From: Candidatus Altimarinota bacterium
Lineage (GTDB): Bacteria; Patescibacteriota; Gracilibacteria; BD1-5; UBA2023
DNA length: 64,000 nucleotides
NCBI GenBank assembly: GCA_028714815.1
Contig: JAQTLR010000001.1
Span: forward strand, 1 to 64,000
Direction of reading: 5' to 3'
A model generated the notes under the pieces. That model saw only the letters and a list, made by a program, of their open reading frames with translations. It ran no database searches and was not told the origin of the DNA. The position numbers were made by a program, and so were the translations under genes. Shown here piece after piece: positions 1 to 64,000 of the stretch; the stretch's first letter is position 1, and each line of letters opens with the position of its first letter.

Positions 1-2
1 GA

Positions 3-581
3 CTCGGGAAACATAGTGCCCCGACCGATCGGAATTCATTTTCCTATATCACGGATCGGGTGGACAACTTTCTCGCAGACAATAGGAATGCCATACAGAA
101 CAAAACCATCAATTTCCAGACGGAACAGGGGCTGATTGCTATCGGGAGCGGCGGATTTTTCGGACTCGGATTCGGGAAATCCGTACAGAAATTCGGATAC
201 CTCCCGGAAGTGGAGGGGGATTTCATCTTTTCGGTCATTTCGGAAGAACTCGGATTCATTGGAGTGCTCTTTCTCGTATCTCTCTATCTCTACATTGGAT
301 GGCGCGGATTCCTTATTGCTGAAGCCACGGAAGATACCTTCGGGAAATATGTCGCCACGGGAATCACCACTCTTCTTCTCTCCCAGGCCTTCATAAACAT
401 AGGAGTGAATCTGAATATCCTCCCGCTGACCGGAATCACCCTCCCGTTCATCAGCTACGGAGGATCTTCCCTCCTCTCGCTCATGCTCTCTATGTGAGTG
501 CTCCTCAATATCTCTCGGACGGCCGATTATGCGAGAGTGGAGAATAAGATAGGGTTGTTCCGGAGAAATCGGATGCGGTAG
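3..581 (+). CDS. ftsW: FtsW/RodA/SpoVE family septal glycosyltransferase, C-terminal part
   Basis: This is the 3' part of a SEDS-family gene whose start lies outside the window. FtsW polymerises lipid II into septal peptidoglycan with a partner PBP in the inner membrane. The visible part shows the family pattern QGLIAIGSGG, then GLGFGKSVQKFGYLPE, DFIFSVISEELGFIG, and near the end PLTGITLPFISYGGSS. Several hydrophobic segments follow one another. An in-frame UGA at 495-497 is read as Gly and the gene ends at UAG 579-581 after a basic tail. FtsW is preferred over RodA from the QKFGYLPE region, but RodA is not excluded. Confidence 0.88.
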
Positions 582-593
582 AACTCTGACGAT

Positions 594-1031
594 CTATTGC
601 TTCCATAATATTCATATGTAGGCACAATCTCTGGTTTGGACATAGGGATATTCGGTATTTGTACAGGTAGAGGCGATTCCTATTTGTCCGACGCAATGGT
701 AGTCTGCCCAATACCCCCCAGGATTCCAACCATCTGATCAATTAGGGCATTGGTAGATGGGAATTCAAGAAGATTGCCCTCATCAATTAGGCGTACATAT
801 CTTCCCGGAAGTGGAATCGTATCATTTTAAAACCTTTCAGGCTGGACATACATCAAAAATCTTATTGAAATAGGTCATAAATTTCCCCCCGGTTACCTCT
901 GTTCATCCAGGATTACCAATGGGCCAACTGACCGTTGCATAAACAATTCCTAACACTGCCAGAAGAAAAAATATCGCCGTAATAAACGCATTTGCTATTT
1001 TTTTTCCAATCCAAGAAAGAAAAAATCTCAT
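594..1031 (-). CDS. Small membrane-anchored or secreted Cys-rich protein, unknown family
   Basis: This 145-residue gene exists only if UGA is Gly: it has eight in-frame UGA codons and ends at UAG. The N-terminus has a basic start and one strong hydrophobic segment (about residues 8-28), as in a prepilin-like or signal-anchor protein. The exported part is rich in Gly, Tyr, Asn and Trp and has six cysteines, which could form three disulfides. It sits alone between ftsW (convergent) and clpB (divergent). I do not recognise a family. Pseudopilin or small surface adhesin are guesses. That the frame stays open over 146 codons without UAA or UAG, with a sensible topology, is the main support. Confidence 0.7.
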
Positions 1032-1103
1032 ACAAAATAATTAAAATTATAAAAAGCCAGTATATCAGTATTTTTTATAACTGAAAGTTTTTTTCATTTT
1101 TCC

Positions 1104-1142
1104 TTGCTTTTTAAATTAGCACATATATAATGTATGTGCTAA
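1104..1142 (+). promoter_or_regulatory. clpB promoter with CIRCE-like operator
   Basis: A -35 box TTGCTT (1104-1109) and -10 box TATAAT (1126-1131) are 16 bp apart. The -10 box lies inside a perfect inverted repeat TTAGCACAT-N9-ATGTGCTAA (1116-1142). This has the 9-9-9 layout of the CIRCE element (TTAGCACTC-N9-GAGTGCTAA) bound by HrcA, differing only in the last two bases of each arm. It lies 25 bp before the clpB start. Heat-shock control of clpB by an HrcA-type repressor is inferred. Confidence 0.7.
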
Positions 1143-1166
1143 TTTTATTTCATAATCTTCTCCTGT

Positions 1167-3806
1167 ATGAACCTCGAACGCTATACCATATCAGCCTCGA
1201 AAAGGCTAGAAGAAGCACAGAATATGGCTATGAGCCAATGAAACCCCTCTCTCGAAAGCATCCATCTTCTCTCCGTGATCCTCCTCTCGACAGAGAGCAT
1301 CAATCGTGAGCTCCTCGGGAAGTGTGGAGTGGATACGGAAATATTCGCTAAAAGGGCCACAGAACAGCTGGATAAGCTCCCGAAAACGAGCGGCGGATCC
1401 GGAATTACCCTTTCGAGCGAGCTCAATACTGTCATCGCCTATGCCGATACCCTTGCGAAAACGATGCAGGATAGCTATATCACCGAAGAACACCTCTTTC
1501 TCGCTTTGATCGAGAAAGCCCGAAGCCTCACCGATATTTTCAATACTTTCGGCATCTCTTTCGCGATCTACAAAAAAGAGATAGAAAATCTTCGCGGAGG
1601 CGAGAAAGTCACTTCCAACGATGCGGAGAATCTCTATGAAGCGCTCAAGAAATATACCATCGATCTCGTGGAACTCGCGAAGAAAGGGAAAATCGACCCC
1701 GTCATCGGACGTGAGGAGGAGATCCATCGGACCATCCAGATCCTTTCTCGACGGACGAAGAACAATCCTGTCCTGATCGGGGACCCCGGAGTCGGAAAGA
1801 CCGCTATCGTCGAGGGGATTGCTCGGAAAATCGTCGAATGAGATGTGCCCGATGTCCTCAAAAACAAACGCATTCTCACACTCGATCTCGGAGCCCTCAT
1901 CGCCGGGGCGAAGTATCGCGGGGAGTTCGAGGAACGTCTCAAGGGGGTCTTGAAGGAGGTCGAGAAATCGGACGGAGGCATCATCCTTTTTATCGACGAG
2001 GTCCATACCATCGTCGGAGCCGGAAACCAGGAAGGTTCCGCCGATGCCGGAAATCTCCTGAAACCCGCCCTCGCTCGCGGATCGATCAAGGTCATCGGAG
2101 CGACGACCATCAACGAATACCGGAAGTACATCGAAAAGGACCAAGCACTCGAACGCCGGTTCCAGCAGGTCATGGTCGATGAGCCGGACATGGATGATGC
2201 GATAGCCATACTCCGAGGGATCAAGGATAAATACGAGGCGTTCCATGGGATCAAGATCACCGACCGGGCTATCGTCGCTGCTGTGGAACTTTCGATCAAA
2301 TACATAGCGGACCGTAAGCTCCCGGACAAAGCCATCGATCTCATCGACGAAGCAGCTTCGAGCGTGAAGATGAGCTCGACCAGCAAACCGATCGAGCTCG
2401 ATAAGCTCGAGAAAGAGATTCGTTCGCTCGAGATCCAGAAAGAAGCCATGAAGGCAGAAAAGACACAGGATCCGAAAAAAAACAGCGAGCTTGAAAAGGA
2501 ATTAGCGGACAAACAGGAAGCATTCCGGACCAAGCTCTCCAAATGGCAACGAGAAAAAGACCTCATCATCTCAGTAAAAACCAACAAAGAGAAGATCGAA
2601 TCGCTCAAAAATGAAGCGCTCGAACTCGAACGGGATGCGGACTATGCCGGAGTTGCGCGTATCCGATACGGAGAGATTCCGGTTCTCGAAAAAGCCATCG
2701 ATTCGGTAGAAAAAGAACTCGGAGAGATTCAGAGAAAGGGAGAATCTTTCCTTCGAGAAAAGGTGGATATCGAGGATATCGCAGGCATTATCGCGAAATG
2801 GACCCGTATCCCGGTCGGGAAGCTCGTGGAAGGAGAAGGGGAAAAATACCTCCGCCTCTTTGAACGGCTTTCCTCGCACGTGGTGGGGCAAGACAACGCT
2901 CTCCGCCTCGTTTCCGAAGCGATCCAAAGAAACAAAGCAGGACTCTCGGACCCGGAAAAACCCATCGGAAGTTTCCTCTTTTTGGGACCGACCGGGGTCG
3001 GGAAGACCGAGACAGCGAAAGCGCTCGCGGAGGAACTGTTCAACGATCCGCATGCGATGATCCGCATCGATATGAGCGAATACGGAGAAGCTCATACGGT
3101 CGCTCGTCTTATCGGATCCCCTCCAGGATATATCGGACATGAGGAAGGCGGACAATTGACCGAAGCGGTACGTCGGAAGCCCTACTCGGTCATACTTTTC
3201 GACGAGATAGAGAAAGCCCATACGGATGTATTCAATGTTTTCCTCCAAATCCTCGACGACGGAAGGCTCACGGATGGAAAAGGACGAACCGTGAGTTTCA
3301 AAAATACTATCATTATTATGACCTCTAATGTCGGAAGTCACCTGATAAATCCACCTCACCCTAGCCCTCTCCTAGGAGGAGAGGGAACAATACCCCCTTC
3401 TCCTTCTAGGAGAAGGGACGGGGATGAGGTGGAAAATGCCGAACTGTCAAAAAAAATCCTAGGTGAGTTAAAAAACCATTTCCGTCCGGAGTTTTTAAAC
3501 CGCATCGATGATATCGTTGTCTATAATCCACTCTCGGAAGAAGTTCTCTCCTGAATCGTAGAAATCCTTCTACAGGATGTGACTGCTCTGCTCGCAGAAA
3601 AGCACATCACGGTTACCTATGACGCGAGTCTCAAGAAAGAACTCATCGCCACCGGATACGACCGGGAATTCGGAGCACGTCCGCTCAAACGAGCCATCAC
3701 CCGGATGGTGATCAATCCGCTCTCAACCAAGATCCTTTCGGGGGAACTCATAGAAGGGATGGACGTGAAGTTGAGCATGAAGGATGGGGAATTGATAGTT
3801 GTATAA
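1167..3806 (+). CDS. clpB: ClpB-type AAA+ disaggregase
   Basis: Hexameric ATPase that pulls proteins out of aggregates in the cytoplasm with DnaK. The 879-residue product has an N-terminal Clp_N domain, a first AAA module (GDPGVGKT, then FIDEVHTI), a coiled-coil middle domain rich in Lys/Glu (about residues 400-530) and a second AAA module ([33 protein letters not shown]). UGA codons near 1239, at 1839-1841 and at 3552-3554 fall at Gly positions; the second is in the motif IVEGDVPDVL. The start ATG lies just after the CIRCE-like promoter. A palindromic repeat inserted in frame adds about 27 residues between the second-AAA sensor region and FRPEFLNR. Ends at UAA before a terminator. Confidence 0.95.
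3351..3432. repeat. Palindromic repeat family R1, copy inside clpB
   Basis: An 82-bp element starts CCACCTCACCC and ends GGGATGAGGTGG, so its ends are inverted repeats. Inside are two hairpins, CCCTCTCCTAGGAGGAGAGGG-like and CCCTTCTCC-N-GGAGAAGGG-like. It is translated in frame as a Pro/Ser/Gly/Arg-rich insert in a loop of the second AAA module. A related copy lies in nrnA and a half copy after the cyclase gene near 61.3 kb. Confidence 0.85.
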
Positions 3807-3810
3807 ATCA

Positions 3811-3842
3811 AAAAATGATCCGCCATTTGGCGGATCATTTTT
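3811..3842. terminator. Bidirectional terminator between clpB and rlmE
   Basis: Perfect stem AAAAATGATCCGCC / GGCGGATCATTTTT with loop ATTT, between two convergent genes. The T-run on one side overlaps the rlmE stop codon, so it can end both transcripts. Confidence 0.85.
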
Positions 3843-4755
3843 ATGTCTTCTTCCCCTGGCATACGAAGTACTCCTCGAAACTCCGTTCCCGGCAGGCCTT
3901 GGGTTTGATACGGTGAAGTACCGTGTATCGGGCTTTTACGGGACCGATGAGATCATCGACATCTTCTCCCACGAATACTTTGAGGACGAGAGTCCCTCAC
4001 TTCCGGAGGAATACATCCGCGATATCGAGAATGGCGAGATTGAGTTCGACAGAACGGTACTGATCGACCCCCGTCTGTCCGGTCGTATGGGCGGCAATGT
4101 CCGAAGTAACACAATCTACCTTATAATCTCCTGAAAAACTCGATCTTTGCATTCAAAATTCCGCTTCCTCATTCGCCGTACCACTTCGTACGTCTCATTC
4201 CGGTTCTCATTTTTCTTGCAAATCTCTTCGCTTTTGAGAAGCTTCTTTGTTCGCATAAATTCCTTTCAGAAACTCGATGATGGGCTCCGTTACGAATACA
4301 TCCCCTTGGAACAGATGGATATTTTGGTGTCCGAATCCCTTGATCTTCTGGATATCCACCCCTACGATGACTCCGGTCGGCCCCACCATTTTTACCAGGA
4401 CCTGCAGCCAGCTCCCCGGGGCGCTCGCGATATCGAGAACCTTCATCCCTGGTCTGATGATATCGTACTTCTCCTGGATCTCCAGGAGCTTGAAAGCGCT
4501 TCGTGCCCGATATCCGAGCCGCTTCGCCTCGTAGAAATATTCATCGCGGACGATGTACTGGGGCTTTCCGGTTTTCTTTTTTTTCGGAGCAGCCACTACG
4601 ATGTCTTTCGCCTTTCTCTGCGGAGCAGCGCCCGCATCCCGAGCGATCCGGATGTTTTTTTGCTTCATCGGAGCTTCTCCGGCGAGGATCCTATCCATCT
4701 TGGTCCGACGTCTCGTGCGGGTGAGTTTTTTCGGTGTGGATTTTATTGTTGACAT
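3841..4755 (-). CDS. rlmE: RlmE/FtsJ-type 23S rRNA 2'-O-methyltransferase with repeat-derived insert
   Basis: SAM-dependent enzyme that methylates the 2'-O of U2552 in 23S rRNA. The 304-residue product has a basic N-terminal extension of about 70 residues, then YRARSAFKLLEI (catalytic Lys), the SAM site VLDIASAPGSW, SDIAAHTTG (catalytic Asp), KVFVGED (Lys) and RERSFEEYFV (Glu), so the K-D-K-E tetrad is present. UGA occurs at several points, for example 4207-4209 and 4195-4197. Between the SAM-binding half and SDIAAHTTG there are about 40 extra residues, encoded by a family R2 repeat inserted in frame. The core resembles the family closely on both sides of the insert, so the gene is probably functional. 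Confidence 0.9.
4131..4248. repeat. Palindromic repeat family R2, copy inside rlmE
   Basis: About 118 bp, beginning CTGAAAAACTCGATCTTTG and ending CTTCGCTTTTGAGAAG, with a central small hairpin CGTAC-N6-GTACG. The same element occurs at 8087-8206 (opposite orientation) and 63356-63476. Here it is read through as protein inside rlmE. Confidence 0.75.
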
Positions 4756-4808
4756 AAATGAAGTTTTTAATATTATCCGATATTATTTTTCTTTTAAAAT
4801 ACGTAAAA

Positions 4809-5885
4809 ATGAACGAAAAGCAACAGGAAATACGAAAAATGCAGGAGATGATCGAAAAATGACAAAAGTTCCTCATTATAAGCCATAGAAGCGTCGATGG
4901 TGACGCCTACGGATCGAGTATGGCTCTCTATTTCTATCTCCAGAGCATAGGAAAAACCGTTGAGGTGGTCAATGAACTCCCTATCACCCCGTTTTTCCAT
5001 TTTTTGGAGATCCATAATCATATAACCCGAGAGATCGCCGGAAAGAAATTCGATTCGATTTTCGTGTGCGATTGCGGAGAGCTTCGCCTAACAGGAGAAT
5101 ATCCAGAACGATACGCGGAAATTTTCGGAAATACCCCCATCATCAATATCGATCACCATAACAGGAATAGCATGTTCGGTGTCTGCAACCTGGTCGATAC
5201 CGAAGCAAGCTCCACCTGCGAACTCGTGTATGACTTGATGGAAAACACACCTCTCTCCAACTCTCTCCTAGAAGGAGAGAGGGCAAAAAAAGATAACAAA
5301 TCTCCCCTTCTCCTCCTAGGAGAAGGGGCTGGGGGATGAGGTGGAATTATATCTCCTCAGATAGCTACCCTCCTCCTTTTCGGAATCATCCGGGATACCA
5401 ATTGTTTCAAAAACAGCATCCACCCCCATGTTTTCGAGGTGACGAGCAAACTCATCGCCCTCGGGGCAGAATACGAAAAGGTCATCTTTCACTCCTATAA
5501 AAGCGAGAAACTGAATTACCTTCAACTCTACGGGCATGTACTCGAAAACCTCATTTCCCTTAAATGAGGGGTGATTGTGGGATGAATCCTTACACAGGAT
5601 ATATTCAATCGGTATGACATCCGGGAAAACGAACTCGGACCGCAGCTCATCAATGAAATACTTTCTTCTCTCGAAGGAACGGATTTCGCATTCCTTGTAA
5701 AAGAAACGGAATCCGGAGACAGAAAGCTGAGCTTCCGCGCCCGTCGGGATGGGATCGACGTATCCCGTATCGCCCAATACTTCTGAGGCGGGGGTCATAT
5801 CCAATCAGCTGGAGCCTATACGAAAGCGTCTCTCGATGAGATACTGAAGGTCATCGAAGAGACGGATGTCAAAATCTCTCTTTAA
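4809..5885 (+). CDS. nrnA: DHH/DHHA1 phosphoesterase, NrnA-like oligoribonuclease/pAp phosphatase
   Basis: Mn-dependent phosphoesterase of the DHH superfamily, probably degrading nanoRNA and/or pAp. The 358-residue product has SHRSVDGDAYGSS near the N-terminus, VCDCGE, the DHH motif NIDHHNRN, the later LLLFGIIRDT, and the DHHA1 motif GGGHIQSAGA near the end. Five or more UGA codons are read as Gly, including the first Gly of GGGH. A family R1 repeat adds about 33 residues after the segment CELVYDLMEN. The gene is divergent from rlmE. Its UAA (5883-5885) overlaps the end of tmk on the other strand by four bases. Confidence 0.9.
5245..5344. repeat. Palindromic repeat family R1, copy inside nrnA
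   Basis: About 100 bp with two hairpins (CTCTCTCC-N-GGAGAGAG and CCCCTTCTCC-N-GGAGAAGGGG) and the end GGGGGATGAGGTGG, matching the clpB copy. It is read in frame and gives a Leu/Gly-rich insert; one of its codons is the UGA at 5337-5339. Confidence 0.85.
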
Positions 5886-6502
5886 TCGAGTTCAGGAAGT
5901 TTTTCCAGTATCCGATCGAATACTTCATCAGGGGTTCCATGGGAATCGATATCGCACCAGGCATCCACAAGAATCGGAAGTTTGGAAGCTTTTTCATACC
6001 CTCGCATGACTCCCTCAAAGAATTCTCGTCACATCTTTTCGAATTTATCTCCTGTTGTATCAAATGTACGAGAAAGTGCTTCATCAATATCTATATGCAT
6101 GGAGAAAATGAGATCAGGGAGAACTTCACCGACCGCTTCTCTGTTAATATCCATAACCATATCGAATCAGAGTCCACGAGCTTCTCACTGAAATGCGAGT
6201 GATGAGACAAAACTTCGATCTGCGATAACAATACCTCCGGCATCAAGCGTTGGTTTCACGAGTGTATGGAGAAGCTGTGCACGAGCCGCCGCATAGAGAT
6301 ATGCTTCGGTGATCGGATGCATATCCTCTTCAAAAACCCGGGATTGTGCCAGAAGCCGGATCTCCTGAGCGATGATCGTCGAACCCGGTTCACGAACATG
6401 GATGATATTCCAATCCGGATACTTTGTTTTGAGATGCTCGAAAAGTTTTTTTGACTGGGTGGATTTACCGGAACCTACCATTCCTTCGAAGACGATATAC
6501 AT
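5882..6502 (-). CDS. tmk: Thymidylate kinase
   Basis: Phosphorylates dTMP to dTDP with ATP. At 206 residues it has the usual length. It starts MYIVFEGMVGSGKST (P-loop), has VREPGST (DRx/REPG motif for the substrate) and ADRSF (DR motif). UGA occurs right after SSLAFQ (6185-6187), three codons further on in the lid region, and before REFFEG. Downstream of thyA by 25 bp on the same strand, forming a thymidylate group with thyA and dut. Ends in UAA, overlapping the nrnA tail by four bases. Confidence 0.92.
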
Positions 6503-6527
6503 AATGTAACTAAGGATTATGGATTAT

Positions 6528-7406
6528 TTACACAGCTATTGGCGCCTTGATAACTGGATGTGGATCATACCCTTCGAGGGTGAAATCCTCATACTTGAAG
6601 GAAAATAGATCCTTCGCTTCCGGATTCAGTTTCATGGCCGGAAGCGGTCGCATCTCGCGAGAGAGCTGTTCTTTCACCTGTTCGAAGTGGTTGGAATAGA
6701 TATGGGTATCTCCGAGAACATGGATGAATTCCCCTGGTTCGAGCCCGACCACCTGAGCGATCATCATCGTGAGAAGTGCGTAGGAAGCGATATTGAACGG
6801 CACTCCGAGGAACGTGTCCGCGGATCGCTGGTACATCTGACAGGAAAGTTTCCCGTTCGCGACGTAGAATTGGTACATCATATGGCACGGAGGGAGGAGC
6901 ATACTATCGGCTTGCACCGGATTATAGGTCACGACAAGCATACGTCGGGAGTTCGGATTCTTTTTGAGAGTCTCGACAACATTCTTCACCTGATCCACCC
7001 CCTCGTTATTGAAATTCCGCCACTGGAATCCGTAGACCGGTCCGAGATCCCCGTGCAATGCGGCAAATTCGCCATCTGCCTTGATCCGGGCGATGAAATC
7101 CGATTGGGAAAGCTCGCCGCCCTGCTGTACATAGGCCTTGTACGGCCATTCATCCCAGATATGCACATCATTATCGACGAGGTATTTTATATTGGTCTCC
7201 CCCCGGAGAAACCAGAGAAGTTCGTGGATGATCCCCTTCAAAAAAACTTTCTTGGTCGTCAGAAGCGGAAATCCTTCGGAGAGATCGAATCGCATCTGGC
7301 AACCGAAAATGCTTCGCGTTCCAGTTCCGGTCCGGTCACCCTTATCAACTCATTCGGTCATGATCTTTTGGAGGAGATCGAGGTACTGCTGTTCACTGTG
7401 AGACAT
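6528..7406 (-). CDS. thyA: Thymidylate synthase
   Basis: Converts dUMP to dTMP with methylene-tetrahydrofolate. The 292-residue product includes [12 protein letters not shown] (dUMP phosphate site), [10 protein letters not shown], the active-site Cys in [30 protein letters not shown], and the C-terminal [10 protein letters not shown] typical of the family. The start at 7404-7406 is upstream of an in-frame UGA ([14 protein letters not shown]), where the family has Gly. Second gene of the dut-thyA-tmk group. Confidence 0.95.
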
Positions 7407-7442
7407 ATGATTTATAATAATGATTACTATCTAAAATGGGGT

Positions 7443-7547
7443 CTTTAGGGGTAAAACTGTTTGAGTCCGACGATAAGCAGTTTATTTGTTGCAACCCGAC
7501 GAGTTTTTACCCCTAAAAGCTTTTGATACTTTTGGTTACAAAAGTAT
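7443..7547. repeat. Inverted repeat and hairpin between dut and thyA
   Basis: Long-range inverted repeat with arms CTTTAGGGGTAAAAC (7443-7457) and GTTTTTACCCCTAAAAG (7503-7519), with one extra T. A second hairpin follows, ATACTTTTG-GTTA-CAAAAGTAT (7526-7547). Neither has a clear T-run, so a terminator is not certain. It could be processing structure between the two genes. Confidence 0.5.
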
Positions 7548-7576
7548 AAGAGAGAATTTTTAAAGGAATTCCTTTC

Positions 7577-8005
7577 TTATTTCACTCCCGTGGTTCCGAA
7601 CCCTCCTCGGTCCGATCCGCCCATGCTTTCCACGAGTTCGAATTCCGGTTTCTCGATCTTCACGAACATCCCCTGTCCGATCCGTTCTCCTTTCTCGATC
7701 ACGACCGGTTCCTTGCGCATATTGATATAGGCGAATTTGACTGTATCGTTATCTCCGCAATAATCCTGATCGATGATCCCGATACTATTCACCTGCATAA
7801 GCCCGTAGTTTTTGAAGGTACCGGATCGCGGTGCGATGACAAGACAATATCCTTCCGGTGTCGCGATAACGGTTCCCGTATCGACCAATTTCCATTCTCC
7901 TGGTTCGAAGACCACTTTTTCGAGCGATTCGAAATCGAAGGCGCATGCTCCAGGAGTCTTATACTCGAGGGCTTTCCCGGTACTATTCTTGATTCGGACT
8001 TTCAT
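7577..8005 (-). CDS. dut: Deoxyuridine 5'-triphosphate nucleotidohydrolase (dUTPase)
   Basis: Hydrolyses dUTP to dUMP, keeping uracil out of DNA and feeding thyA. At 142 residues it fits the trimeric dUTPase family. Motifs in order: ACAFDFESLE (1), PRSGTFKNYGLM (2), GIIDQDYCGD (3), EKGERIGQGMF (4) and the Gly-rich C-terminal RGGFGTTG (5). It has no UGA and ends in UAA. First gene of the leftward dut-thyA-tmk group. Confidence 0.95.
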   Translation of the reverse strand: MKVRIKNSTGKALEYKTPGACAFDFESLEKVVFEPGEWKLVDTGTVIATPEGYCLVIAPRSGTFKNYGLMQVNSIGIIDQDYCGDNDTVKFAYINMRKEPVVIEKGERIGQGMFVKIEKPEFELVESMGGSDRGGFGTTGVK

Positions 8006-8086
8006 ATGATGGATGTAAATAAATAATGTTTTAGACTATATGGAAAAATGAAAGAAAAACAAATATTTCAATATACATCCAAACTT

Positions 8087-8206
8087 AAAAAACTCTCAAA
8101 AACGAAGTAATTTGAGCGCAAATCGAGTATCGAAGCGAGGCATACGAAAGTACGATGAGCAAGACACGGAGATTTAAACTCAAAGAACGAGTTTTTCAGA
8201 GATTTT
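8087..8206. repeat. Palindromic repeat family R2, copy at the end of relA
   Basis: Reverse complement of the elements at 4131-4248 and 63356-63476; shared blocks include CTCTGAAAAACTCGTTCTTT, TTTAAATCTCCGT, ATACTCGATTT and TTTTGAGAG. It abuts the relA stop codon. Confidence 0.75.
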
Positions 8207-10437
8207 TACTTCATCTCTAGGAGTTTCCCTTCTTTAAATTCCCCGATCGAAAGCTTCACACGTTCCATGAGCCGCTCGAAGAGATAGTAATCCTCTTCCT
8301 CTGTCTTGAGGGAGAAAACGATATGGGAAAGCCCATCTGTATCGGTATGCGCACTCATCTCATCGATATTGATCCGCATGAGGAAGAATATCTCGGTAAG
8401 ACTTTTCAGGACTCCGATCTTGTTTTCAAAAACCATCTCCGCCCGTATATGGAGCCCTTGCGCTTTCATACCCTCCCAGTAGGCTGGAATATATCGGTCG
8501 AAGTCTTTTTGACGAAGGGAGGTGCAGTCGATCTTATGGATATTCACCCCGTTTCTCGTGATATACCCCACAACCTTGTCTCCTACCTTCGGCTCGCAGC
8601 AATGAGCGAACCGGTACGGGATATGCTTCTCTCCGCCGATGATAAGTTCAAGGGAAATTCATTCGCTTTTCGGTCCAGGGATCTTCTTCTCTTTCTTTAC
8701 CTGTTCTCCAAGCTCCTTCAATTTATGAAGCTCGGAACTGCTGTTTTCGAGCATGCTCCTCGTCACCGAAGACGGCTTCCGAGAGAGATTTCCGAGTTGC
8801 ACGAGAACATTTTCCCGTCCCTCGGTATCGAGGGTTTTCCCGTCGATGATCTTCAGGAGAGAGAGGTCCTTGTCGAGCGTCTTGTTGAAATGTTTCAGAA
8901 GATGCGCGTTCAGGATGAACCGTCCCTTCTCGATGAGTTGATCGCGATTCGTACGATTGCTGTATGCCTTGATGGATTCGCGTGCACGGGTCGTTTTGAC
9001 GAAAGAAAGCCAGGTAATGCTCGGATTCCTGTTCTTATCCATGACGATCTCCACACTCTCTCCGTTCCGAAGCTCATAATCGAGCGGAACTACCCGTCCG
9101 TTCACTCGGGCGACAGCGATATGGTCTCCAAGATCCGAATGGACGGAATAGGCGAAATCGACTGGGGTGGAGCCCTTCGGAAGCACCTGGATCTGCCCTC
9201 GTGGGGTGAACGCGAAAATCCGATCATCGAATACCCCGATCTTCATCTGGGTCATGAAATCGGAATCTTCCGAGTTGTCGAGGATTTCTTTGAGTTCCGC
9301 TGCCCAGTAGGCATCCTTTGCGGTTTTGGACTGCCCGGTTTCCGAATAGGCGAAATGTGCCGCCACCCCGATCTCTGCCTGACGATGCATGGCAAGCGTA
9401 CGGATCTGGATCTCGGTCGGCTGTGAACGGAATTCGTGGAATATCCCGACCACCGTGGTATGGAGGCTCTGGTACCCGTTCTCCTTCGGGAGTGCTATAT
9501 AATCCTTGAAACGCTTCGGGACCGGAGTCCAGATCGTGTGTATCGTCCCGAGGATATCATAGCAATGATGCACGGAATCGGTGATGATACGGAGGGCGAA
9601 GAGATCGTAGAGATCCTGTACCCGTTCGTACCCCTTCCGTTGCATCTTCTTGTAGATACTCCACGGGGATTTCACCCGATAGGATATATCGACGATGGGG
9701 ACCCCTTCCGGCATCGTATCGATGATGAGCTGCTTCACCTTCGTCACGAAAATCTCCTGTGCTTCTTTGAATACGCTCAATTCTTCCTTGATCCGGTTGT
9801 ATTCCTCCGGATAGAGGATCTTGAAACATTCGGTCTCGAGCGCCTCTTTGAAGTCGAATATCCCCAGACGATCGGCGATCGGAGCGTAGACATTGAGGGT
9901 TTCAAGCGCGATCCGTTCCCGTTTCTCTTTATTCGGATGGAATTCGATCGTCTTCATGTTATGGAGCCTGTCGGCAAGTTTCACGAAAATGACCCGGACA
10001 TCCTCGCTCATCGCGATGAACATCTTCCGGAGACTTCCGATAGTCCGCTCTTCCCCACGGTATTTCAGATTGGAAAGCTTCTCCATCCCTGCAGTGATGT
10101 ATGCTACCTCATCGCCGAATACCGCCCGTATGTCCTCGACCGTTTTATCGGTATCTTCCGGTACATCATGCAGGAGACACGACTGGATCGTGACGATATC
10201 GGGGCGCAAGATGAGCAGTTCTCTTGTCGCCTCGACCGGATGGAGAATATACGGATCTCAGGACTTCCGCATCTGCCCTTCATGGGCATTGCGAGCATAG
10301 ATATACGCCTTCTGTATCTCCTCGGCAATGACTTCTTTCGGGGTATTCTTCATGTACTGTGCCACCTCATCGATGATGGATTTCACAAGCATATTGATAT
10401 GGAAATAATCGGTAGTAGTGGGAATCTCTTTTGTCAT
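8206..10437 (-). CDS. relA: RelA/SpoT family bifunctional (p)ppGpp synthetase/hydrolase
   Basis: Makes and degrades the stringent-response alarmones. The 743-residue product has an N-terminal HD hydrolase domain (HPVEATRELLI, SCLLHDVPEDT), the synthetase domain (KSPWSIYKKMQRK, YDLFALRI, NGYQSLHTTV), a TGS domain (IFAFTPRGQIQVLPKGSTPV), and a C-terminal ACT domain. UGA is Gly at 10258-10260 (RKS-UGA-DPYILHP, a conserved Gly) and 8659-8661. The start ATG 10435-10437 was chosen because a good promoter lies upstream of it, which leaves the longer ORF start untranscribed. HD residues look intact, so hydrolysis is likely too. The 3' end abuts an R2 repeat. Confidence 0.93.
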
Positions 10438-10475
10438 GCAAGAGGTATTTATGAAGTATGTTTTTCCTATGGAAG

Positions 10476-10503
10476 AGTATACAGGATTTTCCGGCGTTTT
10501 CAA
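10476..10503 (-). promoter_or_regulatory. relA promoter
   Basis: On the minus strand TTGAAA (10503-10498) and TATACT (10481-10476), 16 bp apart, about 40 bp before the chosen relA start. This decides the start codon choice. Confidence 0.6.
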
Positions 10504-10513
10504 TCCGAAAAAG

Positions 10514-10549
10514 AAAAACCCGTCTCCTTCCTAGGGAAACAGGTTTTTT
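10514..10549 (-). terminator. Terminator after the SulP gene
   Basis: On the minus strand, stem CCTGTTTCC / GGAGACGGG with G-U pairs, flanked by A-run and T-run (GGGTTTTTC). Lies between the SulP stop and the relA promoter. Confidence 0.75.
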
Positions 10550-10575
10550 CTCAGAAAATAGCATATCGGATATTT

Positions 10576-12279
10576 TTACCTTTTCGATATGGAAAGTCCG
10601 AGCTTGTCGAGGACATAGGCGCTTGAGCGGTAGATATTTCCGGATGTCTCGATCTCTTGATAGATGGGGAGTTTCCGGAGCACTTCTTCGACATAGGGAT
10701 TCGATATCCCTGTGAAATACATCTCGATACCCTTCTTTTCCAGAAAAGCGAATATCTCCTCAAACGCTTCGATTCCGTCGATATCGATGGAATTCACCTG
10801 ACCGAAACTGAAGATGACCGTCTTCGGTTCTATGAGGAGCTTTACCTGCTCCAATTGGGATTCGATATTGAGATAATTGAGCGTTCCGGCGAAACGGTAG
10901 ATGATGATATCGTTCGGATGCTGGACCTTCACATATTCGGAAAGCCGAAGCTTATCGAAAAACAACCGATCGCGGAATACCGTCACATCCACATTCCCTT
11001 TTGAAACCTTTCCAAGGAAAACGATGAGCGCGATCGCGGTCCCGAGGACGATTCCCATGATCGGATCGTCCGCGACGGTCACGAAACCGACAAAAAGGGT
11101 CAGATAAAAAGAAACCTTATCGAGGGAATGGATGTTTTTATAGAGATTCACATCGATCATCCCGATCGCGATATTCATGAGGATCGCCGCGATGATCGGC
11201 ATGGGGAGGAGCTTGAAGAAGTCGAAACAGAGCCACGCGATAAGGAGGGTGAATAGGGCAGTCAGGAATGCCGACATCCGATGGGTCGCCCCGCTCTTGA
11301 TATTGAATGCGGTCCGTACGAGAACGGCGGTTGCCGGCATCCCTCCCGCAATCCCGGAAGCGATATTCGCCATCCCGAGGCCGAATACTTCACGATCCTT
11401 ATGGAACGGATCCTTCGAGAGCTTTTCGGCAATCTTCGCGGAGATGATCGTTTCAAGGATCGCTATGACCGCGACCACCGTCGCATATCGGAGGATGAGT
11501 TTCGCTGTTTCGAGGTGTCCGAATATATCGGATCGGACAGAAGAGAAATCTGGGATATCGACAAGGGAGAAGGCGAGAGTAGGGAATTTGTCCGCGATCG
11601 TCTGAACGAGCGGCAATGATGGTGACCAGAGCCCATGCGCCCGCAGATAGGTGAAAACCCCTCCGATAAGGATCCCTATGAAGGTGAGCGGGATCGCTCC
11701 GGGGATTTTCGGAACCCATTTCTTCATCGCGAGGAGAAAGACAAGCCCGAGCGCGAACAGAAGGAATGCAAGCCAGTTCGTCTCGGTGATCTGCGAAAAA
11801 GTCTGGAGGATATTCTGATAGATCGCCTCGTGCTGGACGTTCGCGGTGATACCGAGCGCACTATTGAGCTGCGATGCCGCGATCGTGACCCCGACCCCCA
11901 TGAGGAATCCATGGAGCGCCGCCGACGGGATGAGGGTGATATACTTCGTGAGCCGGAGAAAAGAAACCGCCAGGATGATGATCCCTGCCGTGATCGCCAC
12001 GAAGGGGATATAGATAACCCCTCCGTCCTTCTGGAGCACGAACGCGAGAAGGATTCCCGAGAGAGCTCCGGCCGGACCGTAGATATTGTGGTTATTGGAG
12101 GCGAAAATCGCCGCGAACGATCCGGCCCAGATAGCGGTGATGAGCCCCAGGAGCGGAGCATTCGTACTTCCCGACCCGAGCGATGCAACCGCAAGAGAGA
12201 TAGACAGGGGGATATTGATGAGCGCGACCGCGAGTCCGGGTTTCCAGTTCGCTTTTGCGAGAGTGCGGAGATTTTCCAT
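10576..12279 (-). CDS. SulP family anion transporter with STAS domain
   Basis: Membrane transporter of the SLC26/SulP family (sulfate, bicarbonate or other anions). The 567-residue product has about 12 hydrophobic segments, with AVALINIPLSISLAVASLG near the N-terminus where the family signature lies, and GGMPATAVLVRTAFNIKSGA in the core. The C-terminal 120 residues form a STAS domain (FSFGQVNSIDIDGIEAFEEI). The longer ORF upstream overlaps ruvB and is not used; the start is ATG 12277-12279. Substrate cannot be told from sequence; in a host with reduced metabolism bicarbonate uptake is as possible as sulfate. Confidence 0.85.
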   Translation of the reverse strand: MENLRTLAKANWKPGLAVALINIPLSISLAVASLGSGSTNAPLLGLITAIWAGSFAAIFASNNHNIYGPAGALSGILLAFVLQKDGGVIYIPFVAITAGIIILAVSFLRLTKYITLIPSAALHGFLMGVGVTIAASQLNSALGITANVQHEAIYQNILQTFSQITETNWLAFLLFALGLVFLLAMKKWVPKIPGAIPLTFIGILIGGVFTYLRAHGLWSPSLPLVQTIADKFPTLAFSLVDIPDFSSVRSDIFGHLETAKLILRYATVVAVIAILETIISAKIAEKLSKDPFHKDREVFGLGMANIASGIAGGMPATAVLVRTAFNIKSGATHRMSAFLTALFTLLIAWLCFDFFKLLPMPIIAAILMNIAIGMIDVNLYKNIHSLDKVSFYLTLFVGFVTVADDPIMGIVLGTAIALIVFLGKVSKGNVDVTVFRDRLFFDKLRLSEYVKVQHPNDIIIYRFAGTLNYLNIESQLEQVKLLIEPKTVIFSFGQVNSIDIDGIEAFEEIFAFLEKKGIEMYFTGISNPYVEEVLRKLPIYQEIETSGNIYRSSAYVLDKLGLSISKR

Positions 12280-12352
12280 AAAAAAAGGATTACAGATACG
12301 GCAAGTGCTCCGTTGTAATCCGATTTCGGAAAAAGTCAAAAGAATTTTAGCA

Positions 12353-13378
12353 TTATTCTCCCATCCTGATGTACCTTTCTCCGCTTTCGGAGAGTTTACG
12401 CCCCCGTGGCGTGCGCTCCAGAAAGCCGATCTTGAGGAGGTAGGGTTCCACCACGTCCTCGATGGTCTCCTCTTCTTCTCCGACGATGGAGGCAAGTGTA
12501 TGGAGTCCGACAGTGCGACCCGCGAAACTGTAGGCAAGGGTTTCCAATATCTTGCGGTCAAGTCCGTCGAGTCCGAGCGAATCGATACCCAGGGATGTAA
12601 AAATCTTCTCACTTTCGGTCGTATCTCCGATATCGTGCCCGACGATCTGATAGTCGCGGAGCGTCTTCACGAACCGGTTCACGATCCGTGGGGTCCCCCG
12701 GCTTTTCTTCGCCACCAATTCCCAGATTTCGCTGTTTTTCACCGGAACTCCGAGGATATGGAACGACCGGCGGACGATCTCCGCAAGGTCGGGGATTTCG
12801 TAGAAATCGAGTTTCAGGACATTCCCGAAACGGTCCCGGAGCGGTCCGGTAATCTTCGCGAGCTTGGTGGTCGCTCCGACGAGCGTGAACTTCGGGATAT
12901 CCATGCGGATAGAAGTCGCCCCAGTCCCGGTCCCGATCATGATATCGATGGAAAAATCCTCCATGGCGCTATAGAGAATCTCCTCAATCTGCGGTTTCAG
13001 GCGATGGATCTCGTCGATGAAAAGGATATCCCCTTCCTGGAGGCTCGTGAGCAGCGAGACGATATCCGCCTGTTTCTCGATAGCCGGTCCGCTCGTCTGC
13101 TTGAGGTGCGACTGCATCTCCGACGCAATGATCGCAGAGAGAGTGGTTTTCCCGAGCCCCGGAGGACCATAAAGGAGAATGTGTTCGAGCGGAACCTTCC
13201 GGATCTGAGCGGACTGTATCGCGATCCGAAGATGTTTTTTGATGGATTCCTGTCCGATATATTCACCGAGCGTCTTCGGGCGGAGGATATTCTCATTGAC
13301 CGCATCATTTTCCCGCTCCACCGGAGCGACGACACGAGGCTCCGTAGGTTCCGATATTTTAGTAGACTTGATAGCCAT
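12353..13378 (-). CDS. ruvB: Holliday junction branch-migration ATPase RuvB
   Basis: Hexameric AAA+ motor that drives branch migration with RuvA. At 341 residues it has family length. Motifs: RPKTLGEYIGQ, Walker A YGPPGLGKTT, Walker B FIDEIHRL, sensor VGATTKLAKITGPLRDRFG, and a C-terminal winged helix (FLERTPRGRKLSE). It has no in-frame UGA. Upstream of the SulP gene on the same strand with a 73-bp gap; ruvA and ruvC are not adjacent. Confidence 0.95.
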   Translation of the reverse strand: MAIKSTKISEPTEPRVVAPVERENDAVNENILRPKTLGEYIGQESIKKHLRIAIQSAQIRKVPLEHILLYGPPGLGKTTLSAIIASEMQSHLKQTSGPAIEKQADIVSLLTSLQEGDILFIDEIHRLKPQIEEILYSAMEDFSIDIMIGTGTGATSIRMDIPKFTLVGATTKLAKITGPLRDRFGNVLKLDFYEIPDLAEIVRRSFHILGVPVKNSEIWELVAKKSRGTPRIVNRFVKTLRDYQIVGHDIGDTTESEKIFTSLGIDSLGLDGLDRKILETLAYSFAGRTVGLHTLASIVGEEEETIEDVVEPYLLKIGFLERTPRGRKLSESGERYIRMGE

Positions 13379-13390
13379 AGAGATAATTAT

Positions 13391-13415
13391 TAGTGACTAG
13401 CCGCTAGTGACTAGC
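13391..13415. repeat. Short tandem repeat before ruvB
   Basis: TAGTGACTAGC occurs twice (13391-13401 and 13405-13415) in the region between divergent ruvB and rplK. Role unknown. Confidence 0.6.
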
Positions 13416-13461
13416 AACTTTTTTTCCATTTATACCCATTTTCTCCAAAAAATCTATTTTT

Positions 13462-13491
13462 TTGTTGATTTTTTTCATATTTCCCTATAAT
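13462..13491 (+). promoter_or_regulatory. rplK promoter
   Basis: TTGTTG (13462-13467) and TATAAT (13486-13491), spacing 18 bp, in an AT-rich stretch about 90 bp before rplK. Confidence 0.65.
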
Positions 13492-13581
13492 ACCCGTGCT
13501 TCTAAAAAAATACATTTTCGATTCCTTGTTTATTTCTCCATAAACAAGACGTTATTTCATATTATATAATCATCACCTATC

Positions 13582-14019
13582 ATGGCACCAAAGAAGAAAC
13601 CTAAAAAGGTCGTAAAACTCCAACTCAAGGCGGGTATGGCGAATCCAGCTCCTCCGGTCGGAACGGCCCTTGGACCTACAGGTATCCAGATTGCAGACTT
13701 CTGTAAGCAATTCAACGACGCGACTAAAGATCGAATGGGAATGGTTCTCCCGACTATCATCAATATCTACGAGGATCGTTCGTTCGATTTCATCACCAAA
13801 CAACCACCGATGACGTACCTCATCAAGACGGAACTCAATCTGAAGAGCGGTTCTAAACTCCCTCATAAGGATAAAGTCGCGAATCTTACGGTTGATCAAC
13901 TCAAGAAGATCGCTGCGATCAAGATGGTCGATCTCAATGCACACGACGAAGAACATGCTATGTCCATCATCGCCGGTTCTGCTCGAAGCATGGGTATCAC
14001 TACCGATCTCAAGAAATAG
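13582..14019 (+). CDS. rplK: 50S ribosomal protein L11
   Basis: Binds the GTPase-associated region of 23S rRNA. The 145-residue product has LQLKAGMANPAPPVGTALG (Pro-rich N-terminal motif), GIQIADFCKQFN, and the C-terminal RNA-binding domain ending in SARSMGITTD. No in-frame UGA. No Shine-Dalgarno sequence before the ATG. Unusually, rplA (L1) does not follow; a tRNA-Glu gene does. Confidence 0.95.
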   Translation: MAPKKKPKKVVKLQLKAGMANPAPPVGTALGPTGIQIADFCKQFNDATKDRMGMVLPTIINIYEDRSFDFITKQPPMTYLIKTELNLKSGSKLPHKDKVANLTVDQLKKIAAIKMVDLNAHDEEHAMSIIAGSARSMGITTDLKK

Positions 14020-14048
14020 TCTCTTCCCCGCCAAGGGCGGGAAGATCT

Positions 14049-14123
14049 GGCGTCATCGTCTAACGGTTAGGACGCGGGATTCTCATTCCCGCAATCGGAG
14101 TTCGATTCTCCGTGACGTCACCA
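14049..14123 (+). tRNA. tRNA-Glu (CTC)
   Basis: Acceptor GGCGTCA / TGACGTC, anticodon stem CGGGA / TCCCG with loop TTCTCAT (anticodon CTC), T-stem CGGAG / CTCCG with loop TTCGATT, discriminator A and encoded CCA. Confidence 0.93.
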
Positions 14124-14138
14124 AATATATTACAAACT

Positions 14139-14171
14139 AAAAACTACCAGTAGTCAATACTGGTAGTTTTT
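14139..14171. terminator. Terminator between tRNA-Glu and fic
   Basis: Perfect stem AAAAACTACCAGTA / TACTGGTAGTTTTT, loop GTCAA. Serves the tRNA transcript and, on the other strand, the fic gene. Confidence 0.85.
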
Positions 14172-14190
14172 ATATCCTAAGAAGAAAGAC

Positions 14191-15339
14191 TTAGTTACTA
14201 CGAGTAAAAAGTTTAAGATATTCCTGATATACATAGGATTGTCCGTATTTCTTATCCCTGTTTTTTGGTGCGAGTATTTCTGCTTCGATAAATCTATCGA
14301 TAACAGATTGTGCTCACGGAGCTGAAAAACCTGTCCATTCTCGAATAACCGATACATTTACAATGGGGTTTGCATAAAGTTTTGGTAATACTAAGACAGC
14401 ACTTTCGGCAGCTCGTTTACCAAATGATTGTATCTTCGTAAAGTCTTTCTCCTTAAGCTCTGTGATTTTCTCGACTATAACAATAGCTTCTTCTGCTATT
14501 TCGATAACTCCGTCGATGAAAAATTCCACCCATTCCTGGATTTTCCCATTATGGTAACCAGAAAGCTTTTCATAGTAGAGCTCCTGATGCTTTTTGAAAT
14601 AAGATGAAAGGAATAATATAGGCTTTTCCAAAAGTCATGACTTCCAGAGATAAAATGTGATGAGCATACGCCCAGTTCTTCCATTTCCATCTAAAAATGG
14701 ATGGATTGTTTCAAATTGCGCATGAATAATACCAGCTTTGACGATATCAAGAAGCTCATCATCTCTATGGAAAAATTGTTCCAGACAATCAAGTGCCTTT
14801 TGCATTTCTAGCGGTGGCGGAGGTACGAAACGAGCATTATCCGGGCGTGTTCCACCTATCCAGTTCTGACTCGTACGAAAATTCCCCGGATCTGCATAAT
14901 GAGACGTTCTAGCTTGATTCATAAGCTTCTCATGAAGCTCTCGGATGAAACGGAGAGTAATAGGAAAGTCATCCTCTCGAACCCGTTTCATACCAAAATT
15001 AAGAGCTTGGATATAGTGAAGGATATCATCTACATCTGGTGGTATATCTGCATTTGTCCGTACTTCAGCCTCGATAGCATCGACCATAGTAGCCATAGTT
15101 CCCTCAATCTGACTTGAGGAAGTAGCATCTTTTCTCAAATACATGAGCAAGAAAAAATCGCTATCAGGAAGAAGCTTCGTTATCCCATCAAGTTTTCCGA
15201 GCAGTCGTGTCGCATCACTCGCTTTTTTGATAATCTTTCCATCCAAAAGAAATCCATCACCTGGAGGGAAATCATTTGGAATAAAAGCTGTATATCAAGC
15301 TCATTGTTCTTTATAAGAACCAATAATATTATTTAGCAT
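14191..15339 (-). CDS. Fic family protein (predicted AMPylator/nucleotidyl transferase) with C-terminal wHTH
   Basis: Fic enzymes transfer AMP or another nucleotide moiety to a protein hydroxyl. The 382-residue product has a Fic_N region with SSSQIEGT, matching the inhibitory motif [S/T]xxxE[G/N], then the catalytic motif HPFLDGNGRTGR, and a C-terminal helical part that looks like a winged helix (VSVIREWTGFSAPGAQSVIDRF). So this is a class II, self-inhibited Fic protein. UGA is read as Gly at 14632-14634 and three other places. A perfect palindrome with more half-sites lies just upstream, so the HTH may regulate its own promoter. No antitoxin gene is adjacent. Confidence 0.88.
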
Positions 15340-15419
15340 AGTTTGTTTATATTAAGCGATTCAAAGTAAACAAAGTATATAGGTTTGTTTACTTTATGCA
15401 AATCAAAGTAAACAAACCT
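15338..15419. promoter_or_regulatory. Palindromic operator cluster upstream of fic
   Basis: Perfect 15-bp inverted repeat AGGTTTGTTTACTTT (15381-15395) / AAAGTAAACAAACCT (15405-15419) with a 9-bp spacer. Further half-sites: CAAAGTAAACAAAG (15362-15375) and AGTTTGTTTA overlapping the fic start region. Looks like a multi-site operator; the regulator is likely the HTH of Fic itself (inference). Confidence 0.65.
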
Positions 15420-15597
15420 TCAAGTTTTCTAAAGCATAATGGTCTGAGAAATCTAGACAAAAGACTTATATAGATTAAGTTGGAGATTTTATTTTCAGTA
15501 AAACAAAGAGTTCTACCCATCTATCAAACATCTCTGTAAAAGTGTGAGATAAAATACCTGTTTTTACAGCTTTGTGAAAAAATTTAGGAAGAAAAAA

Positions 15598-15621
15598 TTG
15601 ACAAAAATTATTTATTCATTA
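15598..15621 (+). promoter_or_regulatory. Promoter of the 226-residue membrane protein gene
   Basis: TTGACA (15598-15603) with TACTGT 16 bp downstream. A small palindrome CTGTA-AAA-TACAG overlaps the -10 area. A Shine-Dalgarno-like GAGGT precedes the start codon by 8 bp, which is rare in this window. Confidence 0.5.
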
Positions 15622-15680
15622 CTGTAAAATACAGAAGCTGTTCTTTTACATTCATCATTTTCTTTTTGTGAGGTATTTCT

Positions 15681-16361
15681 ATGTCAATTCTTGCCAGCAT
15701 TGCACCATTTTCACCGGAGCCTTCGGCACCAATTAACCGTCAACCCACTTGGAAAAAAGGACTCAATATCCCTTGGGTATTTATCCACTGGAGGAAGGTG
15801 TATAGATTTTCCATAACCTGGGCTACATTGAATGCACTGATGTTAGCTATCATGATTTTCAGAGAAGTACCCTATCTGCTTGCTATCATTGTTTATATAA
15901 GTTTTGTATCATTTTGCATCTTCAGTGCCCTCTATGAAAGCCTGAAATATCAATCTGAAGAAAGGCGGGATACTCTGCTTCAGGAATATCTCGCCTGGCC
16001 AACCACGCAAGATTTCCAGTCGGTCAATGAGATTTGTGAGTGGATACTGGCGTCTAAAAGGATATTTCGCTCGGAATACTCTACTGTTCCATGGATCAGG
16101 CTGTATGCATTTGATGCAGAAAAAGTGATTAGTGAAACCGTTGCAAAGTGGACTGTTAATGGCGAAGGTGAGCTGAATGAGGAAAATTTCATCCAAATTC
16201 AAAAGTTCTTGGCTGATTCGCATAACCTTCCAGTATTTCCGAATATCTACGATATTCATGGTAACTTTATATATGAATGTATAAAGCGAATTCCGTTCGA
16301 AAAACACCAGGAGGTATCATTCGTTTTATCATACTGCTCCGCATTGAAACCATCCTTGTAA
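15681..16361 (+). CDS. Membrane protein of unknown function, probably acquired
   Basis: A 226-residue protein with a Pro-rich N-terminus, two adjacent transmembrane segments (about residues 44-82) and a soluble, acidic and aromatic-rich C-terminal domain. I recognise no family. It has no UGA codon, and GAGG stands 8-9 bp before the ATG, so it differs from neighbours in both respects. It is flanked by AT-rich sequence and by an imperfect direct repeat (near 15430-15485 and 16555-16612). A terminator follows. These signs suggest recent transfer from a standard-code host. Confidence 0.7.
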   Translation: MSILASIAPFSPEPSAPINRQPTWKKGLNIPWVFIHWRKVYRFSITWATLNALMLAIMIFREVPYLLAIIVYISFVSFCIFSALYESLKYQSEERRDTLLQEYLAWPTTQDFQSVNEICEWILASKRIFRSEYSTVPWIRLYAFDAEKVISETVAKWTVNGEGELNEENFIQIQKFLADSHNLPVFPNIYDIHGNFIYECIKRIPFEKHQEVSFVLSYCSALKPSL

Positions 16362-16474
16362 TCGGATAATTATTTGCTGAATAGTAGCAAAAAGAAAATG
16401 ATTGAAAAAATAAAATAGAATTCTGGGCGGTGCGTTATACATGCACCGTTCCATAATCCAGAAACAGTTTTATA

Positions 16475-16507
16475 ACAGACCTCCTTTTTCGGAGGTCTGT
16501 TTTTTTT
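16475..16507 (+). terminator. Terminator after the membrane protein gene
   Basis: Perfect stem ACAGACCTCC / GGAGGTCTGT, loop TTTTTC, followed by seven T. Confidence 0.9.
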
Positions 16508-16823
16508 AAAGTGCGAAACGCATGACTGGAAGAAAGATTGAAATAGAGTAAATTTCATAGCACAATGATCTAGGAAATTTGAATAGAGATTTTTTTAATT
16601 AAGTGAGTCTTTCCCGATTAAACAAGCATATTCCCGTTTTTCTTTTTTAGAGAAGAGAAACGTATAATTTTATGCAATAACTTTTCCTTGTCAAAAATAT
16701 TTTTACGTATTATGAGAGAAAGTCTGCTGTTCGGTATTTTTAAATATAAATCTGTGGAAATGCCGAAATAAAAAGCTAACAATCATATATTTATCAGGAA
16801 AATAAAGAAAGTAGAAAAAAGTT
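16508..16823. other. AT-rich non-coding stretch
   Basis: No open frame survives on either strand with UGA read as Gly, and no stable hairpin was seen. The first 100 bases resemble 15430-15485, as a diverged direct repeat. Confidence 0.5.
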
Positions 16824-16851
16824 TTGACAAAAACTCCACTTTTTATACAAT
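16824..16851 (+). promoter_or_regulatory. Promoter of the tRNA cluster
   Basis: Consensus TTGACA (16824-16829), 16-bp spacer, TACAAT (16846-16851), about 28 bp before tRNA-Gly. Confidence 0.75.
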
Positions 16852-16879
16852 AGCCCTGCTTTTGTACGAGATACATCAT

Positions 16880-16955
16880 GCGGGTGTAGCTCAATGGCTA
16901 GAGTCCCTGCCTTCCAAGCAGACTGTTATGGGTTCGAGTCCCATCACCCGCTCCA
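16880..16955 (+). tRNA. tRNA-Gly (TCC)
   Basis: Acceptor GCGGGTG / CACCCGC, anticodon loop CTTCCAA (TCC), T-loop GTTCGAGTC, discriminator T, encoded CCA. It reads GGA/GGG, not UGA. The UGA-reading tRNA-Gly(UCA) expected in this organism was not seen in the window. Confidence 0.92.
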
Positions 16956-16970
16956 ATAAAACTACAAAAG

Positions 16971-17021
16971 CATTAAGCCGAAATCCTAGAACGATCCTTC
17001 TGGTTTTCGGCTTAATGTTTT
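16971..17021 (+). terminator. Hairpin between tRNA-Gly and tRNA-Ile
   Basis: Stem CATTAAGCCGAAA / TTTTCGGCTTAATG with a 20-base loop, followed by TTTTC. Terminator or processing hairpin. Confidence 0.6.
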
Positions 17022-17024
17022 CTC

Positions 17025-17101
17025 GGGTGCATAGCTCAGTTGGTTAGAGCGCGTCTCTGATAAGGACGAGGTCCGTGGTTCAACTCCACGTGCACCCACC
17101 A
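17025..17101 (+). tRNA. tRNA-Ile (GAT)
   Basis: Acceptor GGGTGCA / TGCACCC, anticodon loop CTGATAA (GAT), T-stem CGTGG / CCACG, discriminator A, encoded CCA. Confidence 0.93.
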
Positions 17102-17181
17102 TTGATATATTACAGCTTACTAATGAACAATTACGACTTTCGTTAATAATTTGTAATTCGGACATTAGTTTTTTAGTCTTT

Positions 17182-17258
17182 CGGGAACTGGCGCAATTGG
17201 CTAGCGCACACGCTTTGGGAGCGTGGGGTTGTGAGTTCGAGTCTCACGTTCCCGACCA
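17182..17258 (+). tRNA. tRNA-Pro (TGG)
   Basis: Acceptor CGGGAAC / GTTCCCG, anticodon stem CACGC / GCGTG with loop TTTGGGA (TGG), discriminator A, encoded CCA. Confidence 0.93.
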
Positions 17259-17289
17259 TTTTTAAGAGAGGAGGAATCGAAGTTTGTGC

Positions 17290-17350
17290 ACCGCGCACAC
17301 ACTTTGGCAGACATGGGGCTCTCGAGTTCTTGATCTCACGTTCCCGACCA
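17290..17350 (+). pseudogene. Degenerate tRNA-Pro copy
   Basis: The stretch repeats the anticodon-to-CCA part of the preceding tRNA-Pro: GCGCACACACTTTGG, GGGGCTCTCGAGTTC, then CTCACGTTCCCGACCATTTT identical to the real gene. The 5' acceptor half is missing and the stems no longer pair. A partial tandem duplication that decayed. Confidence 0.7.
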
Positions 17351-17375
17351 TTTTGAAATAACAAGAATAATACAT

Positions 17376-17450
17376 GACGCTATCGTCTAGTGGTTAGGAC
17401 AACGGGTTTTCATCCCGTAAGCCGGAGTTCAATTCTCCGTAGCGTTACCA
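17376..17450 (+). tRNA. tRNA-Glu (TTC)
   Basis: Acceptor GACGCTA / TAGCGTT, anticodon stem ACGGG / CCCGT with loop TTTTCAT (TTC), T-stem CGGAG / CTCCG, encoded CCA. Confidence 0.92.
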
Positions 17451-17466
17451 ATATGGATCCAAATAA

Positions 17467-17495
17467 TAAAAAGAGCATCTTCGGATGCTCTTTTT
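17467..17495. terminator. Terminator after the tRNA cluster
   Basis: Stem AAAAGAGCATC / GATGCTCTTTTT with UUCG tetraloop; also faces the end of the convergent coiled-coil gene. Confidence 0.88.
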
Positions 17496-17529
17496 GCTGG
17501 CATATTCTCCTGTATATAGGGGGTCTCGC

Positions 17530-18897
17530 CTAGCTTCGTCGTACGACTTCCGCGTCTATGATATGGTTCCCGGACCGTTCTATGTCCCGATAGGTTTCGA
17601 TGGCTTTCTGGGCGCTGCAAGAATGTTTCAGAGACTGGAGAAACTTCATGCATTCGAGAAAAACCTGTTCCACTATACTGCTACTGAACCCGAGTTCCGA
17701 TAATTCCGGATTTCCTTTCCATTCGTCCCTGGTTCGCATCAATTGCTCTTTCACAGTAGCATACGCATCTCTTCCTTTCCATTGTACGAGAAAGAAACTT
17801 TCTCGTACAACCCGGGTGTTTTCCTGCAAGGAGGAGTCATTCTGGAGAATGCTCGAATACTGTTCGAGGGAAGCATTGAAAAGCTGTATCGTATGGTTTT
17901 TCAGATCATCCACGAAAAGTTCCGGTCCCGCTGCGACTGTCCCCATCATGAGTTCTTTTCGCATCTGCTGTTCTTTCCTGAGTGCGTTATCCGTTTCTTC
18001 CAGACGTCTTTCCAATTCTTGGTTTTTCGTCTCCAGTCAATTGTTTTTCCGAAACACCGGAAGCCAGGATGCTTGCATTTTCCGAAGCGTTTCCAGCTCT
18101 TTCTCTACCTTCTCCAAACGCTCCTTCTTCGCGGAAAGTTCGTGGAACAGTCATCGGCCCCGTTCCATGATCTGCTTGTTTTTCGTCACTAGCTCCTGCT
18201 CGCGGATCCGCAATCCCTCATTCGCCGTAGAGAGTGACTCCCGCTCTTCGGAGATCGCTCCGATACAGGACTGCAATCGGGCCTGTTCTTCGAGCAATCC
18301 GTCCCGTTCCGATTCCAAAAGCGTTTTCTCCCGAACAAGCTCGTTCCTGTTTGCCATAAACCTCCCTATAGCTCATTGGAGAGTCATATTCAGACCGGAA
18401 ATCCGTTTCTCGAGCCGTTCCTTTTCCGTTCCATGATCCGCAAGCATCTGATGTTTTTCCTGATGGAGCTGCCTCACATTCCTGATGGCAGCATCTCACC
18501 CCTTGAGGATGAGGATCCGGAGGAGAGCATCGATGTTTTCCTGGGTTTTGGATCGTATGGATTCGATATGGGGCGACGGATTGGACATTCCTTTCTTCTC
18601 GCTCCGGATCATGATGGTTTCATAAAGTCTCCGGATTTTTTCCATCCCTTCAGATACCCCTTCAGAGAGCGAAGTCTGGATATCCGATACCATAGTCTCG
18701 AAAGTTTCGGATCCACGGGTATTCCGGACCAGGTCCTGCATCGATCCCTGGAATATACGGAGCAATTCCTGAGCAAGGGCATTTCTCGCTTCCGGAAGGC
18801 TCGTATCATACAATGCCCTCTCCGATCGATGGATCGAGAGGCACATCTCTTCTCCGATATTCTGGAGCTTGTATGCTTGTTCCTGAGAAAGATACAT
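17530..18897 (-). CDS. Coiled-coil protein of unknown function
   Basis: A 455-residue soluble protein. The middle third (about residues 130-300) is a long coiled coil with many Glu, Arg, Lys and Leu in heptads (ESERDGLLEEQARLQS, LEKVEKELETLRKMQ). The C-terminal third is a separate helical domain. Four UGA codons (18496, near 18376, 18151 and near 18040) split it under the standard code, but all fragments share one frame. ATG 18895-18897 is preferred over an upstream TTG because a promoter sits just before it. It lies 60 bp after the 1246-residue gene on the same strand. No family recognised. Confidence 0.75.
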
Positions 18898-18925
18898 GAA
18901 TGATACATCAGTGTTAGATATATTC

Positions 18926-18952
18926 AATATAGTGCTTTTTCAGATTTGTCAA
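18926..18952 (-). promoter_or_regulatory. Promoter of the coiled-coil protein gene
   Basis: Minus strand TTGACA (18952-18947) and TATATT (18931-18926), spacing 15 bp. Confidence 0.5.
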
Positions 18953-18957
18953 TGTTT

Positions 18958-21900
18958 TTATCCGAGGAGAGCGCTAATACTCGTAGCGACCGTTTCGGTT
19001 TCATCTCTCGTGGTTTTGATCCCTCCGCTCATATAGGATTCGAAATCCTTTTGCACGATATGGTCGTATTCGGGGGTTTCGAGTTTGCTCAGCTCTCGCC
19101 ATGGGGGAACAGAAAACCCCCTATCTTTCAAATCGGTCATATAAGTCTGTTTCTCTATCTTTGTCTTCTCGTCCTTATCCTTATCCGCCCAATCAGCACC
19201 GACTCGCTGAAGAATAGTCTTATAGAAAGCTTTATGATGTTCTTTAAATCGTTCTCGTTGAAATGCTTTATTTTCCATTTCATTCTCGGTAAGTTTTAAT
19301 TTTTTAATATTATCCAGAGACTGGAGATATCCTCACCACATAGTAACTGTTCCCTTGTCGTCCCCGATAGTTCCCGGTCATCGATCCACTCGTGCATTTT
19401 TCAGGTACATATCAGGATTCCAGGTATATCCGGAATGATTGTAATTATATACTCCTTCTCAGAGCTCATCTTTATTGAATTCTCCCATATTCTCGGTATC
19501 ACCCCTATAGTTTTGCACATAGGAACCTAGTGTTTCCCTTATCTCCGGATCCGTATCATGTTGTGCCCGATACAGGATCTCCGGATCCTGGGAGATAAGA
19601 AGTTTCTTGTGAAGATCGGGACCGTACGTACCCCAGAAGCTTTTTATTGCCTTGATAGTTGCCCCGACATCTTTATTCCGCACTTTTTCTATACTCTCAT
19701 ATGCTGTTTTCATTGCCGGATTCCCTTCTGCAAGGATTTTTACCGTTTTCTGGAATGTGGCAAGTTTCTCGGGTGTGAAGAGTGCAGTAAGCGCCGGATA
19801 TGGGTGACCTCCGCCATAGAACTCATTTTTGAGCGCATCGAGCTGACTTCCGTGGAGACGTGTGGAGATATTGGAAAGTGCTAGATAGATGGCTGGCTCA
19901 TGCATCTTATGTGGTGCACCACCCTTGGACCATACTTTTTTCATAGCACCGATTCCGTTGGCATACTCTCCTCATTCGAATTTCTCGTATACCCAATTGA
20001 GCCGTCCATCGAGTGTCCCCCAAGTCCCTGCCTTGGTTTCTCCGGAATCCCCTTCAGCCTTGATCCCCTCAAGCCATCACTTCTGTACCTCGATCCAGAG
20101 CGACCAATCGACCTGATTCTGTGATCCAGCATATTGGAGGTAATTCTCTATCAAAAATTCCTCACGGAAAAGTATCCCTTTATCCTTACAGGCTTTGAGA
20201 GCTCGCTGAACATGGACATTATCTGGTCCATACTTTGTCCCGGAAATCCGTTGAAAATAGGCAAATGATCCCTCCAGTGGCTTGAGAGCCCCCACATAGA
20301 GAGTCCCATGCTTCTTGAGCATCGAAAGAACCGCCGCCTGAATCTCATAATCATGTGACCCCTTATTTTCAAGAATATGTTTTACTTCCTTTTGACGTTC
20401 TCATGATGGAAGTCCACTGAGTTCCTCCACCATCTTCTTCATAAGCTCTCTCGTACTGCCATGTACCTGACTTCGAAGCTCTCGCATCATAGCATCATCC
20501 CATCCGAGGAGTTTTTTACCGAGAGCGAGCTGGAACTTAGCCGAATGAAGTTTCGAACCGTGTTCGAGTTTATGTTTGACGAAATCAACAAGACTTTTCG
20601 CTCCTGTAAACATATCATGGAGACTCGGATTTCCCATATATTTCTTAAACCATCCAGAATGTTCGTGTATCTCCTGAGCATTTTTCTGCTCTGGAGCGGT
20701 GAGTGGTATATCAGGAATAATCGGCGTTGCATGAAATTCCATGAACTGGACATAAAGAGCATTCCATCATCCTCTGTAGCCCTTTACACCTGATTTGTAT
20801 TTCTTTTCTTTCTCATCCCATTCCCCAGTAGTCCACCCAGTAAGCCCACTGGTATCTTTCGGATGAAGGGTGATTGTCTGCTTTTCTCCTCAAAACTGGA
20901 GAATTCCCGGGAAATTCTTATCGTCTTTTCTGTCCTCCGGAACGAAAATCCCTCTATCTTTATCGTAGATGATATTGGCGAATTCTTTCGCTTTCGGTGA
21001 ACGGGCCTTAATCTCTTGCAGAAAATCCTCTGGACCTTGCAGCTTCGGGAGGCGCGTACCGTTTTGGGATTCGAAATTGTCGAAGAATGCCTGAAAACTT
21101 ACGATTTCTTGAGAACCCCCATCCGATAGGGCGATAGTCGGATCTTCTCAATCGGCTGGATTTTCATTGATCGATTTTACCTGAAATACCCAGAAACCTT
21201 TCCCTCCCGGCTTCCCAATCTGCACGGAAGAACCCTTTTCCAGCCTGTGCCCCTTTCCCGGTTTATCGATAAGATCGAGAGCATTGTTGAGTTCCTGAAG
21301 AGAAGTCAGGTCGTTACGGAGGATCGTTTCCTTGATATCTCCATTTTCTACCTGGACATCGAGCATTTCCTGAGTCGCGATCTCCGGAAATCATTTTTTT
21401 CCCTTTGCTGCTTTTTCAAGGAGCGCAAAGATATTGCTATAATTCCGAGGCTGTTCCGGTGGATTATTTTTCCAGTTTTTATTGATCGATCCATCGCCCG
21501 TGAGGACATTCGTTACTGTCACCTGCTTCCCGCTTCATCCATTGCTCCGATTTCTTGCTGGATCGTCGTCTATTCACGTTATGGCAAAATGGAAATTCTG
21601 GAAAGTCCCATCCTGCTGCTTGATCTTTCCACGGACGTACGAACCCACCTTGAAATCCTCCGGATTCGGAATCCCGAGTCCTCGAAGTTTCTCTTGGAAG
21701 GATGAAAGGAGTTTATCTTCATCGTCAAGAGTAAGGCCGAGCGTATTCCCTTCTTCAGATTCTTCGATTATTTCCCGATTCGTTTGCTCGATCTGTTCGA
21801 CGATCGCTCTTCTTCCTCACCCTTTCAGGAGCTTATCTAGATCCGTTTCCGGCAGGAGTTTCGTCGGGAGGATGATGTCATTCGGATCGATATCCCTGAT

Positions 21901-22698
21901 GGCCTCTTCATCGATAGAGAAAGTCTTTCCGGTGAATTGTTTTTTTACGCATTCCCGAATATATTTATGGACTGCAGCTTCACTGATTATATCCAGATCC
22001 TGGAGCCTCTGAAGCGTGGTGGTTGGGAGGAAATATTTCACAAGGAGCTGTTTTTCTTCCTTTCCTTTGAAATATTCGGAAACCCCTTCTATGTCCTGTT
22101 CGCTCACACGATCGGAAGCAAGGAGACGCATGACACCCTGCTTTTGTTCTTCGGTCAGATTCACACCTTCTCTCTCGAATACCGCTTCGAATTGTTTCTG
22201 GAAATCCTGTTCCTTGGGTTGTTTTTCTTTATTTGGGAATAGCCTGTCGATAATAGCCTGCCTACTTGTACGATAGTTGAGGCCTTTGGTGAGATCCGAG
22301 AGCGAAAGCGACTCGATGTCCTTATTCAGTATCTTTTTCTGTGCAGGATTTATATCGAACTCCCGGACAAGGAGTCCAACAAGTGTCGTACGTTTGGATT
22401 CTATCGCTACACCGACACGTACGAGTTCTGAGTACATATACTCCTTCTCTATGCTATCGATCGCCTTTTTTATCTCGGGAGTACTCCCTTCCGCTTTTTT
22501 CTGGTAGTATTCCCGAAGCTCTTGGATGGTTCCGTTGCACTCGCTCCATTTCGCGTCATTGTAGAACGCTACTCACTTGTCTCCATTGAGTTTCGCATCG
22601 AGAAAATCCCGGACCAATTTCTTCGCGAGGTCTTTAGCATCCTGCTTTGATTGTTTCACCTGTTCCTTGCTATCAATATCTCACGGAATATTTACCAT
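18958..22698 (-). CDS. Very large protein of unknown function (1246 residues)
   Basis: One open frame from ATG 22698 to UAA 18958 if UGA is Gly; the standard code breaks it into at least six pieces, all in the same frame. No signal peptide or membrane segment is obvious. The composition is that of a soluble, helical, charged protein. The N-terminal third (to about residue 290) is Lys/Glu-rich with leucine repeats; later parts have QEI, PGKGHRLEKGSSVQIGKPGG and a Gly/His/Pro-rich loop. I recognise no domain. It is divergent from the VirB6-like gene, so a role as cytoplasmic partner or substrate of that system is possible, without proof. Confidence 0.75.
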
Positions 22699-22937
22699 AG
22701 TAATCACTATAAACATATAAACTTCCTCCGAGTATATCCTATATTGCTCGAAAAATCAAAAAAAACGTTCTTCTGTAGATATTCTTCTTTTCTGGAAAAA
22801 ATGGAAAAATCCCTAAACCCCATAAAAACTCCAAAAGTCAATCAAGAACTTTTGCAAAAAAAGGAAATATATGATGTAATAGCAGAAGAAATACAAAAAC
22901 ACGAAGAAACACATAACTACCTATTCATATATACGCT

Positions 22938-25259
22938 ATGTTCCGATCCATCATTCTCTCCCGAATCTCCCGACTCGCTCTCCTGTCGGTTTTTTGTACC
23001 GGGCTTTTCATTACGAGCGGAGAACCTAGCGTGGATTCTGCCGGGATCCATATGGGAAGCGGGGGGATATATAATGTGGCAGTGGCAGAGACGAAAACAA
23101 CAGAGACCACTACCCCTACAGGATCAGAGAAAACAGCATCAAAGAATACGATGGATGACACGATCAACGCATTCATCACCGGCATGAATCTCATAATAGG
23201 GATACTCACTGCTATCATCACCCCTCTCGTCATGCTCGCCGGATGGCTCCTGTCTCCCGACTGGACCTTCGGAGAGATCTTCGGACTCCGCCCGATACTC
23301 CACCAGCTCTGGATACTCATATCCAATGTCGTCTATGTCATATTCGGGTTCATGCTCGTGTTTGTCGCATTCGCCAATATATTCGGATGAGAGCACAGCA
23401 AGGCTTATGAGATGAAAACGATGCTCCCGAAGCTTGTAACCGGGATGCTCATGGTTCCCTTCACCTGGTTCATCGTGAGTGCCGTACTTTCGGTATCCAA
23501 TGTGCTCACCGCATCGGTCATACAACTTCCTGTCGCAACCATACTCAACTCTGGTGGTGAGACAAAAGGGTTATTGACGGATCCTATTATACCGAAAGAA
23601 ATCACTTTTGATAAAAATTCTTCTGGAACTGGTACGGTAGATAGCAATGGGAGAGCTCTGTCAGATGCGGAAAAGAACAAAGTGGATGCGAATGGCGAGT
23701 CTACAACAGCCTATACAAGGAACTGAAATTTTTATGCTTCCGATTGCGATGATGATGAAAATCAGTGTCTTTCTATCAAAGATTTTTTGACCAGTGGCGG
23801 ATGAGGTGCATATAATCTCCTTTCTGTCTATGCCTATGGGATTTTCCGGATCCAGGAATACAAAGCCATCACAACAGAACAGAAAATCAGCAAGATGCTC
23901 GATATCGCTTACAAACTCTGATATGGTGTTGTATTTTTCGTCATATTCGGAATACTTATCATAGCGATTGTCTACGCACTCTTTTCTCGTGCCATGATGC
24001 TCTGGCTCTATGCGATGTTTTCACCGATTTTCGCTCTCATGTATGTTACAGGAAGCAAACATAAATCGCTGGAGAAATTTTCCATAAAGGAGTTCGTCTC
24101 TCTTGCGATGGTACCAGTTTATGTCTCAGCAGCCCTTGCATTTGGACTCATGTTTCTCGGGCTCGTCATGAGCGCGACCGGAACAGCGGAGAAAACCGGA
24201 AATGGGAAGCTGGAAGGTGACAGCGTGAAGATCGAAACAAAAAAAGATACAACGACGTTCCAATTCTGAACAGGGGACAAGGGCATTACTCTCAAAACCG
24301 TTGGACTTCTGGATCCGGAAGCGAAGAATGGAGCTTCTGGAGCACTTGATATAGGAAAGGGGATCATCGGGACTATCATCATGAATATTCTCGCTCTTGT
24401 CATCCTCTGGATGGCCGTCATGGCGGCACTCGGAGCGAATAAGATCACCGAAGCCGCAGTCAAACCGATCGCCGACATGGGAGGCAGTGTCGGTCAACTC
24501 ATGAAGAGTGCTCCGCAATATATACCGATACCATGAATGAAGGGACAAAGTATTGCTTCAGCAACGCAGTGAGTGAGTAATATAACACAGTCTGTTCGAA
24601 CAAATGCAAATACCAAGGCAAATGAATTTAGCAGGAGATTCACGGATGATGATTATGCTAAAAAGAGAGAGGATTGGAACAAAGTTCAATCTCATCAAAT
24701 AGGACCTCGTAGCCTAAGCGACGATTCTTTTATAAAGGATCTCCGATCCGTGCTTGCTCAAAAAAGTGTGACATCCCTTGCCAATGACAGCATAGCAAGA
24801 CTCGAAATGACGAAGTTAGCAGGAAAACTGGGAATAAAAGACAGAGAAGGAAAAGATATAACCGAAGCCATACTAGCTAGTCCAGAAGCAATGGCAAAAC
24901 TTATAGCGGATATAAATGCGAATACCGCGGGGGGAAGAGCATTGTTATGACAAGCTGTCGGTCCCGAGGCATCTCAAGTCAACGTGGCATTAGGAGCCCT
25001 TAGAAGGGATTCATCAGAAATAACACCACCAACTCCTTCACCAGTAACCACGCCGATACAGATTACATTACCAGGAAATAATACAAGCACTAATCTTCAG
25101 GTTAATATCACTACGCCAGCAAGCTGAACTAACCATGCAAAGATTGATACCAATGAACTCAATAGATTGCTCGCTGCATTACAAGTAACCACACCGACAC
25201 TTACTGCAGAACAATTAAAACAAGCACTTAGTGCAAAAAATATTGATGTTAATCCATAA
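22938..25259 (+). CDS. VirB6/TrbL-like polytopic membrane protein (type IV secretion-like)
   Basis: A 773-residue protein with an N-terminal signal sequence, then several membrane helices: NLIIGILTAIITPLVMLAG, LWILISNVVYVIFGFMLV, FVIFGILIIAIVYALF, MMLWLYAMFSPIFALMYV (typical of VirB6/TrbL in small-genome bacteria), and IIMNILALVILWMAVMAAL. The C-terminal 250 residues are polar, rich in Thr/Pro/Asn, and probably cytoplasmic or exported. About nine UGA codons are read as Gly. VirB6 proteins form the inner-membrane channel of type IV secretion systems. No VirB4 or VirD4 ATPase is nearby, so the complex cannot be named. A 240-bp leader precedes the start. Confidence 0.72.
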
Positions 25260-25341
25260 TCTCCCTTGACTCTCCAAGTCAAATATATTACACTCCCCCG
25301 AAAATATATAACCTCCTATCCACCCAAACAAAAACACATCT

Positions 25342-25605
25342 ATGAAAGAATTCCATAACCTCATCAGCAATACCACGAGTCTGGTCGGCTATATCGCCGT
25401 CCTCATGTTCGGTGGGGCTTACCTTGGCGGGAACCAAAGTTTTGCGCTGGATCCGGCGGTCTTGAAAGGGAATATTATAGAAAGTAGAGATGCGATGGAT
25501 CGCATCTCTACTGAGTCCAGATCGGTCATTATCACCATCGATGGCCGGCAGTATGAGGCCTGGATAGGCGCAGAGGTTGTCCGGAAACCGGAATTCACCT
25601 ACTAG
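25342..25605 (+). CDS. Small membrane-anchored protein
   Basis: An 87-residue protein with one hydrophobic segment (about residues 14-34: LVGYIAVLMFGGAYLGG) and a short polar C-terminus ending PEFTY. It follows the VirB6-like gene by 82 bp and is closed by a strong terminator, so it probably belongs to the same transcript. No family recognised; small lipoprotein-like or pilin-like subunits are usual in such loci, but this is a guess. No UGA. Confidence 0.7.
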   Translation: MKEFHNLISNTTSLVGYIAVLMFGGAYLGGNQSFALDPAVLKGNIIESRDAMDRISTESRSVIITIDGRQYEAWIGAEVVRKPEFTY

Positions 25606-25651
25606 AAACAATAATCCCACGAGCCTGATCGGGCTCGTGGGATTATTGTTT
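25606..25651. terminator. Strong bidirectional terminator
   Basis: Twenty-bp perfect stem AAACAATAATCCCACGAGCC / GGCTCGTGGGATTATTGTTT with a short loop, between convergent genes. Confidence 0.9.
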
Positions 25652-25669
25652 CGTAAGAAGCTTCTCCTC

Positions 25670-28600
25670 TTATTTATAATCTCATGCTTTGATCTTATCG
25701 AATGACACGGGTTTGGCAAAATGGTATCCTTGGAAGAAATCCACCCCTAGACTCTGAAGGAGAAGGAATGTTTCTCCCGATTCTATATATTCGGCGGTAA
25801 CGGTGGCTCCGATTTCTCTTGCATGGGATACAATACTTCGGATTGCGGCTATAGCGCTGTTTCTATAGACACTATTAGATGTATGGACAACGACTTCCTT
25901 ATCTATCTTTATATTATCGGGATTGATGAGGATAATCTTTTTCAGATTGCTCTCCTTTTCTCCATAATCATCGATGGAAATCTTGTAGCCGAGGGATTTC
26001 AGTTCTTCTATTTTCTTTATATCATCCTCCCTGTCAAAAGGAACGGTTTCCAGGATTTCCAGGTTTATACGCTTCACGGTTTCTTTGGATTGATATTGGA
26101 TCGATCTGAGATTCCTCATGATCCGGTCGTCATTCCAATCCTGCTCATGGATATTTATAGAAACCATCAGATCGGGATCGTCTTCCATATCGAAAATGAT
26201 CTGACGAAGCATAGAAAGGGTAATGTCCGGCAACCATCCCTTTCCTGTCGCTATACCTATGAATCTATAAGGACCGATGAGCTCTTTTTTACCATCTTCT
26301 CCAAGGTGTTCGATCCTTGCGAGCGCCTCACACTTCTTAGCGGCAGGATTTTTCGGATCGTAGATGTATTGATAATGGGGAATAAGATTCGTGTGAATAT
26401 TTCCAGAGTAGAGCGCTGCGGTAAGTATGTCGGTATTTTTCCGTGCTTCTTCTGGTGCTTTCTCATCCCCATTCGTGAAAACATACAGGTATTTCTCCCG
26501 TGCCCGTTTCGCTTCTGTAAGCGCTATATGTACATTTTTTATATGTTCTTCTTTTTGGCACAATACGATTCCTGCATGAAATTGGATATTTTTCCCATAA
26601 TCTATATGGAATCCTTTCAGGAGAGCATCCATGAAATTACATACGGTAATATTCGCATCTTCTCCTAAAAGCGCTGCCAATTCAGAGAATTTACCGGATC
26701 CATAGACGAGACAGAAGGTTGTTTTGTCATACCTGTATATCGTGGTATCAGCTTTTGCATCCAAGTACGTTCCTACTTTTTTCATTATTTCTTCCCAATC
26801 ATCTCTCCCTCCTTGTGTTGCAAGCATACTACTATGCCCGTCTACCTCAACAAGGATGACGGTCTTTTCCAGTCAAAGAATATCTTTGTTGAGTTTGTTT
26901 TCATTCGGCAATCCTGTCTCGGTATCGTAAAACGCCAGTTTCTCCAGCTCTCTCTTGGACTCCTGAAGGATAGCATTCTTTTTATTTATCGCGATCAAGT
27001 TTCAGAAGCGCTCTTGGATCAATGCGTAATGTTCTGAAAAGATCTTTTCAAAGATCTTTTCAGAGACGGACGGGTAGATAAAGGTAATGAAAATCCCTCA
27101 AGCAATAGATATATGCTTCTTCTGAAACCCTTTTTTGGACATGGTTTCCGGACATATTTCCGTTTTCGCTTCCATAGATTCTTCGACGGCCTTGCATGTG
27201 GCGTTATCTTTCCTTGTGATACAATTCTCACAATCCCCTATGATCGTAATGGTACAGAGATTATAGAAAATAACCTCTGCGATCTCTTTTCCGAAGAGAT
27301 TATTGATTTGTTCCTGTGTCAGTACATCATCCTTCATATTCATGGAAGAGATGATCTTCCCTACTTTTGCTTCTATAGATACGATCGCTGATTGTCTATA
27401 TTGCTCCATGGCTTCTTCAAATATATATGTCCCGCTTCTTTCCAGGTCTCCATTAGCATGCACCTGTTTCCCATATCGCTTCATCTCATCCATGCTTCCG
27501 AGCGTGATGTAAAAACTTCTTTCATCCTGAAAATTTTTGAGATTCTTGTCCGTCCCCGCAAGAGGAGTGCTAAGGTTTTTATAATGGAGAAAACATCTCT
27601 GTGCATATTCCCGGTATTTCTCGTCTCTACACTCGATATAGTACAACGCCAAAGAGAGGTACACCTTAGAGTAGCTGAGCACGGAATGGGAAATGTCTTT
27701 TTTCCGGATAAAGGAACGGATCCTTTCTATGATAGGAAGGAATGCAAGACGTTGCTCGGAAGTATGGAATCTCCGTATGATCTGGGCAGTAATTTTAATA
27801 CCCATTTGCTCATGGAAGTAGTTGTTGATCTGCCTTTCATTATCCAAGAAGAAATTCATAATTCTCTCAAGAGAATCCTCTCTTATATCCGTATCATGAA
27901 GGATGAGATAATACAATGCTTCAATCTGAAATTCATTCTTTATGCCATGCAGATAAATATCTTCAAATATCTCCTCTGTGGTACCGAAATTTTGTTTTAC
28001 TGCATAATTATAGATATCGATAAGTTTTTCGAGGCAAAGTGTCTTATCTTTGAGCTCTTCAGGGGAAAGATTTCCATTTATTTCTTTTATTTTCTCAAAC
28101 CCTACGAGCATTAAAAGAGCCTCATTTGCGCCTTCAATTTTGGTACAGTATTCTTCCTTGCTTGGCTCTCATCAGAACTGAGATTTTCTTTGACGTGCAA
28201 GTCAGTCTCGAAGATTTTTTATCCCTTGAGCAACCTGCTTTTTTACTTCTGAAACAGTTTTTCCATCGATAGGAACCGCGTGTCAGAAATTCACTTGAAC
28301 TTGACCGCAAAGATTATCCATCTTTTTTCACATGGGATGATTCTCGGTAAATTTTGAACCCATTTTTCCCAAAAGGGCATCGATATTTGTTCTTATGATC
28401 GAATCGAGATGGATAGATATCTGACGTTCTTCAAAATTTCCTGAATGTATCAGCGCAAGGACATTCATTGTTTCCACGATCCGTAACACACGGGATAGTG
28501 CGTTATTCGTAATATCTCGAGAAAAATCAGCACAATTCCACATTTTTTCACTCCCAAGAGCTTCGGATATATCAAGTATAGAAGCGAGTAAAAATGAATT

Positions 28601-29086
28601 GATCTCATGGAGTTGGTTGGATTGTATATCTTTCGTGAGATCGAAATCTTCCCCTATTCAAAGGAGGAAAAAGTGAAAGGCGATGATGTCGTATTGCTCA
28701 GCATACTGAATAGATTGTATAGGGCCATTTCTTTCTTTGATGTAAGAAAATACCCCTTCGCAAATCGGTAGATCATTTCGGAAGCTTCGCATGATTTTCT
28801 CTGGAATAGGACTACTCTTAGAGAAAAATGTATGTCTGAGAAAATCAAGAAAAGGGAAAAGGATTTCTTTGATATGTTCCGGTTTTTTAAAAAATTCACA
28901 TATAGTAGCAGGATGCGTCTGTTCGAAAAATCAAATGAGATTTTGGAAATTTATTTCTTTTTTTCCATCAAGAGTCTCTTCCACAAAGGAACTAGTGGAT
29001 AAAACAAGCCCAATGGACTCTTTTCATTCTCTTCACTCCTGATAGGATTGATGATGAGGAATGGGAAATATGTTTTCTCATGGCAT
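25670..29086 (-). CDS. Degenerate-GGDEF plus EAL domain protein (c-di-GMP phosphodiesterase), 1138 residues
   Basis: A single frame runs from ATG 29086 to UAA 25670 when UGA is Gly. The first 650 residues are helical with no domain I recognise. Then comes a GGDEF-type domain (FYDTETGLPNENKL) whose signature is replaced by YGSGKF, so it should not make c-di-GMP. The EAL domain looks intact: CEALARI, SINIHE, LEILETV, SIDDYGEKESNL, DNIKIDKEVV, TAEYIESGE and FFQGYHF, which cover the metal and substrate residues. Predicted role: hydrolysis of c-di-GMP, possibly tuned by GTP binding to the dead GGDEF domain. About ten UGA codons. No membrane segment seen. Confidence 0.85.
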
Positions 29087-29212
29087 AAGCCGTATTCTTA
29101 CAAATTACGATCGGATGTGAGTGTATCTATAGTCAATAAAAAAGCAAAATATTTTCATAGAAAATTGCATTTTCCCATATATGATGGATTAATAAGATTG
29201 TGTCAAAAATAT

Positions 29213-29240
29213 TTGACTTATAAAAAATGTGGTTTATACT
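29213..29240 (+). promoter_or_regulatory. Promoter of the candidate small RNA
   Basis: TTGACT (29213-29218) and TATACT (29235-29240), spacing 16 bp, with no long gene downstream before a terminator. Confidence 0.65.
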
Positions 29241-29246
29241 ATATTT

Positions 29247-29430
29247 AGTTTTTAGGAAACATCCCAAAAACAAAAACAAATATTTTTTAATCTTTTTGGC
29301 CTATGTCATTTGGTGGACAATAAAAAAATATGAAACTGCTCTCGTTATACGAAATAGAGCATGACTCTGTTTCCTCTGCTGGATACTATCATCCAGCTGA
29401 ACCCTGCCGATAATTCGGCAGGGTTTTTTA
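29247..29430 (+). ncRNA. Candidate small RNA or short-peptide transcript
   Basis: A good promoter and a strong terminator (AACCCTGCCGA-TAAT-TCGGCAGGGTTTTTT, 29400-29429) frame about 185 bases. Inside lies a second hairpin, GCTGGAT-N6-ATCCAGC. Two tiny frames exist: a six-codon one from 29313 (MSFGGQ) and a 27-codon one at 29330-29413 whose UAA sits in the terminator loop. No known RNA family is recognised. It could be a regulatory RNA or encode the 27-residue peptide. Confidence 0.5.
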
Positions 29431-29531
29431 AAAATCCGATTTTTAAAAAATGGAATTTCCATATACTATCGCAGTTCTTATTCTAGTTCCCTCGAACAAA
29501 AGGGGACATAAGCATTCCTAATCCCTTTGCT

Positions 29532-30239
29532 ATGCAACGTTTTTCATTCCTCCATCTCCCGCTCGGAAAAGATATCAGTGTGGATGAACCTTCTTTTGTC
29601 CATCAGATTTCGCGGGTCCTTCGGTCGAAAATCGGGGAGTATATCATCCTCTTCAATGGCGATGGACGGGAATATATATACGCTATCCAATCCATCGCTA
29701 AAAAGGATATTGAACTGTCATTCGTAAGCGACCATGAAGGGGTAGGGGATCCGGAGGTATCTGTACGGCTCTACCAAGCTCTGCCCAATAAGTATGAAAA
29801 GATCGAATATATACTGCAGAAATGAGTGGAAGTCTGAATCCGGGAATTCATATTTTTCCGATCCGAGAGGAGCCAAAAGCTCGTAATTAATGACCGGAAA
29901 ATAGAACGCTTCCACGAGATAGTGCGCGAGGCGACGGAGCAATGCTCAGGAAATCGGGTACCGACCATCGCCTTTCTGGAAAGCGGGATCCCTGTTCCGG
30001 AGGACGGATCATCGTATGTCCTTCACACCGAAGGACAGGAAAGCGAACATATGCGCGACATAGGTACGGATAGGGGATCCCTGCCGGTCAATATATTCGT
30101 CGGACCGGAAGGCGGATGGTCCCCCTGAGAGATATCCCGTTTCAAGCAGGAACACGTGCAATGCATCCATCTTGGAGGACGGATCCTACGTACCGAAACA
30201 GCCGGACCGGCGGTCGCCTTTTTTCTTATCCAGAAGTAG
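29532..30239 (+). CDS. rsmE: RsmE-type 16S rRNA m3U1498 methyltransferase
   Basis: SPOUT-fold enzyme methylating N3 of U1498 in 16S rRNA. At 235 residues it fits the family. Visible: an N-terminal PUA-like part (ISRVLRSKIGEYIILFNGDG), QALPNKYEKIEYILQKGVE, FFRSERS, REATEQCSGNRVP, VGPEGGWSPGEI, and the C-terminal knot GGRILRTETAGPAVAF. UGA is Gly in ILQK-UGA-VEV, in VEV-UGA-IREF, and in WSP-UGA-EIS, the latter two at conserved Gly positions or close to them. Stands alone on the plus strand. Confidence 0.9.
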
Positions 30240-30368
30240 CATATTTTCCATCTTTTGCTTTTATTTTCAGAAGAAATCCATATAATCGGTGCGCAATGTG
30301 GTTCAATGGAATAGAAATCTTTTCCATTCCATTGAAAATAGACAATATATAATCCGTAATTTTTCAAT

Positions 30369-32912
30369 ATGTATACCAATTTTACCGAAGAATACAAAAA
30401 CCTGATGCTCGAAACGGAAAACGTCGTTAAGGGAAAAGGGTTTTCCGAGATCCTTCCGGAGGATGTTTTTCTCCGTTCCTTAGAGATAAAAACGGGACCT
30501 ATCTACGATCTCTACGCAAGTTCCGGAATCAATACGAAGATAGTCAACGAGGTTCTTTCGCGGCCTCCGTTCCATCTTTCCGATCCTGAAAGGATGGGGG
30601 CGTACACGGGACTTTCTTCCCGTCTTAAGGAGCTCATCGTGCTCAGTATGAAGATAGCTGCGGGAGCGGAGAAAAAGAAAGCAGGGGTGGAGGATTTTCT
30701 TCTCTCTCTTTTCCGTACCAATACAGAAACATGGTTCTATCAATTTTTCGATTTCATAGGGCTTTCGCCGAAAGATATAGAACAGGATCTGAAAAACCTC
30801 AATGTGTCGATTGCGAAAGGTGGAGATAGTGCGATTTTCGGGCCATTGGATAATATTCTCCATGCCATAGAAGAGGGACTTGCCGGCGGTTTCAATGAGG
30901 GAGAAATGGTTGATCCGTTTGCCGGAAACAAGAAGCCGGAATGAAAAAAGACCGATAGCCTTACTCCAGCTCTCGATTTTTTCGGTACCGACCTGACGGA
31001 GGAAGCGCATACTGGGGAAATCGATGCGATCATCGGACGGGACATGGAGATAGAACGGCTCATATCCGTTTTGAACCGGAAGACGAAAAATAATCCCTGT
31101 CTGGTCGGGGAACCCGGTGTCGGAAAAACTGCCGTGGTCGAAGGGTTGGCACTTCGGATCGCTCAGGGGAAAGTGCCTCTGGCGATGCAGAATAAACGGA
31201 TCGTGAGTCTGGATCTTTCCGGGATGGTTGCGGGAACGAAATACCGTGGGGAATTCGAGGCTCGCCTCAAACAGATCATCGAAGAAGCTTCCAAGATGGA
31301 GAATGAAGTGGTGCTTTTCATCGATGAGATCCATACGATCATCGGGGCAGGTTCCGCCGAGGGAACGCTCGATGCTGCGAATATCCTCAAGCCTGCGATG
31401 GGGCGCGGAAAGGTATGTATCATCGGAGCGACCACGCTCAATGAATACCAGAAATACATCGAAAAGGATTCCGCGCTCGAACGTCGGTTCCAGAAGATAG
31501 ATGTGGATGAACCCAAGGAAGAGGTCGCTATGGAAATCATTTCGGGACTCCGAAGTTCTTTCGAAGAATTCCATAATCTGATCATCGATGATGATGCGGT
31601 CGCGGATGCGGTTCGGCTCTCGGTTCGCTATATAACGGATCGATACCTCCCCGACAAGGCTATCGACTTGATCGATGAGGCATGCAGTGCGAAGAGCATG
31701 AAATACAACGGATCCGAATCGGAAGTGAAGGGGCTCAAACAGGAGATCGAGAAACTCCAGAAGGAAATCGAAGATTACGTCCTTTCCGGACAGTATCACA
31801 AGGCTATAAAAGTCAAGGAGAAACAGAATGATATCGAGAAGAAGATCCAGGAGAAAAAGGCGAAGAAGGTTATCCCGAGGGCGAAGCGTCTCCATATCAC
31901 TTCCGACGACATCCAGAAAATCATAGAACGGATCACGGGAGTGCCGGCGAAAAATATCGCTGTCGAGGATATGAAGAAACTCCGGTCTCTGGAGAAGAAT
32001 CTGCAGCGCCATATTATCGGTCAGGACGAGGCTATCTCATCCATCGTCAGCGCTATCAAACGGAATCGTGCAGGGATCAGTAATAGGAATCGCCCTATCG
32101 GAAGCTTCCTCTTTCTCTGACCGACGGGGGTCGGGAAAACAGAGCTCGTGAAACAGTTGGCACAGGAATTCTTCGGCGATGAGAAGGCTCTCATCAAACT
32201 CGATATGTCGGAGTACAATGAACGGGCTTCAGCATCCAAACTTATCGGGACGACCGCCGGGTATGTCGGATATGAGGAAGGGGGCATGCTCACAGAACGT
32301 GTCCGCAGGAAACCGTATTCCATAGTGCTTTTCGATGAGATCGAGAAGGGAAGTTTCGAGGTTTTCAATCTTCTCCTTCAGATCCTGGAAGATGGGACGC
32401 TCACTGATGGGAAGGGTCGGAAAATCAATTTCAAGAATACGATCGTCATCATGACTTCCAATATCGGAGGGGAAGAATTCACTTCCAAGGCTTCGCAGAT
32501 CGGATTCGACGTATCATCCGATACGGAAGCGAAAATCATTCGGGATTATGGGAAAATCAAAGAAAAGATCACCGGAAGCTTGGATGAATATTTTTCTCCG
32601 GAGTTCCTGAACCGTATCGATCGGGTGGTGGTATTCAATCCATTGGACAAGGCTATTCTTAAAAAGATCATCGTCCTTCAATTGGATATCCTCAAGGAAC
32701 GCCTCCTTGATCTGGATATTGTCTTGGAATACGACAACAAGGCAACCGCGCTTATCCTCAAAGAAACGTATGATCCGGAATTCGGAGCACGTCCGGTCAG
32801 ACGTTATATACAAGATAAGATCGAGGATGCCATTGCCGATAATATCATTCAAGGCAAGAAATCCCATAGCATCATGGTGACTGCCGCGAAATGAAAGCTT
32901 CTCATAAAATAG
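30369..32912 (+). CDS. clpC: ClpC-like AAA+ unfoldase
   Basis: A second Clp ATPase, 847 residues. It has a diverged Clp_N domain (to about 190), a first AAA module (GEPGVGKTAVVEG, FIDEIHTIIGAG), a short linker with a UVR-like stretch (YVLSGQYHKAIKVKEKQND) rather than the long ClpB middle domain, and a second AAA module ([36 protein letters not shown]). UGA encodes the first Gly of the second Walker A motif (32118-32120), the clearest recoding evidence in the window. It extends past UGA 32892 to UAG 32910-32912. The short middle domain favours ClpC, which normally feeds ClpP; no clpP is nearby. Confidence 0.9.
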
Positions 32913-32917
32913 GCAAT

Positions 32918-32952
32918 AGAAATCCCCTCATTCCTGGAATGAGGGGATTTCT
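32918..32952. terminator. Terminator after the ClpC-like gene
   Basis: Perfect stem AGAAATCCCCTCATT / AATGAGGGGATTTCT, loop CCTGG; serves both convergent genes. Confidence 0.8.
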
Positions 32953-32966
32953 GCGAATACCGTAGC

Positions 32967-33155
32967 TTACTTCTTATTTACTGGAAAGCCAAGCCTTTCG
33001 TTTTTCTTCCGGAAGGCTTCCTCGACTTCCGCACGGGTGTATCAGATCAATCATCCGGAACCTGCCGGTTTTTTTTCGGGATGTATCGTATCCAAGGTTT
33101 CATGTTTCACCGGCCCACGAGAAATGAAATGATCTATCCATTCTGATGATGACAT
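32967..33155 (-). CDS. Small protein of unknown function (62 residues)
   Basis: Open only with UGA as Gly (two UGA codons around GSG-GLIG). Starts MSSSEWIDHFISRGPVKHE, is basic and polar, and ends in FPVNKK before UAA. No signal or membrane segment. Its charged helical end (TRAEVEEAFRKKNERLG) is protein-like and the frame ends just before a terminator. No family recognised. Confidence 0.55.
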
Positions 33156-33241
33156 ATGAATCGATTTATGGGGTAAAATTGGACTATATGTATTTATCGT
33201 AATTCGTCAAATGGAATTTCAAAAAACTTCCATATATTCTT

Positions 33242-33270
33242 TTGCTGTTTCCTTGAATATCTGTTATACT
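33242..33270 (+). promoter_or_regulatory. Promoter of the secreted protein pair
   Basis: TTGCTG (33242-33247), 17-bp spacer, TATACT (33265-33270), 31 bp before the ATG at 33302. Confidence 0.6.
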
Positions 33271-33301
33271 ACAGGAAATATTTGGTATATCTTCCACCTG
33301 C

Positions 33302-34906
33302 ATGCACCGTCATATTTTAGTTCTCATGGTTCTTCTGTTTCTCGCCCTTTTCCCGTCTTATGTTTTGGCGGAAGACGGGTATATCGGGGATGATCTATGA
33401 AACGATATCTATAAACGTATCGACGAGGGGACCTATAAACTCAAGAAACAACTCATAGAAAAGCGTCTCAAAGGGAGCGCTGACAGTATCAATGCATGGG
33501 TCGGGAAGGTATGTTCCACAAAGGAAGGGAAAAAGATCGATTGCTTCCGTTCCGGGGTAGATTTCACTTCCTCCGAATTGGATCAGATAGCGGGAGGCGG
33601 TCTTGGTGCCATATATACCCATATGGATCCGGACAGTATCGGGATGGATACGGAACTTTCCGTTCGGATACGGGGAATCATTCTGGAATACTATAAAGAC
33701 TTGCAGGAAAATGTGTCATATGATCAAAAGAAACTTCAATCGGTCTGATCCATAGGGCTTTTTACCGATGGGAACCGGGATAATTCCAGCTATGATCTGA
33801 TGGTGGATCTGGAAAATATCCACAATGTCATTTTCTCGAAAGATATCCCCTATAACGGAACCGATAATATGGGTGCTTTATCGGTAGCGAATCTTCTTGC
33901 TGGTGTCTATCCACATTCGCTTTTCCCAGCGAATCCTCTGGATAATCCTCTCATGGATCCGGAAAAAGATCCGGGAGTCTCGCTTATTTCTCGCGGTACA
34001 TCGACCGGATTGACCCTCTCAGGACTTTCGGATAACGGATCATGATGTACGGCTTTAGGACAGGTTCCCGCAAATCTTGATCCAGACTTCTTACGGGATG
34101 CACAAGCGCAATTGCTCGTATGAACGAATCCGAATTCTTCTGTAGCCTTCAGCGACGACGGGAAACTTCCCGAATATTGGGCAAAGGTTGCGCAGAGCAA
34201 TGGCGCTGGAGGATCAACCGGGCTTGCCGGTGCGGGAACCGATAAGTTTCCGTGTTCCGGAAAAGATTTCTTCTGTATCCTCGTGAGCATGATGAACTAT
34301 ACCCAGAATATCCTTGCTTGAGGCAAGGCTTCGACCATCGAACATATCCTCGATGAGAACCTGAAGATCGCCAATACATTTGCCCCATCGAGTTTCGTGC
34401 AGGCAAAGATGACAAAGATGTTTTTCGGGCTTTCCCTCACGAACCTCGATCTCCCATCGATGATCCATATAGGAGCGATCGTCTCCCGTTTGCCTCCGCC
34501 GATTTTGAATCTGAAGGCTGGAACGACAGGCGGAGAGGAAAATGCAAAAGATGCGGAAAGTACATGAGAAAAGGATGAATTCAATAAAATTCTCGTGGGA
34601 ACTTTCGAGGAACAATGACTCGATTTTAAACGTCAGAATTCTCTCGAAAAGAATGAAGAATCCCTTATGGTCAATGATTGCACGTACCTCAATACCGATG
34701 CATGTTCGGATAAGCAAGCGGGTATTGGGGATACCCCCATGAAATCCGGATATGTGCAGACAAAGGAAATGGATCTCAAAAAGGGGTATGGGGATTCCTT
34801 CAATGACGACCTTTTCGAGCTTCACGATTTTACCCTTGCTTTCTCGAAAAGCATAGAAACCATCGCTTCTGTCATCAAGGCGATGCACGCGATACCACAG
34901 AAGTAA
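33302..34906 (+). CDS. Secreted protein of unknown family (534 residues)
   Basis: Clear signal peptide (MHRHILVLMVLLFLALFPSY, cleavage near VLAED), then a helical exported protein with several cysteines and long Asp/Asn/Ser-rich stretches. Six or so UGA codons are Gly, for example GDDL-UGA-NDIYK and NGS-UGA-CTALG. No membrane segment apart from the signal, though KMFFGLSLTNLDLPSMIHIG and PPPILNL are moderately hydrophobic. It is followed after 28 bp by a second secreted gene of similar build. Export and partnership are inferred; function unknown. Confidence 0.75.
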
Positions 34907-34934
34907 AACTTTTTTAAAATCCTATAAAAACCGT

Positions 34935-36230
34935 ATGAAAAAATCCTCTACATTCCTGAATCGCATGATGGCAACGATTCTCCTTTCGGTTTTTTCCGTT
35001 GCCTCGGCATATGCCTCCGGTGGGGACTGCGCTATCGATGATGGAATGAGCAAAGAACTGACCGCATATATAAAAACAACGGAAAATCTCTTGTCCCGGA
35101 TCGGGGAGGAAGCATCAAAGAAGCAGTGCAATACCAATACCGATGGCGGAAATAGCGCTTCGGTAAGCGTAGAAAAGGCTACGTCATCGGTCGTGGGTTC
35201 CATGAATGAGAGTATCGGTTTCTCTAACTTCTACACTTCCGGACGGTTCTATATAGATATCGCTCTCAAAACGGAGATCCCGAAGGGTATTACCCGGGAT
35301 CATGAGCAACTCGGGAAAGAGGTAGGTTATATCAGTAATATGATCGATACCGTACATAGCCGATGTGCTGAAAATATCATACCGACATCGAATCTTTCGG
35401 AAGATCCGGCATACGATACTTCCGGGAAAACTCTGGGGAACATCCTTACGGAAATGCTGCAGAATCAGGTGAATATGATGAATTTCTACCGAAAAACGGT
35501 ACTCGGGGATACGACGGATGATGCATATCGTTTCATTCTCGTGGGAAATCCGGTGGATTTCAAGTCGAAACTGCAAAAAAGCTATGGTCCAAGCGCATTC
35601 GAATCATGCACAAGGAAATCGGACTTTTTTAAAAACATAAAAGATGCTTTCGGGCGTATAACAACCCTTGGTTGAGGGATAGAAAAAGGTATGACGGAAT
35701 GGGAAAGCGCTTGGAAACTCCTGAATTCCAACAGTTCCGACCGGGGGGCTGCAGAAACGGAGCGGAATGTTCTCAGAGTCGAGATGTCGGATCAAGGGAT
35801 GAGCATAAAAGGCTCTCAGGTGGTTATGAATAATCTGGCAAAATACAATAGCCAGAATGCAAGCGAGGGGGTTTCCGGGTTCATAAGCTCGATAGGGGAG
35901 CGGGTGTATGCAAGTATCAACCAGTTCGAGAAGGCATACGACGGCATAAAGGCAATGCTTACGAAACCGCAGACCACGGACAAATGGGTGGAGAGGAATC
36001 AGGCTCTTACAACCTTAAAGATGGATATCAATAACGAGATAATAAAAGATTACATAGATACAAAAAATCTCATAGGTCCGGAAAATCTGAGTACCGATGA
36101 GACAGTCGGAAAACTCATAGATACCCATATACTCCTGGAGAGCACCAATAAATTCATTAAGCCATATATCAAGGTTTCGGAGCAGACGTGCGATCAACAG
36201 GATGCCGGAGCCGGAAATTGCCGATACTAA
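34935..36230 (+). CDS. Secreted protein of unknown family (431 residues)
   Basis: Signal peptide MKKSSTFLNRMMATILLSVF with cleavage near AYASGG. The mature protein is helical and polar with cysteines at both ends (GGDCAID, KKQCNTN, SRCAEN, ESCTRK, EQTCDQQ, GNCRY), which could form disulfides outside the cell. One UGA (TTLG-UGA-GIEKG) is Gly. Second gene of a two-gene unit that ends with a strong terminator. The helical, disulfide-rich build suggests a cell-surface structural role, but nothing specific is recognised. Confidence 0.75.
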
Positions 36231-36261
36231 AAAACGATCCCGAGAACTCGGGGTCGTTTTT
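36231..36261. terminator. Terminator between the secreted pair and dnaB
   Basis: Stem AAAACGATCCCGAG / CTCGGGGTCGTTTTT with a two-base loop region; convergent genes on both sides. Confidence 0.85.
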
Positions 36262-36274
36262 CGATTTCTTCTGT

Positions 36275-37609
36275 TTAATCCTCGTATCCGCCCTCACGGC
36301 TTCGTTCCAGATCATAGAATTTCATATACTTCTTCTCAAATTTGAGGTCGGCTCCTCCGACCGGTCCGTTACGGTTCTTTCGGACAAAGACATTGGTGAT
36401 CCCTTTATTTTCGGTGAATTCATCGTAATAGTCCTCTCGGTAGATCATGAGAACGACATCGGCATCCTGTTCGATGGATCCGGATTCACGGAGATCCGAG
36501 AGGATCGGTTCCTTGCTCACACGGGATTCGACCGCACGGGAGAGCTGCGAGAGTGCCATGATCGGCACTCCGAGTTCACGGGCGAGCGATTTGATTCCAC
36601 GGCTGATATCTGATATCTCCTGTACGCGATTCATCGGATTTCCCGCACTCATGAGCTGGAGGTAGTCGATAACGATGAAGTCGAGTCCGGATTCGATCTT
36701 GAGCCGACGAGCTTTGGATTTGATTTCCAGGAGATTTCCTCCTGGACTGTCATCGATGTAGATATTCGCTTTCGATAGGCGCTCGAGAGCATCTCCCATC
36801 CGCATGAATTCATCATCTTCAAGGAGTCCTTTATTGAGCTTCCAGCTATCCACTCCCATGGTGGCACAGATGAGACGATCGGTGAGTTGTTCCTTGCTCA
36901 TCTCGAGCGAGAATACCGCGACGTTTTTCCCGGTTTCTCCGATCTGTTGCGCGATATTGAGGGCGAGAGCGGTCTTACCCATGGACGGACGTGCCGCGAG
37001 GATGACCATATCTCCTGGTTTGAACCCTCCGATCTTGCTGTCCAGGCTTTTGAATCCGGTATGGGTGATCCCATCGTTGGCGTGTTCGGGATTTTCATGG
37101 ATCTCCGCGAATTCTTCGTATCGGAGATTGATGATATCCCGGATATGCACGAGCTTGTTCTGTATGAAGGTTTGAGTGACGGTAAAAAGGGATTGTTCCG
37201 CTTTTTCCAGAAGCTTATTGATATCGGATTCCTCGTCGTACCCCGCGAGAAGTATGTCATTTCCCGCTTTTATGAGCTTCCGGAGGATCCCCTTGTGCTT
37301 GACAATCTGGGCATACTGGTAGATATTGGCGCTCGTGAAAATAGACTCGGTGAGTTCTATGAGGTATGTGTTCCCTCCAATCTTTTCCAGATTCTGGCGG
37401 TCATCGAGGTGCTCGCGGACCGTGAGGATATCGATGGGTTTGTTGCGTGCGAAGAGATCCATCATGGCTTCGTAGATGAGACCATTGTTCGGATCGTAGA
37501 AATCCGCTTCCACGAGGAGTGCGGACACCTGAAACATCCCTTCTTTATCGAGCAGTATGGATCAGAGAACTCATCGTTCCGCTTCTATCGAATGTGGAGG
37601 GACTTTCAT
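36275..37609 (-). CDS. dnaB: Replicative DNA helicase DnaB
   Basis: Hexameric 5'-3' helicase of the replisome. The 444-residue product has the N-terminal DnaB domain (AERGVLGSILLD, with both Gly encoded by UGA), linker, and RecA-like domain: AARPSMGKTALALN (Walker A), FSLEMSKEQL, VIDYLQLMSAGN, ALSQLSRAVESR, LSDLRESGSIEQDADVVLMIYR. Start ATG 37607-37609 restores the first 24 residues lost under the standard code. Last gene of a long leftward cluster. Confidence 0.95.
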
Positions 37610-37652
37610 ATGTTGAAATGTATTTAAGAAAATTGTATCTATGGCTTCATTA

Positions 37653-38519
37653 CTATTCCTCGACTTTGAAATTATTTTCCATTTCCAATTCCAGTTCCAC
37701 CTTTTTGATGAGTTCCTGTATTTTTCCATTATACGGGTCGATGGTGCGGATTTTCTTGAGGCTGTCAAGGGCGGAAGTCCGCTCTCCGAGATTGATGTGA
37801 TTTATGGCCGTAAGATAGAGTATATCGATATTATGCGGATTTTTTTTCAGGAATGCATATGCGTACTCATTGGATTCCCCATGATATCCGAGCTGATGCC
37901 CGAGGTTCGCAAGCATATCCACCGTTTCGGTGCTGTGTTCATCGAGGGAGAGAAGTCTCTTATAGATTTCATAGGCTATCTCGTATTTCCCCTGTATGGA
38001 GAGTGCGAAACCGAGTTTCAGATAGAGTTCCGGGTCGGTATCGTTCATGAGGATGAGATCCTTGTAGATGAGTTCCGCTTTTTTGTAGTCCCGGTCTTTC
38101 TCGTAGAGGGAAGCGAGGAGACAATTCAGGTCCTTATTGAATTTCTCCATGGAGAGCCCTTCGATGATACGGGCTCGCGCTTCACTGAACTCCCCACGGG
38201 CGATCCGGGTCTTGATGGTTTTTATAAGTTCGCTGAGGTACTGTTTCTCGTCCCCTGAGAGCCCTTCTTTCGGCGCTTCCGCTTCTGTAGCGGAGGTTTC
38301 CTCATTTTCTTCGGATCCTGCCGACTTTTCTTCTGCCAGCGCTTTTTCTTCCTGTTCTTCTATGATCCGTTCAACCGTCTTTTTCTTTCAGAGAAAAGTC
38401 CGGAGTTTGAGGTACGAATGGAAGAGGCTATGGAGCATATGGAATGCTATGTAGACCAGATTGATGCCGAGAAAGGCGATCTCGTATTTTACGAAGGCAC
38501 TGGAGAAGAATATATCCAT
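37653..38519 (-). CDS. Membrane-anchored TPR protein
   Basis: A 288-residue protein with an N-terminal hydrophobic stretch (about residues 1-35), a Lys-rich turn after one UGA-encoded Gly, a low-complexity acidic linker (Glu/Ala-rich, about 50-100), and tetratricopeptide-like helices (LYLKLGFALSIQGKYEIAYE, LTAINHINLGERTSALDSLK). Likely a protein-protein interaction scaffold at the inner face of the membrane. Upstream neighbour of dnaB by 43 bp, downstream of the PLD gene. The partner is unknown. Confidence 0.8.
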
Positions 38520-38578
38520 GGAGGTGATATGGAGGATAGAATGACGGCATTATATGGATTTTTCAAATAATTCAAGCC

Positions 38579-39646
38579 TTATTTCCCTCCTTTCGGACAA
38601 TCCGATCCAAAAACGCTATGAAACATTTTTACGAAATCCGGAGAACTTTTCATGAGTATGCCGATTTCCCGGTTCTCATCGAGGGAGTTGGTGCTGAAAT
38701 TCTCGCTTCCGATGTAGCTATATGCTCCATCTACAAGTGCTGACTTCGCATGGATGATGGGTTTTTTGGAAGTCCGTACATCGATCCGTCTGCTTTTAAG
38801 GAGCGCTATGGCTTCCGTATTGGATGGTACTTTCATAGGATCTGCCATGCAGATGGCCACATGGATCCCGCTCGTTGCCTTTTCCGAAAGGATATCGAGA
38901 ATATCTGTGTCCCCGAAATTCTCGGCATAGAGAAATATATCTTTTTTGGCGCTCTTTAAAAGGGTTTCGATTTTTCTTCGGCTATTCATGGGCGATATGA
39001 CGAGATTATTCGTATCTTCCGATATTTCTTTCCCTTGGAAATCCGCGAGAAATATACTCTGGAGCGTTCGCATATCTGCCGGATCTTTGCCGATGGCATA
39101 GAACTCACGATTGGTGGTGAAACTCGAATGGCTCAGATTCCCGGTTGTTATGATATAAGTATCGTCAATCAAGAGAAGCTTCGTGTGGACAAAATTGTAG
39201 AGTTTGGAATTGTCATAAGTGACGGACACTCCGGTATTTTCAAGTGTTTTGAATGCCTTGCTGTTGATGCTCGTGGCTCCGAAAACATTTTTTTCGAGAA
39301 CCACCCGTACGTCCACTCCCCGTTTTTTCGCATCCTGGAGGGCTCAGATGATTCTCTTTTCCGTGAGGATATATACTTCCACAAAAACCTGTTTTTCCGA
39401 TCGATCAATCATGGACACGAGCCTGTCAAGCACTTTTTCGTCCGGTGTGGTGAGGATTTCAGCATTTCGTGGCTCGATTTTTTCGACAGAGAACGTCGCA
39501 AGATTTTGCTCGACGGATTTTTTGTGTTCCGTGAATCCTGTTTTTTGGTCGTGAAATTGCCAGTACTCGTTGGTGCAGGAAGAGAGGAAGAATAAGGGAA
39601 CCAGAAAAATGGGCAGTGTTTTTTTGAGCATGGTTTTTTTGTACAT
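38579..39646 (-). CDS. Phospholipase D-like lipoprotein
   Basis: A 355-residue protein with a lipoprotein signal (PLFFLSSCTNEY, lipobox LSSC) and two PLD-type domains. The first HKD motif is HTKLLLIDDTYIITTGN, the second HAKSALVDGAYSYIGSEN. Members act as phosphodiesterases on phospholipids or nucleic acids, or as cardiolipin-synthase relatives. A surface location makes a role in attacking host or environmental lipids or DNA plausible (inference). The ATG overlaps the UAA of the preceding gene by one base (UAAUG), which fixes the start and shows coupling. UGA occurs after TEKRII (39344-39346). Confidence 0.88.
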
Positions 39647-39924
39647 TAGATGAACACTATTTTCCTTTCTGTTTTTGGGATGCCGAATGTCTGGAAACCT
39701 TCGTCGATACGTTTCTGGATAGCTTCCTTATGGTTCGAGAGCTCCATATTCACGATGGGTTTCCCGGTTTTTATCGTGATGCGGGTATTGGTGACCTTTA
39801 CCGATTCAATATAGTGCACCAGCTCTCATTTCCCGAGTTTTTCCAGGCTATCGCGGACAGCGTTCCAGGCGAGCGAGGATACGATAGTAGGATTGCTGGT
39901 GTGGGATTTGAGATTGAGGTACAT
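39646..39924 (-). CDS. Small conserved-looking protein in the replication cluster, possibly DciA/DUF721-like
   Basis: A 92-residue protein with one UGA (KLGK-UGA-ELV). Pattern: short N-terminal helix with Trp (SSLAWNAVRDSLEKLG), a two-strand part (YIESVKVTNTRITIKT), then PIVNMELSNHKEAIQKRIDE. The basic/amphipathic layout recalls the small KH-like DUF721/DciA helicase loaders, and dnaB lies in the same gene cluster, but the match is weak. Its stop overlaps the start of the PLD gene. Confidence 0.6.
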
Positions 39925-39938
39925 ATGGTAAGGGTATT

Positions 39939-40661
39939 TTAAATGATTTCTATCTTCATGAATCTCCGTATCCCAAAGCAATCTGCGAAAAAAGAGAAAT
40001 CCAGTTTCCTTTTGTTTCCGGCTACTATGAGAGCAAGCGATTCGAGTGTTCTTGTCGCCGTCTCTTCCTGATCTTCGCCCATCTCGGCAAGGATGAGGAG
40101 TTCTCCGGGTTGATGCTTTTCGAAGAAGACTGGTATCTGGATAAAGAGTTTTTCATAGAGTTCGAATCCTGTCTCGGTTCCGCCGAATAGAGCGATCCCC
40201 GGTTCATATCGGGTATCTTTGCTCATATTATCCCAGTCTCCGTTCCTGATATAAGGGAGATTAGTGACGATGAGGATATTTTTGTTTTGTAGAGACACGA
40301 TTAATCGTGTCTCTACGGATTCATTGAGAAATACCCCTAATAGATCCGATTCCAGAAAAGTGATTTCCTTCCCCTGATTTCGGTTATTTCCCTCGGCTAC
40401 TTTGAGGGCTTCGGAACTGAGATCGACCGCGAATACCTGTGGAATATCGACCACGGAGAGAATAGAAAGGGGGATGATTCCAGAACCTGTTCCGACATCT
40501 ATCAGTGTGTCGAATACAATGTCTCTCGCTATCTTGATAGCCTCGCGGACAAGATCCTCTGTTTCGAAACGTGGAATGAGGACATGTTCGTTCACCTGGA
40601 ACTTTTGGTAAAAAAATTCCACCCATCATCTGGTGTATTCTGGGGGGTAGTGCGAGTCCAT
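39939..40661 (-). CDS. prmC: PrmC/HemK release factor glutamine methyltransferase
   Basis: Methylates the Gln of the GGQ motif in release factors. At 240 residues it lacks the usual N-terminal helical domain. Motifs: VLIPRFETEDLV, LIDVGTGSGIIPLS (SAM site), FAVDLSSEAL, and NLPYIRN (the NPPY motif in NLPY form). In a UGA=Gly organism RF2 is not needed for UGA, so RF1 should be its substrate. UGA is Gly in YTR-UGA-WVEFF. A 28-bp palindrome is inserted in frame before the NLPY strand and encodes VETRLIVSLQ. Confidence 0.9.
40289..40316. repeat. Perfect 28-bp palindrome inside prmC
   Basis: Arms GTAGAGACACGATT and its exact complement meet without a spacer. Read in frame in prmC as part of a loop between the SAM motif and NLPY. 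Resembles dispersed palindromic elements known from other bacteria. Confidence 0.8.
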
Positions 40662-40676
40662 AAAGTTTGTAAAGTT

Positions 40677-41438
40677 CTAATTCTCGAATGTTTTTCGGTT
40701 GAATATGAGCACGGCGAACGTAAGCATGACTGCGAGATAGAGCAGTGCATGAAGGATATTTATCGCAAAGAACGAAGGATGGAGCACGACCGGAGTTCCG
40801 ATGATGGATTTGATATTGAGCGCCTCAAAGTTCGGGAATATGACCATTAGTATTTTACTGAAATAGAAAAGCATCCGGTTTCCAGAACGGATCGCCATAT
40901 CGGTCATGGTCGTGACGGAATGGCTGATGATATAGACTCCCATAACGAGCAGTATGGAGAGAAGCGGGGAGATGAAAGTCGAGAAGAAGAGGATGATAGC
41001 GAAGAGGAGTAGGAGTTTCAGATAGATGAATCCGATCGATGCGAAAAGCAGGAAGGAAAGCGGGGTTTTTGCTACCACAAATACCACCGTCGATATGATG
41101 GACTGTATGAAGATGATGAAGAAAAGGATGGTAGCGAATCCGAGGAATTTTCCGAGGATGAAGTCTCACCGTGCTACCGGTTTGGAGAGGATCAAGTAGA
41201 CGGTTTTTCCCTCGATTTCCCGGAAGAGGAGCTGACTCCCTATGAAGATGACCGAGATGATCCCGAATACTTCCACCATAGCGAGACCGAAGTCCACGAC
41301 GATCTTGTCGGACTGTCCGAGCGAGAGGGTCGCAAGCACGAGCGAGAAACCGATGAGCGCGACCCCGAAGAATACGATCATATAGAGGATCTTGTTCCGG
41401 GCGAGTTCCCGGAAGGTATTAAGGGCAATGTTGAACAT
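40677..41438 (-). CDS. ABC-2 type transporter permease
   Basis: A 253-residue integral membrane protein with six hydrophobic segments. It starts MFNIALNTFRELARNKILY, as in ABC-2 permeases of the NosY/YhaP type, and has FREIEGKTVYLILSKPVAR followed by a UGA-encoded Gly. The cytoplasmic motif EGKTVYLILSKPV matches this group. No ATPase subunit is next to it, so it must pair with one coded elsewhere. Lies between prmC and fmt on the same strand, 15 bp from prmC. Confidence 0.8.
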
Positions 41439-41481
41439 AGTACAGGAAAGAGTAGGAGTTAAATCGCTTTTTTGCGAAAAA

Positions 41482-42429
41482 TTAAGGATTGCTCGGGAGA
41501 TTTTCTCCTATGAAACCCTGTTGTCCATTCAGGAATTCCTTTATGGATTGGGATTTTTTTCATTCTAATTTTACTTGCGATAAAGTCAAGAGTCATTTGC
41601 CGCAAACGATTCAGATTTCACCTCAGTGCTGTATGACGGTTCCTGTGCTTCATATTATTTCAGCACCTTCTTTGTAGAAGCATTGCTCTATAATGAGTTT
41701 CTTTCCTTTATAGGTCGTATAAACTCCCGGCCATGGAGTGAGCCCTTGATAGAGATGGTAGAGTTCTTCCGCACTCTTCCGGAAATCGAGCGATCCCTCC
41801 TCTTTGGTGATTTTTTTGCAGTAGGTCGCTTCGTTTCTGTTTTGCACTCTTGGAGAGAGCTCCCCTCTATCGAGTCTCAGTATGGTTTCTGCGGTGAAAT
41901 CTCCGGATACTTCCTCGAATTTCCGGAAAAGCGTTTCTGTCGTTTCGATTTCGTCTATCCTGATTTTCAGGATATCGATGATGTCGCCTTCGTCCATTTT
42001 CTCATCCATTACCATGATGGTAACCCCGGTTTCCGCCTCTCCGGCAATGAGTGCTGCTTGGATGGGTGAAGCTCCCCGGTACTTCGGGAGGATGGATCCG
42101 TGTATGTTTATCGGGTATCTTTTTGGAATCCCGAGAAGCTCTTTCGGAAGGATCTTTCCATAGGCGACGACCACGAAATAATCCGCATCATAGGATTGTA
42201 TTGCTTCGAGAAATTCCGCATTGCCCCGAATGCGTGCAGGTTGGAGAATGGGGATGGAATGTTCGAGCGCGAGAGTTTTTACTTCATTCGGCGTTATGGT
42301 CTGATGCCGGCCGATGGGTTTATCTTCCCCGGTCACGACGAAAGATACCTCGAACTGAGAGTGGTCCAGAAAGTCCTGCAAGATTCTCGCGGATAGGTGG
42401 GGGGTTCAGAAAAAACCGATACGGATCAA
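41482..42429 (-). CDS. fmt: Methionyl-tRNA formyltransferase
   Basis: Formylates initiator Met-tRNA. The 315-residue product has IRIGFFGTPHLSARIL at the start, PIGRHQTITPNEVK, the catalytic motif INIHGSILPKYRGASPIQAALI with ETGVTIMVMDEKMDEGDI, and the C-terminal OB-like domain (LTPWPGVYTTYKGKKL). UGA is used in FF-UGA-TPH (conserved Gly), after GAEII, and in the last 50 residues. The only start in frame is TTG 42427-42429, giving the full family N-terminus. It has kept formylation despite the reduced genome. Confidence 0.92.
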
Positions 42430-42473
42430 TGGAAGGGAAGATTAAAAGTTACAAGCGGAAAACCGGAGGGGTG

Positions 42474-43616
42474 TTATGGTTTTTTCTTTTTCGCCAATTT
42501 CCCTCCGACCCCTTTTTCCTTATCTTTTGAGAGGATATCTCCTATGATTATCTGGAGGATTGCAGTAAACGGTATGGCGAGGAGGATCCCGGTTATCCCG
42601 AAGATACTCGCCATCGCGGTCATCATAAGGAGTATCAGGAACGGAGAGAGATCGAGCGTTTTGCTCATGATCATGGGAACAAGGATATTGTTTTCCGCTT
42701 GTTGGATGATCGTATAGAGAACGATGATGGCGATAATGGGGGTGATTCCCATGCTTGCAACGATGGCAAGTGCTGGAAGGAGTGCGAGAAACGGACCGAT
42801 ATAAGGGATGAATTCCATGAGTCCTGCGATAAGAGCAAGCGTGAAGATATTCTCCACTTGTATCCCGAAAATCCGGAGACTCCAAAGTCAGAGGAGCGTG
42901 AGCGCGAAGATAGATGTGCAAAGGATCAATTGTCCTTTGATCCAGGAGCTTAGAACCTGTAAAAAAGAATCCTCTCGGGATAGGAGATATTTCGTGATGT
43001 CCTTAGGAAGGGTCCGGTACAGAAAATCCTTGATGGAATGACGCTCCAGGGTCATGAAAAAGGTGAAAACAATAATCATTATCCCTTGAAAAATCCCGCC
43101 GGAAAGCGAAGAGATGAGAGAGGTGGAGCTTTGCAAGAGGTTATTTGAAACCGATGCCATCACCGAGGAAATGGTCGATACATTGCTCCGCATCCACTCG
43201 AAGAGTGTCCCGAAATCCACGGTTTGTATATAGGATTTCAGAAACGAGGGGAATCAGAGCGCATTCACACCACCTGACTTATAGAGGGTTTCCCATGTAT
43301 TGAAAGAATCACCTACATAAGAGAAGAGGATCGCTATCTGCTCTATAAATATCGGGATAATCGCAAAGAGGGCGATGAAGAAAAAAAGAAGGATTCACAA
43401 AAATATGAAGATGATCCCGAGCCAATCAGGAATCTTTTTCTTGTTCATGGCCGTGAGCGGAGACGAAAAAAGAATCGTCAGGAATCCGGAGAAGAAGACG
43501 ATGACGAGAACGGAAGAGAGGAGCGAGAGGGTGTAGATACTTCAAGCAAAAACCAGGAGTATGAGGATTTTCTGGCTGAAAATCCGGAGCGGAGAAACGG
43601 ATGTCGTTGTTTCCAT
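42474..43616 (-). CDS. AI-2E/PerM family membrane protein
   Basis: A 380-residue protein with about eight membrane helices in the AI-2E exporter/PerM family layout: two N-terminal pairs, a soluble periplasmic part (residues about 110-200), then SWIKGQLILCTSIFALTLL, FIPYIGPFLALLPALAIV (PYIGP-type motif) and ILVPMIMSKTLDLSPFLILL. UGA codons occur at 42888-42890 and upstream in the N-terminal part, restored here. The family exports small molecules or acts as a Na+/H+ antiporter in some members; the substrate is unknown. Top of the fmt-prmC-dnaB cluster. Confidence 0.87.
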
Positions 43617-43640
43617 AAAAAGGGAAATGAAAAAATATCT

Positions 43641-44000
43641 TTACTTCAGGAGTATGAGCTCGAACTTGATGAGCATATATGCAAGATATACATTGCTCGC
43701 TTTCCGTTCGAGGGTTTTGTCGGCCGACTGGGATGCCCGCATCTTATACAGGATAGTTTCCAATTTCTGGAGAATATTCTCGGTGAGTTTGTCTGCATCC
43801 GTCTTGTTCATGGTTGAGATCTTCGCTTTGTAGCGCCCTATGACGGTCATTATCTGATTTTGCAGACCGGCATCGAGCCGATATTGTATATCTTCACGAA
43901 ACAGCTGATCGTTTTTAGAGAGGCTTTCAGCGTTCGTTGCCGAGAATGGAAGAAAGAGGGATAGTGCAAGCGATAAGCCTATGGTAAGCATTTTTCGCAT
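43641..44000 (-). CDS. Small secreted helical protein
   Basis: A 119-residue protein with a signal peptide (MRKMLTIGLSLALSLFLPFS, cleavage near ATNAES) and a helical mature part with Lys/Asp/Leu heptads. No cysteines, no UGA. It begins the leftward cluster, with its own promoter upstream. Comparable small exported helical proteins are common in CPR genomes; no family name can be given. Confidence 0.75.
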   Translation of the reverse strand: MRKMLTIGLSLALSLFLPFSATNAESLSKNDQLFREDIQYRLDAGLQNQIMTVIGRYKAKISTMNKTDADKLTENILQKLETILYKMRASQSADKTLERKASNVYLAYMLIKFELILLK

Positions 44001-44032
44001 AAAATCTATATTAGAGGATAAAGCATAGCTCC

Positions 44033-44059
44033 ATTATATAGCCTTTCTTATTTTATCAA
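44033..44059 (-). promoter_or_regulatory. Promoter at the head of the leftward cluster
   Basis: Minus strand TTGATA (44059-44054) and TATAAT (44038-44033), spacing 15 bp. The rest of 44060-44262 is AT-rich with no gene. Confidence 0.5.
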
Positions 44060-44262
44060 GTTAATATTTTCCGTATTCTCCATCTTTATGTAAAACTATG
44101 AAAAATCTTTTGCAAAGAGAAACATTTTGTATATACTGTAAATGTATTATATAACTTTCCTATAAGTTTCAAGATATATCTTTTCTCGCTTCCTGTGGGA
44201 CTCGCTATGGAGGATGCTCAAACACAGTCCTCGGTAGCGCTCGAAAAATATATCTTAAAACT

Positions 44263-44277
44263 GTATCACTCTGATAC
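44263..44277. promoter_or_regulatory. Candidate operator before the LexA-like gene
   Basis: Perfect inverted repeat GTATCA-CTC-TGATAC, 26 bp before the start codon. Likely bound by the downstream LexA-like repressor (inference). It differs from the E. coli and Gram-positive SOS boxes. Confidence 0.5.
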
Positions 44278-44302
44278 TCTTATCTTACTTATCTTTCCTT
44301 GT

Positions 44303-44920
44303 ATGAAACGTCTTGATTCCCAGCAAAAAAAGATTCTCGATTTCCTTGAATTCGGAGCGGATGAAGCCTATACCCTCATGGACATAGGGGAAAACGTCGG
44401 TATCGACCATCCGCAGAAGGTCCAGAACAAGATTAATCAACTGGAGAATGCCGGCTATCTTGCCAGAACGTCTTCCGGCATATATCGTGTCCTCAAACAC
44501 TACGAGGAGGGGAATCAGCTCCATATCCCATTCTTCGGGTTCGCTCAGTGCGGTCATGCGGGTAAGACGATCCTTGAGGACGAATACCCTCGAAAGAGGA
44601 TTCCTGTCCCTCAGGAGTACATCGATTCGTACGATGCTGCGAACTACTTCATCACCAAGGCGAAAGGGGATTCCATGGAACCGTTCATCCATTCGGGGGA
44701 TCTCGTCCTTATCAAGATCCAATCCGGGTATCAGGCCGAGGATATGGTCCTCGTCGTCCAGAACCAGCAACCTAAGATCAAACGCATCAAAGCGGTTGGA
44801 GGACAACGGTTCCTTCTCTCACTCAACAAAGAACATAAGGATCTGGAATTGACTCCTTTCGACGAGACCCATATCGTAGGGGTGGTGAAAAAGGTTTTGG
44901 AGGAGGACGTGGAGGAATAG
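44303..44920 (+). CDS. lexA: LexA-like S24 autocleaving repressor
   Basis: A 205-residue repressor with an N-terminal winged helix (QQKKILDFLEFGADE ... INQLENAGYLARTSSG) and a C-terminal S24 peptidase domain. The cleavage site is probably Cys-Gly in FAQCGHAGK, as in UmuD, rather than Ala-Gly. Ser is in KGDSMEPFIHSGD and Lys in IKRIKAVGG, so the Ser-Lys dyad is intact. The start ATG 44303 is preferred over an upstream GTG because the palindrome lies in between. No UGA. Convergent with the L,D-transpeptidase gene, which ends 4 bases away. Confidence 0.85.
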   Translation: MKRLDSQQKKILDFLEFGADEAYTLMDIGENVGIDHPQKVQNKINQLENAGYLARTSSGIYRVLKHYEEGNQLHIPFFGFAQCGHAGKTILEDEYPRKRIPVPQEYIDSYDAANYFITKAKGDSMEPFIHSGDLVLIKIQSGYQAEDMVLVVQNQQPKIKRIKAVGGQRFLLSLNKEHKDLELTPFDETHIVGVVKKVLEEDVEE

Positions 44921-44923
44921 GGC

Positions 44924-45922
44924 CTATAGATCGCTTTGTGGAGCGGATCGTTTCGTATTGGTCTTGGACGAAAGCTTTACTGGTGCAGAATGGATATTCC
45001 CGACATCTCCGATAACAAGGAGACTTCCGGAAACCGAGCTGAAATTCGGATTCCGTCAGATAAGTCCCATGGCGGTAGATTTGATGGAGTTCGTCTGTCC
45101 TTTTATGATGGTATCGTATCCGGCATCGAGCGCTCCGGAATATTCGAGGAACCGGTTGACGGTCTTCGGGATCCTGAGACATCCTTGAGAAGCACGGGAT
45201 CAGAATCTCTTCTCAAGCATCGGGTCGGTTGAATGGATCATGAACCGGATTTCCATGTCGCTCCCATCCCAAGCCCGTTTGGTTACCATGGGCCCCACGT
45301 CATAGACACGATTGCCTTTTTCTCAGTATCCGCGGATTCCCTTTTTATTTTTGGTTCCTTCTGCTCGGTATCCTATGATGCCGGTAACGGCCGGATCGGT
45401 GGTATATACTCCTGTTCCGGTAGCGAATTTTGTTTCTTTTGCCGATTTTCGTGGTTTTGGATCAGGATATCCGCTCGATACTTTCGAGGCCCCGATAAAA
45501 TCATATTTCCGCCCCTTCCCTTTCGTCCCTTCCAGTAGCCAGATGGATAGTTTCTGGCCATTTTCAGAGACATCGGCATACAGAAGGACTTGCGCCCTTG
45601 TAAGATCGCATCCTTTGGAAGAGCGGCAATATCCGGAAAGTTGCCTATCCATATCCCATCGGTAGTATTCGAGCTCATTGTCCGAAGGGGTATACTTTGC
45701 GGAATCTTTATTAGTGAGGCTTGCAAAAAGCGACCGAAGTTCCGATGTGTAGCATTCGTTTCTGGTCGCGATGGAGGCACAGATTCGTTCGATCCGGTCA
45801 ATCGTCTTATTTCTCGTATCGAGAATTTTTGCTACTGGATCAGATGCATGAGCCGTACTTATCCCGACCGAAAAAATCGCTGCGCTCAGGAAACGGGTAG
45901 TGGTATTTTTCGAGTGGTCCAT
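44924..45922 (-). CDS. L,D-transpeptidase (YkuD-type) secreted
   Basis: A 332-residue exported protein with a signal peptide ending near TAHASDP. The catalytic motif is present: IHSTDPMLEKRFG then SRASQGCLRIP, that is His...S-x-GC-x-R, with Cys as nucleophile. Such enzymes make 3-3 cross-links in peptidoglycan or anchor proteins to it. UGA is Gly at 45323, and in RF-UGA-SRAS and LI-UGA-RNPN. The C-terminal 60 residues have no assigned fold. The N-terminal helical part has cysteines (RICASI, RNECYTS). Confidence 0.83.
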
Positions 45923-45969
45923 AGGAATATGATTCTGAAAAATGGTAGGATGTTTTTTATTATATCCAT

Positions 45970-46015
45970 AAGAACAAAAAAAGAAACCATAATGATGAAG
46001 ATTCATTATGGTTTC
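45970..46015 (-). terminator. Terminator after the DUF2202-like gene
   Basis: Minus strand stem GAAACCATAATGA / TCATTATGGTTTC followed by TTTTTTTG. Confidence 0.8.
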
Positions 46016-46045
46016 TGATCGTTGCGACGAAACTCCCTGTGTTGA

Positions 46046-46873
46046 TTATTGGGTAAGTATTCTAGTATATCCACGAGCATTTCCGTGTTGACCTTGTTTG
46101 TTTTCTCCGTGTCCTATTCATTGATTCTTATTCGATGATGCGGATATTGTGGGAAGTTTTACACCCTCTTTTGTGAGCCTGTCGGCGAGCTTATATTGAA
46201 GAGATCATCGACTGGAGAGCTCGGTATCGGAAAGATATTTCGAGGTGTCGATCATTGAGTCATACCCATCACGAGACAGTTCTTGTGAGAATCCACGGAG
46301 ATGATTATAGGAAGCTCCTCCGATATTGAGAAACACTGCCTTAAGATCATCGTTATCGGTATTTTTGATAGTGTTCGCAATGTCGTCGATATCGAGCATT
46401 TCGATCTTGAGTCCGACTTCCAACGCCTGTTTTACTCATTTTTCCCCTTCGGATTTCAACGTATCGAATGTACTCTGGAGCGTTCCGTATCCGGTCGGGA
46501 TAGGGAGAGAATATCGATCCAAGAGTGTTTTGACCGCATCCATATGCTGTTGCTCGGAAGTGGCGATTCTCTGGAAAGTCTCGATTCCGTAAAGGGAATA
46601 GAAGTAATTGTATATATCACGCGCGACCATTTCTTCGCTGTATCCATAGGAAAGTGCGAGTTTCTCCGACTCGGAGAGAGGAGAAACGGGAATGCTTGCG
46701 AGCAATCCTGAGTGCGATTGGATAGAGCTTGAATAATAGTGGATTGCTTGCGTATTTCTGTTATTCATCAGAGTTCAGGATCCATTGTATCCTGTAGCGA
46801 ATGCTATAATGCTTGTGGTGAGAAGAAGTCATCCGACTACTATGCCAGAAGCGATAAGGAGAGATTTTTTCAT
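46046..46873 (-). CDS. DUF2202-like ferritin-fold protein, membrane-anchored or secreted
   Basis: A 275-residue protein with an N-terminal hydrophobic segment (LLIASGIVVGGLLLTTSIIA). The central part matches the DUF2202 pattern: LSYGYSEEMVARDIYNYFYS, IETFQRIATSEQQHMDAVKT and LLDRYSL, where Glu and His residues (EE, SEQQHM) form a ferritin-like metal site. A Gly/Asn/His-rich tail follows. UGA codons occur in at least five places. Third gene behind an ECF sigma factor, so envelope or redox stress is plausible. Confidence 0.78.
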
Positions 46874-46954
46874 AGAGTGAAAAGTTACGAAATAGAAGTT
46901 CGAGGAAAAGATGTTCCGTCTCCTCGAATATTGATACGTAACCCTCCCGGAATT

Positions 46955-47671
46955 TTATTCAAAAAATTGAAAGAATCTTTTCTTTCCCCCTTGTCCGAAC
47001 CATGGGAAAATACGATCCGCTTCAAAAGAATCGCCCGATCTGATCGTACCGAAAATCCTAACTTTTTCCCCTGTCTCTATTTTTGTCATTTCACTATGAA
47101 AGGATCTGTTTGTATATATTTTCCAGATTTTCCCGTCCAGACTCCGTAAGAGGATGCTGTCCGTGTCGCGAGATTGAATCGTTCCGGCGATCCGTCCATT
47201 TTCCGGTTCGTTCCATGAGGATAGCCGATAGATCGTATCGGAAAGGAACGGGATATTTTCCGCAAGATAGGCATGCATGAGAGGCCCGACTCCGAGGAAC
47301 CGGAAAATTCCGACTCCGAGGAGAATCATTCCCAAGAAAATCAGAAAATTCCTAAGCATCGAGTACTGGTATCCTTTCGTAGTTTTGCGGAAGGAGAATA
47401 CTCCGATGAGTATAAAAAACAGAAAGAGCACACCCCAAAAGAGACTCGGGAGCAAAGATGGGGTCAATCCGTTATTATGGTACCACCCCAGACGAAAGAG
47501 ATCCGTCGCGTCACTCAGGAGAAAGAGTCCGAAAAATATGGCAATAAAGAGGACGAATACGATGATGCATCAGAGGATGATACGCGCCACCTGAAAATAT
47601 ATCCTCGGAATGGGGCGTATATGGTCTTTCTTGATCCGGGAAAGGATGCTGTTTTTTGTGGTTGATTTCAT
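46955..47671 (-). CDS. Membrane protein downstream of the sigma factor
   Basis: A 238-residue protein with a basic cytoplasmic N-terminus (about residues 1-27), three membrane helices (VARIILGCIIVFVLFIAIF; LFWGVLFLFFILIGVFSF; FLIFLGMILLGVGIFRFL) and an extracytoplasmic domain with a beta-rich pattern (GRIAGTIQSRDTDSILLRS, EKVRIFGTIRSGDSF), like a small OB fold. One UGA (ARIIL-UGA-CII) is Gly. It starts 11 bp after the sigma factor stop. The position suggests an anti-sigma factor, but it has no zinc-finger anti-sigma motif. Confidence 0.72.
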
Positions 47672-47682
47672 AGGAAAGCTAA

Positions 47683-48246
47683 TTAGTGATTACAATGAAA
47701 TTTTTCAAGGAGGGTTCGGAGTTGTTTTTTGGCACGATTGACAATCGTGCTGGCGGTCCCCAGGGGGATTCTCAGTATATCAGAAATCTCTTCATAGGAG
47801 TATCCTTCGATGTATCGGAGCAATATCGCTTCACGGTATTCGTTTGAGAGATGGGAAATCGCATTCTGAACACAATCTTTCGTGTCTTTTTTCAAGAGAT
47901 CCTTCTCGGGGGAATTTCCATCCGTGATAGATTGAATGATAGCATAATAGCCATCATCATCGATAGATATATTTCACATGCTCTTCTTGTTTTTCCGAAA
48001 TTCATCCACTGTCGTATTGTGAGCGATCCTATATATCCAGCTCGAGAAACTCCATTGTTCATCGTACTCATTGATATGCCTATATACTCTGAGAAACACC
48101 TCCTGCAAGATATTTTCGGCATCCTCGTAGGAATACCCCGAAATACCCATGATATAGCGGATGAGCTTTCCTTCATATGCATCGATGATTTTCCCGAAAG
48201 CATCGGGATTTCGGTTGATCTCCTGTATGAGCGTGCGTATATCCAT
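47683..48246 (-). CDS. ECF-type RNA polymerase sigma factor
   Basis: A 187-residue sigma-70 family protein with regions 2 and 4. Region 2: YEDAENILQEVFLRVYRHIN and FSSWIYRIAHNTTVDEFRK. Region 4: YREAILLRYIEGYSYEEISDIL and GTASTIVNRAKKQLRTLL, a helix-turn-helix that binds -35. UGA at 47974-47976 encodes a Gly in the linker. First gene of a three-gene leftward operon (sigma factor, membrane protein, DUF2202-like). A 22-bp hairpin sits in its leader. Confidence 0.9.
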
Positions 48247-48265
48247 AAATGAGAATGTGATAAAA

Positions 48266-48287
48266 ATCCCTGTTATTATACAGGGAT
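48266..48287. promoter_or_regulatory. Hairpin in the sigma factor leader
   Basis: ATCCCTGT-N4-ATACAGGGAT-like inverted repeat, 20 bp before the sigma factor start. Operator or RNA hairpin. Confidence 0.4.
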
Positions 48288-48420
48288 ACGGAAAATCCGA
48301 GAATTTTTATTCAAAAAAAGCAAACCCTCGCTCGTTCTTGGTGATAGTTCATATTTTCATATGATGATACCATTTTTGGAAGAATTTTTAGTTATTTATT
48401 CTATAAAAGTTATAAATAAT

Positions 48421-48448
48421 TTGATTTCATTTAAAAAAATCATATAAT
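48421..48448 (+). promoter_or_regulatory. Promoter of the AAA ATPase gene
   Basis: TTGATT (48421-48426) and TATAAT (48443-48448), spacing 16 bp. Confidence 0.6.
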
Positions 48449-48482
48449 ATTTGGTATTATTAATACCACTTGTTTGAACATT

Positions 48483-49628
48483 ATGTTTAATCGATCAATA
48501 CTAAAAAATATCCAAGAGCACCTCTTCCGTGGCGACGTTATTATGCTCATTGGACCTCGACAGGTAGGGAAAACAACGCTTGTGGAAACGCTCGTTTCTG
48601 AGGTTTCTACATCCGAAGTTATCAGGTTCAATGGGGACTATCCGGCAGATCGTAGATATCTCCAGATTGATTCATCCACTCAGGCTGATCTGATTTTTTC
48701 ATCGTATCGATACATTATTATCGATGAAGCACAAAAAGTTCCAGATATTGGTAATATCCTCAAGATTCTCGCGGATAGATACAAATCTACAAAACAAGTG
48801 ATCGTGACGGGATCAAGTACACTCGGTCTCCTTGATCAGACCTCCGAACCTCTCACGGGACGGAAGCAGGTATACAATCTCTATCCGATCGCATTTGAAG
48901 AAATCGTTTCCACTTTCGGAATTCGCGACGCGGAAACACTTCTCGAATCAGTACTTACTTATGGATCCTATCCACAGGTCCTTTCTTTTCCAGATGCCGA
49001 ATCAAAAATCCGAAAACTTCAAGATCTTGTTTCAGGGCAGCTCTATCGAGACATTTTAGAATTTCAGGAAATAAAGAATCCTGACGTACTGTCAAAACTT
49101 CTTGAAATGCTCGCACTCCAAATTGGATCGGAGATATCGTATCATTCACTCGCTCGGGAATTAGGAATCAGTCAGCAAACGGTGGAAAAATATATTGATC
49201 TTTTGGAAAAAAGCTTCGTCATCTTTCGTCTTCGTCCCTATATGACGAATAAGAAAAAGGAAATTACCAAAATGAAAAAAATTTATTTCTTCGATCTCGG
49301 TATCCGCAATGCGCTTCTCAGGAATTTTAATCCACTATCACTCCGAAGCGACACGGGGGCACTCTGGGAAAACTATTTTATTCTCGAACGGAGAAAGATT
49401 ATCTCCTACCATGAACTCGGTTTTGAACAACGTTTCTGGCGTACGAAAGCTCAGGAAGAAGTTGATTATCTTGAGGTAGGAGCAAAGATCGAGAACGTTT
49501 TCGAATGCAGATGGAAAGATCAGAAATACCGGGCACCAAAAGCATTTACAGGAGAATATCCTGATACTGAGGTTCAATTGGTACATTCGGGGAATTACAA
49601 GAATTTTCTTGTTTTCACCAAGAAATAA
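48483..49628 (+). CDS. AAA_14/DUF4143 ATPase, probably acquired
   Basis: A 381-residue protein with a AAA ATPase domain (GDVIMLIGPRQVGKTTLVETL, IIIDEAQKVPDIGN, VIVTGSSTLGLL) and the C-terminal DUF4143 nuclease-like domain (FWRTKAQEEVDYLE). The HTH-like linker SYHSLARELGISQQTVEKY is also typical. This family is widespread, often mobile, and its role is unclear (suspected defence or regulation). It has no in-frame UGA. Start ATG 48483 is chosen; a TTG nine bases upstream is possible. Confidence 0.88.
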   Translation: MFNRSILKNIQEHLFRGDVIMLIGPRQVGKTTLVETLVSEVSTSEVIRFNGDYPADRRYLQIDSSTQADLIFSSYRYIIIDEAQKVPDIGNILKILADRYKSTKQVIVTGSSTLGLLDQTSEPLTGRKQVYNLYPIAFEEIVSTFGIRDAETLLESVLTYGSYPQVLSFPDAESKIRKLQDLVSGQLYRDILEFQEIKNPDVLSKLLEMLALQIGSEISYHSLARELGISQQTVEKYIDLLEKSFVIFRLRPYMTNKKKEITKMKKIYFFDLGIRNALLRNFNPLSLRSDTGALWENYFILERRKIISYHELGFEQRFWRTKAQEEVDYLEVGAKIENVFECRWKDQKYRAPKAFTGEYPDTEVQLVHSGNYKNFLVFTKK

Positions 49629-49742
49629 AAAAATAACCACTGTTCCTAGGAATAGGGGATTATCCAACTCCGCCAAAGATTTTTACCTCCCCGGCACCAC
49701 GGAAACCAAAATTCAGTCTCCGTATCCCAAAGCCACTTCACG

Positions 49743-49775
49743 AAAAAACCGCCTTTCATATGAAGGGCGGTTTTT
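49743..49775. terminator. Terminator after the ATPase gene
   Basis: Stem AAAACCGCC-TTTCATATGAA-GGGCGGTTTT with T-run; the loop itself is palindromic. Confidence 0.75.
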
Positions 49776-49817
49776 GTGTTTTCGGAAGAAATCCGAAAAG
49801 TTCGATTTTTCTAAAAT

Positions 49818-50036
49818 TGGTGGGATGGGCGGGCTCTTTCTGTTCAATGTCGCACCGACTGTCGTCGGATGCTCGTTTCACAGAACGCGCTCGACCGAAA
49901 GCCAAATTCTATTGGCTTTCTCTTTTTTTCGTTCCACTCCGAAAATGTCTCACGTTCGAGCCCATTCCTGCAAATTCCACATAAAAATCAAAAGACCCAC
50001 ACTTTCGTGTGAGTCTTTTTGGATTTTCATGGTGGG
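49818..50036. repeat. About 220-bp repeat, copy A, with tRNA-Lys 3' end
   Basis: Starts TGGTGGGATGGGCGGGCTC, the complement of the 3' end of tRNA-Lys (one G shorter), continues through three hairpins and ends GATTTTCATGGTGGG. Nearly identical to 52715-52936. The flanking 49629-49817 holds only a terminator, and 50037-50194 nothing recognisable. Confidence 0.9.
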
Positions 50037-50194
50037 TCCGCCAAGACCAGCCAGTAAAAACCTACTCATTTGTTTTAGCTTTAAAAGAAGGAAACTCGGG
50101 AAGGCGAAAGTGAAGTCAAAACTGTAATTTTTAGCTTAACCCTCTCATTTTTTAATCTGTATTTAATTTTCGAGCCATTGCACATAAAGGAAAT

Positions 50195-50225
50195 AAAAAA
50201 TCCCCCCTAAAAAAAAGGGGGGGGT
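50195..50225 (-). terminator. Terminator of the radical SAM/peptide operon
   Basis: Minus strand stem CCCCCC-N8-GGGGGG followed by ATTTTTT, 20 bp after the small peptide stop. Confidence 0.75.
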
Positions 50226-50244
50226 GGTGCAAGTAACCTTGCAG

Positions 50245-50388
50245 TTACTTCTTGCAGCAGTCGCCAGTAGTCACTCGTGTGCGGATTATGCCGCGTTGTT
50301 GATCACGAATGACACTGTCGACTTGTGCCATGGTTTTGCCACGTTCCATTGGAGCGATTTTGGCAGGGGTTTGTGTTTGTGTTTTCAC
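50245..50388 (-). CDS. Putative RiPP precursor peptide (47 residues, C-terminal CC)
   Basis: GTG start at 50386-50388 with AAGGA six bases upstream, ending at UAA. The peptide begins MKTQTQTPAKIAPMERGKTM, continues with a basic/Thr-rich segment and ends in TGDCCKK. It follows the radical SAM gene by 129 bp in the same transcript and is closed by a terminator. Radical SAM/SPASM maturases are normally encoded next to a short precursor whose C-terminal core they modify, often at Cys; the vicinal Cys pair fits that role. No UGA. Not recognised as a known precursor family. The evidence is positional and compositional only. Confidence 0.55.
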   Translation of the reverse strand: MKTQTQTPAKIAPMERGKTMAQVDSVIRDQQRGIIRTRVTTGDCCKK

Positions 50389-50517
50389 GATTTTTCCTTC
50401 ACAAAGATTTGTTGCGAAATAGGGGAGTAGGTTTGTACCTGTTCCGGTTTTGTTTGAAGTAATATTTGTATTTATCTGGTTTTTGTAACTCCTTTCGTTA
50501 AAAAGTTCGGATTTATT

Positions 50518-51891
50518 CTATCCATTTTTAATAAATTGCAAGACTCTTTGAACAATATCAACCTCATGAAGCTTATGTTCTGGGCAAACTACGTCATTTT
50601 GTTTGAGGTTGTTAAGTCCACAGCTTTTACTGAAGCAATTAAGAGCAAAGAAACACTCTTGGCACTTTTCATGCTTGAAGAGAGAGTCTTCAGTCCAAAA
50701 ATCCCACTTATCCGATCTGTGAATAATCCCATCCGTATCGATATACCCAGTTTTGTTTATTGAACCGTTTACAGCAAGTGTACATTTTTCGATAGGCATT
50801 CCACCATTCAATGCTTCACTTATCGGATAAGCAATGATGTTATTCGGTTTGCTGGAGTAACAGTGATTTGAGCCAGGACCACTAAATAGTACCATGGGGA
50901 CGGTATTAAGTCCCATTGATTCCAGTTCGTGCTCCATTTCTGTCTGCAATTGAGTTCCTTCATCTTCTGTGCAGTACAGTTCCCCATCATGTGCCTCTTC
51001 TTTCCAATTACTAATCATCTGAACCATGAAAATGAAACGATCATCATCGCCAAAATCACTTTTTAATTGATCAAAGAACTTTTTTCGACTTTCCGTGGAA
51101 GCGGAGGATCGATTAAAATTCATACGTATGGTGATTGAGAAAAAATACTCCTCTTTTGGTAGGTGAGAAATGGAGACGAGATTTTGGTATATCCTTTCAA
51201 ATGTTGGCTTACCGTTAACAAGGGGGCGATATTTATTATGGAACTCTTCAGTTCCATCGAGCGTAATCTGGTATGTAGTAATCCGAAGATTCAACAATTC
51301 CAGAAAAAGCTTTCTGTCAAGAAGAAAACCATTGGTAGTCATAGATGACGAGAGAAATGTGAATTTTCCAGAGTCAGCAAGCTCAATCATTTTGGAGTTG
51401 AATTTCTTTATGAATTTTGCGTTCAACAAAGGTTCACCACCAAAATAATCAACCCTGAAAGTTCGAGGATTCCATTTACTGATAAATTTCTCAAGTATCC
51501 CGAGTTCAGATTCCCCCATACGAGAACGCTTATTGTGATCCTCATGACAGTAAACACAGGAAAAATTACATTGCTGATCCGCTGGCATGAGCACGAGGTT
51601 GAGGTTTTCCAAATTTCTGGATTCCTCATAGAGTACTCGAGCATCTTTTCGTGATTCATCCTGAGATATCACAAGAAATTTATTGGCAACAAGATACTCA
51701 AAATCACCAGAATCTCCATTTACTTTAAACGGAGCAATTCTTTTATTTCCTCCAGTTTGAACAAAAACGTATATTGGGTGATTCGAGTCAGTGATCCTGA
51801 CATTTTCAGAATTGAGCCAGTTATACATAATCAAGGCTCCATCCTGGTCAAAAAAACGAGTAACAAGAAAAGAAATTGTGTAGTCTTTCAT
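50518..51891 (-). CDS. Radical SAM/SPASM peptide maturase
   Basis: A 457-residue enzyme. The radical SAM motif CNFSCVYC (C108, C112, C115) binds the catalytic 4Fe-4S cluster; FGGEPLLN and TTNGFLLD follow as in the family. A C-terminal SPASM-type region has CTLAVNGSIN, then CQECFFALNCFSKSC and VVCPEHK, for auxiliary clusters. The start MKDYTISF is chosen because AGGAGA precedes it by 7 bases. No UGA codon, unlike the neighbouring GNAT gene, and stop UAG. SPASM proteins modify ribosomal peptides (thioether, C-C bonds) or act as anaerobic sulfatase maturases; no sulfatase is near, and a small Cys-ending peptide is. Confidence 0.85.
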   Translation of the reverse strand: MKDYTISFLVTRFFDQDGALIMYNWLNSENVRITDSNHPIYVFVQTGGNKRIAPFKVNGDSGDFEYLVANKFLVISQDESRKDARVLYEESRNLENLNLVLMPADQQCNFSCVYCHEDHNKRSRMGESELGILEKFISKWNPRTFRVDYFGGEPLLNAKFIKKFNSKMIELADSGKFTFLSSSMTTNGFLLDRKLFLELLNLRITTYQITLDGTEEFHNKYRPLVNGKPTFERIYQNLVSISHLPKEEYFFSITIRMNFNRSSASTESRKKFFDQLKSDFGDDDRFIFMVQMISNWKEEAHDGELYCTEDEGTQLQTEMEHELESMGLNTVPMVLFSGPGSNHCYSSKPNNIIAYPISEALNGGMPIEKCTLAVNGSINKTGYIDTDGIIHRSDKWDFWTEDSLFKHEKCQECFFALNCFSKSCGLNNLKQNDVVCPEHKLHEVDIVQRVLQFIKNG

Positions 51892-52059
51892 TTTATTTCT
51901 CCTAAGCATAGAATGTTAATGATCATTATTGAAATATATTTTATTATATTGTCAATGTTCAAAATTGAGTATATCCAACTAAAAAATTTGTCAATATCAT
52001 TTTTTTTTGTAATATGAATGGGATAAAAGCTCCTTTACTTAAACTTTCTATAAATACCT

Positions 52060-52587
52060 ATGAATATAACAATCTTCCCTGCAAATCCATCAGACGCTAT
52101 CTTTATATCTGAGATCAATTCACAAACATGGTTCGATACATACAAGAGCGAGGAATATTGAATCACTGAGGAATTAGTGAAAAGTTTTCCAGAAGATAAT
52201 GAGTGAACAACTGCTTTTATAAAGCGAAAAGAGAAAGAGATTTCTGATAATTTATGAAGTTATTTTCTTGTCAGAGATGATGAGAAGGTTATTTGATATG
52301 CTAATTGAAAAATTTATCCAACAAAGCCTTTTAATGAACTTTCTGGAATATATCTTTTGCCAGAATATCAAAGGCAATGAATATGAACACAATTAGCCGA
52401 GATGGTTCTTAATTATCTATGAAAAGAAAAAGACGTTATTGTTGAGGTGGTATGATATAATCAAAGAGCTATCAATTTCTATAAAAAACTTTGATTTGTC
52501 TTTGTGCAGGAATTAGAAAAGTTCGAAATTACTGATGGAATTTGGGTTCCTGAGGTTCGGATGCTAAAAAAAATATCTAGGGATTAA
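52060..52587 (+). CDS. GNAT family N-acetyltransferase, hidden by UGA recoding
   Basis: A 175-residue gene with ten in-frame UGA codons among about twelve Gly codons; the standard code shows no frame here at all. The acetyl-CoA motif is clear: YLLPEYQRQGIGTQLAEMVL, with both Gly of the pyrophosphate loop encoded by UGA. Motif B follows (VGYNQRAINFYKKLGFVF). Substrate unknown; amino groups of small molecules, antibiotics or proteins are possible. Divergent from the radical SAM gene inside the repeat-bounded island. Heavy UGA use shows it is at home in a table-25 genome. Confidence 0.88.
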
Positions 52588-52646
52588 GTTTAATTGTTTA
52601 ATATAAATTTTGGAATAAAACCTGAATATTCATTAAAATTTACACT

Positions 52647-52695
52647 AAAAAATCCCTCTTTATAAGCAGATTTATCGCTTAATAGAGGGATTTTA
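52647..52695 (+). terminator. Terminator after the GNAT gene
   Basis: Stem AAAATCCCTCT-N-AGAGGGATTTT extended by TATAAGC / GCTTA, followed by T-rich sequence. Confidence 0.7.
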
Positions 52696-52714
52696 TGTGT
52701 TTACAAATTTAACA

Positions 52715-52936
52715 TGGTGGGATGGGCGGGGCTCTTTCTGTTCAATGTCGCACCGACTGTCGTCGGATGCTCGTTTCACAGAACGCGCTCGACCGAAAGC
52801 CAAATTCTATTGGCTTTCTCTTTTTTTCGTTCCACTCCGAAAATGTCTCACGTTCGAGCCCATTCCTGCAAATTCCACATAAAAATCAAAAGACCCACAC
52901 TTTCGTGTGAGTCTTTTTGGATTTTCATGGTGGGAT
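52715..52936. repeat. About 220-bp repeat, copy B, with tRNA-Lys 3' end
   Basis: Starts TGGTGGGATGGGCGGGGCTC, the complement of the tRNA-Lys 3' end, and runs into the real tRNA-Lys gene. Nearly identical to copy A over its length. Internal hairpins: ACCGACTGTCGTCGGAT, GAAAGCCAA-N6-TTGGCTTTC and the tRNA terminator. Confidence 0.9.
52887..52918 (-). terminator. Terminator of tRNA-Lys
   Basis: Minus strand stem AAAAAGACTCACAC / GTGTGGGTCTTTT with loop GAAA, then GATTTTT. Also present in repeat copy A. Confidence 0.75.
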
Positions 52937-53003
52937 GGGCGGGGCTCGAACCCGCGACCTTGGCCTTAAAAGGGCCCTGCTCTACCTACTGAGCTACCAT
53001 CCC
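52928..53003 (-). tRNA. tRNA-Lys (TTT)
   Basis: Acceptor GGGATGG / CCATCCC, anticodon loop CTTTTAA (TTT), T-stem GCGGG / CCCGC with loop TTCGAGC, discriminator A and encoded CCA. Its 3' end is duplicated in repeats A and B. Confidence 0.93.
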
Positions 53004-53149
53004 ATATCGGGAAACGTGGGCGTATAGTATAGAAAAACTTCATTTTGTCCAATCTTTTTTGGAAATTTTCGCTTTTCTCCTTTGAGTTTCACTTTTTTCC
53101 CCTATAATCGGCAAAAATTTGCCTGTAATCCGTAATCTGCAATTATTTC

Positions 53150-55831
53150 ATGCCTCCTATTATCGCTTTTGACCTCGAAACCACTGGACTGGACCCGAAA
53201 AATGACGCCATCATCGAGATCGCGCTGGTGAAGTTCGACGAGACGGGGATACTGGATCGGTACACGACGCTCATCAATCCCGGTTTCTCGCTTCCGCCTG
53301 AGGCGGTGAATATCACCGGGATCACTGATGAGGACCTGGAAAGTGCCCCTTTTTTCTCGGATATCCGGCCGAAATTGCTGGAGTTCCTTGCGGACGGGAG
53401 TCCGCTTCTCGGGCATAATGTGGATTTCGATCTCTCTTTTTTCCGGGAATATGGGGTGGATATCGGTTCCCGTCCGCTTCTGGATACGTTCCGTATCGCG
53501 GAAATCCTCTTTTTCGATGCCAAGAGCCTGAATCTCGGAAGTCTTCTGGAGAGTTTCGGAAAGTCCTTCGAGAGCGCGCATCGGGCGCTCGCTGATACCG
53601 AAGCGACGGTGGTGCTTTATGAACATTGCATCGAGCACATGAAGAGGCTCACGGAAGAAAAAAGCATGGTGCTTTCCTATCTCGCCACAGTCATTTCTGA
53701 GGAGAGCGCTCTTTCCTATGTACTCAGATCTGCGGGTTTTCCTCGGAAATCGGTGTCTTCGGACGACGTCCGGAAACTGGTCCTTTCCCGTCGGAGAGCC
53801 ATTCCGGAACTTGCATTTTTCCATGACTCGAGCCTGGATATCTCATGGAAAGATATTCTCAGGAAATGAGGAAACATCGAACTCGAAGAACGTATCGAGC
53901 AAGGAAAGATGCTCGATCTCACGACCCAAGCGTTCAACGAGAAGGAACTCCTGCTCATCGAAGCGCCGACAGGGGTAGGGAAGACCTTCGCATACGGGAT
54001 CCCCTCCATCATCACCTCGATCCGGACTGGAAAGCCGGTGTATATCTCCACCAATACCAAGACGCTTCAGGATCAGATCTTCGAGAAAGATATCCCTGCG
54101 ATGCGTGAGCTTTGCAAAGCTCAAGGAATAGAGGATTTTTCTGTGACCAAGGTAAAAGGACGTTCTAATTATCTGAGTCTTTTTCTCTTTTTCGAGTACC
54201 TCGAATCCGATATCCGGGAAGAGATCGAATATACGGTCGTTGCAAAATTGCTCTTTTGGCTCCAGAAAACCGAATATGGAGAATTGGACGAGCTTTCCTG
54301 GTACGGGCAAGAATATTCCATTATCGATAAGCTCCGGTCCAATGATCGGCGCGTCCTCATCCCGGAAAATCCGTACCGGAAAGAAGAATTCCTCTATCGG
54401 GTCCGTCAAGACGCGAAAACCGCCAATATCATCATCATCAACCATGCGCTCCTCCTTTCGGAGACGACCGAGGAAACGCCTTCCAAGATCCTTCCGGATA
54501 TCAAACTTCTGGTGATCGACGAGGCACATAATCTGGAGGCCGTTGCGACCGACGCACTCCGATATTCGACCACCCTTTCCGATATCGAGACGGCGCTTGC
54601 AAGCATCGATCTCATTATCAAGCGGCAGAAAAACAAGCCTGCTACCGAACCCTTTCTCTTCCCGGAATTCCGGGAAGTGAGCGAATCCATCGTCCTTAAT
54701 TTCGGGATGGTATTCGACACGCTCTATCGCTATCTGGCCTTTCGGGTGCCACAATCTCAGGATAACAAGTACAATCAAACCCTTCTGGAACCGAATTTCT
54801 TCAAGCAGGAAGGGGTTATGGGGATCCATCGTATCCTCGATGCCCTTGCAGATCGCATCCACGAACTCATCACCCATCTCTATGGGGCGCCGGAAGCGCT
54901 CTACGTCCAGATGGATCGGCCGATCGCGACTTTGGAGGGGGGACTCCGGGTGCTTCAGTCCATCTGTCGTGAAGAAGAGAAGGATTTCATCAAGGTCATC
55001 ACCATGAAAAACGGGGAAGTGGATACGTCCATCACTCCGCTCCATGTCGGGAAAGTGCTCGATGCCCGACTCTATCATTCCCTCGATGCCTGTATCGCGA
55101 CCTCTGCGACCCTCTCGGTCCATGGGGATTTTTCCTATATCGAGAAATCACTTTCCATGCAGAGTTTCTCCAAACATATGCTCGCTTCCGATTTCGATTA
55201 TTCGACGCAAGCCCTTCTGTTCCTTCCATCCGATATTGGAGATATCAAAAATACCGTTGATCGTGAACGGATCCATGATTTCATCGGAGACATCATCTCC
55301 ATCGTCCGAGGTCGGACGCTCGGGCTTTTCACTTCCTTTGCGAGTATCAAAGAGGTATTTCTCCAGATCAATCCCCGTCTCAAGAAAGAGGGTATCACGC
55401 TCATGACCCAAGGACTTTCTGGGGGTCGGCAGCGGATGATCGAATACTTTCGGCAGCATTCCGATTCGTCCGTGCTTTTCGGGACAGATAGTTTCTGGGA
55501 AGGGATCGATATCCCAGGAAAGAGTCTCGAAACCCTCATCATCTATAAATTCCCTTTCGCGGTTCCGACGGATCCGGTATTCATCGCTCGTTCTCGACTC
55601 TATCGGGATAGTTTCTCTGAATATGCTCTTCCTGCGATGATCATCAAGCTCCGTCAGGGGCTCGGGCGTCTCATCCGTACGAAGACAGACAAGGGGGTCA
55701 TTATCCTTCTCGATCCAAGAATCCAGTCAGGATGGGGAGAGAAAGTGAAAGAGTGATTCCCGGAAGGGATCAGAATCCGTTCCGGAACCAAGGAGGTATT
55801 TTTAGAGATGCTCAAAAAAAAGAAGATGTAA
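53150..55831 (+). CDS. dinG: DnaQ-like exonuclease fused to DinG-type helicase
   Basis: An 893-residue fusion. Residues 1-170 are a DEDD 3'-5' exonuclease: FDLETTGLDPKNDAIIEIAL, HNVDFDLSFF, HRALADTEAT. Residues 240-890 are an XPD/DinG-type SF2 helicase: IEAPTGVGKTFAYGIPS, VIDEAHNLEAVA, FGTDSFWEGIDIPGKSLE, RQGLGRLIRT. The cysteines of the Fe-S cluster are missing (KGRSNYLSLF where others have Cys), as in the Firmicutes exonuclease-fused DinG group. UGA 53868 joins the two domains and UGA 55754 precedes the C-terminal part. Probably a nuclease for replication or repair intermediates. Confidence 0.9.
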
Positions 55832-55907
55832 AGCGTTTTTTTTGTAATTATCTTGTTTTTATGATATTATTGCTTGAGTAAGTTTTAATTCATTATTCTT
55901 TCTCTCT

Positions 55908-56765
55908 ATGGAAGAAACACAAAATACCGAACAGAAGTCCAATTATATAGAGCTTTCACAGGATTCCCAGGGCGTCGGGAATATCTTCAACGAACTTTCA
56001 GGGGAACTGGGGGAGCTGAATTTTTCCGAAAAAAACACACAAGAGGAGACAAGAAAGAAAGATCCTATAGAGATCGCTTATCTGGTCAGTAAAAATGTGT
56101 TTATTTTCGGTATCATCATTACCATCCTACTCAGCCTCGATGTTTTTATCCGTTCCTCGGAAGACAACCAGTTATTCGCTAGTCTCCCCATCTGTTCCTA
56201 TCTTTCGCTTGGAACGGACGGGTATGATAATGTGGAATGTAAAACCATTCCTATGATATCTACGGAGGTACATGCCGAAAAGGAAAAGCTTGAAAAAAAT
56301 ATCGCTTCCAATCTCATCATCCTGGTTCCGAAATTCATGCAATCCCTTGATATCACCAATTCGCCAAAGGTGCAGTTCATCCAGGAACACACGGGAGATT
56401 CGAGGGTTTCCATAACAGATGCCATGGCTCGGTTCACCGAAATAAAAAATAGAACCAGCTATCAATGAGAGGATATCGAATGCAAGACGATTTCCATAGA
56501 TGAGACCGGAAAGATCTCCGCATCTTGCCAAACATACGGAGGATCTCTTGTTGCACCTTCCGGACTTTCTACTAAGACATCCAGAGAAACAGCCCTTTCA
56601 TTTCTGGAACGTCTCGATGATACGAAGAATGGTTTCCAGATCCTATCGTATCCGAAGACGTTGGATATCTCAGAATTCAACAGTACCGATGGATTCAAAG
56701 CTATATTCTCTACAAAAACGTCATTGGAACTTAAACTTCAATATTTATCTGCTAACAAAATGTAA
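55908..56765 (+). CDS. Type IV pilus cluster membrane protein, unknown
   Basis: A 285-residue protein with an acidic, Gln-rich N-terminus, one membrane helix (about residues 65-86: VFIFGIIITILLSLDVFI) and an extracytoplasmic domain with cysteines (PICSYLS, VECKTI, ASCQTY). One UGA (TSYQ-UGA-EDIECKT) is Gly. It is the first gene of a unit that continues 3 bp later with a PilO-like gene, then pilB and pilC. PilN-like bitopic proteins occupy this place in other pilus operons, but sequence similarity cannot be shown by eye. Confidence 0.7.
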
Positions 56766-56767
56766 CC

Positions 56768-57964
56768 ATGGAAGCAATGGATAAAAGAAAAAAAGATCGC
56801 CTCATAAAAGGCATAGTGCTCAATGTCCTCGTTTTTCTCGGGGCCGTCGTATATATGGTCATGTTCCTGTTGCCTAGATACACCGATTTGAGTGCTACTA
56901 CCGAACAGATAAACAACACCATTGCAAGTACCTCTTCACTCAAACAGAATGGGGTAGATAGGAATTCCTTTACGGAACTTTTGACTCGGCTCGGGAAGAA
57001 AAAAGAGGTTCCGGATGTCGTTTTTTCTGATCCCGAAAAACTGAGCAAAGTTCTCATGAAGCCCTCAACAGCAAAAGGGGATTATCTTTCCTGGCTTATA
57101 GAAGAGAATGGAAAGGTAAGCGCTCTTGATAAAGAGATACAGGAGAACGATACAATCCTCGGGAATATCATCCCCGTCTTTACGAATTCATCGACAGTGG
57201 ATGCTTCCAGCGACATAGATAACCAGATCACTCTCGCAAGTTTCATTTCCTATGTAGAAAAGGATATACTTGCCAAATATGCGCTGACGAGTTACGCACC
57301 GCTCGGTATCTCGAATATCGATTTCCCCGATAAAAAAGATACCCCGATAAATATCGGAAGTTTCAAGATCACCCTTGATTTCAAAGGGAAGAACAGCAAT
57401 ATCCTTTCGCTTATCGACGCATTGCAGAAATCCGGAAAACTCACTATCCGTAATGGAAAGCTTATTCCTGACAATACGGGAAATAATCCTTCGTCCAAGT
57501 GACTCTCGGATCTTTCCAATCTTCTCGTGAATATCGATGCTTTTTCTCTTAACAGCATCCCGGAATCGCCATCGGATGACAACCAAGGAAGTTTGACTCT
57601 TGAGTTCTTCGTAGAGGGGATGAATTACCAAAAGATCCTCGTGCTCCGATCTCTCTTGATGGCAAAATTCGAGTGATTGCAGAAATCGGTGAAAGAAAAC
57701 GGATTCCTTTGTACGAAAGGAGGAAATGCTCTCTGTAATGAAACCGTAACTGCAAATGCCATCGCGAGCATCAAGGGGCTTGCGAAGAATCTCACCGCCA
57801 TGCAGCCAAAGATCGACGCACTGAAAAAGGGGGATATCACTGTTGATACCAACAAGGAAATGGATACGCTTTCCGACATAAAAACATCGCTCCAAACCAT
57901 CGAGATGATCTATCTGAAGAATCAGTCCATTTTAGAAAAATCAAAAAAACAGCCTACTAAATAA
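56768..57964 (+). CDS. PilO-like pilus alignment subunit
   Basis: A 398-residue bitopic protein: short basic N-terminus, one membrane helix (IVLNVLVFLGAVVYMVMFLLP), then a coiled-coil and an alpha/beta domain (NIGSFKITLDFKGKNSNILSLIDAL), a layout like PilO, which links the inner-membrane platform to the periplasmic part of the type IV pilus. UGA at NPSSK-UGA-LSDL and AKFE-UGA-LQKS. A C-terminal extra 100 residues are helical. Second gene of the pilus unit. Confidence 0.68.
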
Positions 57965-57975
57965 TATCCTGTCTT

Positions 57976-59232
57976 ATGGAAAACACCCTTGTACATCTCC
58001 TGAAAGAAGAAATATATAAAGGGGATAATGCCCAACGCATCTGTGACCTGATCATTTCTGCGGCTGCAGATATGGGGGCATCGGATATCCATATCGAGCC
58101 GCTTTCCAATGTCGTGCGTATCCGGTATCGCGTCGATGGAGTGCTTCAAGAGGTTCTGGAATACCAGCTTTTCCTTCATCCGCAGGTAGTGGCACGATAT
58201 AAGATCCTCGCGAATCTGAAGATCGATGAATCCCGTATCCCTCAGGATGGGCGTATCTCGATAACTCTGGAAGGAAGAGGATTGGATATGCGTGTATCCA
58301 CGCTTCCGACCGTGGTCGGAGAAAAAATCGTTATGCGTATCGTGGATAAGAGCAAAAAGGCTCCGCCGCTCGAGAAGCTCGGTATCGAGGGGAAAAACGG
58401 ACGTCTCCTCGCCAAGGCTATCTCTCTTCCGAATGGGATCATCCTTACCTCCGGTCCGACAGGTTCCGGGAAATCCACGACCCTCTATTCTTGTCTTGCC
58501 GAGCTCAATAAGCCCGATGTGAATATCATGACACTGGAGGATCCGGTCGAGAATACCATCGATGGAGTCAATCAGAGCCAGATATTCCCGACAATCGGGT
58601 ATACCTTCGCCACAGGACTCCGTACCGCGCTCCGTCAGGATCCGGATATCATCATGGTGGGGGAGATCCGCGACTCGGAAACGATCAACATCGCTATCGA
58701 GGCATCGCTTACAGGACACCTCGTTCTTTCGACCATCCATACCAACTCTGCAGCGGAAACGATTACTCGTATCCTCAATATGGGGATCCAAGCATTCCTC
58801 CTCCCTGCTTCCATTAATGCCATCATCGCGCAGCGCCTTATTCGCCGGCTCTGTGATTGCAAGAAGCCTATTTCTGCAAACGATCTCGATGAACGGACGA
58901 AACAATCGGTAAAAAAAGCTATCTTGAGGACGGACAAAGCGGAACTCAATGCCCGTGTTCCATCAGAGATACTTGCAAACCCGACATTCTATGAGCCAGG
59001 AGGGTGTGAAAAATGCAATCAGACCGGATATAAAGGACGGGTCGGTATCTACGAGATCATGGAAATCACACCGAAGATCAAGGAACTCATCCTTGCATGA
59101 GCCAGTGGCGTGACGATCAATGAAACGGCGATAACCGACGGTATGGTCTCCTTGGAACAGGATGGCATCATGAAGGCACTGAATGGACTTACCTCGCTTT
59201 CCGAAGTATATACTGCTGCGAAGGAAGAATAA
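57976..59232 (+). CDS. pilB: PilB/GspE-family secretion ATPase
   Basis: A 418-residue hexameric ATPase that powers pilus extension. Motifs: SDIHIEPLSNVVRIRYRVDG, ILTSGPTGSGKSTTLYS (Walker A), TLEDPVE (Asp box), LRQDPDIIMVGEIRDSET (Walker B), HLVLSTIHTNSA (His box), and a zinc-type motif CEKC with a remote CDC pair. The N-terminal MshEN/N1 domain of canonical PilB is missing. UGA 59098 encodes a Gly near the end. Directly precedes pilC. Confidence 0.93.
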
Positions 59233-59272
59233 CGGAAATTAAATCAAAATCTCATTTTTAACTTTCACCAAT

Positions 59273-60415
59273 ATGTCCGATTTTCTCATTCTCGATACCA
59301 AGTCCGAAGAACAAAAATCCAGTGTTACTCAGGGATTTAGCATGGATTCGTTCGATGCATGGCTTATCTCCAAACAAAAAATCAAACTGGAACATAAGGT
59401 GATATTTTTCCGGTTGCTTGCGACTATGGTAAATGCTGGACTTTCTATCATGAAAGCGGTGGGGATTCTGGAAAAACAAGAAAAGAATGTCCTTCTGAAA
59501 AGGGCGTATGGAAATATCATCACCGGTATAAAATCCGGAAAGAACTTGAGTCAGACGCTCCGGGAATACGGGGAGAACTTTTCCGACTCCGAATGTTCGA
59601 TTATCGAATCCGGGGAGAAGACGGGGAAGCTCAATTTTTCCCTTATCCAGCTCGCGGATCAGGTAGAAAAGGTATCGAGCATCTCGAAAAAATTGAAAGG
59701 GGCTCTCATGTATCCGGCAGCTATCGTGGTTGTCATGATCGGATCCATTATGGTGCTCATGACCATGGTAGTACCGAAAATCGTCGAGATTTTCGGGGAT
59801 AAGGATAAGCTTCCGCCACTCACAAGAATGCTCATCGCAACGAGCGATTTCTTTGTGGGATACTGGTGGGCGGTTATTCTGTTATTTTTAGGCTTGTTCG
59901 TGGCTATTTCCTTTTGGAAACAAACCGAATCGGGACACTATCGGTTCGATAAGATCATGCTCCATCTTCCTATAATAGGGAAAGTGATGCAGAAGGTCAT
60001 CCTCTCGAAATTCTCCCGCGTCCTTTCTAATCTTCTCTCAAGCGGTATATCCATCGTGGAATCCCTCCGGATCGTATCCGATGTCGTCGGGAATGAAGTA
60101 TATCGCCAACGTATCTTGCTTCTCCGGGAGGATATCAAGAAGGGTATCAAGATAGGGGAGAGCTTGGAGGACGATCGGCTTTTCCCCGAGATGCTCGTGC
60201 AGATGATCAAAGTCGGGGAAGAAACCGCGAAGCTCGATACGATCATTCTGAAGATCGCCGATTTCTACGATGAGGAGGTGGATACGACCATCAATTCCAT
60301 CAATAAGCTCCTAGAGCCAATCATCATCGTTTCCATGGCGGTCGTCGTCGGATTCATCGCGGTCGGTATCATGCAGCCGATCATGAACTTGGCGGACGTG
60401 GTGAGCGAGAAATAA
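59273..60415 (+). CDS. pilC: PilC/GspF-family inner-membrane platform protein
   Basis: A 380-residue protein with the tandem GspF domain layout: KLEHKVIFFRLLATMVNAGL at the start of repeat 1, LSDSECSIIESGEKTGKL, membrane helix YPAAIVVVMIGSIMVLMTMVV, a pair around residue 200, and the C-terminal helix IIIVSMAVVVGFIAVGIMQP. It forms the rotor or base of the pilus machine with PilB. No UGA. Closed by a terminator; no pilin or peptidase gene is in the window. Confidence 0.92.
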   Translation: MSDFLILDTKSEEQKSSVTQGFSMDSFDAWLISKQKIKLEHKVIFFRLLATMVNAGLSIMKAVGILEKQEKNVLLKRAYGNIITGIKSGKNLSQTLREYGENFSDSECSIIESGEKTGKLNFSLIQLADQVEKVSSISKKLKGALMYPAAIVVVMIGSIMVLMTMVVPKIVEIFGDKDKLPPLTRMLIATSDFFVGYWWAVILLFLGLFVAISFWKQTESGHYRFDKIMLHLPIIGKVMQKVILSKFSRVLSNLLSSGISIVESLRIVSDVVGNEVYRQRILLLREDIKKGIKIGESLEDDRLFPEMLVQMIKVGEETAKLDTIILKIADFYDEEVDTTINSINKLLEPIIIVSMAVVVGFIAVGIMQPIMNLADVVSEK

Positions 60416-60430
60416 GAGAATCTTCTTCAT

Positions 60431-60461
60431 AAATGAGTCCGGAAAAATCCGGACTCATTTC
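60431..60461. terminator. Terminator after pilC
   Basis: Perfect stem AAATGAGTCCGGA / TCCGGACTCATTT with AAAA loop. Confidence 0.85.
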
Positions 60462-60594
60462 GTTTGGGTGGTGGTATAAACCACTTAAAAACCGCCATCG
60501 TCTTTGAAATTCGCATTTCTACAATGAGCGGTTGGGCACAATATACTCGCAATTATTAAAAATTCATTAAAATTCGGAAGAAAATTCAATTTTC

Positions 60595-61248
60595 TTAGAA
60601 AATCACTACGAATTCCCCTTTGCAAACGTTTTTTTCATAGTATTCACGGCACTCTTTTACCGTCCCGTGCTTGAATTCCTCGAATTTCTTAGTAAGTTCC
60701 CGCGCCACGACGATCCGGTGATCGGGACCGAGGTACTTCTCCATATCGGAGAGCGTTCGGATGATCCGGTGGACAGATTCGTAGATAACGACGGTATAAT
60801 CCTTATTCTGGAGCGATTTAAAGAGGGTTTCACGACCTTTTTTGACCGGGAGGAAACCGAGGAACCGGAAGTCGTGCATGTGCATCCCGGATCCGACAAG
60901 CGCCGAGAGAACCGCAGAAGCCCCCGGAATGGGGACGATGGTGACATTCTCCTCGATGGCCCGTTTCACGAGGATATAAGCGGGATCGGAGATCCCGGGA
61001 GTCCCGGCATCGGATATGAGTGCCACATGTTTTCCCTCCTGGAGGAGTATGATGATTTTCTCCACTTTCACATCCCCGGAATGTGCATGGAATGATATGA
61101 GAGGTTTGGATATCTCATAGTGGCTCAGAAGTACCCCGGAGGTACGGGTATCCTCGCAGGCGATGACATCGGCTTCGCGAAGGGTCCGGAGTGCCCGAAG
61201 GGTGATATCTTCAAGGTTCCCTATGGGAGTGGATACGATAGAGAGCAT
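60595..61248 (-). CDS. rsmI: RsmI 16S rRNA 2'-O-ribose C1402 methyltransferase
   Basis: Tetrapyrrole-methylase-fold enzyme acting on C1402 of 16S rRNA. The 217-residue product has STPIGNLEDITLRALRTL, CEDTRTSGVLL, ISDAGTPGISDPAYIL, VPIPGASAVLSALVGSG, and ESVHRIIRTL. It is shorter than the E. coli enzyme because it lacks the C-terminal extension. No in-frame UGA. Convergent with pilC. Confidence 0.93.
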   Translation of the reverse strand: MLSIVSTPIGNLEDITLRALRTLREADVIACEDTRTSGVLLSHYEISKPLISFHAHSGDVKVEKIIILLQEGKHVALISDAGTPGISDPAYILVKRAIEENVTIVPIPGASAVLSALVGSGMHMHDFRFLGFLPVKKGRETLFKSLQNKDYTVVIYESVHRIIRTLSDMEKYLGPDHRIVVARELTKKFEEFKHGTVKECREYYEKNVCKGEFVVIF

Positions 61249-61301
61249 TTTGGAAAATTGCAGGTTACGAATTAGGGTTTACAGGTTTTGATCTTATTTC
61301 T

Positions 61302-61334
61302 TCTTCTCCTTTCAGGAGAGGTTCGGGGGTGAGA
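61302..61334. repeat. Half copy of palindromic repeat R1
   Basis: CTTCTCCTTTCAGGAGAG with GGTTCGGGGGTGAG corresponds to the second hairpin and right end of the R1 copies in clpB and nrnA. It lies just after the cyclase stop codon. Confidence 0.65.
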
Positions 61335-61335
61335 G

Positions 61336-62376
61336 CTAGATATCCATGACGAAGAAATCGTCGAGAGAAAATATCTTGGTGGATTGTTCTCTTCCTTTGA
61401 GTATGACCGTGTCGATTTCATGGAGGGAGAATCTCTCCGGATTTCCCATCTTGTCTACGACCGATTGGCTCAGGATGATATTTTTCCCGTATTTTCTCGT
61501 GAGCCCTTCAAGCCGTGAAGCGGTATTCACAGTATCGCCGATAACCGTTGCATCCATGCGATGCTTTGTCCCGATGGTTCCGACTATAACCTCCCCGGTA
61601 TTGATTCCGATCCCGATATTGATTTTTTTCCCGATGCTCGATATCTGGAAGCGTTTGATGAAATCCTGTATCTCGATGGCGCAGGAAAGGGCATTGTCTG
61701 AAGTTTCCTGCTCGAAGATGATCATGATTCCGTCTCCCAAAAATTTATCGATGTATCCGCCATGTTTATAGATGAGTTCGCCGATCCCGTCAAAGTAGAT
61801 ATTGAGAAGCAGGAGTGTCCGTTCCGGACTTATCTGTTCGCTTATGGCCGTAAATCCCATGATATCGAGAAACATCACACTGAGGCATTTGGTGTGTGAA
61901 CTTCCGAGAACTATCTTTTCATACCCGCGAAACCCTATCTCCTTATAGATATCCTCGGGGATGAATTTTTTGAAGACCTTATGTAGGTCATTGAAATCCT
62001 TTTTCAGGAGATTGCTCTTGATATAGCTTTTTTTGAAGAGGGTCTCCACTTCTTTATTTTCCAGGAAAAAATGGGTATTGCTCTTGAAATCATGTGATTT
62101 TTCCTCGATCATGGTCCCCCGGAAGTTCTCTATCAGGGTATTGTAATCATTTCTATACCTGTTGTTGAGGATGAGATAGATGGCAATGAAGACGGTATTC
62201 AGGAAGATATTGCCGATAGATATGATATCTATCATTTTCCCGCTGGTGATTTTGAGTATGAAGACGATAAAAAGGATATTGCTCCCGAAAAAAAGGAACA
62301 TGAGTGTCCGGTTTACTGATTGTATGCTGAGTTTCATAGGGGATTTATAAAAAATACGGTAAATAGATCCTATCAT
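61336..62376 (-). CDS. Class III adenylate/guanylate cyclase, membrane-bound
   Basis: A 346-residue protein with two N-terminal membrane helices (MFLFFGSNILFIVFILKI and IFLNTVFIAIYLIL), a coiled linker and a class III cyclase domain. Metal Asp residues are in MFLDIMGFTAIS and KFLGDGIMIIF, with GINTGEVIVGTIG and the substrate loop MDATVIGDTVNTASRLEG. These residues fit an active homodimeric cyclase. A Lys before FLGD and the Asp in MDATV favour ATP. The start at 62376 follows the PrsW stop by four bases; ATG 62337 is the alternative. No UGA in the catalytic part. Confidence 0.88.
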   Translation of the reverse strand: MIGSIYRIFYKSPMKLSIQSVNRTLMFLFFGSNILFIVFILKITSGKMIDIISIGNIFLNTVFIAIYLILNNRYRNDYNTLIENFRGTMIEEKSHDFKSNTHFFLENKEVETLFKKSYIKSNLLKKDFNDLHKVFKKFIPEDIYKEIGFRGYEKIVLGSSHTKCLSVMFLDIMGFTAISEQISPERTLLLLNIYFDGIGELIYKHGGYIDKFLGDGIMIIFEQETSDNALSCAIEIQDFIKRFQISSIGKKINIGIGINTGEVIVGTIGTKHRMDATVIGDTVNTASRLEGLTRKYGKNIILSQSVVDKMGNPERFSLHEIDTVILKGREQSTKIFSLDDFFVMDI

Positions 62377-62380
62377 ATGA

Positions 62381-63349
62381 TTACTGTTCCTCATAGAAGA
62401 TTCGGGTGATAGAGAGGTAGGATCCGAAAAAATAGATGAATATGATCCCGGTGAACCCGACGGTGAGCGATATGTCGAATATGGCATGTACGAGTATGGA
62501 AAGGAGAAATCCATACAGAAGCGTCTTCGCATACGGAAGGATTTTCGGGAGTGATGTATAGGCGATGAAGGCACGAGAAAAATACAATCCTACGATCACG
62601 CTACAGATGATATGAGTAAGAAGCGAGAATATGGATCGGAATATCCAAGTCGAGAGTACTCAGGAACTCCAGACACCGGATTGTTCCGCTATGTTTTTGA
62701 GGTAGAGGATATTTTCTATGAACCCGAAGCCGAGCGCGATGAATATGGAAAAAAGCACTCATTTTTTCACGGAATCGATGAAGGGGAGCGAACTCGTAAG
62801 AACGCAGAAATGCTTGCTCGTCTCTTCTATGATGGCTATGACGACGTAGTAGAAAAGCACGAGTTTCAGGGTTCCGAATACCACTCAGGCGATGGTGATT
62901 CACCCGTTCGCAAGAGGCGCTTCAAATATATCGAGACTGAAAAGAAGGAAATGGAAGAAGGAAAAGAGTATGCCTATCAAGAATAGTATCCCTGTATTTC
63001 TTATCAGGGTTTTCCAGACTTTTCCGATAGAGAGGGAAAAAAATCCTAGGGAAAAAACGAAGACGCTTATCGCTATGATCCCTATGGTCATCAGAAGGGA
63101 TGCAGCAAGCTCTATCTCATTGCCTCGGATTGCAAGCAGCGGAAAGACATTCCAGTGCACGAGATCGGCGAAAGCCATCATATCGCTCATGAAGAGCACG
63201 GGAACCACCGATATGGCCCCAGCGACGATACCCAGTCCGAATCGGCGGGCCCCGAGCGGGGAATTGTCGAGGTACGAAAATATATACCCCCACATAAGTA
63301 TGGGGAAAAAGGTGATGATGATAATGGGGATGAGAGACAATATTTCCAT
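62381..63349 (-). CDS. PrsW-like intramembrane protease
   Basis: A 322-residue polytopic protein with eight or so membrane helices. The PrsW glutamic-protease motifs are present: IIEETSKHF (EExxK-like), GFGFIENILY and ILVHAIFD. UGA occurs as Gly after PLANG, in SVKK-UGA-VLF and VWSS-UGA-VLS. PrsW proteins cut anti-sigma factors or other membrane proteins; the substrate here is unknown. It precedes the cyclase with only four bases between them, so both are likely translated together. Confidence 0.82.
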
Positions 63350-63355
63350 GGTATG

Positions 63356-63476
63356 GAACCTCTGAAAAACTCGTTCTTGGAGCTTTAAATCTCCGTTTCT
63401 CGTTCTCCGTACAAGTTGTACGGTTTGCTCGAATACTCGATTTACACTCCAATTACTTCACTTTTGAGAGGTTCTA
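63356..63476. repeat. Palindromic repeat family R2, intergenic copy
   Basis: ACCTCTGAAAAACTCGTTCT ... TTTAAATCTCCG ... CCGTACAAGTTGTACGG (perfect central palindrome) ... ATACTCGATTT ... CTTTTGAGAGGT; the ends are inverted repeats. Same family as 4131-4248 and 8087-8206. Confidence 0.8.
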
Positions 63477-63505
63477 GAGATTAATGAAGATAAATATTTT
63501 CAGAT

Positions 63506-63796
63506 TTACTTCCGAAAGATTTCGTATTTTCAGAACTTGATGCTTTCCCGTTTCCCATTTTTGAAGACATGGGAAATCAGGAACATATTGGCACCGATGA
63601 GTATGAAGAATACTCCGATGATATATGCTATAAGTGCCGGTGCAGCGATGACAAGTATCCCGAAGAGTATGAAAATGATGCCGACGAGGTTCATGAGATA
63701 TTTTTTAGCGATATAAATCGCTATCACTCTATAGTAAAAATCGAAAAAATCAACTTTTCTCGACCATTCGGGAATCTTTTTCCAAAATCCCGACAT
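63506..63796 (-). CDS. Small two-helix membrane protein
   Basis: A 96-residue protein: a basic aromatic N-terminus (FWKKIPEWSRKVDFFDFYYR), two membrane helices (MNLVGIIFILFGILVIAAP; LIAYIIGVFFILIGANMFLI) and a short basic tail. One UGA (SIKF-UGA-KYE) adds the last eight residues before UAA. Resembles small HdeD/DUF308-type membrane proteins in build only. Divergent from the secreted protein at the window end. Confidence 0.72.
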
Positions 63797-63813
63797 CTTC
63801 CCCTATTTTCGAA

Positions 63814-63841
63814 TTGATTTTCCAAAATATTGTTGTACTAT
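63814..63841 (+). promoter_or_regulatory. Promoter of the last gene
   Basis: TTGATT (63814-63819), 16-bp spacer, TACTAT (63836-63841), 33 bp before the ATG. Confidence 0.6.
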
Positions 63842-63874
63842 GGGTCCGTCCTTTTACTCTCCCTTTGCAATTTT

Positions 63875-64000
63875 ATGCACAAAATATATCTCCTCCTTGT
63901 AGTATTTCTTGCACCGATCGGTGTCTTCGCCCTGAATGTCGATGTTATCGCTACTCCTCCATCGGGGACATACCATGCTCCGGTGCATATCACCCTTACT
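63875..64000 (+). CDS. Secreted protein, 5' part only
   Basis: Signal peptide MHKIYLLLVVFLAPIGVFAL, then ATPPSGTYHAPVHITLT. That last motif resembles the chitobiase/hexosaminidase C-terminal (CHB_HEX_C) repeat found in large surface proteins. The gene runs past the window edge, so its length and function are unknown. Confidence 0.7.
   Translation, partial: MHKIYLLLVVFLAPIGVFALNVDVIATPPSGTYHAPVHITLT

Follow-up and report, generated by a model that had tools for sequence, protein, structure and literature searches.

A candidate radical SAM/SPASM RiPP cassette on an islet inserted at a tRNA-Lys gene in a Gracilibacteria genome

Does the short reading frame that follows a radical SAM gene in a Gracilibacteria genome encode a peptide on which that enzyme acts? 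CPR bacteria have very small genomes and live on other microbes, and how they act on their hosts and rivals is largely open. The locus lies in the window, the stretch of 64,000 nt analysed here, which comes from a 1.2-Mb genome in which TGA encodes glycine; in-frame TGA codons are present in the genes neighbouring the pair. A sequence-only reading had proposed a precursor–maturase pair at this locus, and the proposal is strengthened by a predicted RiPP recognition element (RRE) in the enzyme, by the enzyme's relatives among RiPP maturases, and by Shine-Dalgarno (SD)-led frames with a Cys-Cys (CC) tail at distant CPR loci. We conclude that the locus is in all likelihood a horizontally acquired two-gene RiPP cassette, in which the maturase would act through its RRE on a 47-residue peptide.

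The maturase gene (50518–51891, minus strand; ATG start, TAG stop) encodes 457 residues, comprising the RRE domain at residues 1–96, then the radical SAM barrel, and SPASM cysteines between 344 and 436; it has an SD sequence, AGGAG, at 51899–51903 (minus strand). The candidate precursor gene (50245–50388, minus strand) begins with GTG and encodes the 47-residue peptide VKTQTQTPAKIAPMERGKTMAQVDSVIRDQQRGIIRTRVTTGDCCKK, read from 50388 to 50245, with the C-terminus TTGDCCKK. The ribosome binding site, the vicinal Cys pair at the C-terminus and the terminator of the sequence-only reading are all present, the SD sequence AAGGA being at 50395–50399 (minus strand) and an intrinsic-terminator-like hairpin (CCCCCC, loop, GGGGGG, T-rich tail) lying 3′ of the gene at 50202–50222 (minus strand). 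The two genes are 129 nt apart, and a terminator scan of that strand found none in between, suggesting that they share one transcript. They differ in base composition, with a G+C content of 0.50 in the peptide gene and 0.38 in the enzyme gene. Both are free of TGA codons (0 of 26 glycine codons in the maturase gene), and the pair should therefore be expressible in E. coli unchanged.

Taken alone, one CC frame is weak evidence, because about 3% of SD-led frames of 25–60 residues have CC in their last 16 residues by chance (5 of 155 in the window, this frame counted); the pairing is credible because it recurs in other genomes. The window peptide has no match in NCBIfam (up to E 10) or Pfam (up to E 1), in agreement with the earlier remark that its precursor family was unrecognised, and no NCBIfam model matches the CC peptides of the other loci. 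The one match of the peptide among relatives, in G143 (E 0.055), falls in a region of long overlapping frames that shows neither a gene for a small peptide nor a radical SAM partner, and is attributed to chance; a plasmid match at E 2 was also rejected.

The small frame is in register with the enzyme, from which it is separated by one TAG followed by 43 open codons (50389–50520), as would be expected if it were a remnant or read-through extension of the maturase. From base composition, however, we estimate a probability of several per cent that a stretch of 43 codons stays open by chance; the frame also has its own SD sequence and start, and other CPR loci have a separate peptide gene, placed before or after the enzyme at a variable distance. 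We therefore regard a read-through origin as very improbable. A strong SD sequence, AAAGGAG, which is unused, also lies within 50389–50520.

The radical SAM and SPASM features attributed earlier to the enzyme were both found. It scores 50.8 bits with the Pfam Radical_SAM model (PF04055, cut-off 29.5), which places it in the superfamily, and Cys108, Cys112 and Cys115 form the cluster motif CX3CX2C. Seven cysteines conserved in the alignment, at 344, 370, 410, 413, 419, 424 and 436, make up the array characteristic of SPASM maturases, with X4 in place of X3, the spacing being CX2CX5CX4C where CX2CX5CX3C is usual; the same extra residue is found in a Deinococcus enzyme (L036). The SPASM model TIGR04085 is absent among the 25 NCBIfam matches listed for the enzyme. 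A viperin-like identity (PADLOC pVip, 38 bits) was rejected, since this match covers only the common SAM barrel.

The best NCBIfam matches are RiPP maturases, and the enzyme lies below the curated cut-off of every named maturase family. The top match is TIGR04463 (rSAM_vs_C_rich; 131.4 bits, E 4e-38, residues 18–435, cut-off 525), followed by FlmE/OhkG (NF052473; 108 bits, cut-off 500), the geopeptide maturase (TIGR04280; 99.3 bits, cut-off 400), CefB (NF038107; 87.4 bits, cut-off 600), the Clo7bot maturase (TIGR04334; 84.4 bits, cut-off 600) and PapB (NF047865; 76.3 bits over the core, cut-off 340). In the TIGR04463 family the enzyme likewise lies beside a Cys-bearing small peptide, but the core of that peptide is Cys-rich, whereas the window peptide has two cysteines only and its enzyme falls well under the cut-off. 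The geopeptide, Clo7bot, CefB and FlmE/OhkG maturases belong to the same wider radical SAM/SPASM peptide-maturase group, but align only in part (84–108 bits) and have cut-offs of 400–600 bits that the window enzyme does not reach. PapB, a ranthipeptide maturase that is likewise a radical SAM/SPASM enzyme, joins Cys to Asp/Glu (PMC9413430), but its Cys-Asp/Glu spacing pattern is not repeated in the window peptide. Since the enzyme falls under all NCBIfam maturase cut-offs and the peptide is unmatched, the pair appears to represent an undescribed family within the known kind of radical SAM RiPPs.

Structural comparisons place the enzyme more closely. An AlphaFold model of the full-length protein, built from a 31-sequence alignment (pLDDT 83), matches CteB (residues 7–455, Z 25.6) and TigE (residues 1–457, Z 21.1) over its whole length, with SuiB and SkfB also among the matches. 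CteB (PDB 5wgg, 5why) has the same succession of RRE, SAM barrel and SPASM domain and forms thioethers, but is 15–16% identical to the window enzyme; its substrate, CteA, belongs to the SCIFF peptides and contains six cysteines. TigE is tied to a different product class, cyclopropylglycine. Residues 1–96, modelled alone (pLDDT 88), have the β3-α3 order typical of the PqqD-like RRE, and match TigE (Z 6.7 over 91 residues), TbiB1 (6.4), ThcOx (6.0), the PbtF RRE (5.6), lasso B1 (5.5), McbB (4.9), PqqD (4.7), SuiB (3.8) and CteB (3.2), as well as MccB. The individual Z-scores are moderate (3–7), but most of the matching structures are RRE domains, and it is the agreement of the list that is telling. 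No Pfam RRE family matches the N-terminal segment, where the domain is seen by fold comparison only. In the model, then, the N-terminal 96 residues fold as an RRE, the feature by which RRE-bearing RiPP maturases are recognised, and a leader-bearing peptide substrate is therefore expected.

The same comparisons bear on whether the enzyme could be an anaerobic sulfatase maturase (anSME) or some other non-RiPP SPASM enzyme. Over residues 95–457 it is anSME chains that give the highest Z-score (27.3), but their alignment begins only at residue 95, the RRE of the window enzyme being additional, and the sulfatase maturase model TIGR03942 gives it 55 bits, far below the cut-off of 349. The sequence-only reading had named a sulfatase partner as the finding that would speak against a precursor–maturase pair, and there is none among the neighbours examined. 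We give an anSME-like function the least credence of the readings considered here.

Conservation of the small frame beside orthologous radical SAM genes, which the sequence-only reading had looked to, could not be assessed in its strict form, there being no close ortholog of the enzyme in 147 relatives (six of the same genus), none of which holds the pair; it is seen in the wider family. Single-protein searches of genome contigs and viral contigs found no close relatives of the enzyme, and a 380-genome sample of the phylum yielded distant relatives of it and no close ortholog of the pair. At four loci of this sample an SD-led small frame with CC near its C-terminus lies beside the enzyme, the tails being ...GKKICCGSSYKEQANK (L018), ...RKCCGAAFKEQVE (L019), ...KDSCCGARK (L022) and ...KDSCCGSRK (L031). 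Two loci that entered through enzyme similarity have the tails ...GKACCGGAYVK (L042, from a Saccharibacteria genome) and ...SAFSPCCRGS (L066, from a 0.6-Mb genome), and at L016 and L017 a frame ending ...NGGRCCRGQV, a few bases past the enzyme stop, was noticed only after these enzymes had joined the family.

At all eight CPR loci with a radical SAM enzyme of the window family (the window included, L066 counted outside), an SD-led frame that has CC among its last 16 residues thus adjoins the enzyme gene on the same strand. Among small frames, the CC tail is found in 8 of 18 that are near and on the same strand versus 3 of 59 controls on the other strand or farther off (Fisher p 2e-4, an optimistic value because half of the eight CPR loci raised the hypothesis). 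CPR radical SAM loci outside the family in the same sample (L020–L030) yielded a single CC frame, which lies on the opposite strand, within an enzyme gene; outside CPR, a CC frame occurs at 4 of 43 loci, L066 being among the four. Related loci therefore have what is expected of a precursor–maturase pair, a small gene beside the enzyme for a putatively leader-bearing peptide. It could still be argued that the window frame is accidental and that the enzyme modifies a substrate encoded elsewhere, given the chance rate of CC-tailed frames and the unlike composition of the two genes. The SD sequence, spacing, terminator and position of the frame, the same arrangement at all eight CPR family loci checked, and the leader-bearing substrate implied by the RRE make this unlikely.

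The CC peptides themselves vary greatly. The window peptide is 9–28% identical to the others, and apart from the CC tail it resembles them only in having an N-terminal part that is basic and polar; at such low identity, homology of the peptides is a possibility that the shared tail does not establish. The Cys pair is the sole constant feature among the CPR peptides, and its contexts (GDCCKK, KICCGSS, KACCGGA, RKCCGAA, DSCCGARK, DSCCGSRK, GRCCRGQ and SPCCRGS) contain no conserved acceptor residue. Loci outside CPR often carry other C-terminal Cys patterns, such as ...QCCVDHLCGCK (L049, L141) and ...INIIAC (L056), and some have none; the closest relatives of the window enzyme, from Kurthia (L062) and Longirhabdus (L056), lie beside small frames without CC. 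Kurthia and Parageobacillus maturases of the window enzyme's clade are followed by Cys-free frames of 28 residues (MRVLRPATKPVKNVKSGRIMKTVPGNLN and similar; L062 4348–4434, L069 4397–4483) that form a conserved family of their own.

Further genes accompany some of the CC loci. At L022 (2773–3441) and L031 (2611–3291) a conserved third gene past the enzyme encodes a protein with an HEDTH...E motif and a weak match to Peptidase_MA_2, which is a candidate for the leader peptidase at these loci. A nucleoside-phosphorylase-like gene adjoins both CC loci of the Saccharibacteria type (L041 2055–2798, L042 4525–5259) and perhaps serves to salvage 5′-deoxyadenosine.

In a tree of 44 enzymes, those associated with CC peptides in CPR fall in four places: a Saccharibacteria-like group, L016 and L017 with L066, L022 with L031, and the window enzyme, which forms a long branch amid enzymes from Bacillota, Deinococcus and Streptomyces. 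A single clade uniting the CPR enzymes with the window enzyme was considered and rejected, as the tree demands four changes. The CC tail was either inherited from the ancestor of a wider group and retained in CPR, or arose repeatedly; its recurrence beside four distinct lineages of the enzyme suggests that a single chemical outcome was selected several times.

A mechanism can be proposed for the pair by reference to the modelled fold and to known enzymes. The RRE predicted by the model would grip the N-terminal leader of the 47-residue peptide, and the radical SAM [4Fe-4S] cluster would cleave S-adenosylmethionine to give the 5′-deoxyadenosyl radical. As the intact CX3CX2C motif and the fold suggest, this radical would abstract hydrogen from a residue close to the C-terminus of the peptide, while the two SPASM auxiliary clusters would accept the electron and may coordinate a Cys thiolate. 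The product would most likely be a thioether that joins either cysteine of the pair to a carbon close by, and removal of the leader and export would depend on proteins encoded elsewhere in the genome.

If the pair is real, a thioether is, by analogy with CteB and PapB, the likeliest single outcome, with perhaps an even chance of being correct; the remaining likelihood falls to other radical chemistry at the CC tail. Such alternatives find room because the CC pair has no conserved acceptor residue beside it, and could include epimerisation, a C–C or C–O cross-link, or modification of the cysteines themselves, with the two free thiols serving metal binding or redox chemistry. The Cys-free small frames paired with Kurthia and Parageobacillus enzymes of the clade, and the presence of TigE among the top full-length structural matches, are consistent with such chemistry. 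In favour of the thioether, on the other hand, the Cys pair is the one constant of the CPR peptides, many non-CPR members have further C-terminal cysteines, and the best full-length match is the thioether-forming CteB. We consider non-thioether chemistry possible but the less probable of the two.

The pair is carried on an inserted islet of ~3.1 kb (49818–52927) at the 3′ end of a tRNA-Lys (TTT) gene (52928–53003, minus strand), its presumed integration target, with an att-like core at 52928–52943. Direct repeats of ~220 nt bracket the pair together with a GNAT acetyltransferase gene (52060–52587, plus strand) that is divergent from it. Both repeats start with the final 16 nt of the tRNA-Lys, TGGTGGGATGGGCGGG; the left repeat occupies 49818–50036 (plus strand) and the right repeat 52715–52934 (plus strand), extending into the tRNA gene. 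In the sister species G004 the upstream sigma-factor gene, terminator, tRNA-Lys and DinG-like gene are contiguous, with 49818–52927 missing exactly between the copies of the tRNA 3′ end. The islet was thus inserted at the tRNA 3′ end. It contains no enzyme that could have moved it, and no protease or transporter.

In the GNAT gene TGA accounts for 10 of the 12 glycine codons, far more than the 0–5 TGA codons per gene among the neighbours. Since TGA encodes 10 of 12 glycines in the GNAT gene versus 0 of 26 in the radical SAM gene, the islet seems composite; a functional link between the GNAT protein and the enzyme–peptide pair is unproven. The TGA-free enzyme was also considered as proof of a standard-code donor, for which it is weak evidence, as the neighbour at 48483–49625 likewise has none among its 19 glycine codons and others have only one or two. 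This neighbour encodes an AAA_14/DUF4143 ATPase (48474–49628; PADLOC candidate PDC-S01, 457 bits) and is missing at the same place in G004, so that it is possibly a second insertion adjoining the islet. In another sister species of the genus, G005, a retron-like reverse transcriptase and an OLD/AriA-like ATPase lie upstream of the same tRNA-Lys (L225 8380–12557). The site is a probable hot spot for accessory and defence genes.

A radical SAM RiPP pair on an insertion in a CPR genome is a candidate, open to experimental test, for the source of a diffusible or surface peptide, and the enzyme–peptide pairs are short enough for direct synthesis and assay. We put forward, as a rather doubtful generalisation, that ultra-small symbiotic bacteria have repeatedly joined unrelated radical SAM/SPASM lineages to peptides in which an isolated vicinal Cys pair is the one constant core. 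This would amount to a new RiPP class whose core is reduced to two residues; in the present genome it would reside on an islet targeted to a tRNA gene and be employed in contact with hosts or rivals. The earlier statement that peptide natural-product systems are little described in UGA=Gly CPR bacteria needs a qualification, as RiPP gene clusters, the graspetides, are reported in CPR bacteria (PMC8939145), but these are made by ATP-grasp ligases and not by radical SAM enzymes. Radical SAM RiPPs in Gracilibacteria or Saccharibacteria were not found in the open literature (subscription papers aside), although this is no proof of absence. A genome of the same class (G658) contains another candidate RiPP pair, in which a radical SAM gene is followed by a Cys-rich peptide of 67 residues, CHCWCST...CNCQCDC (L234 555–758).
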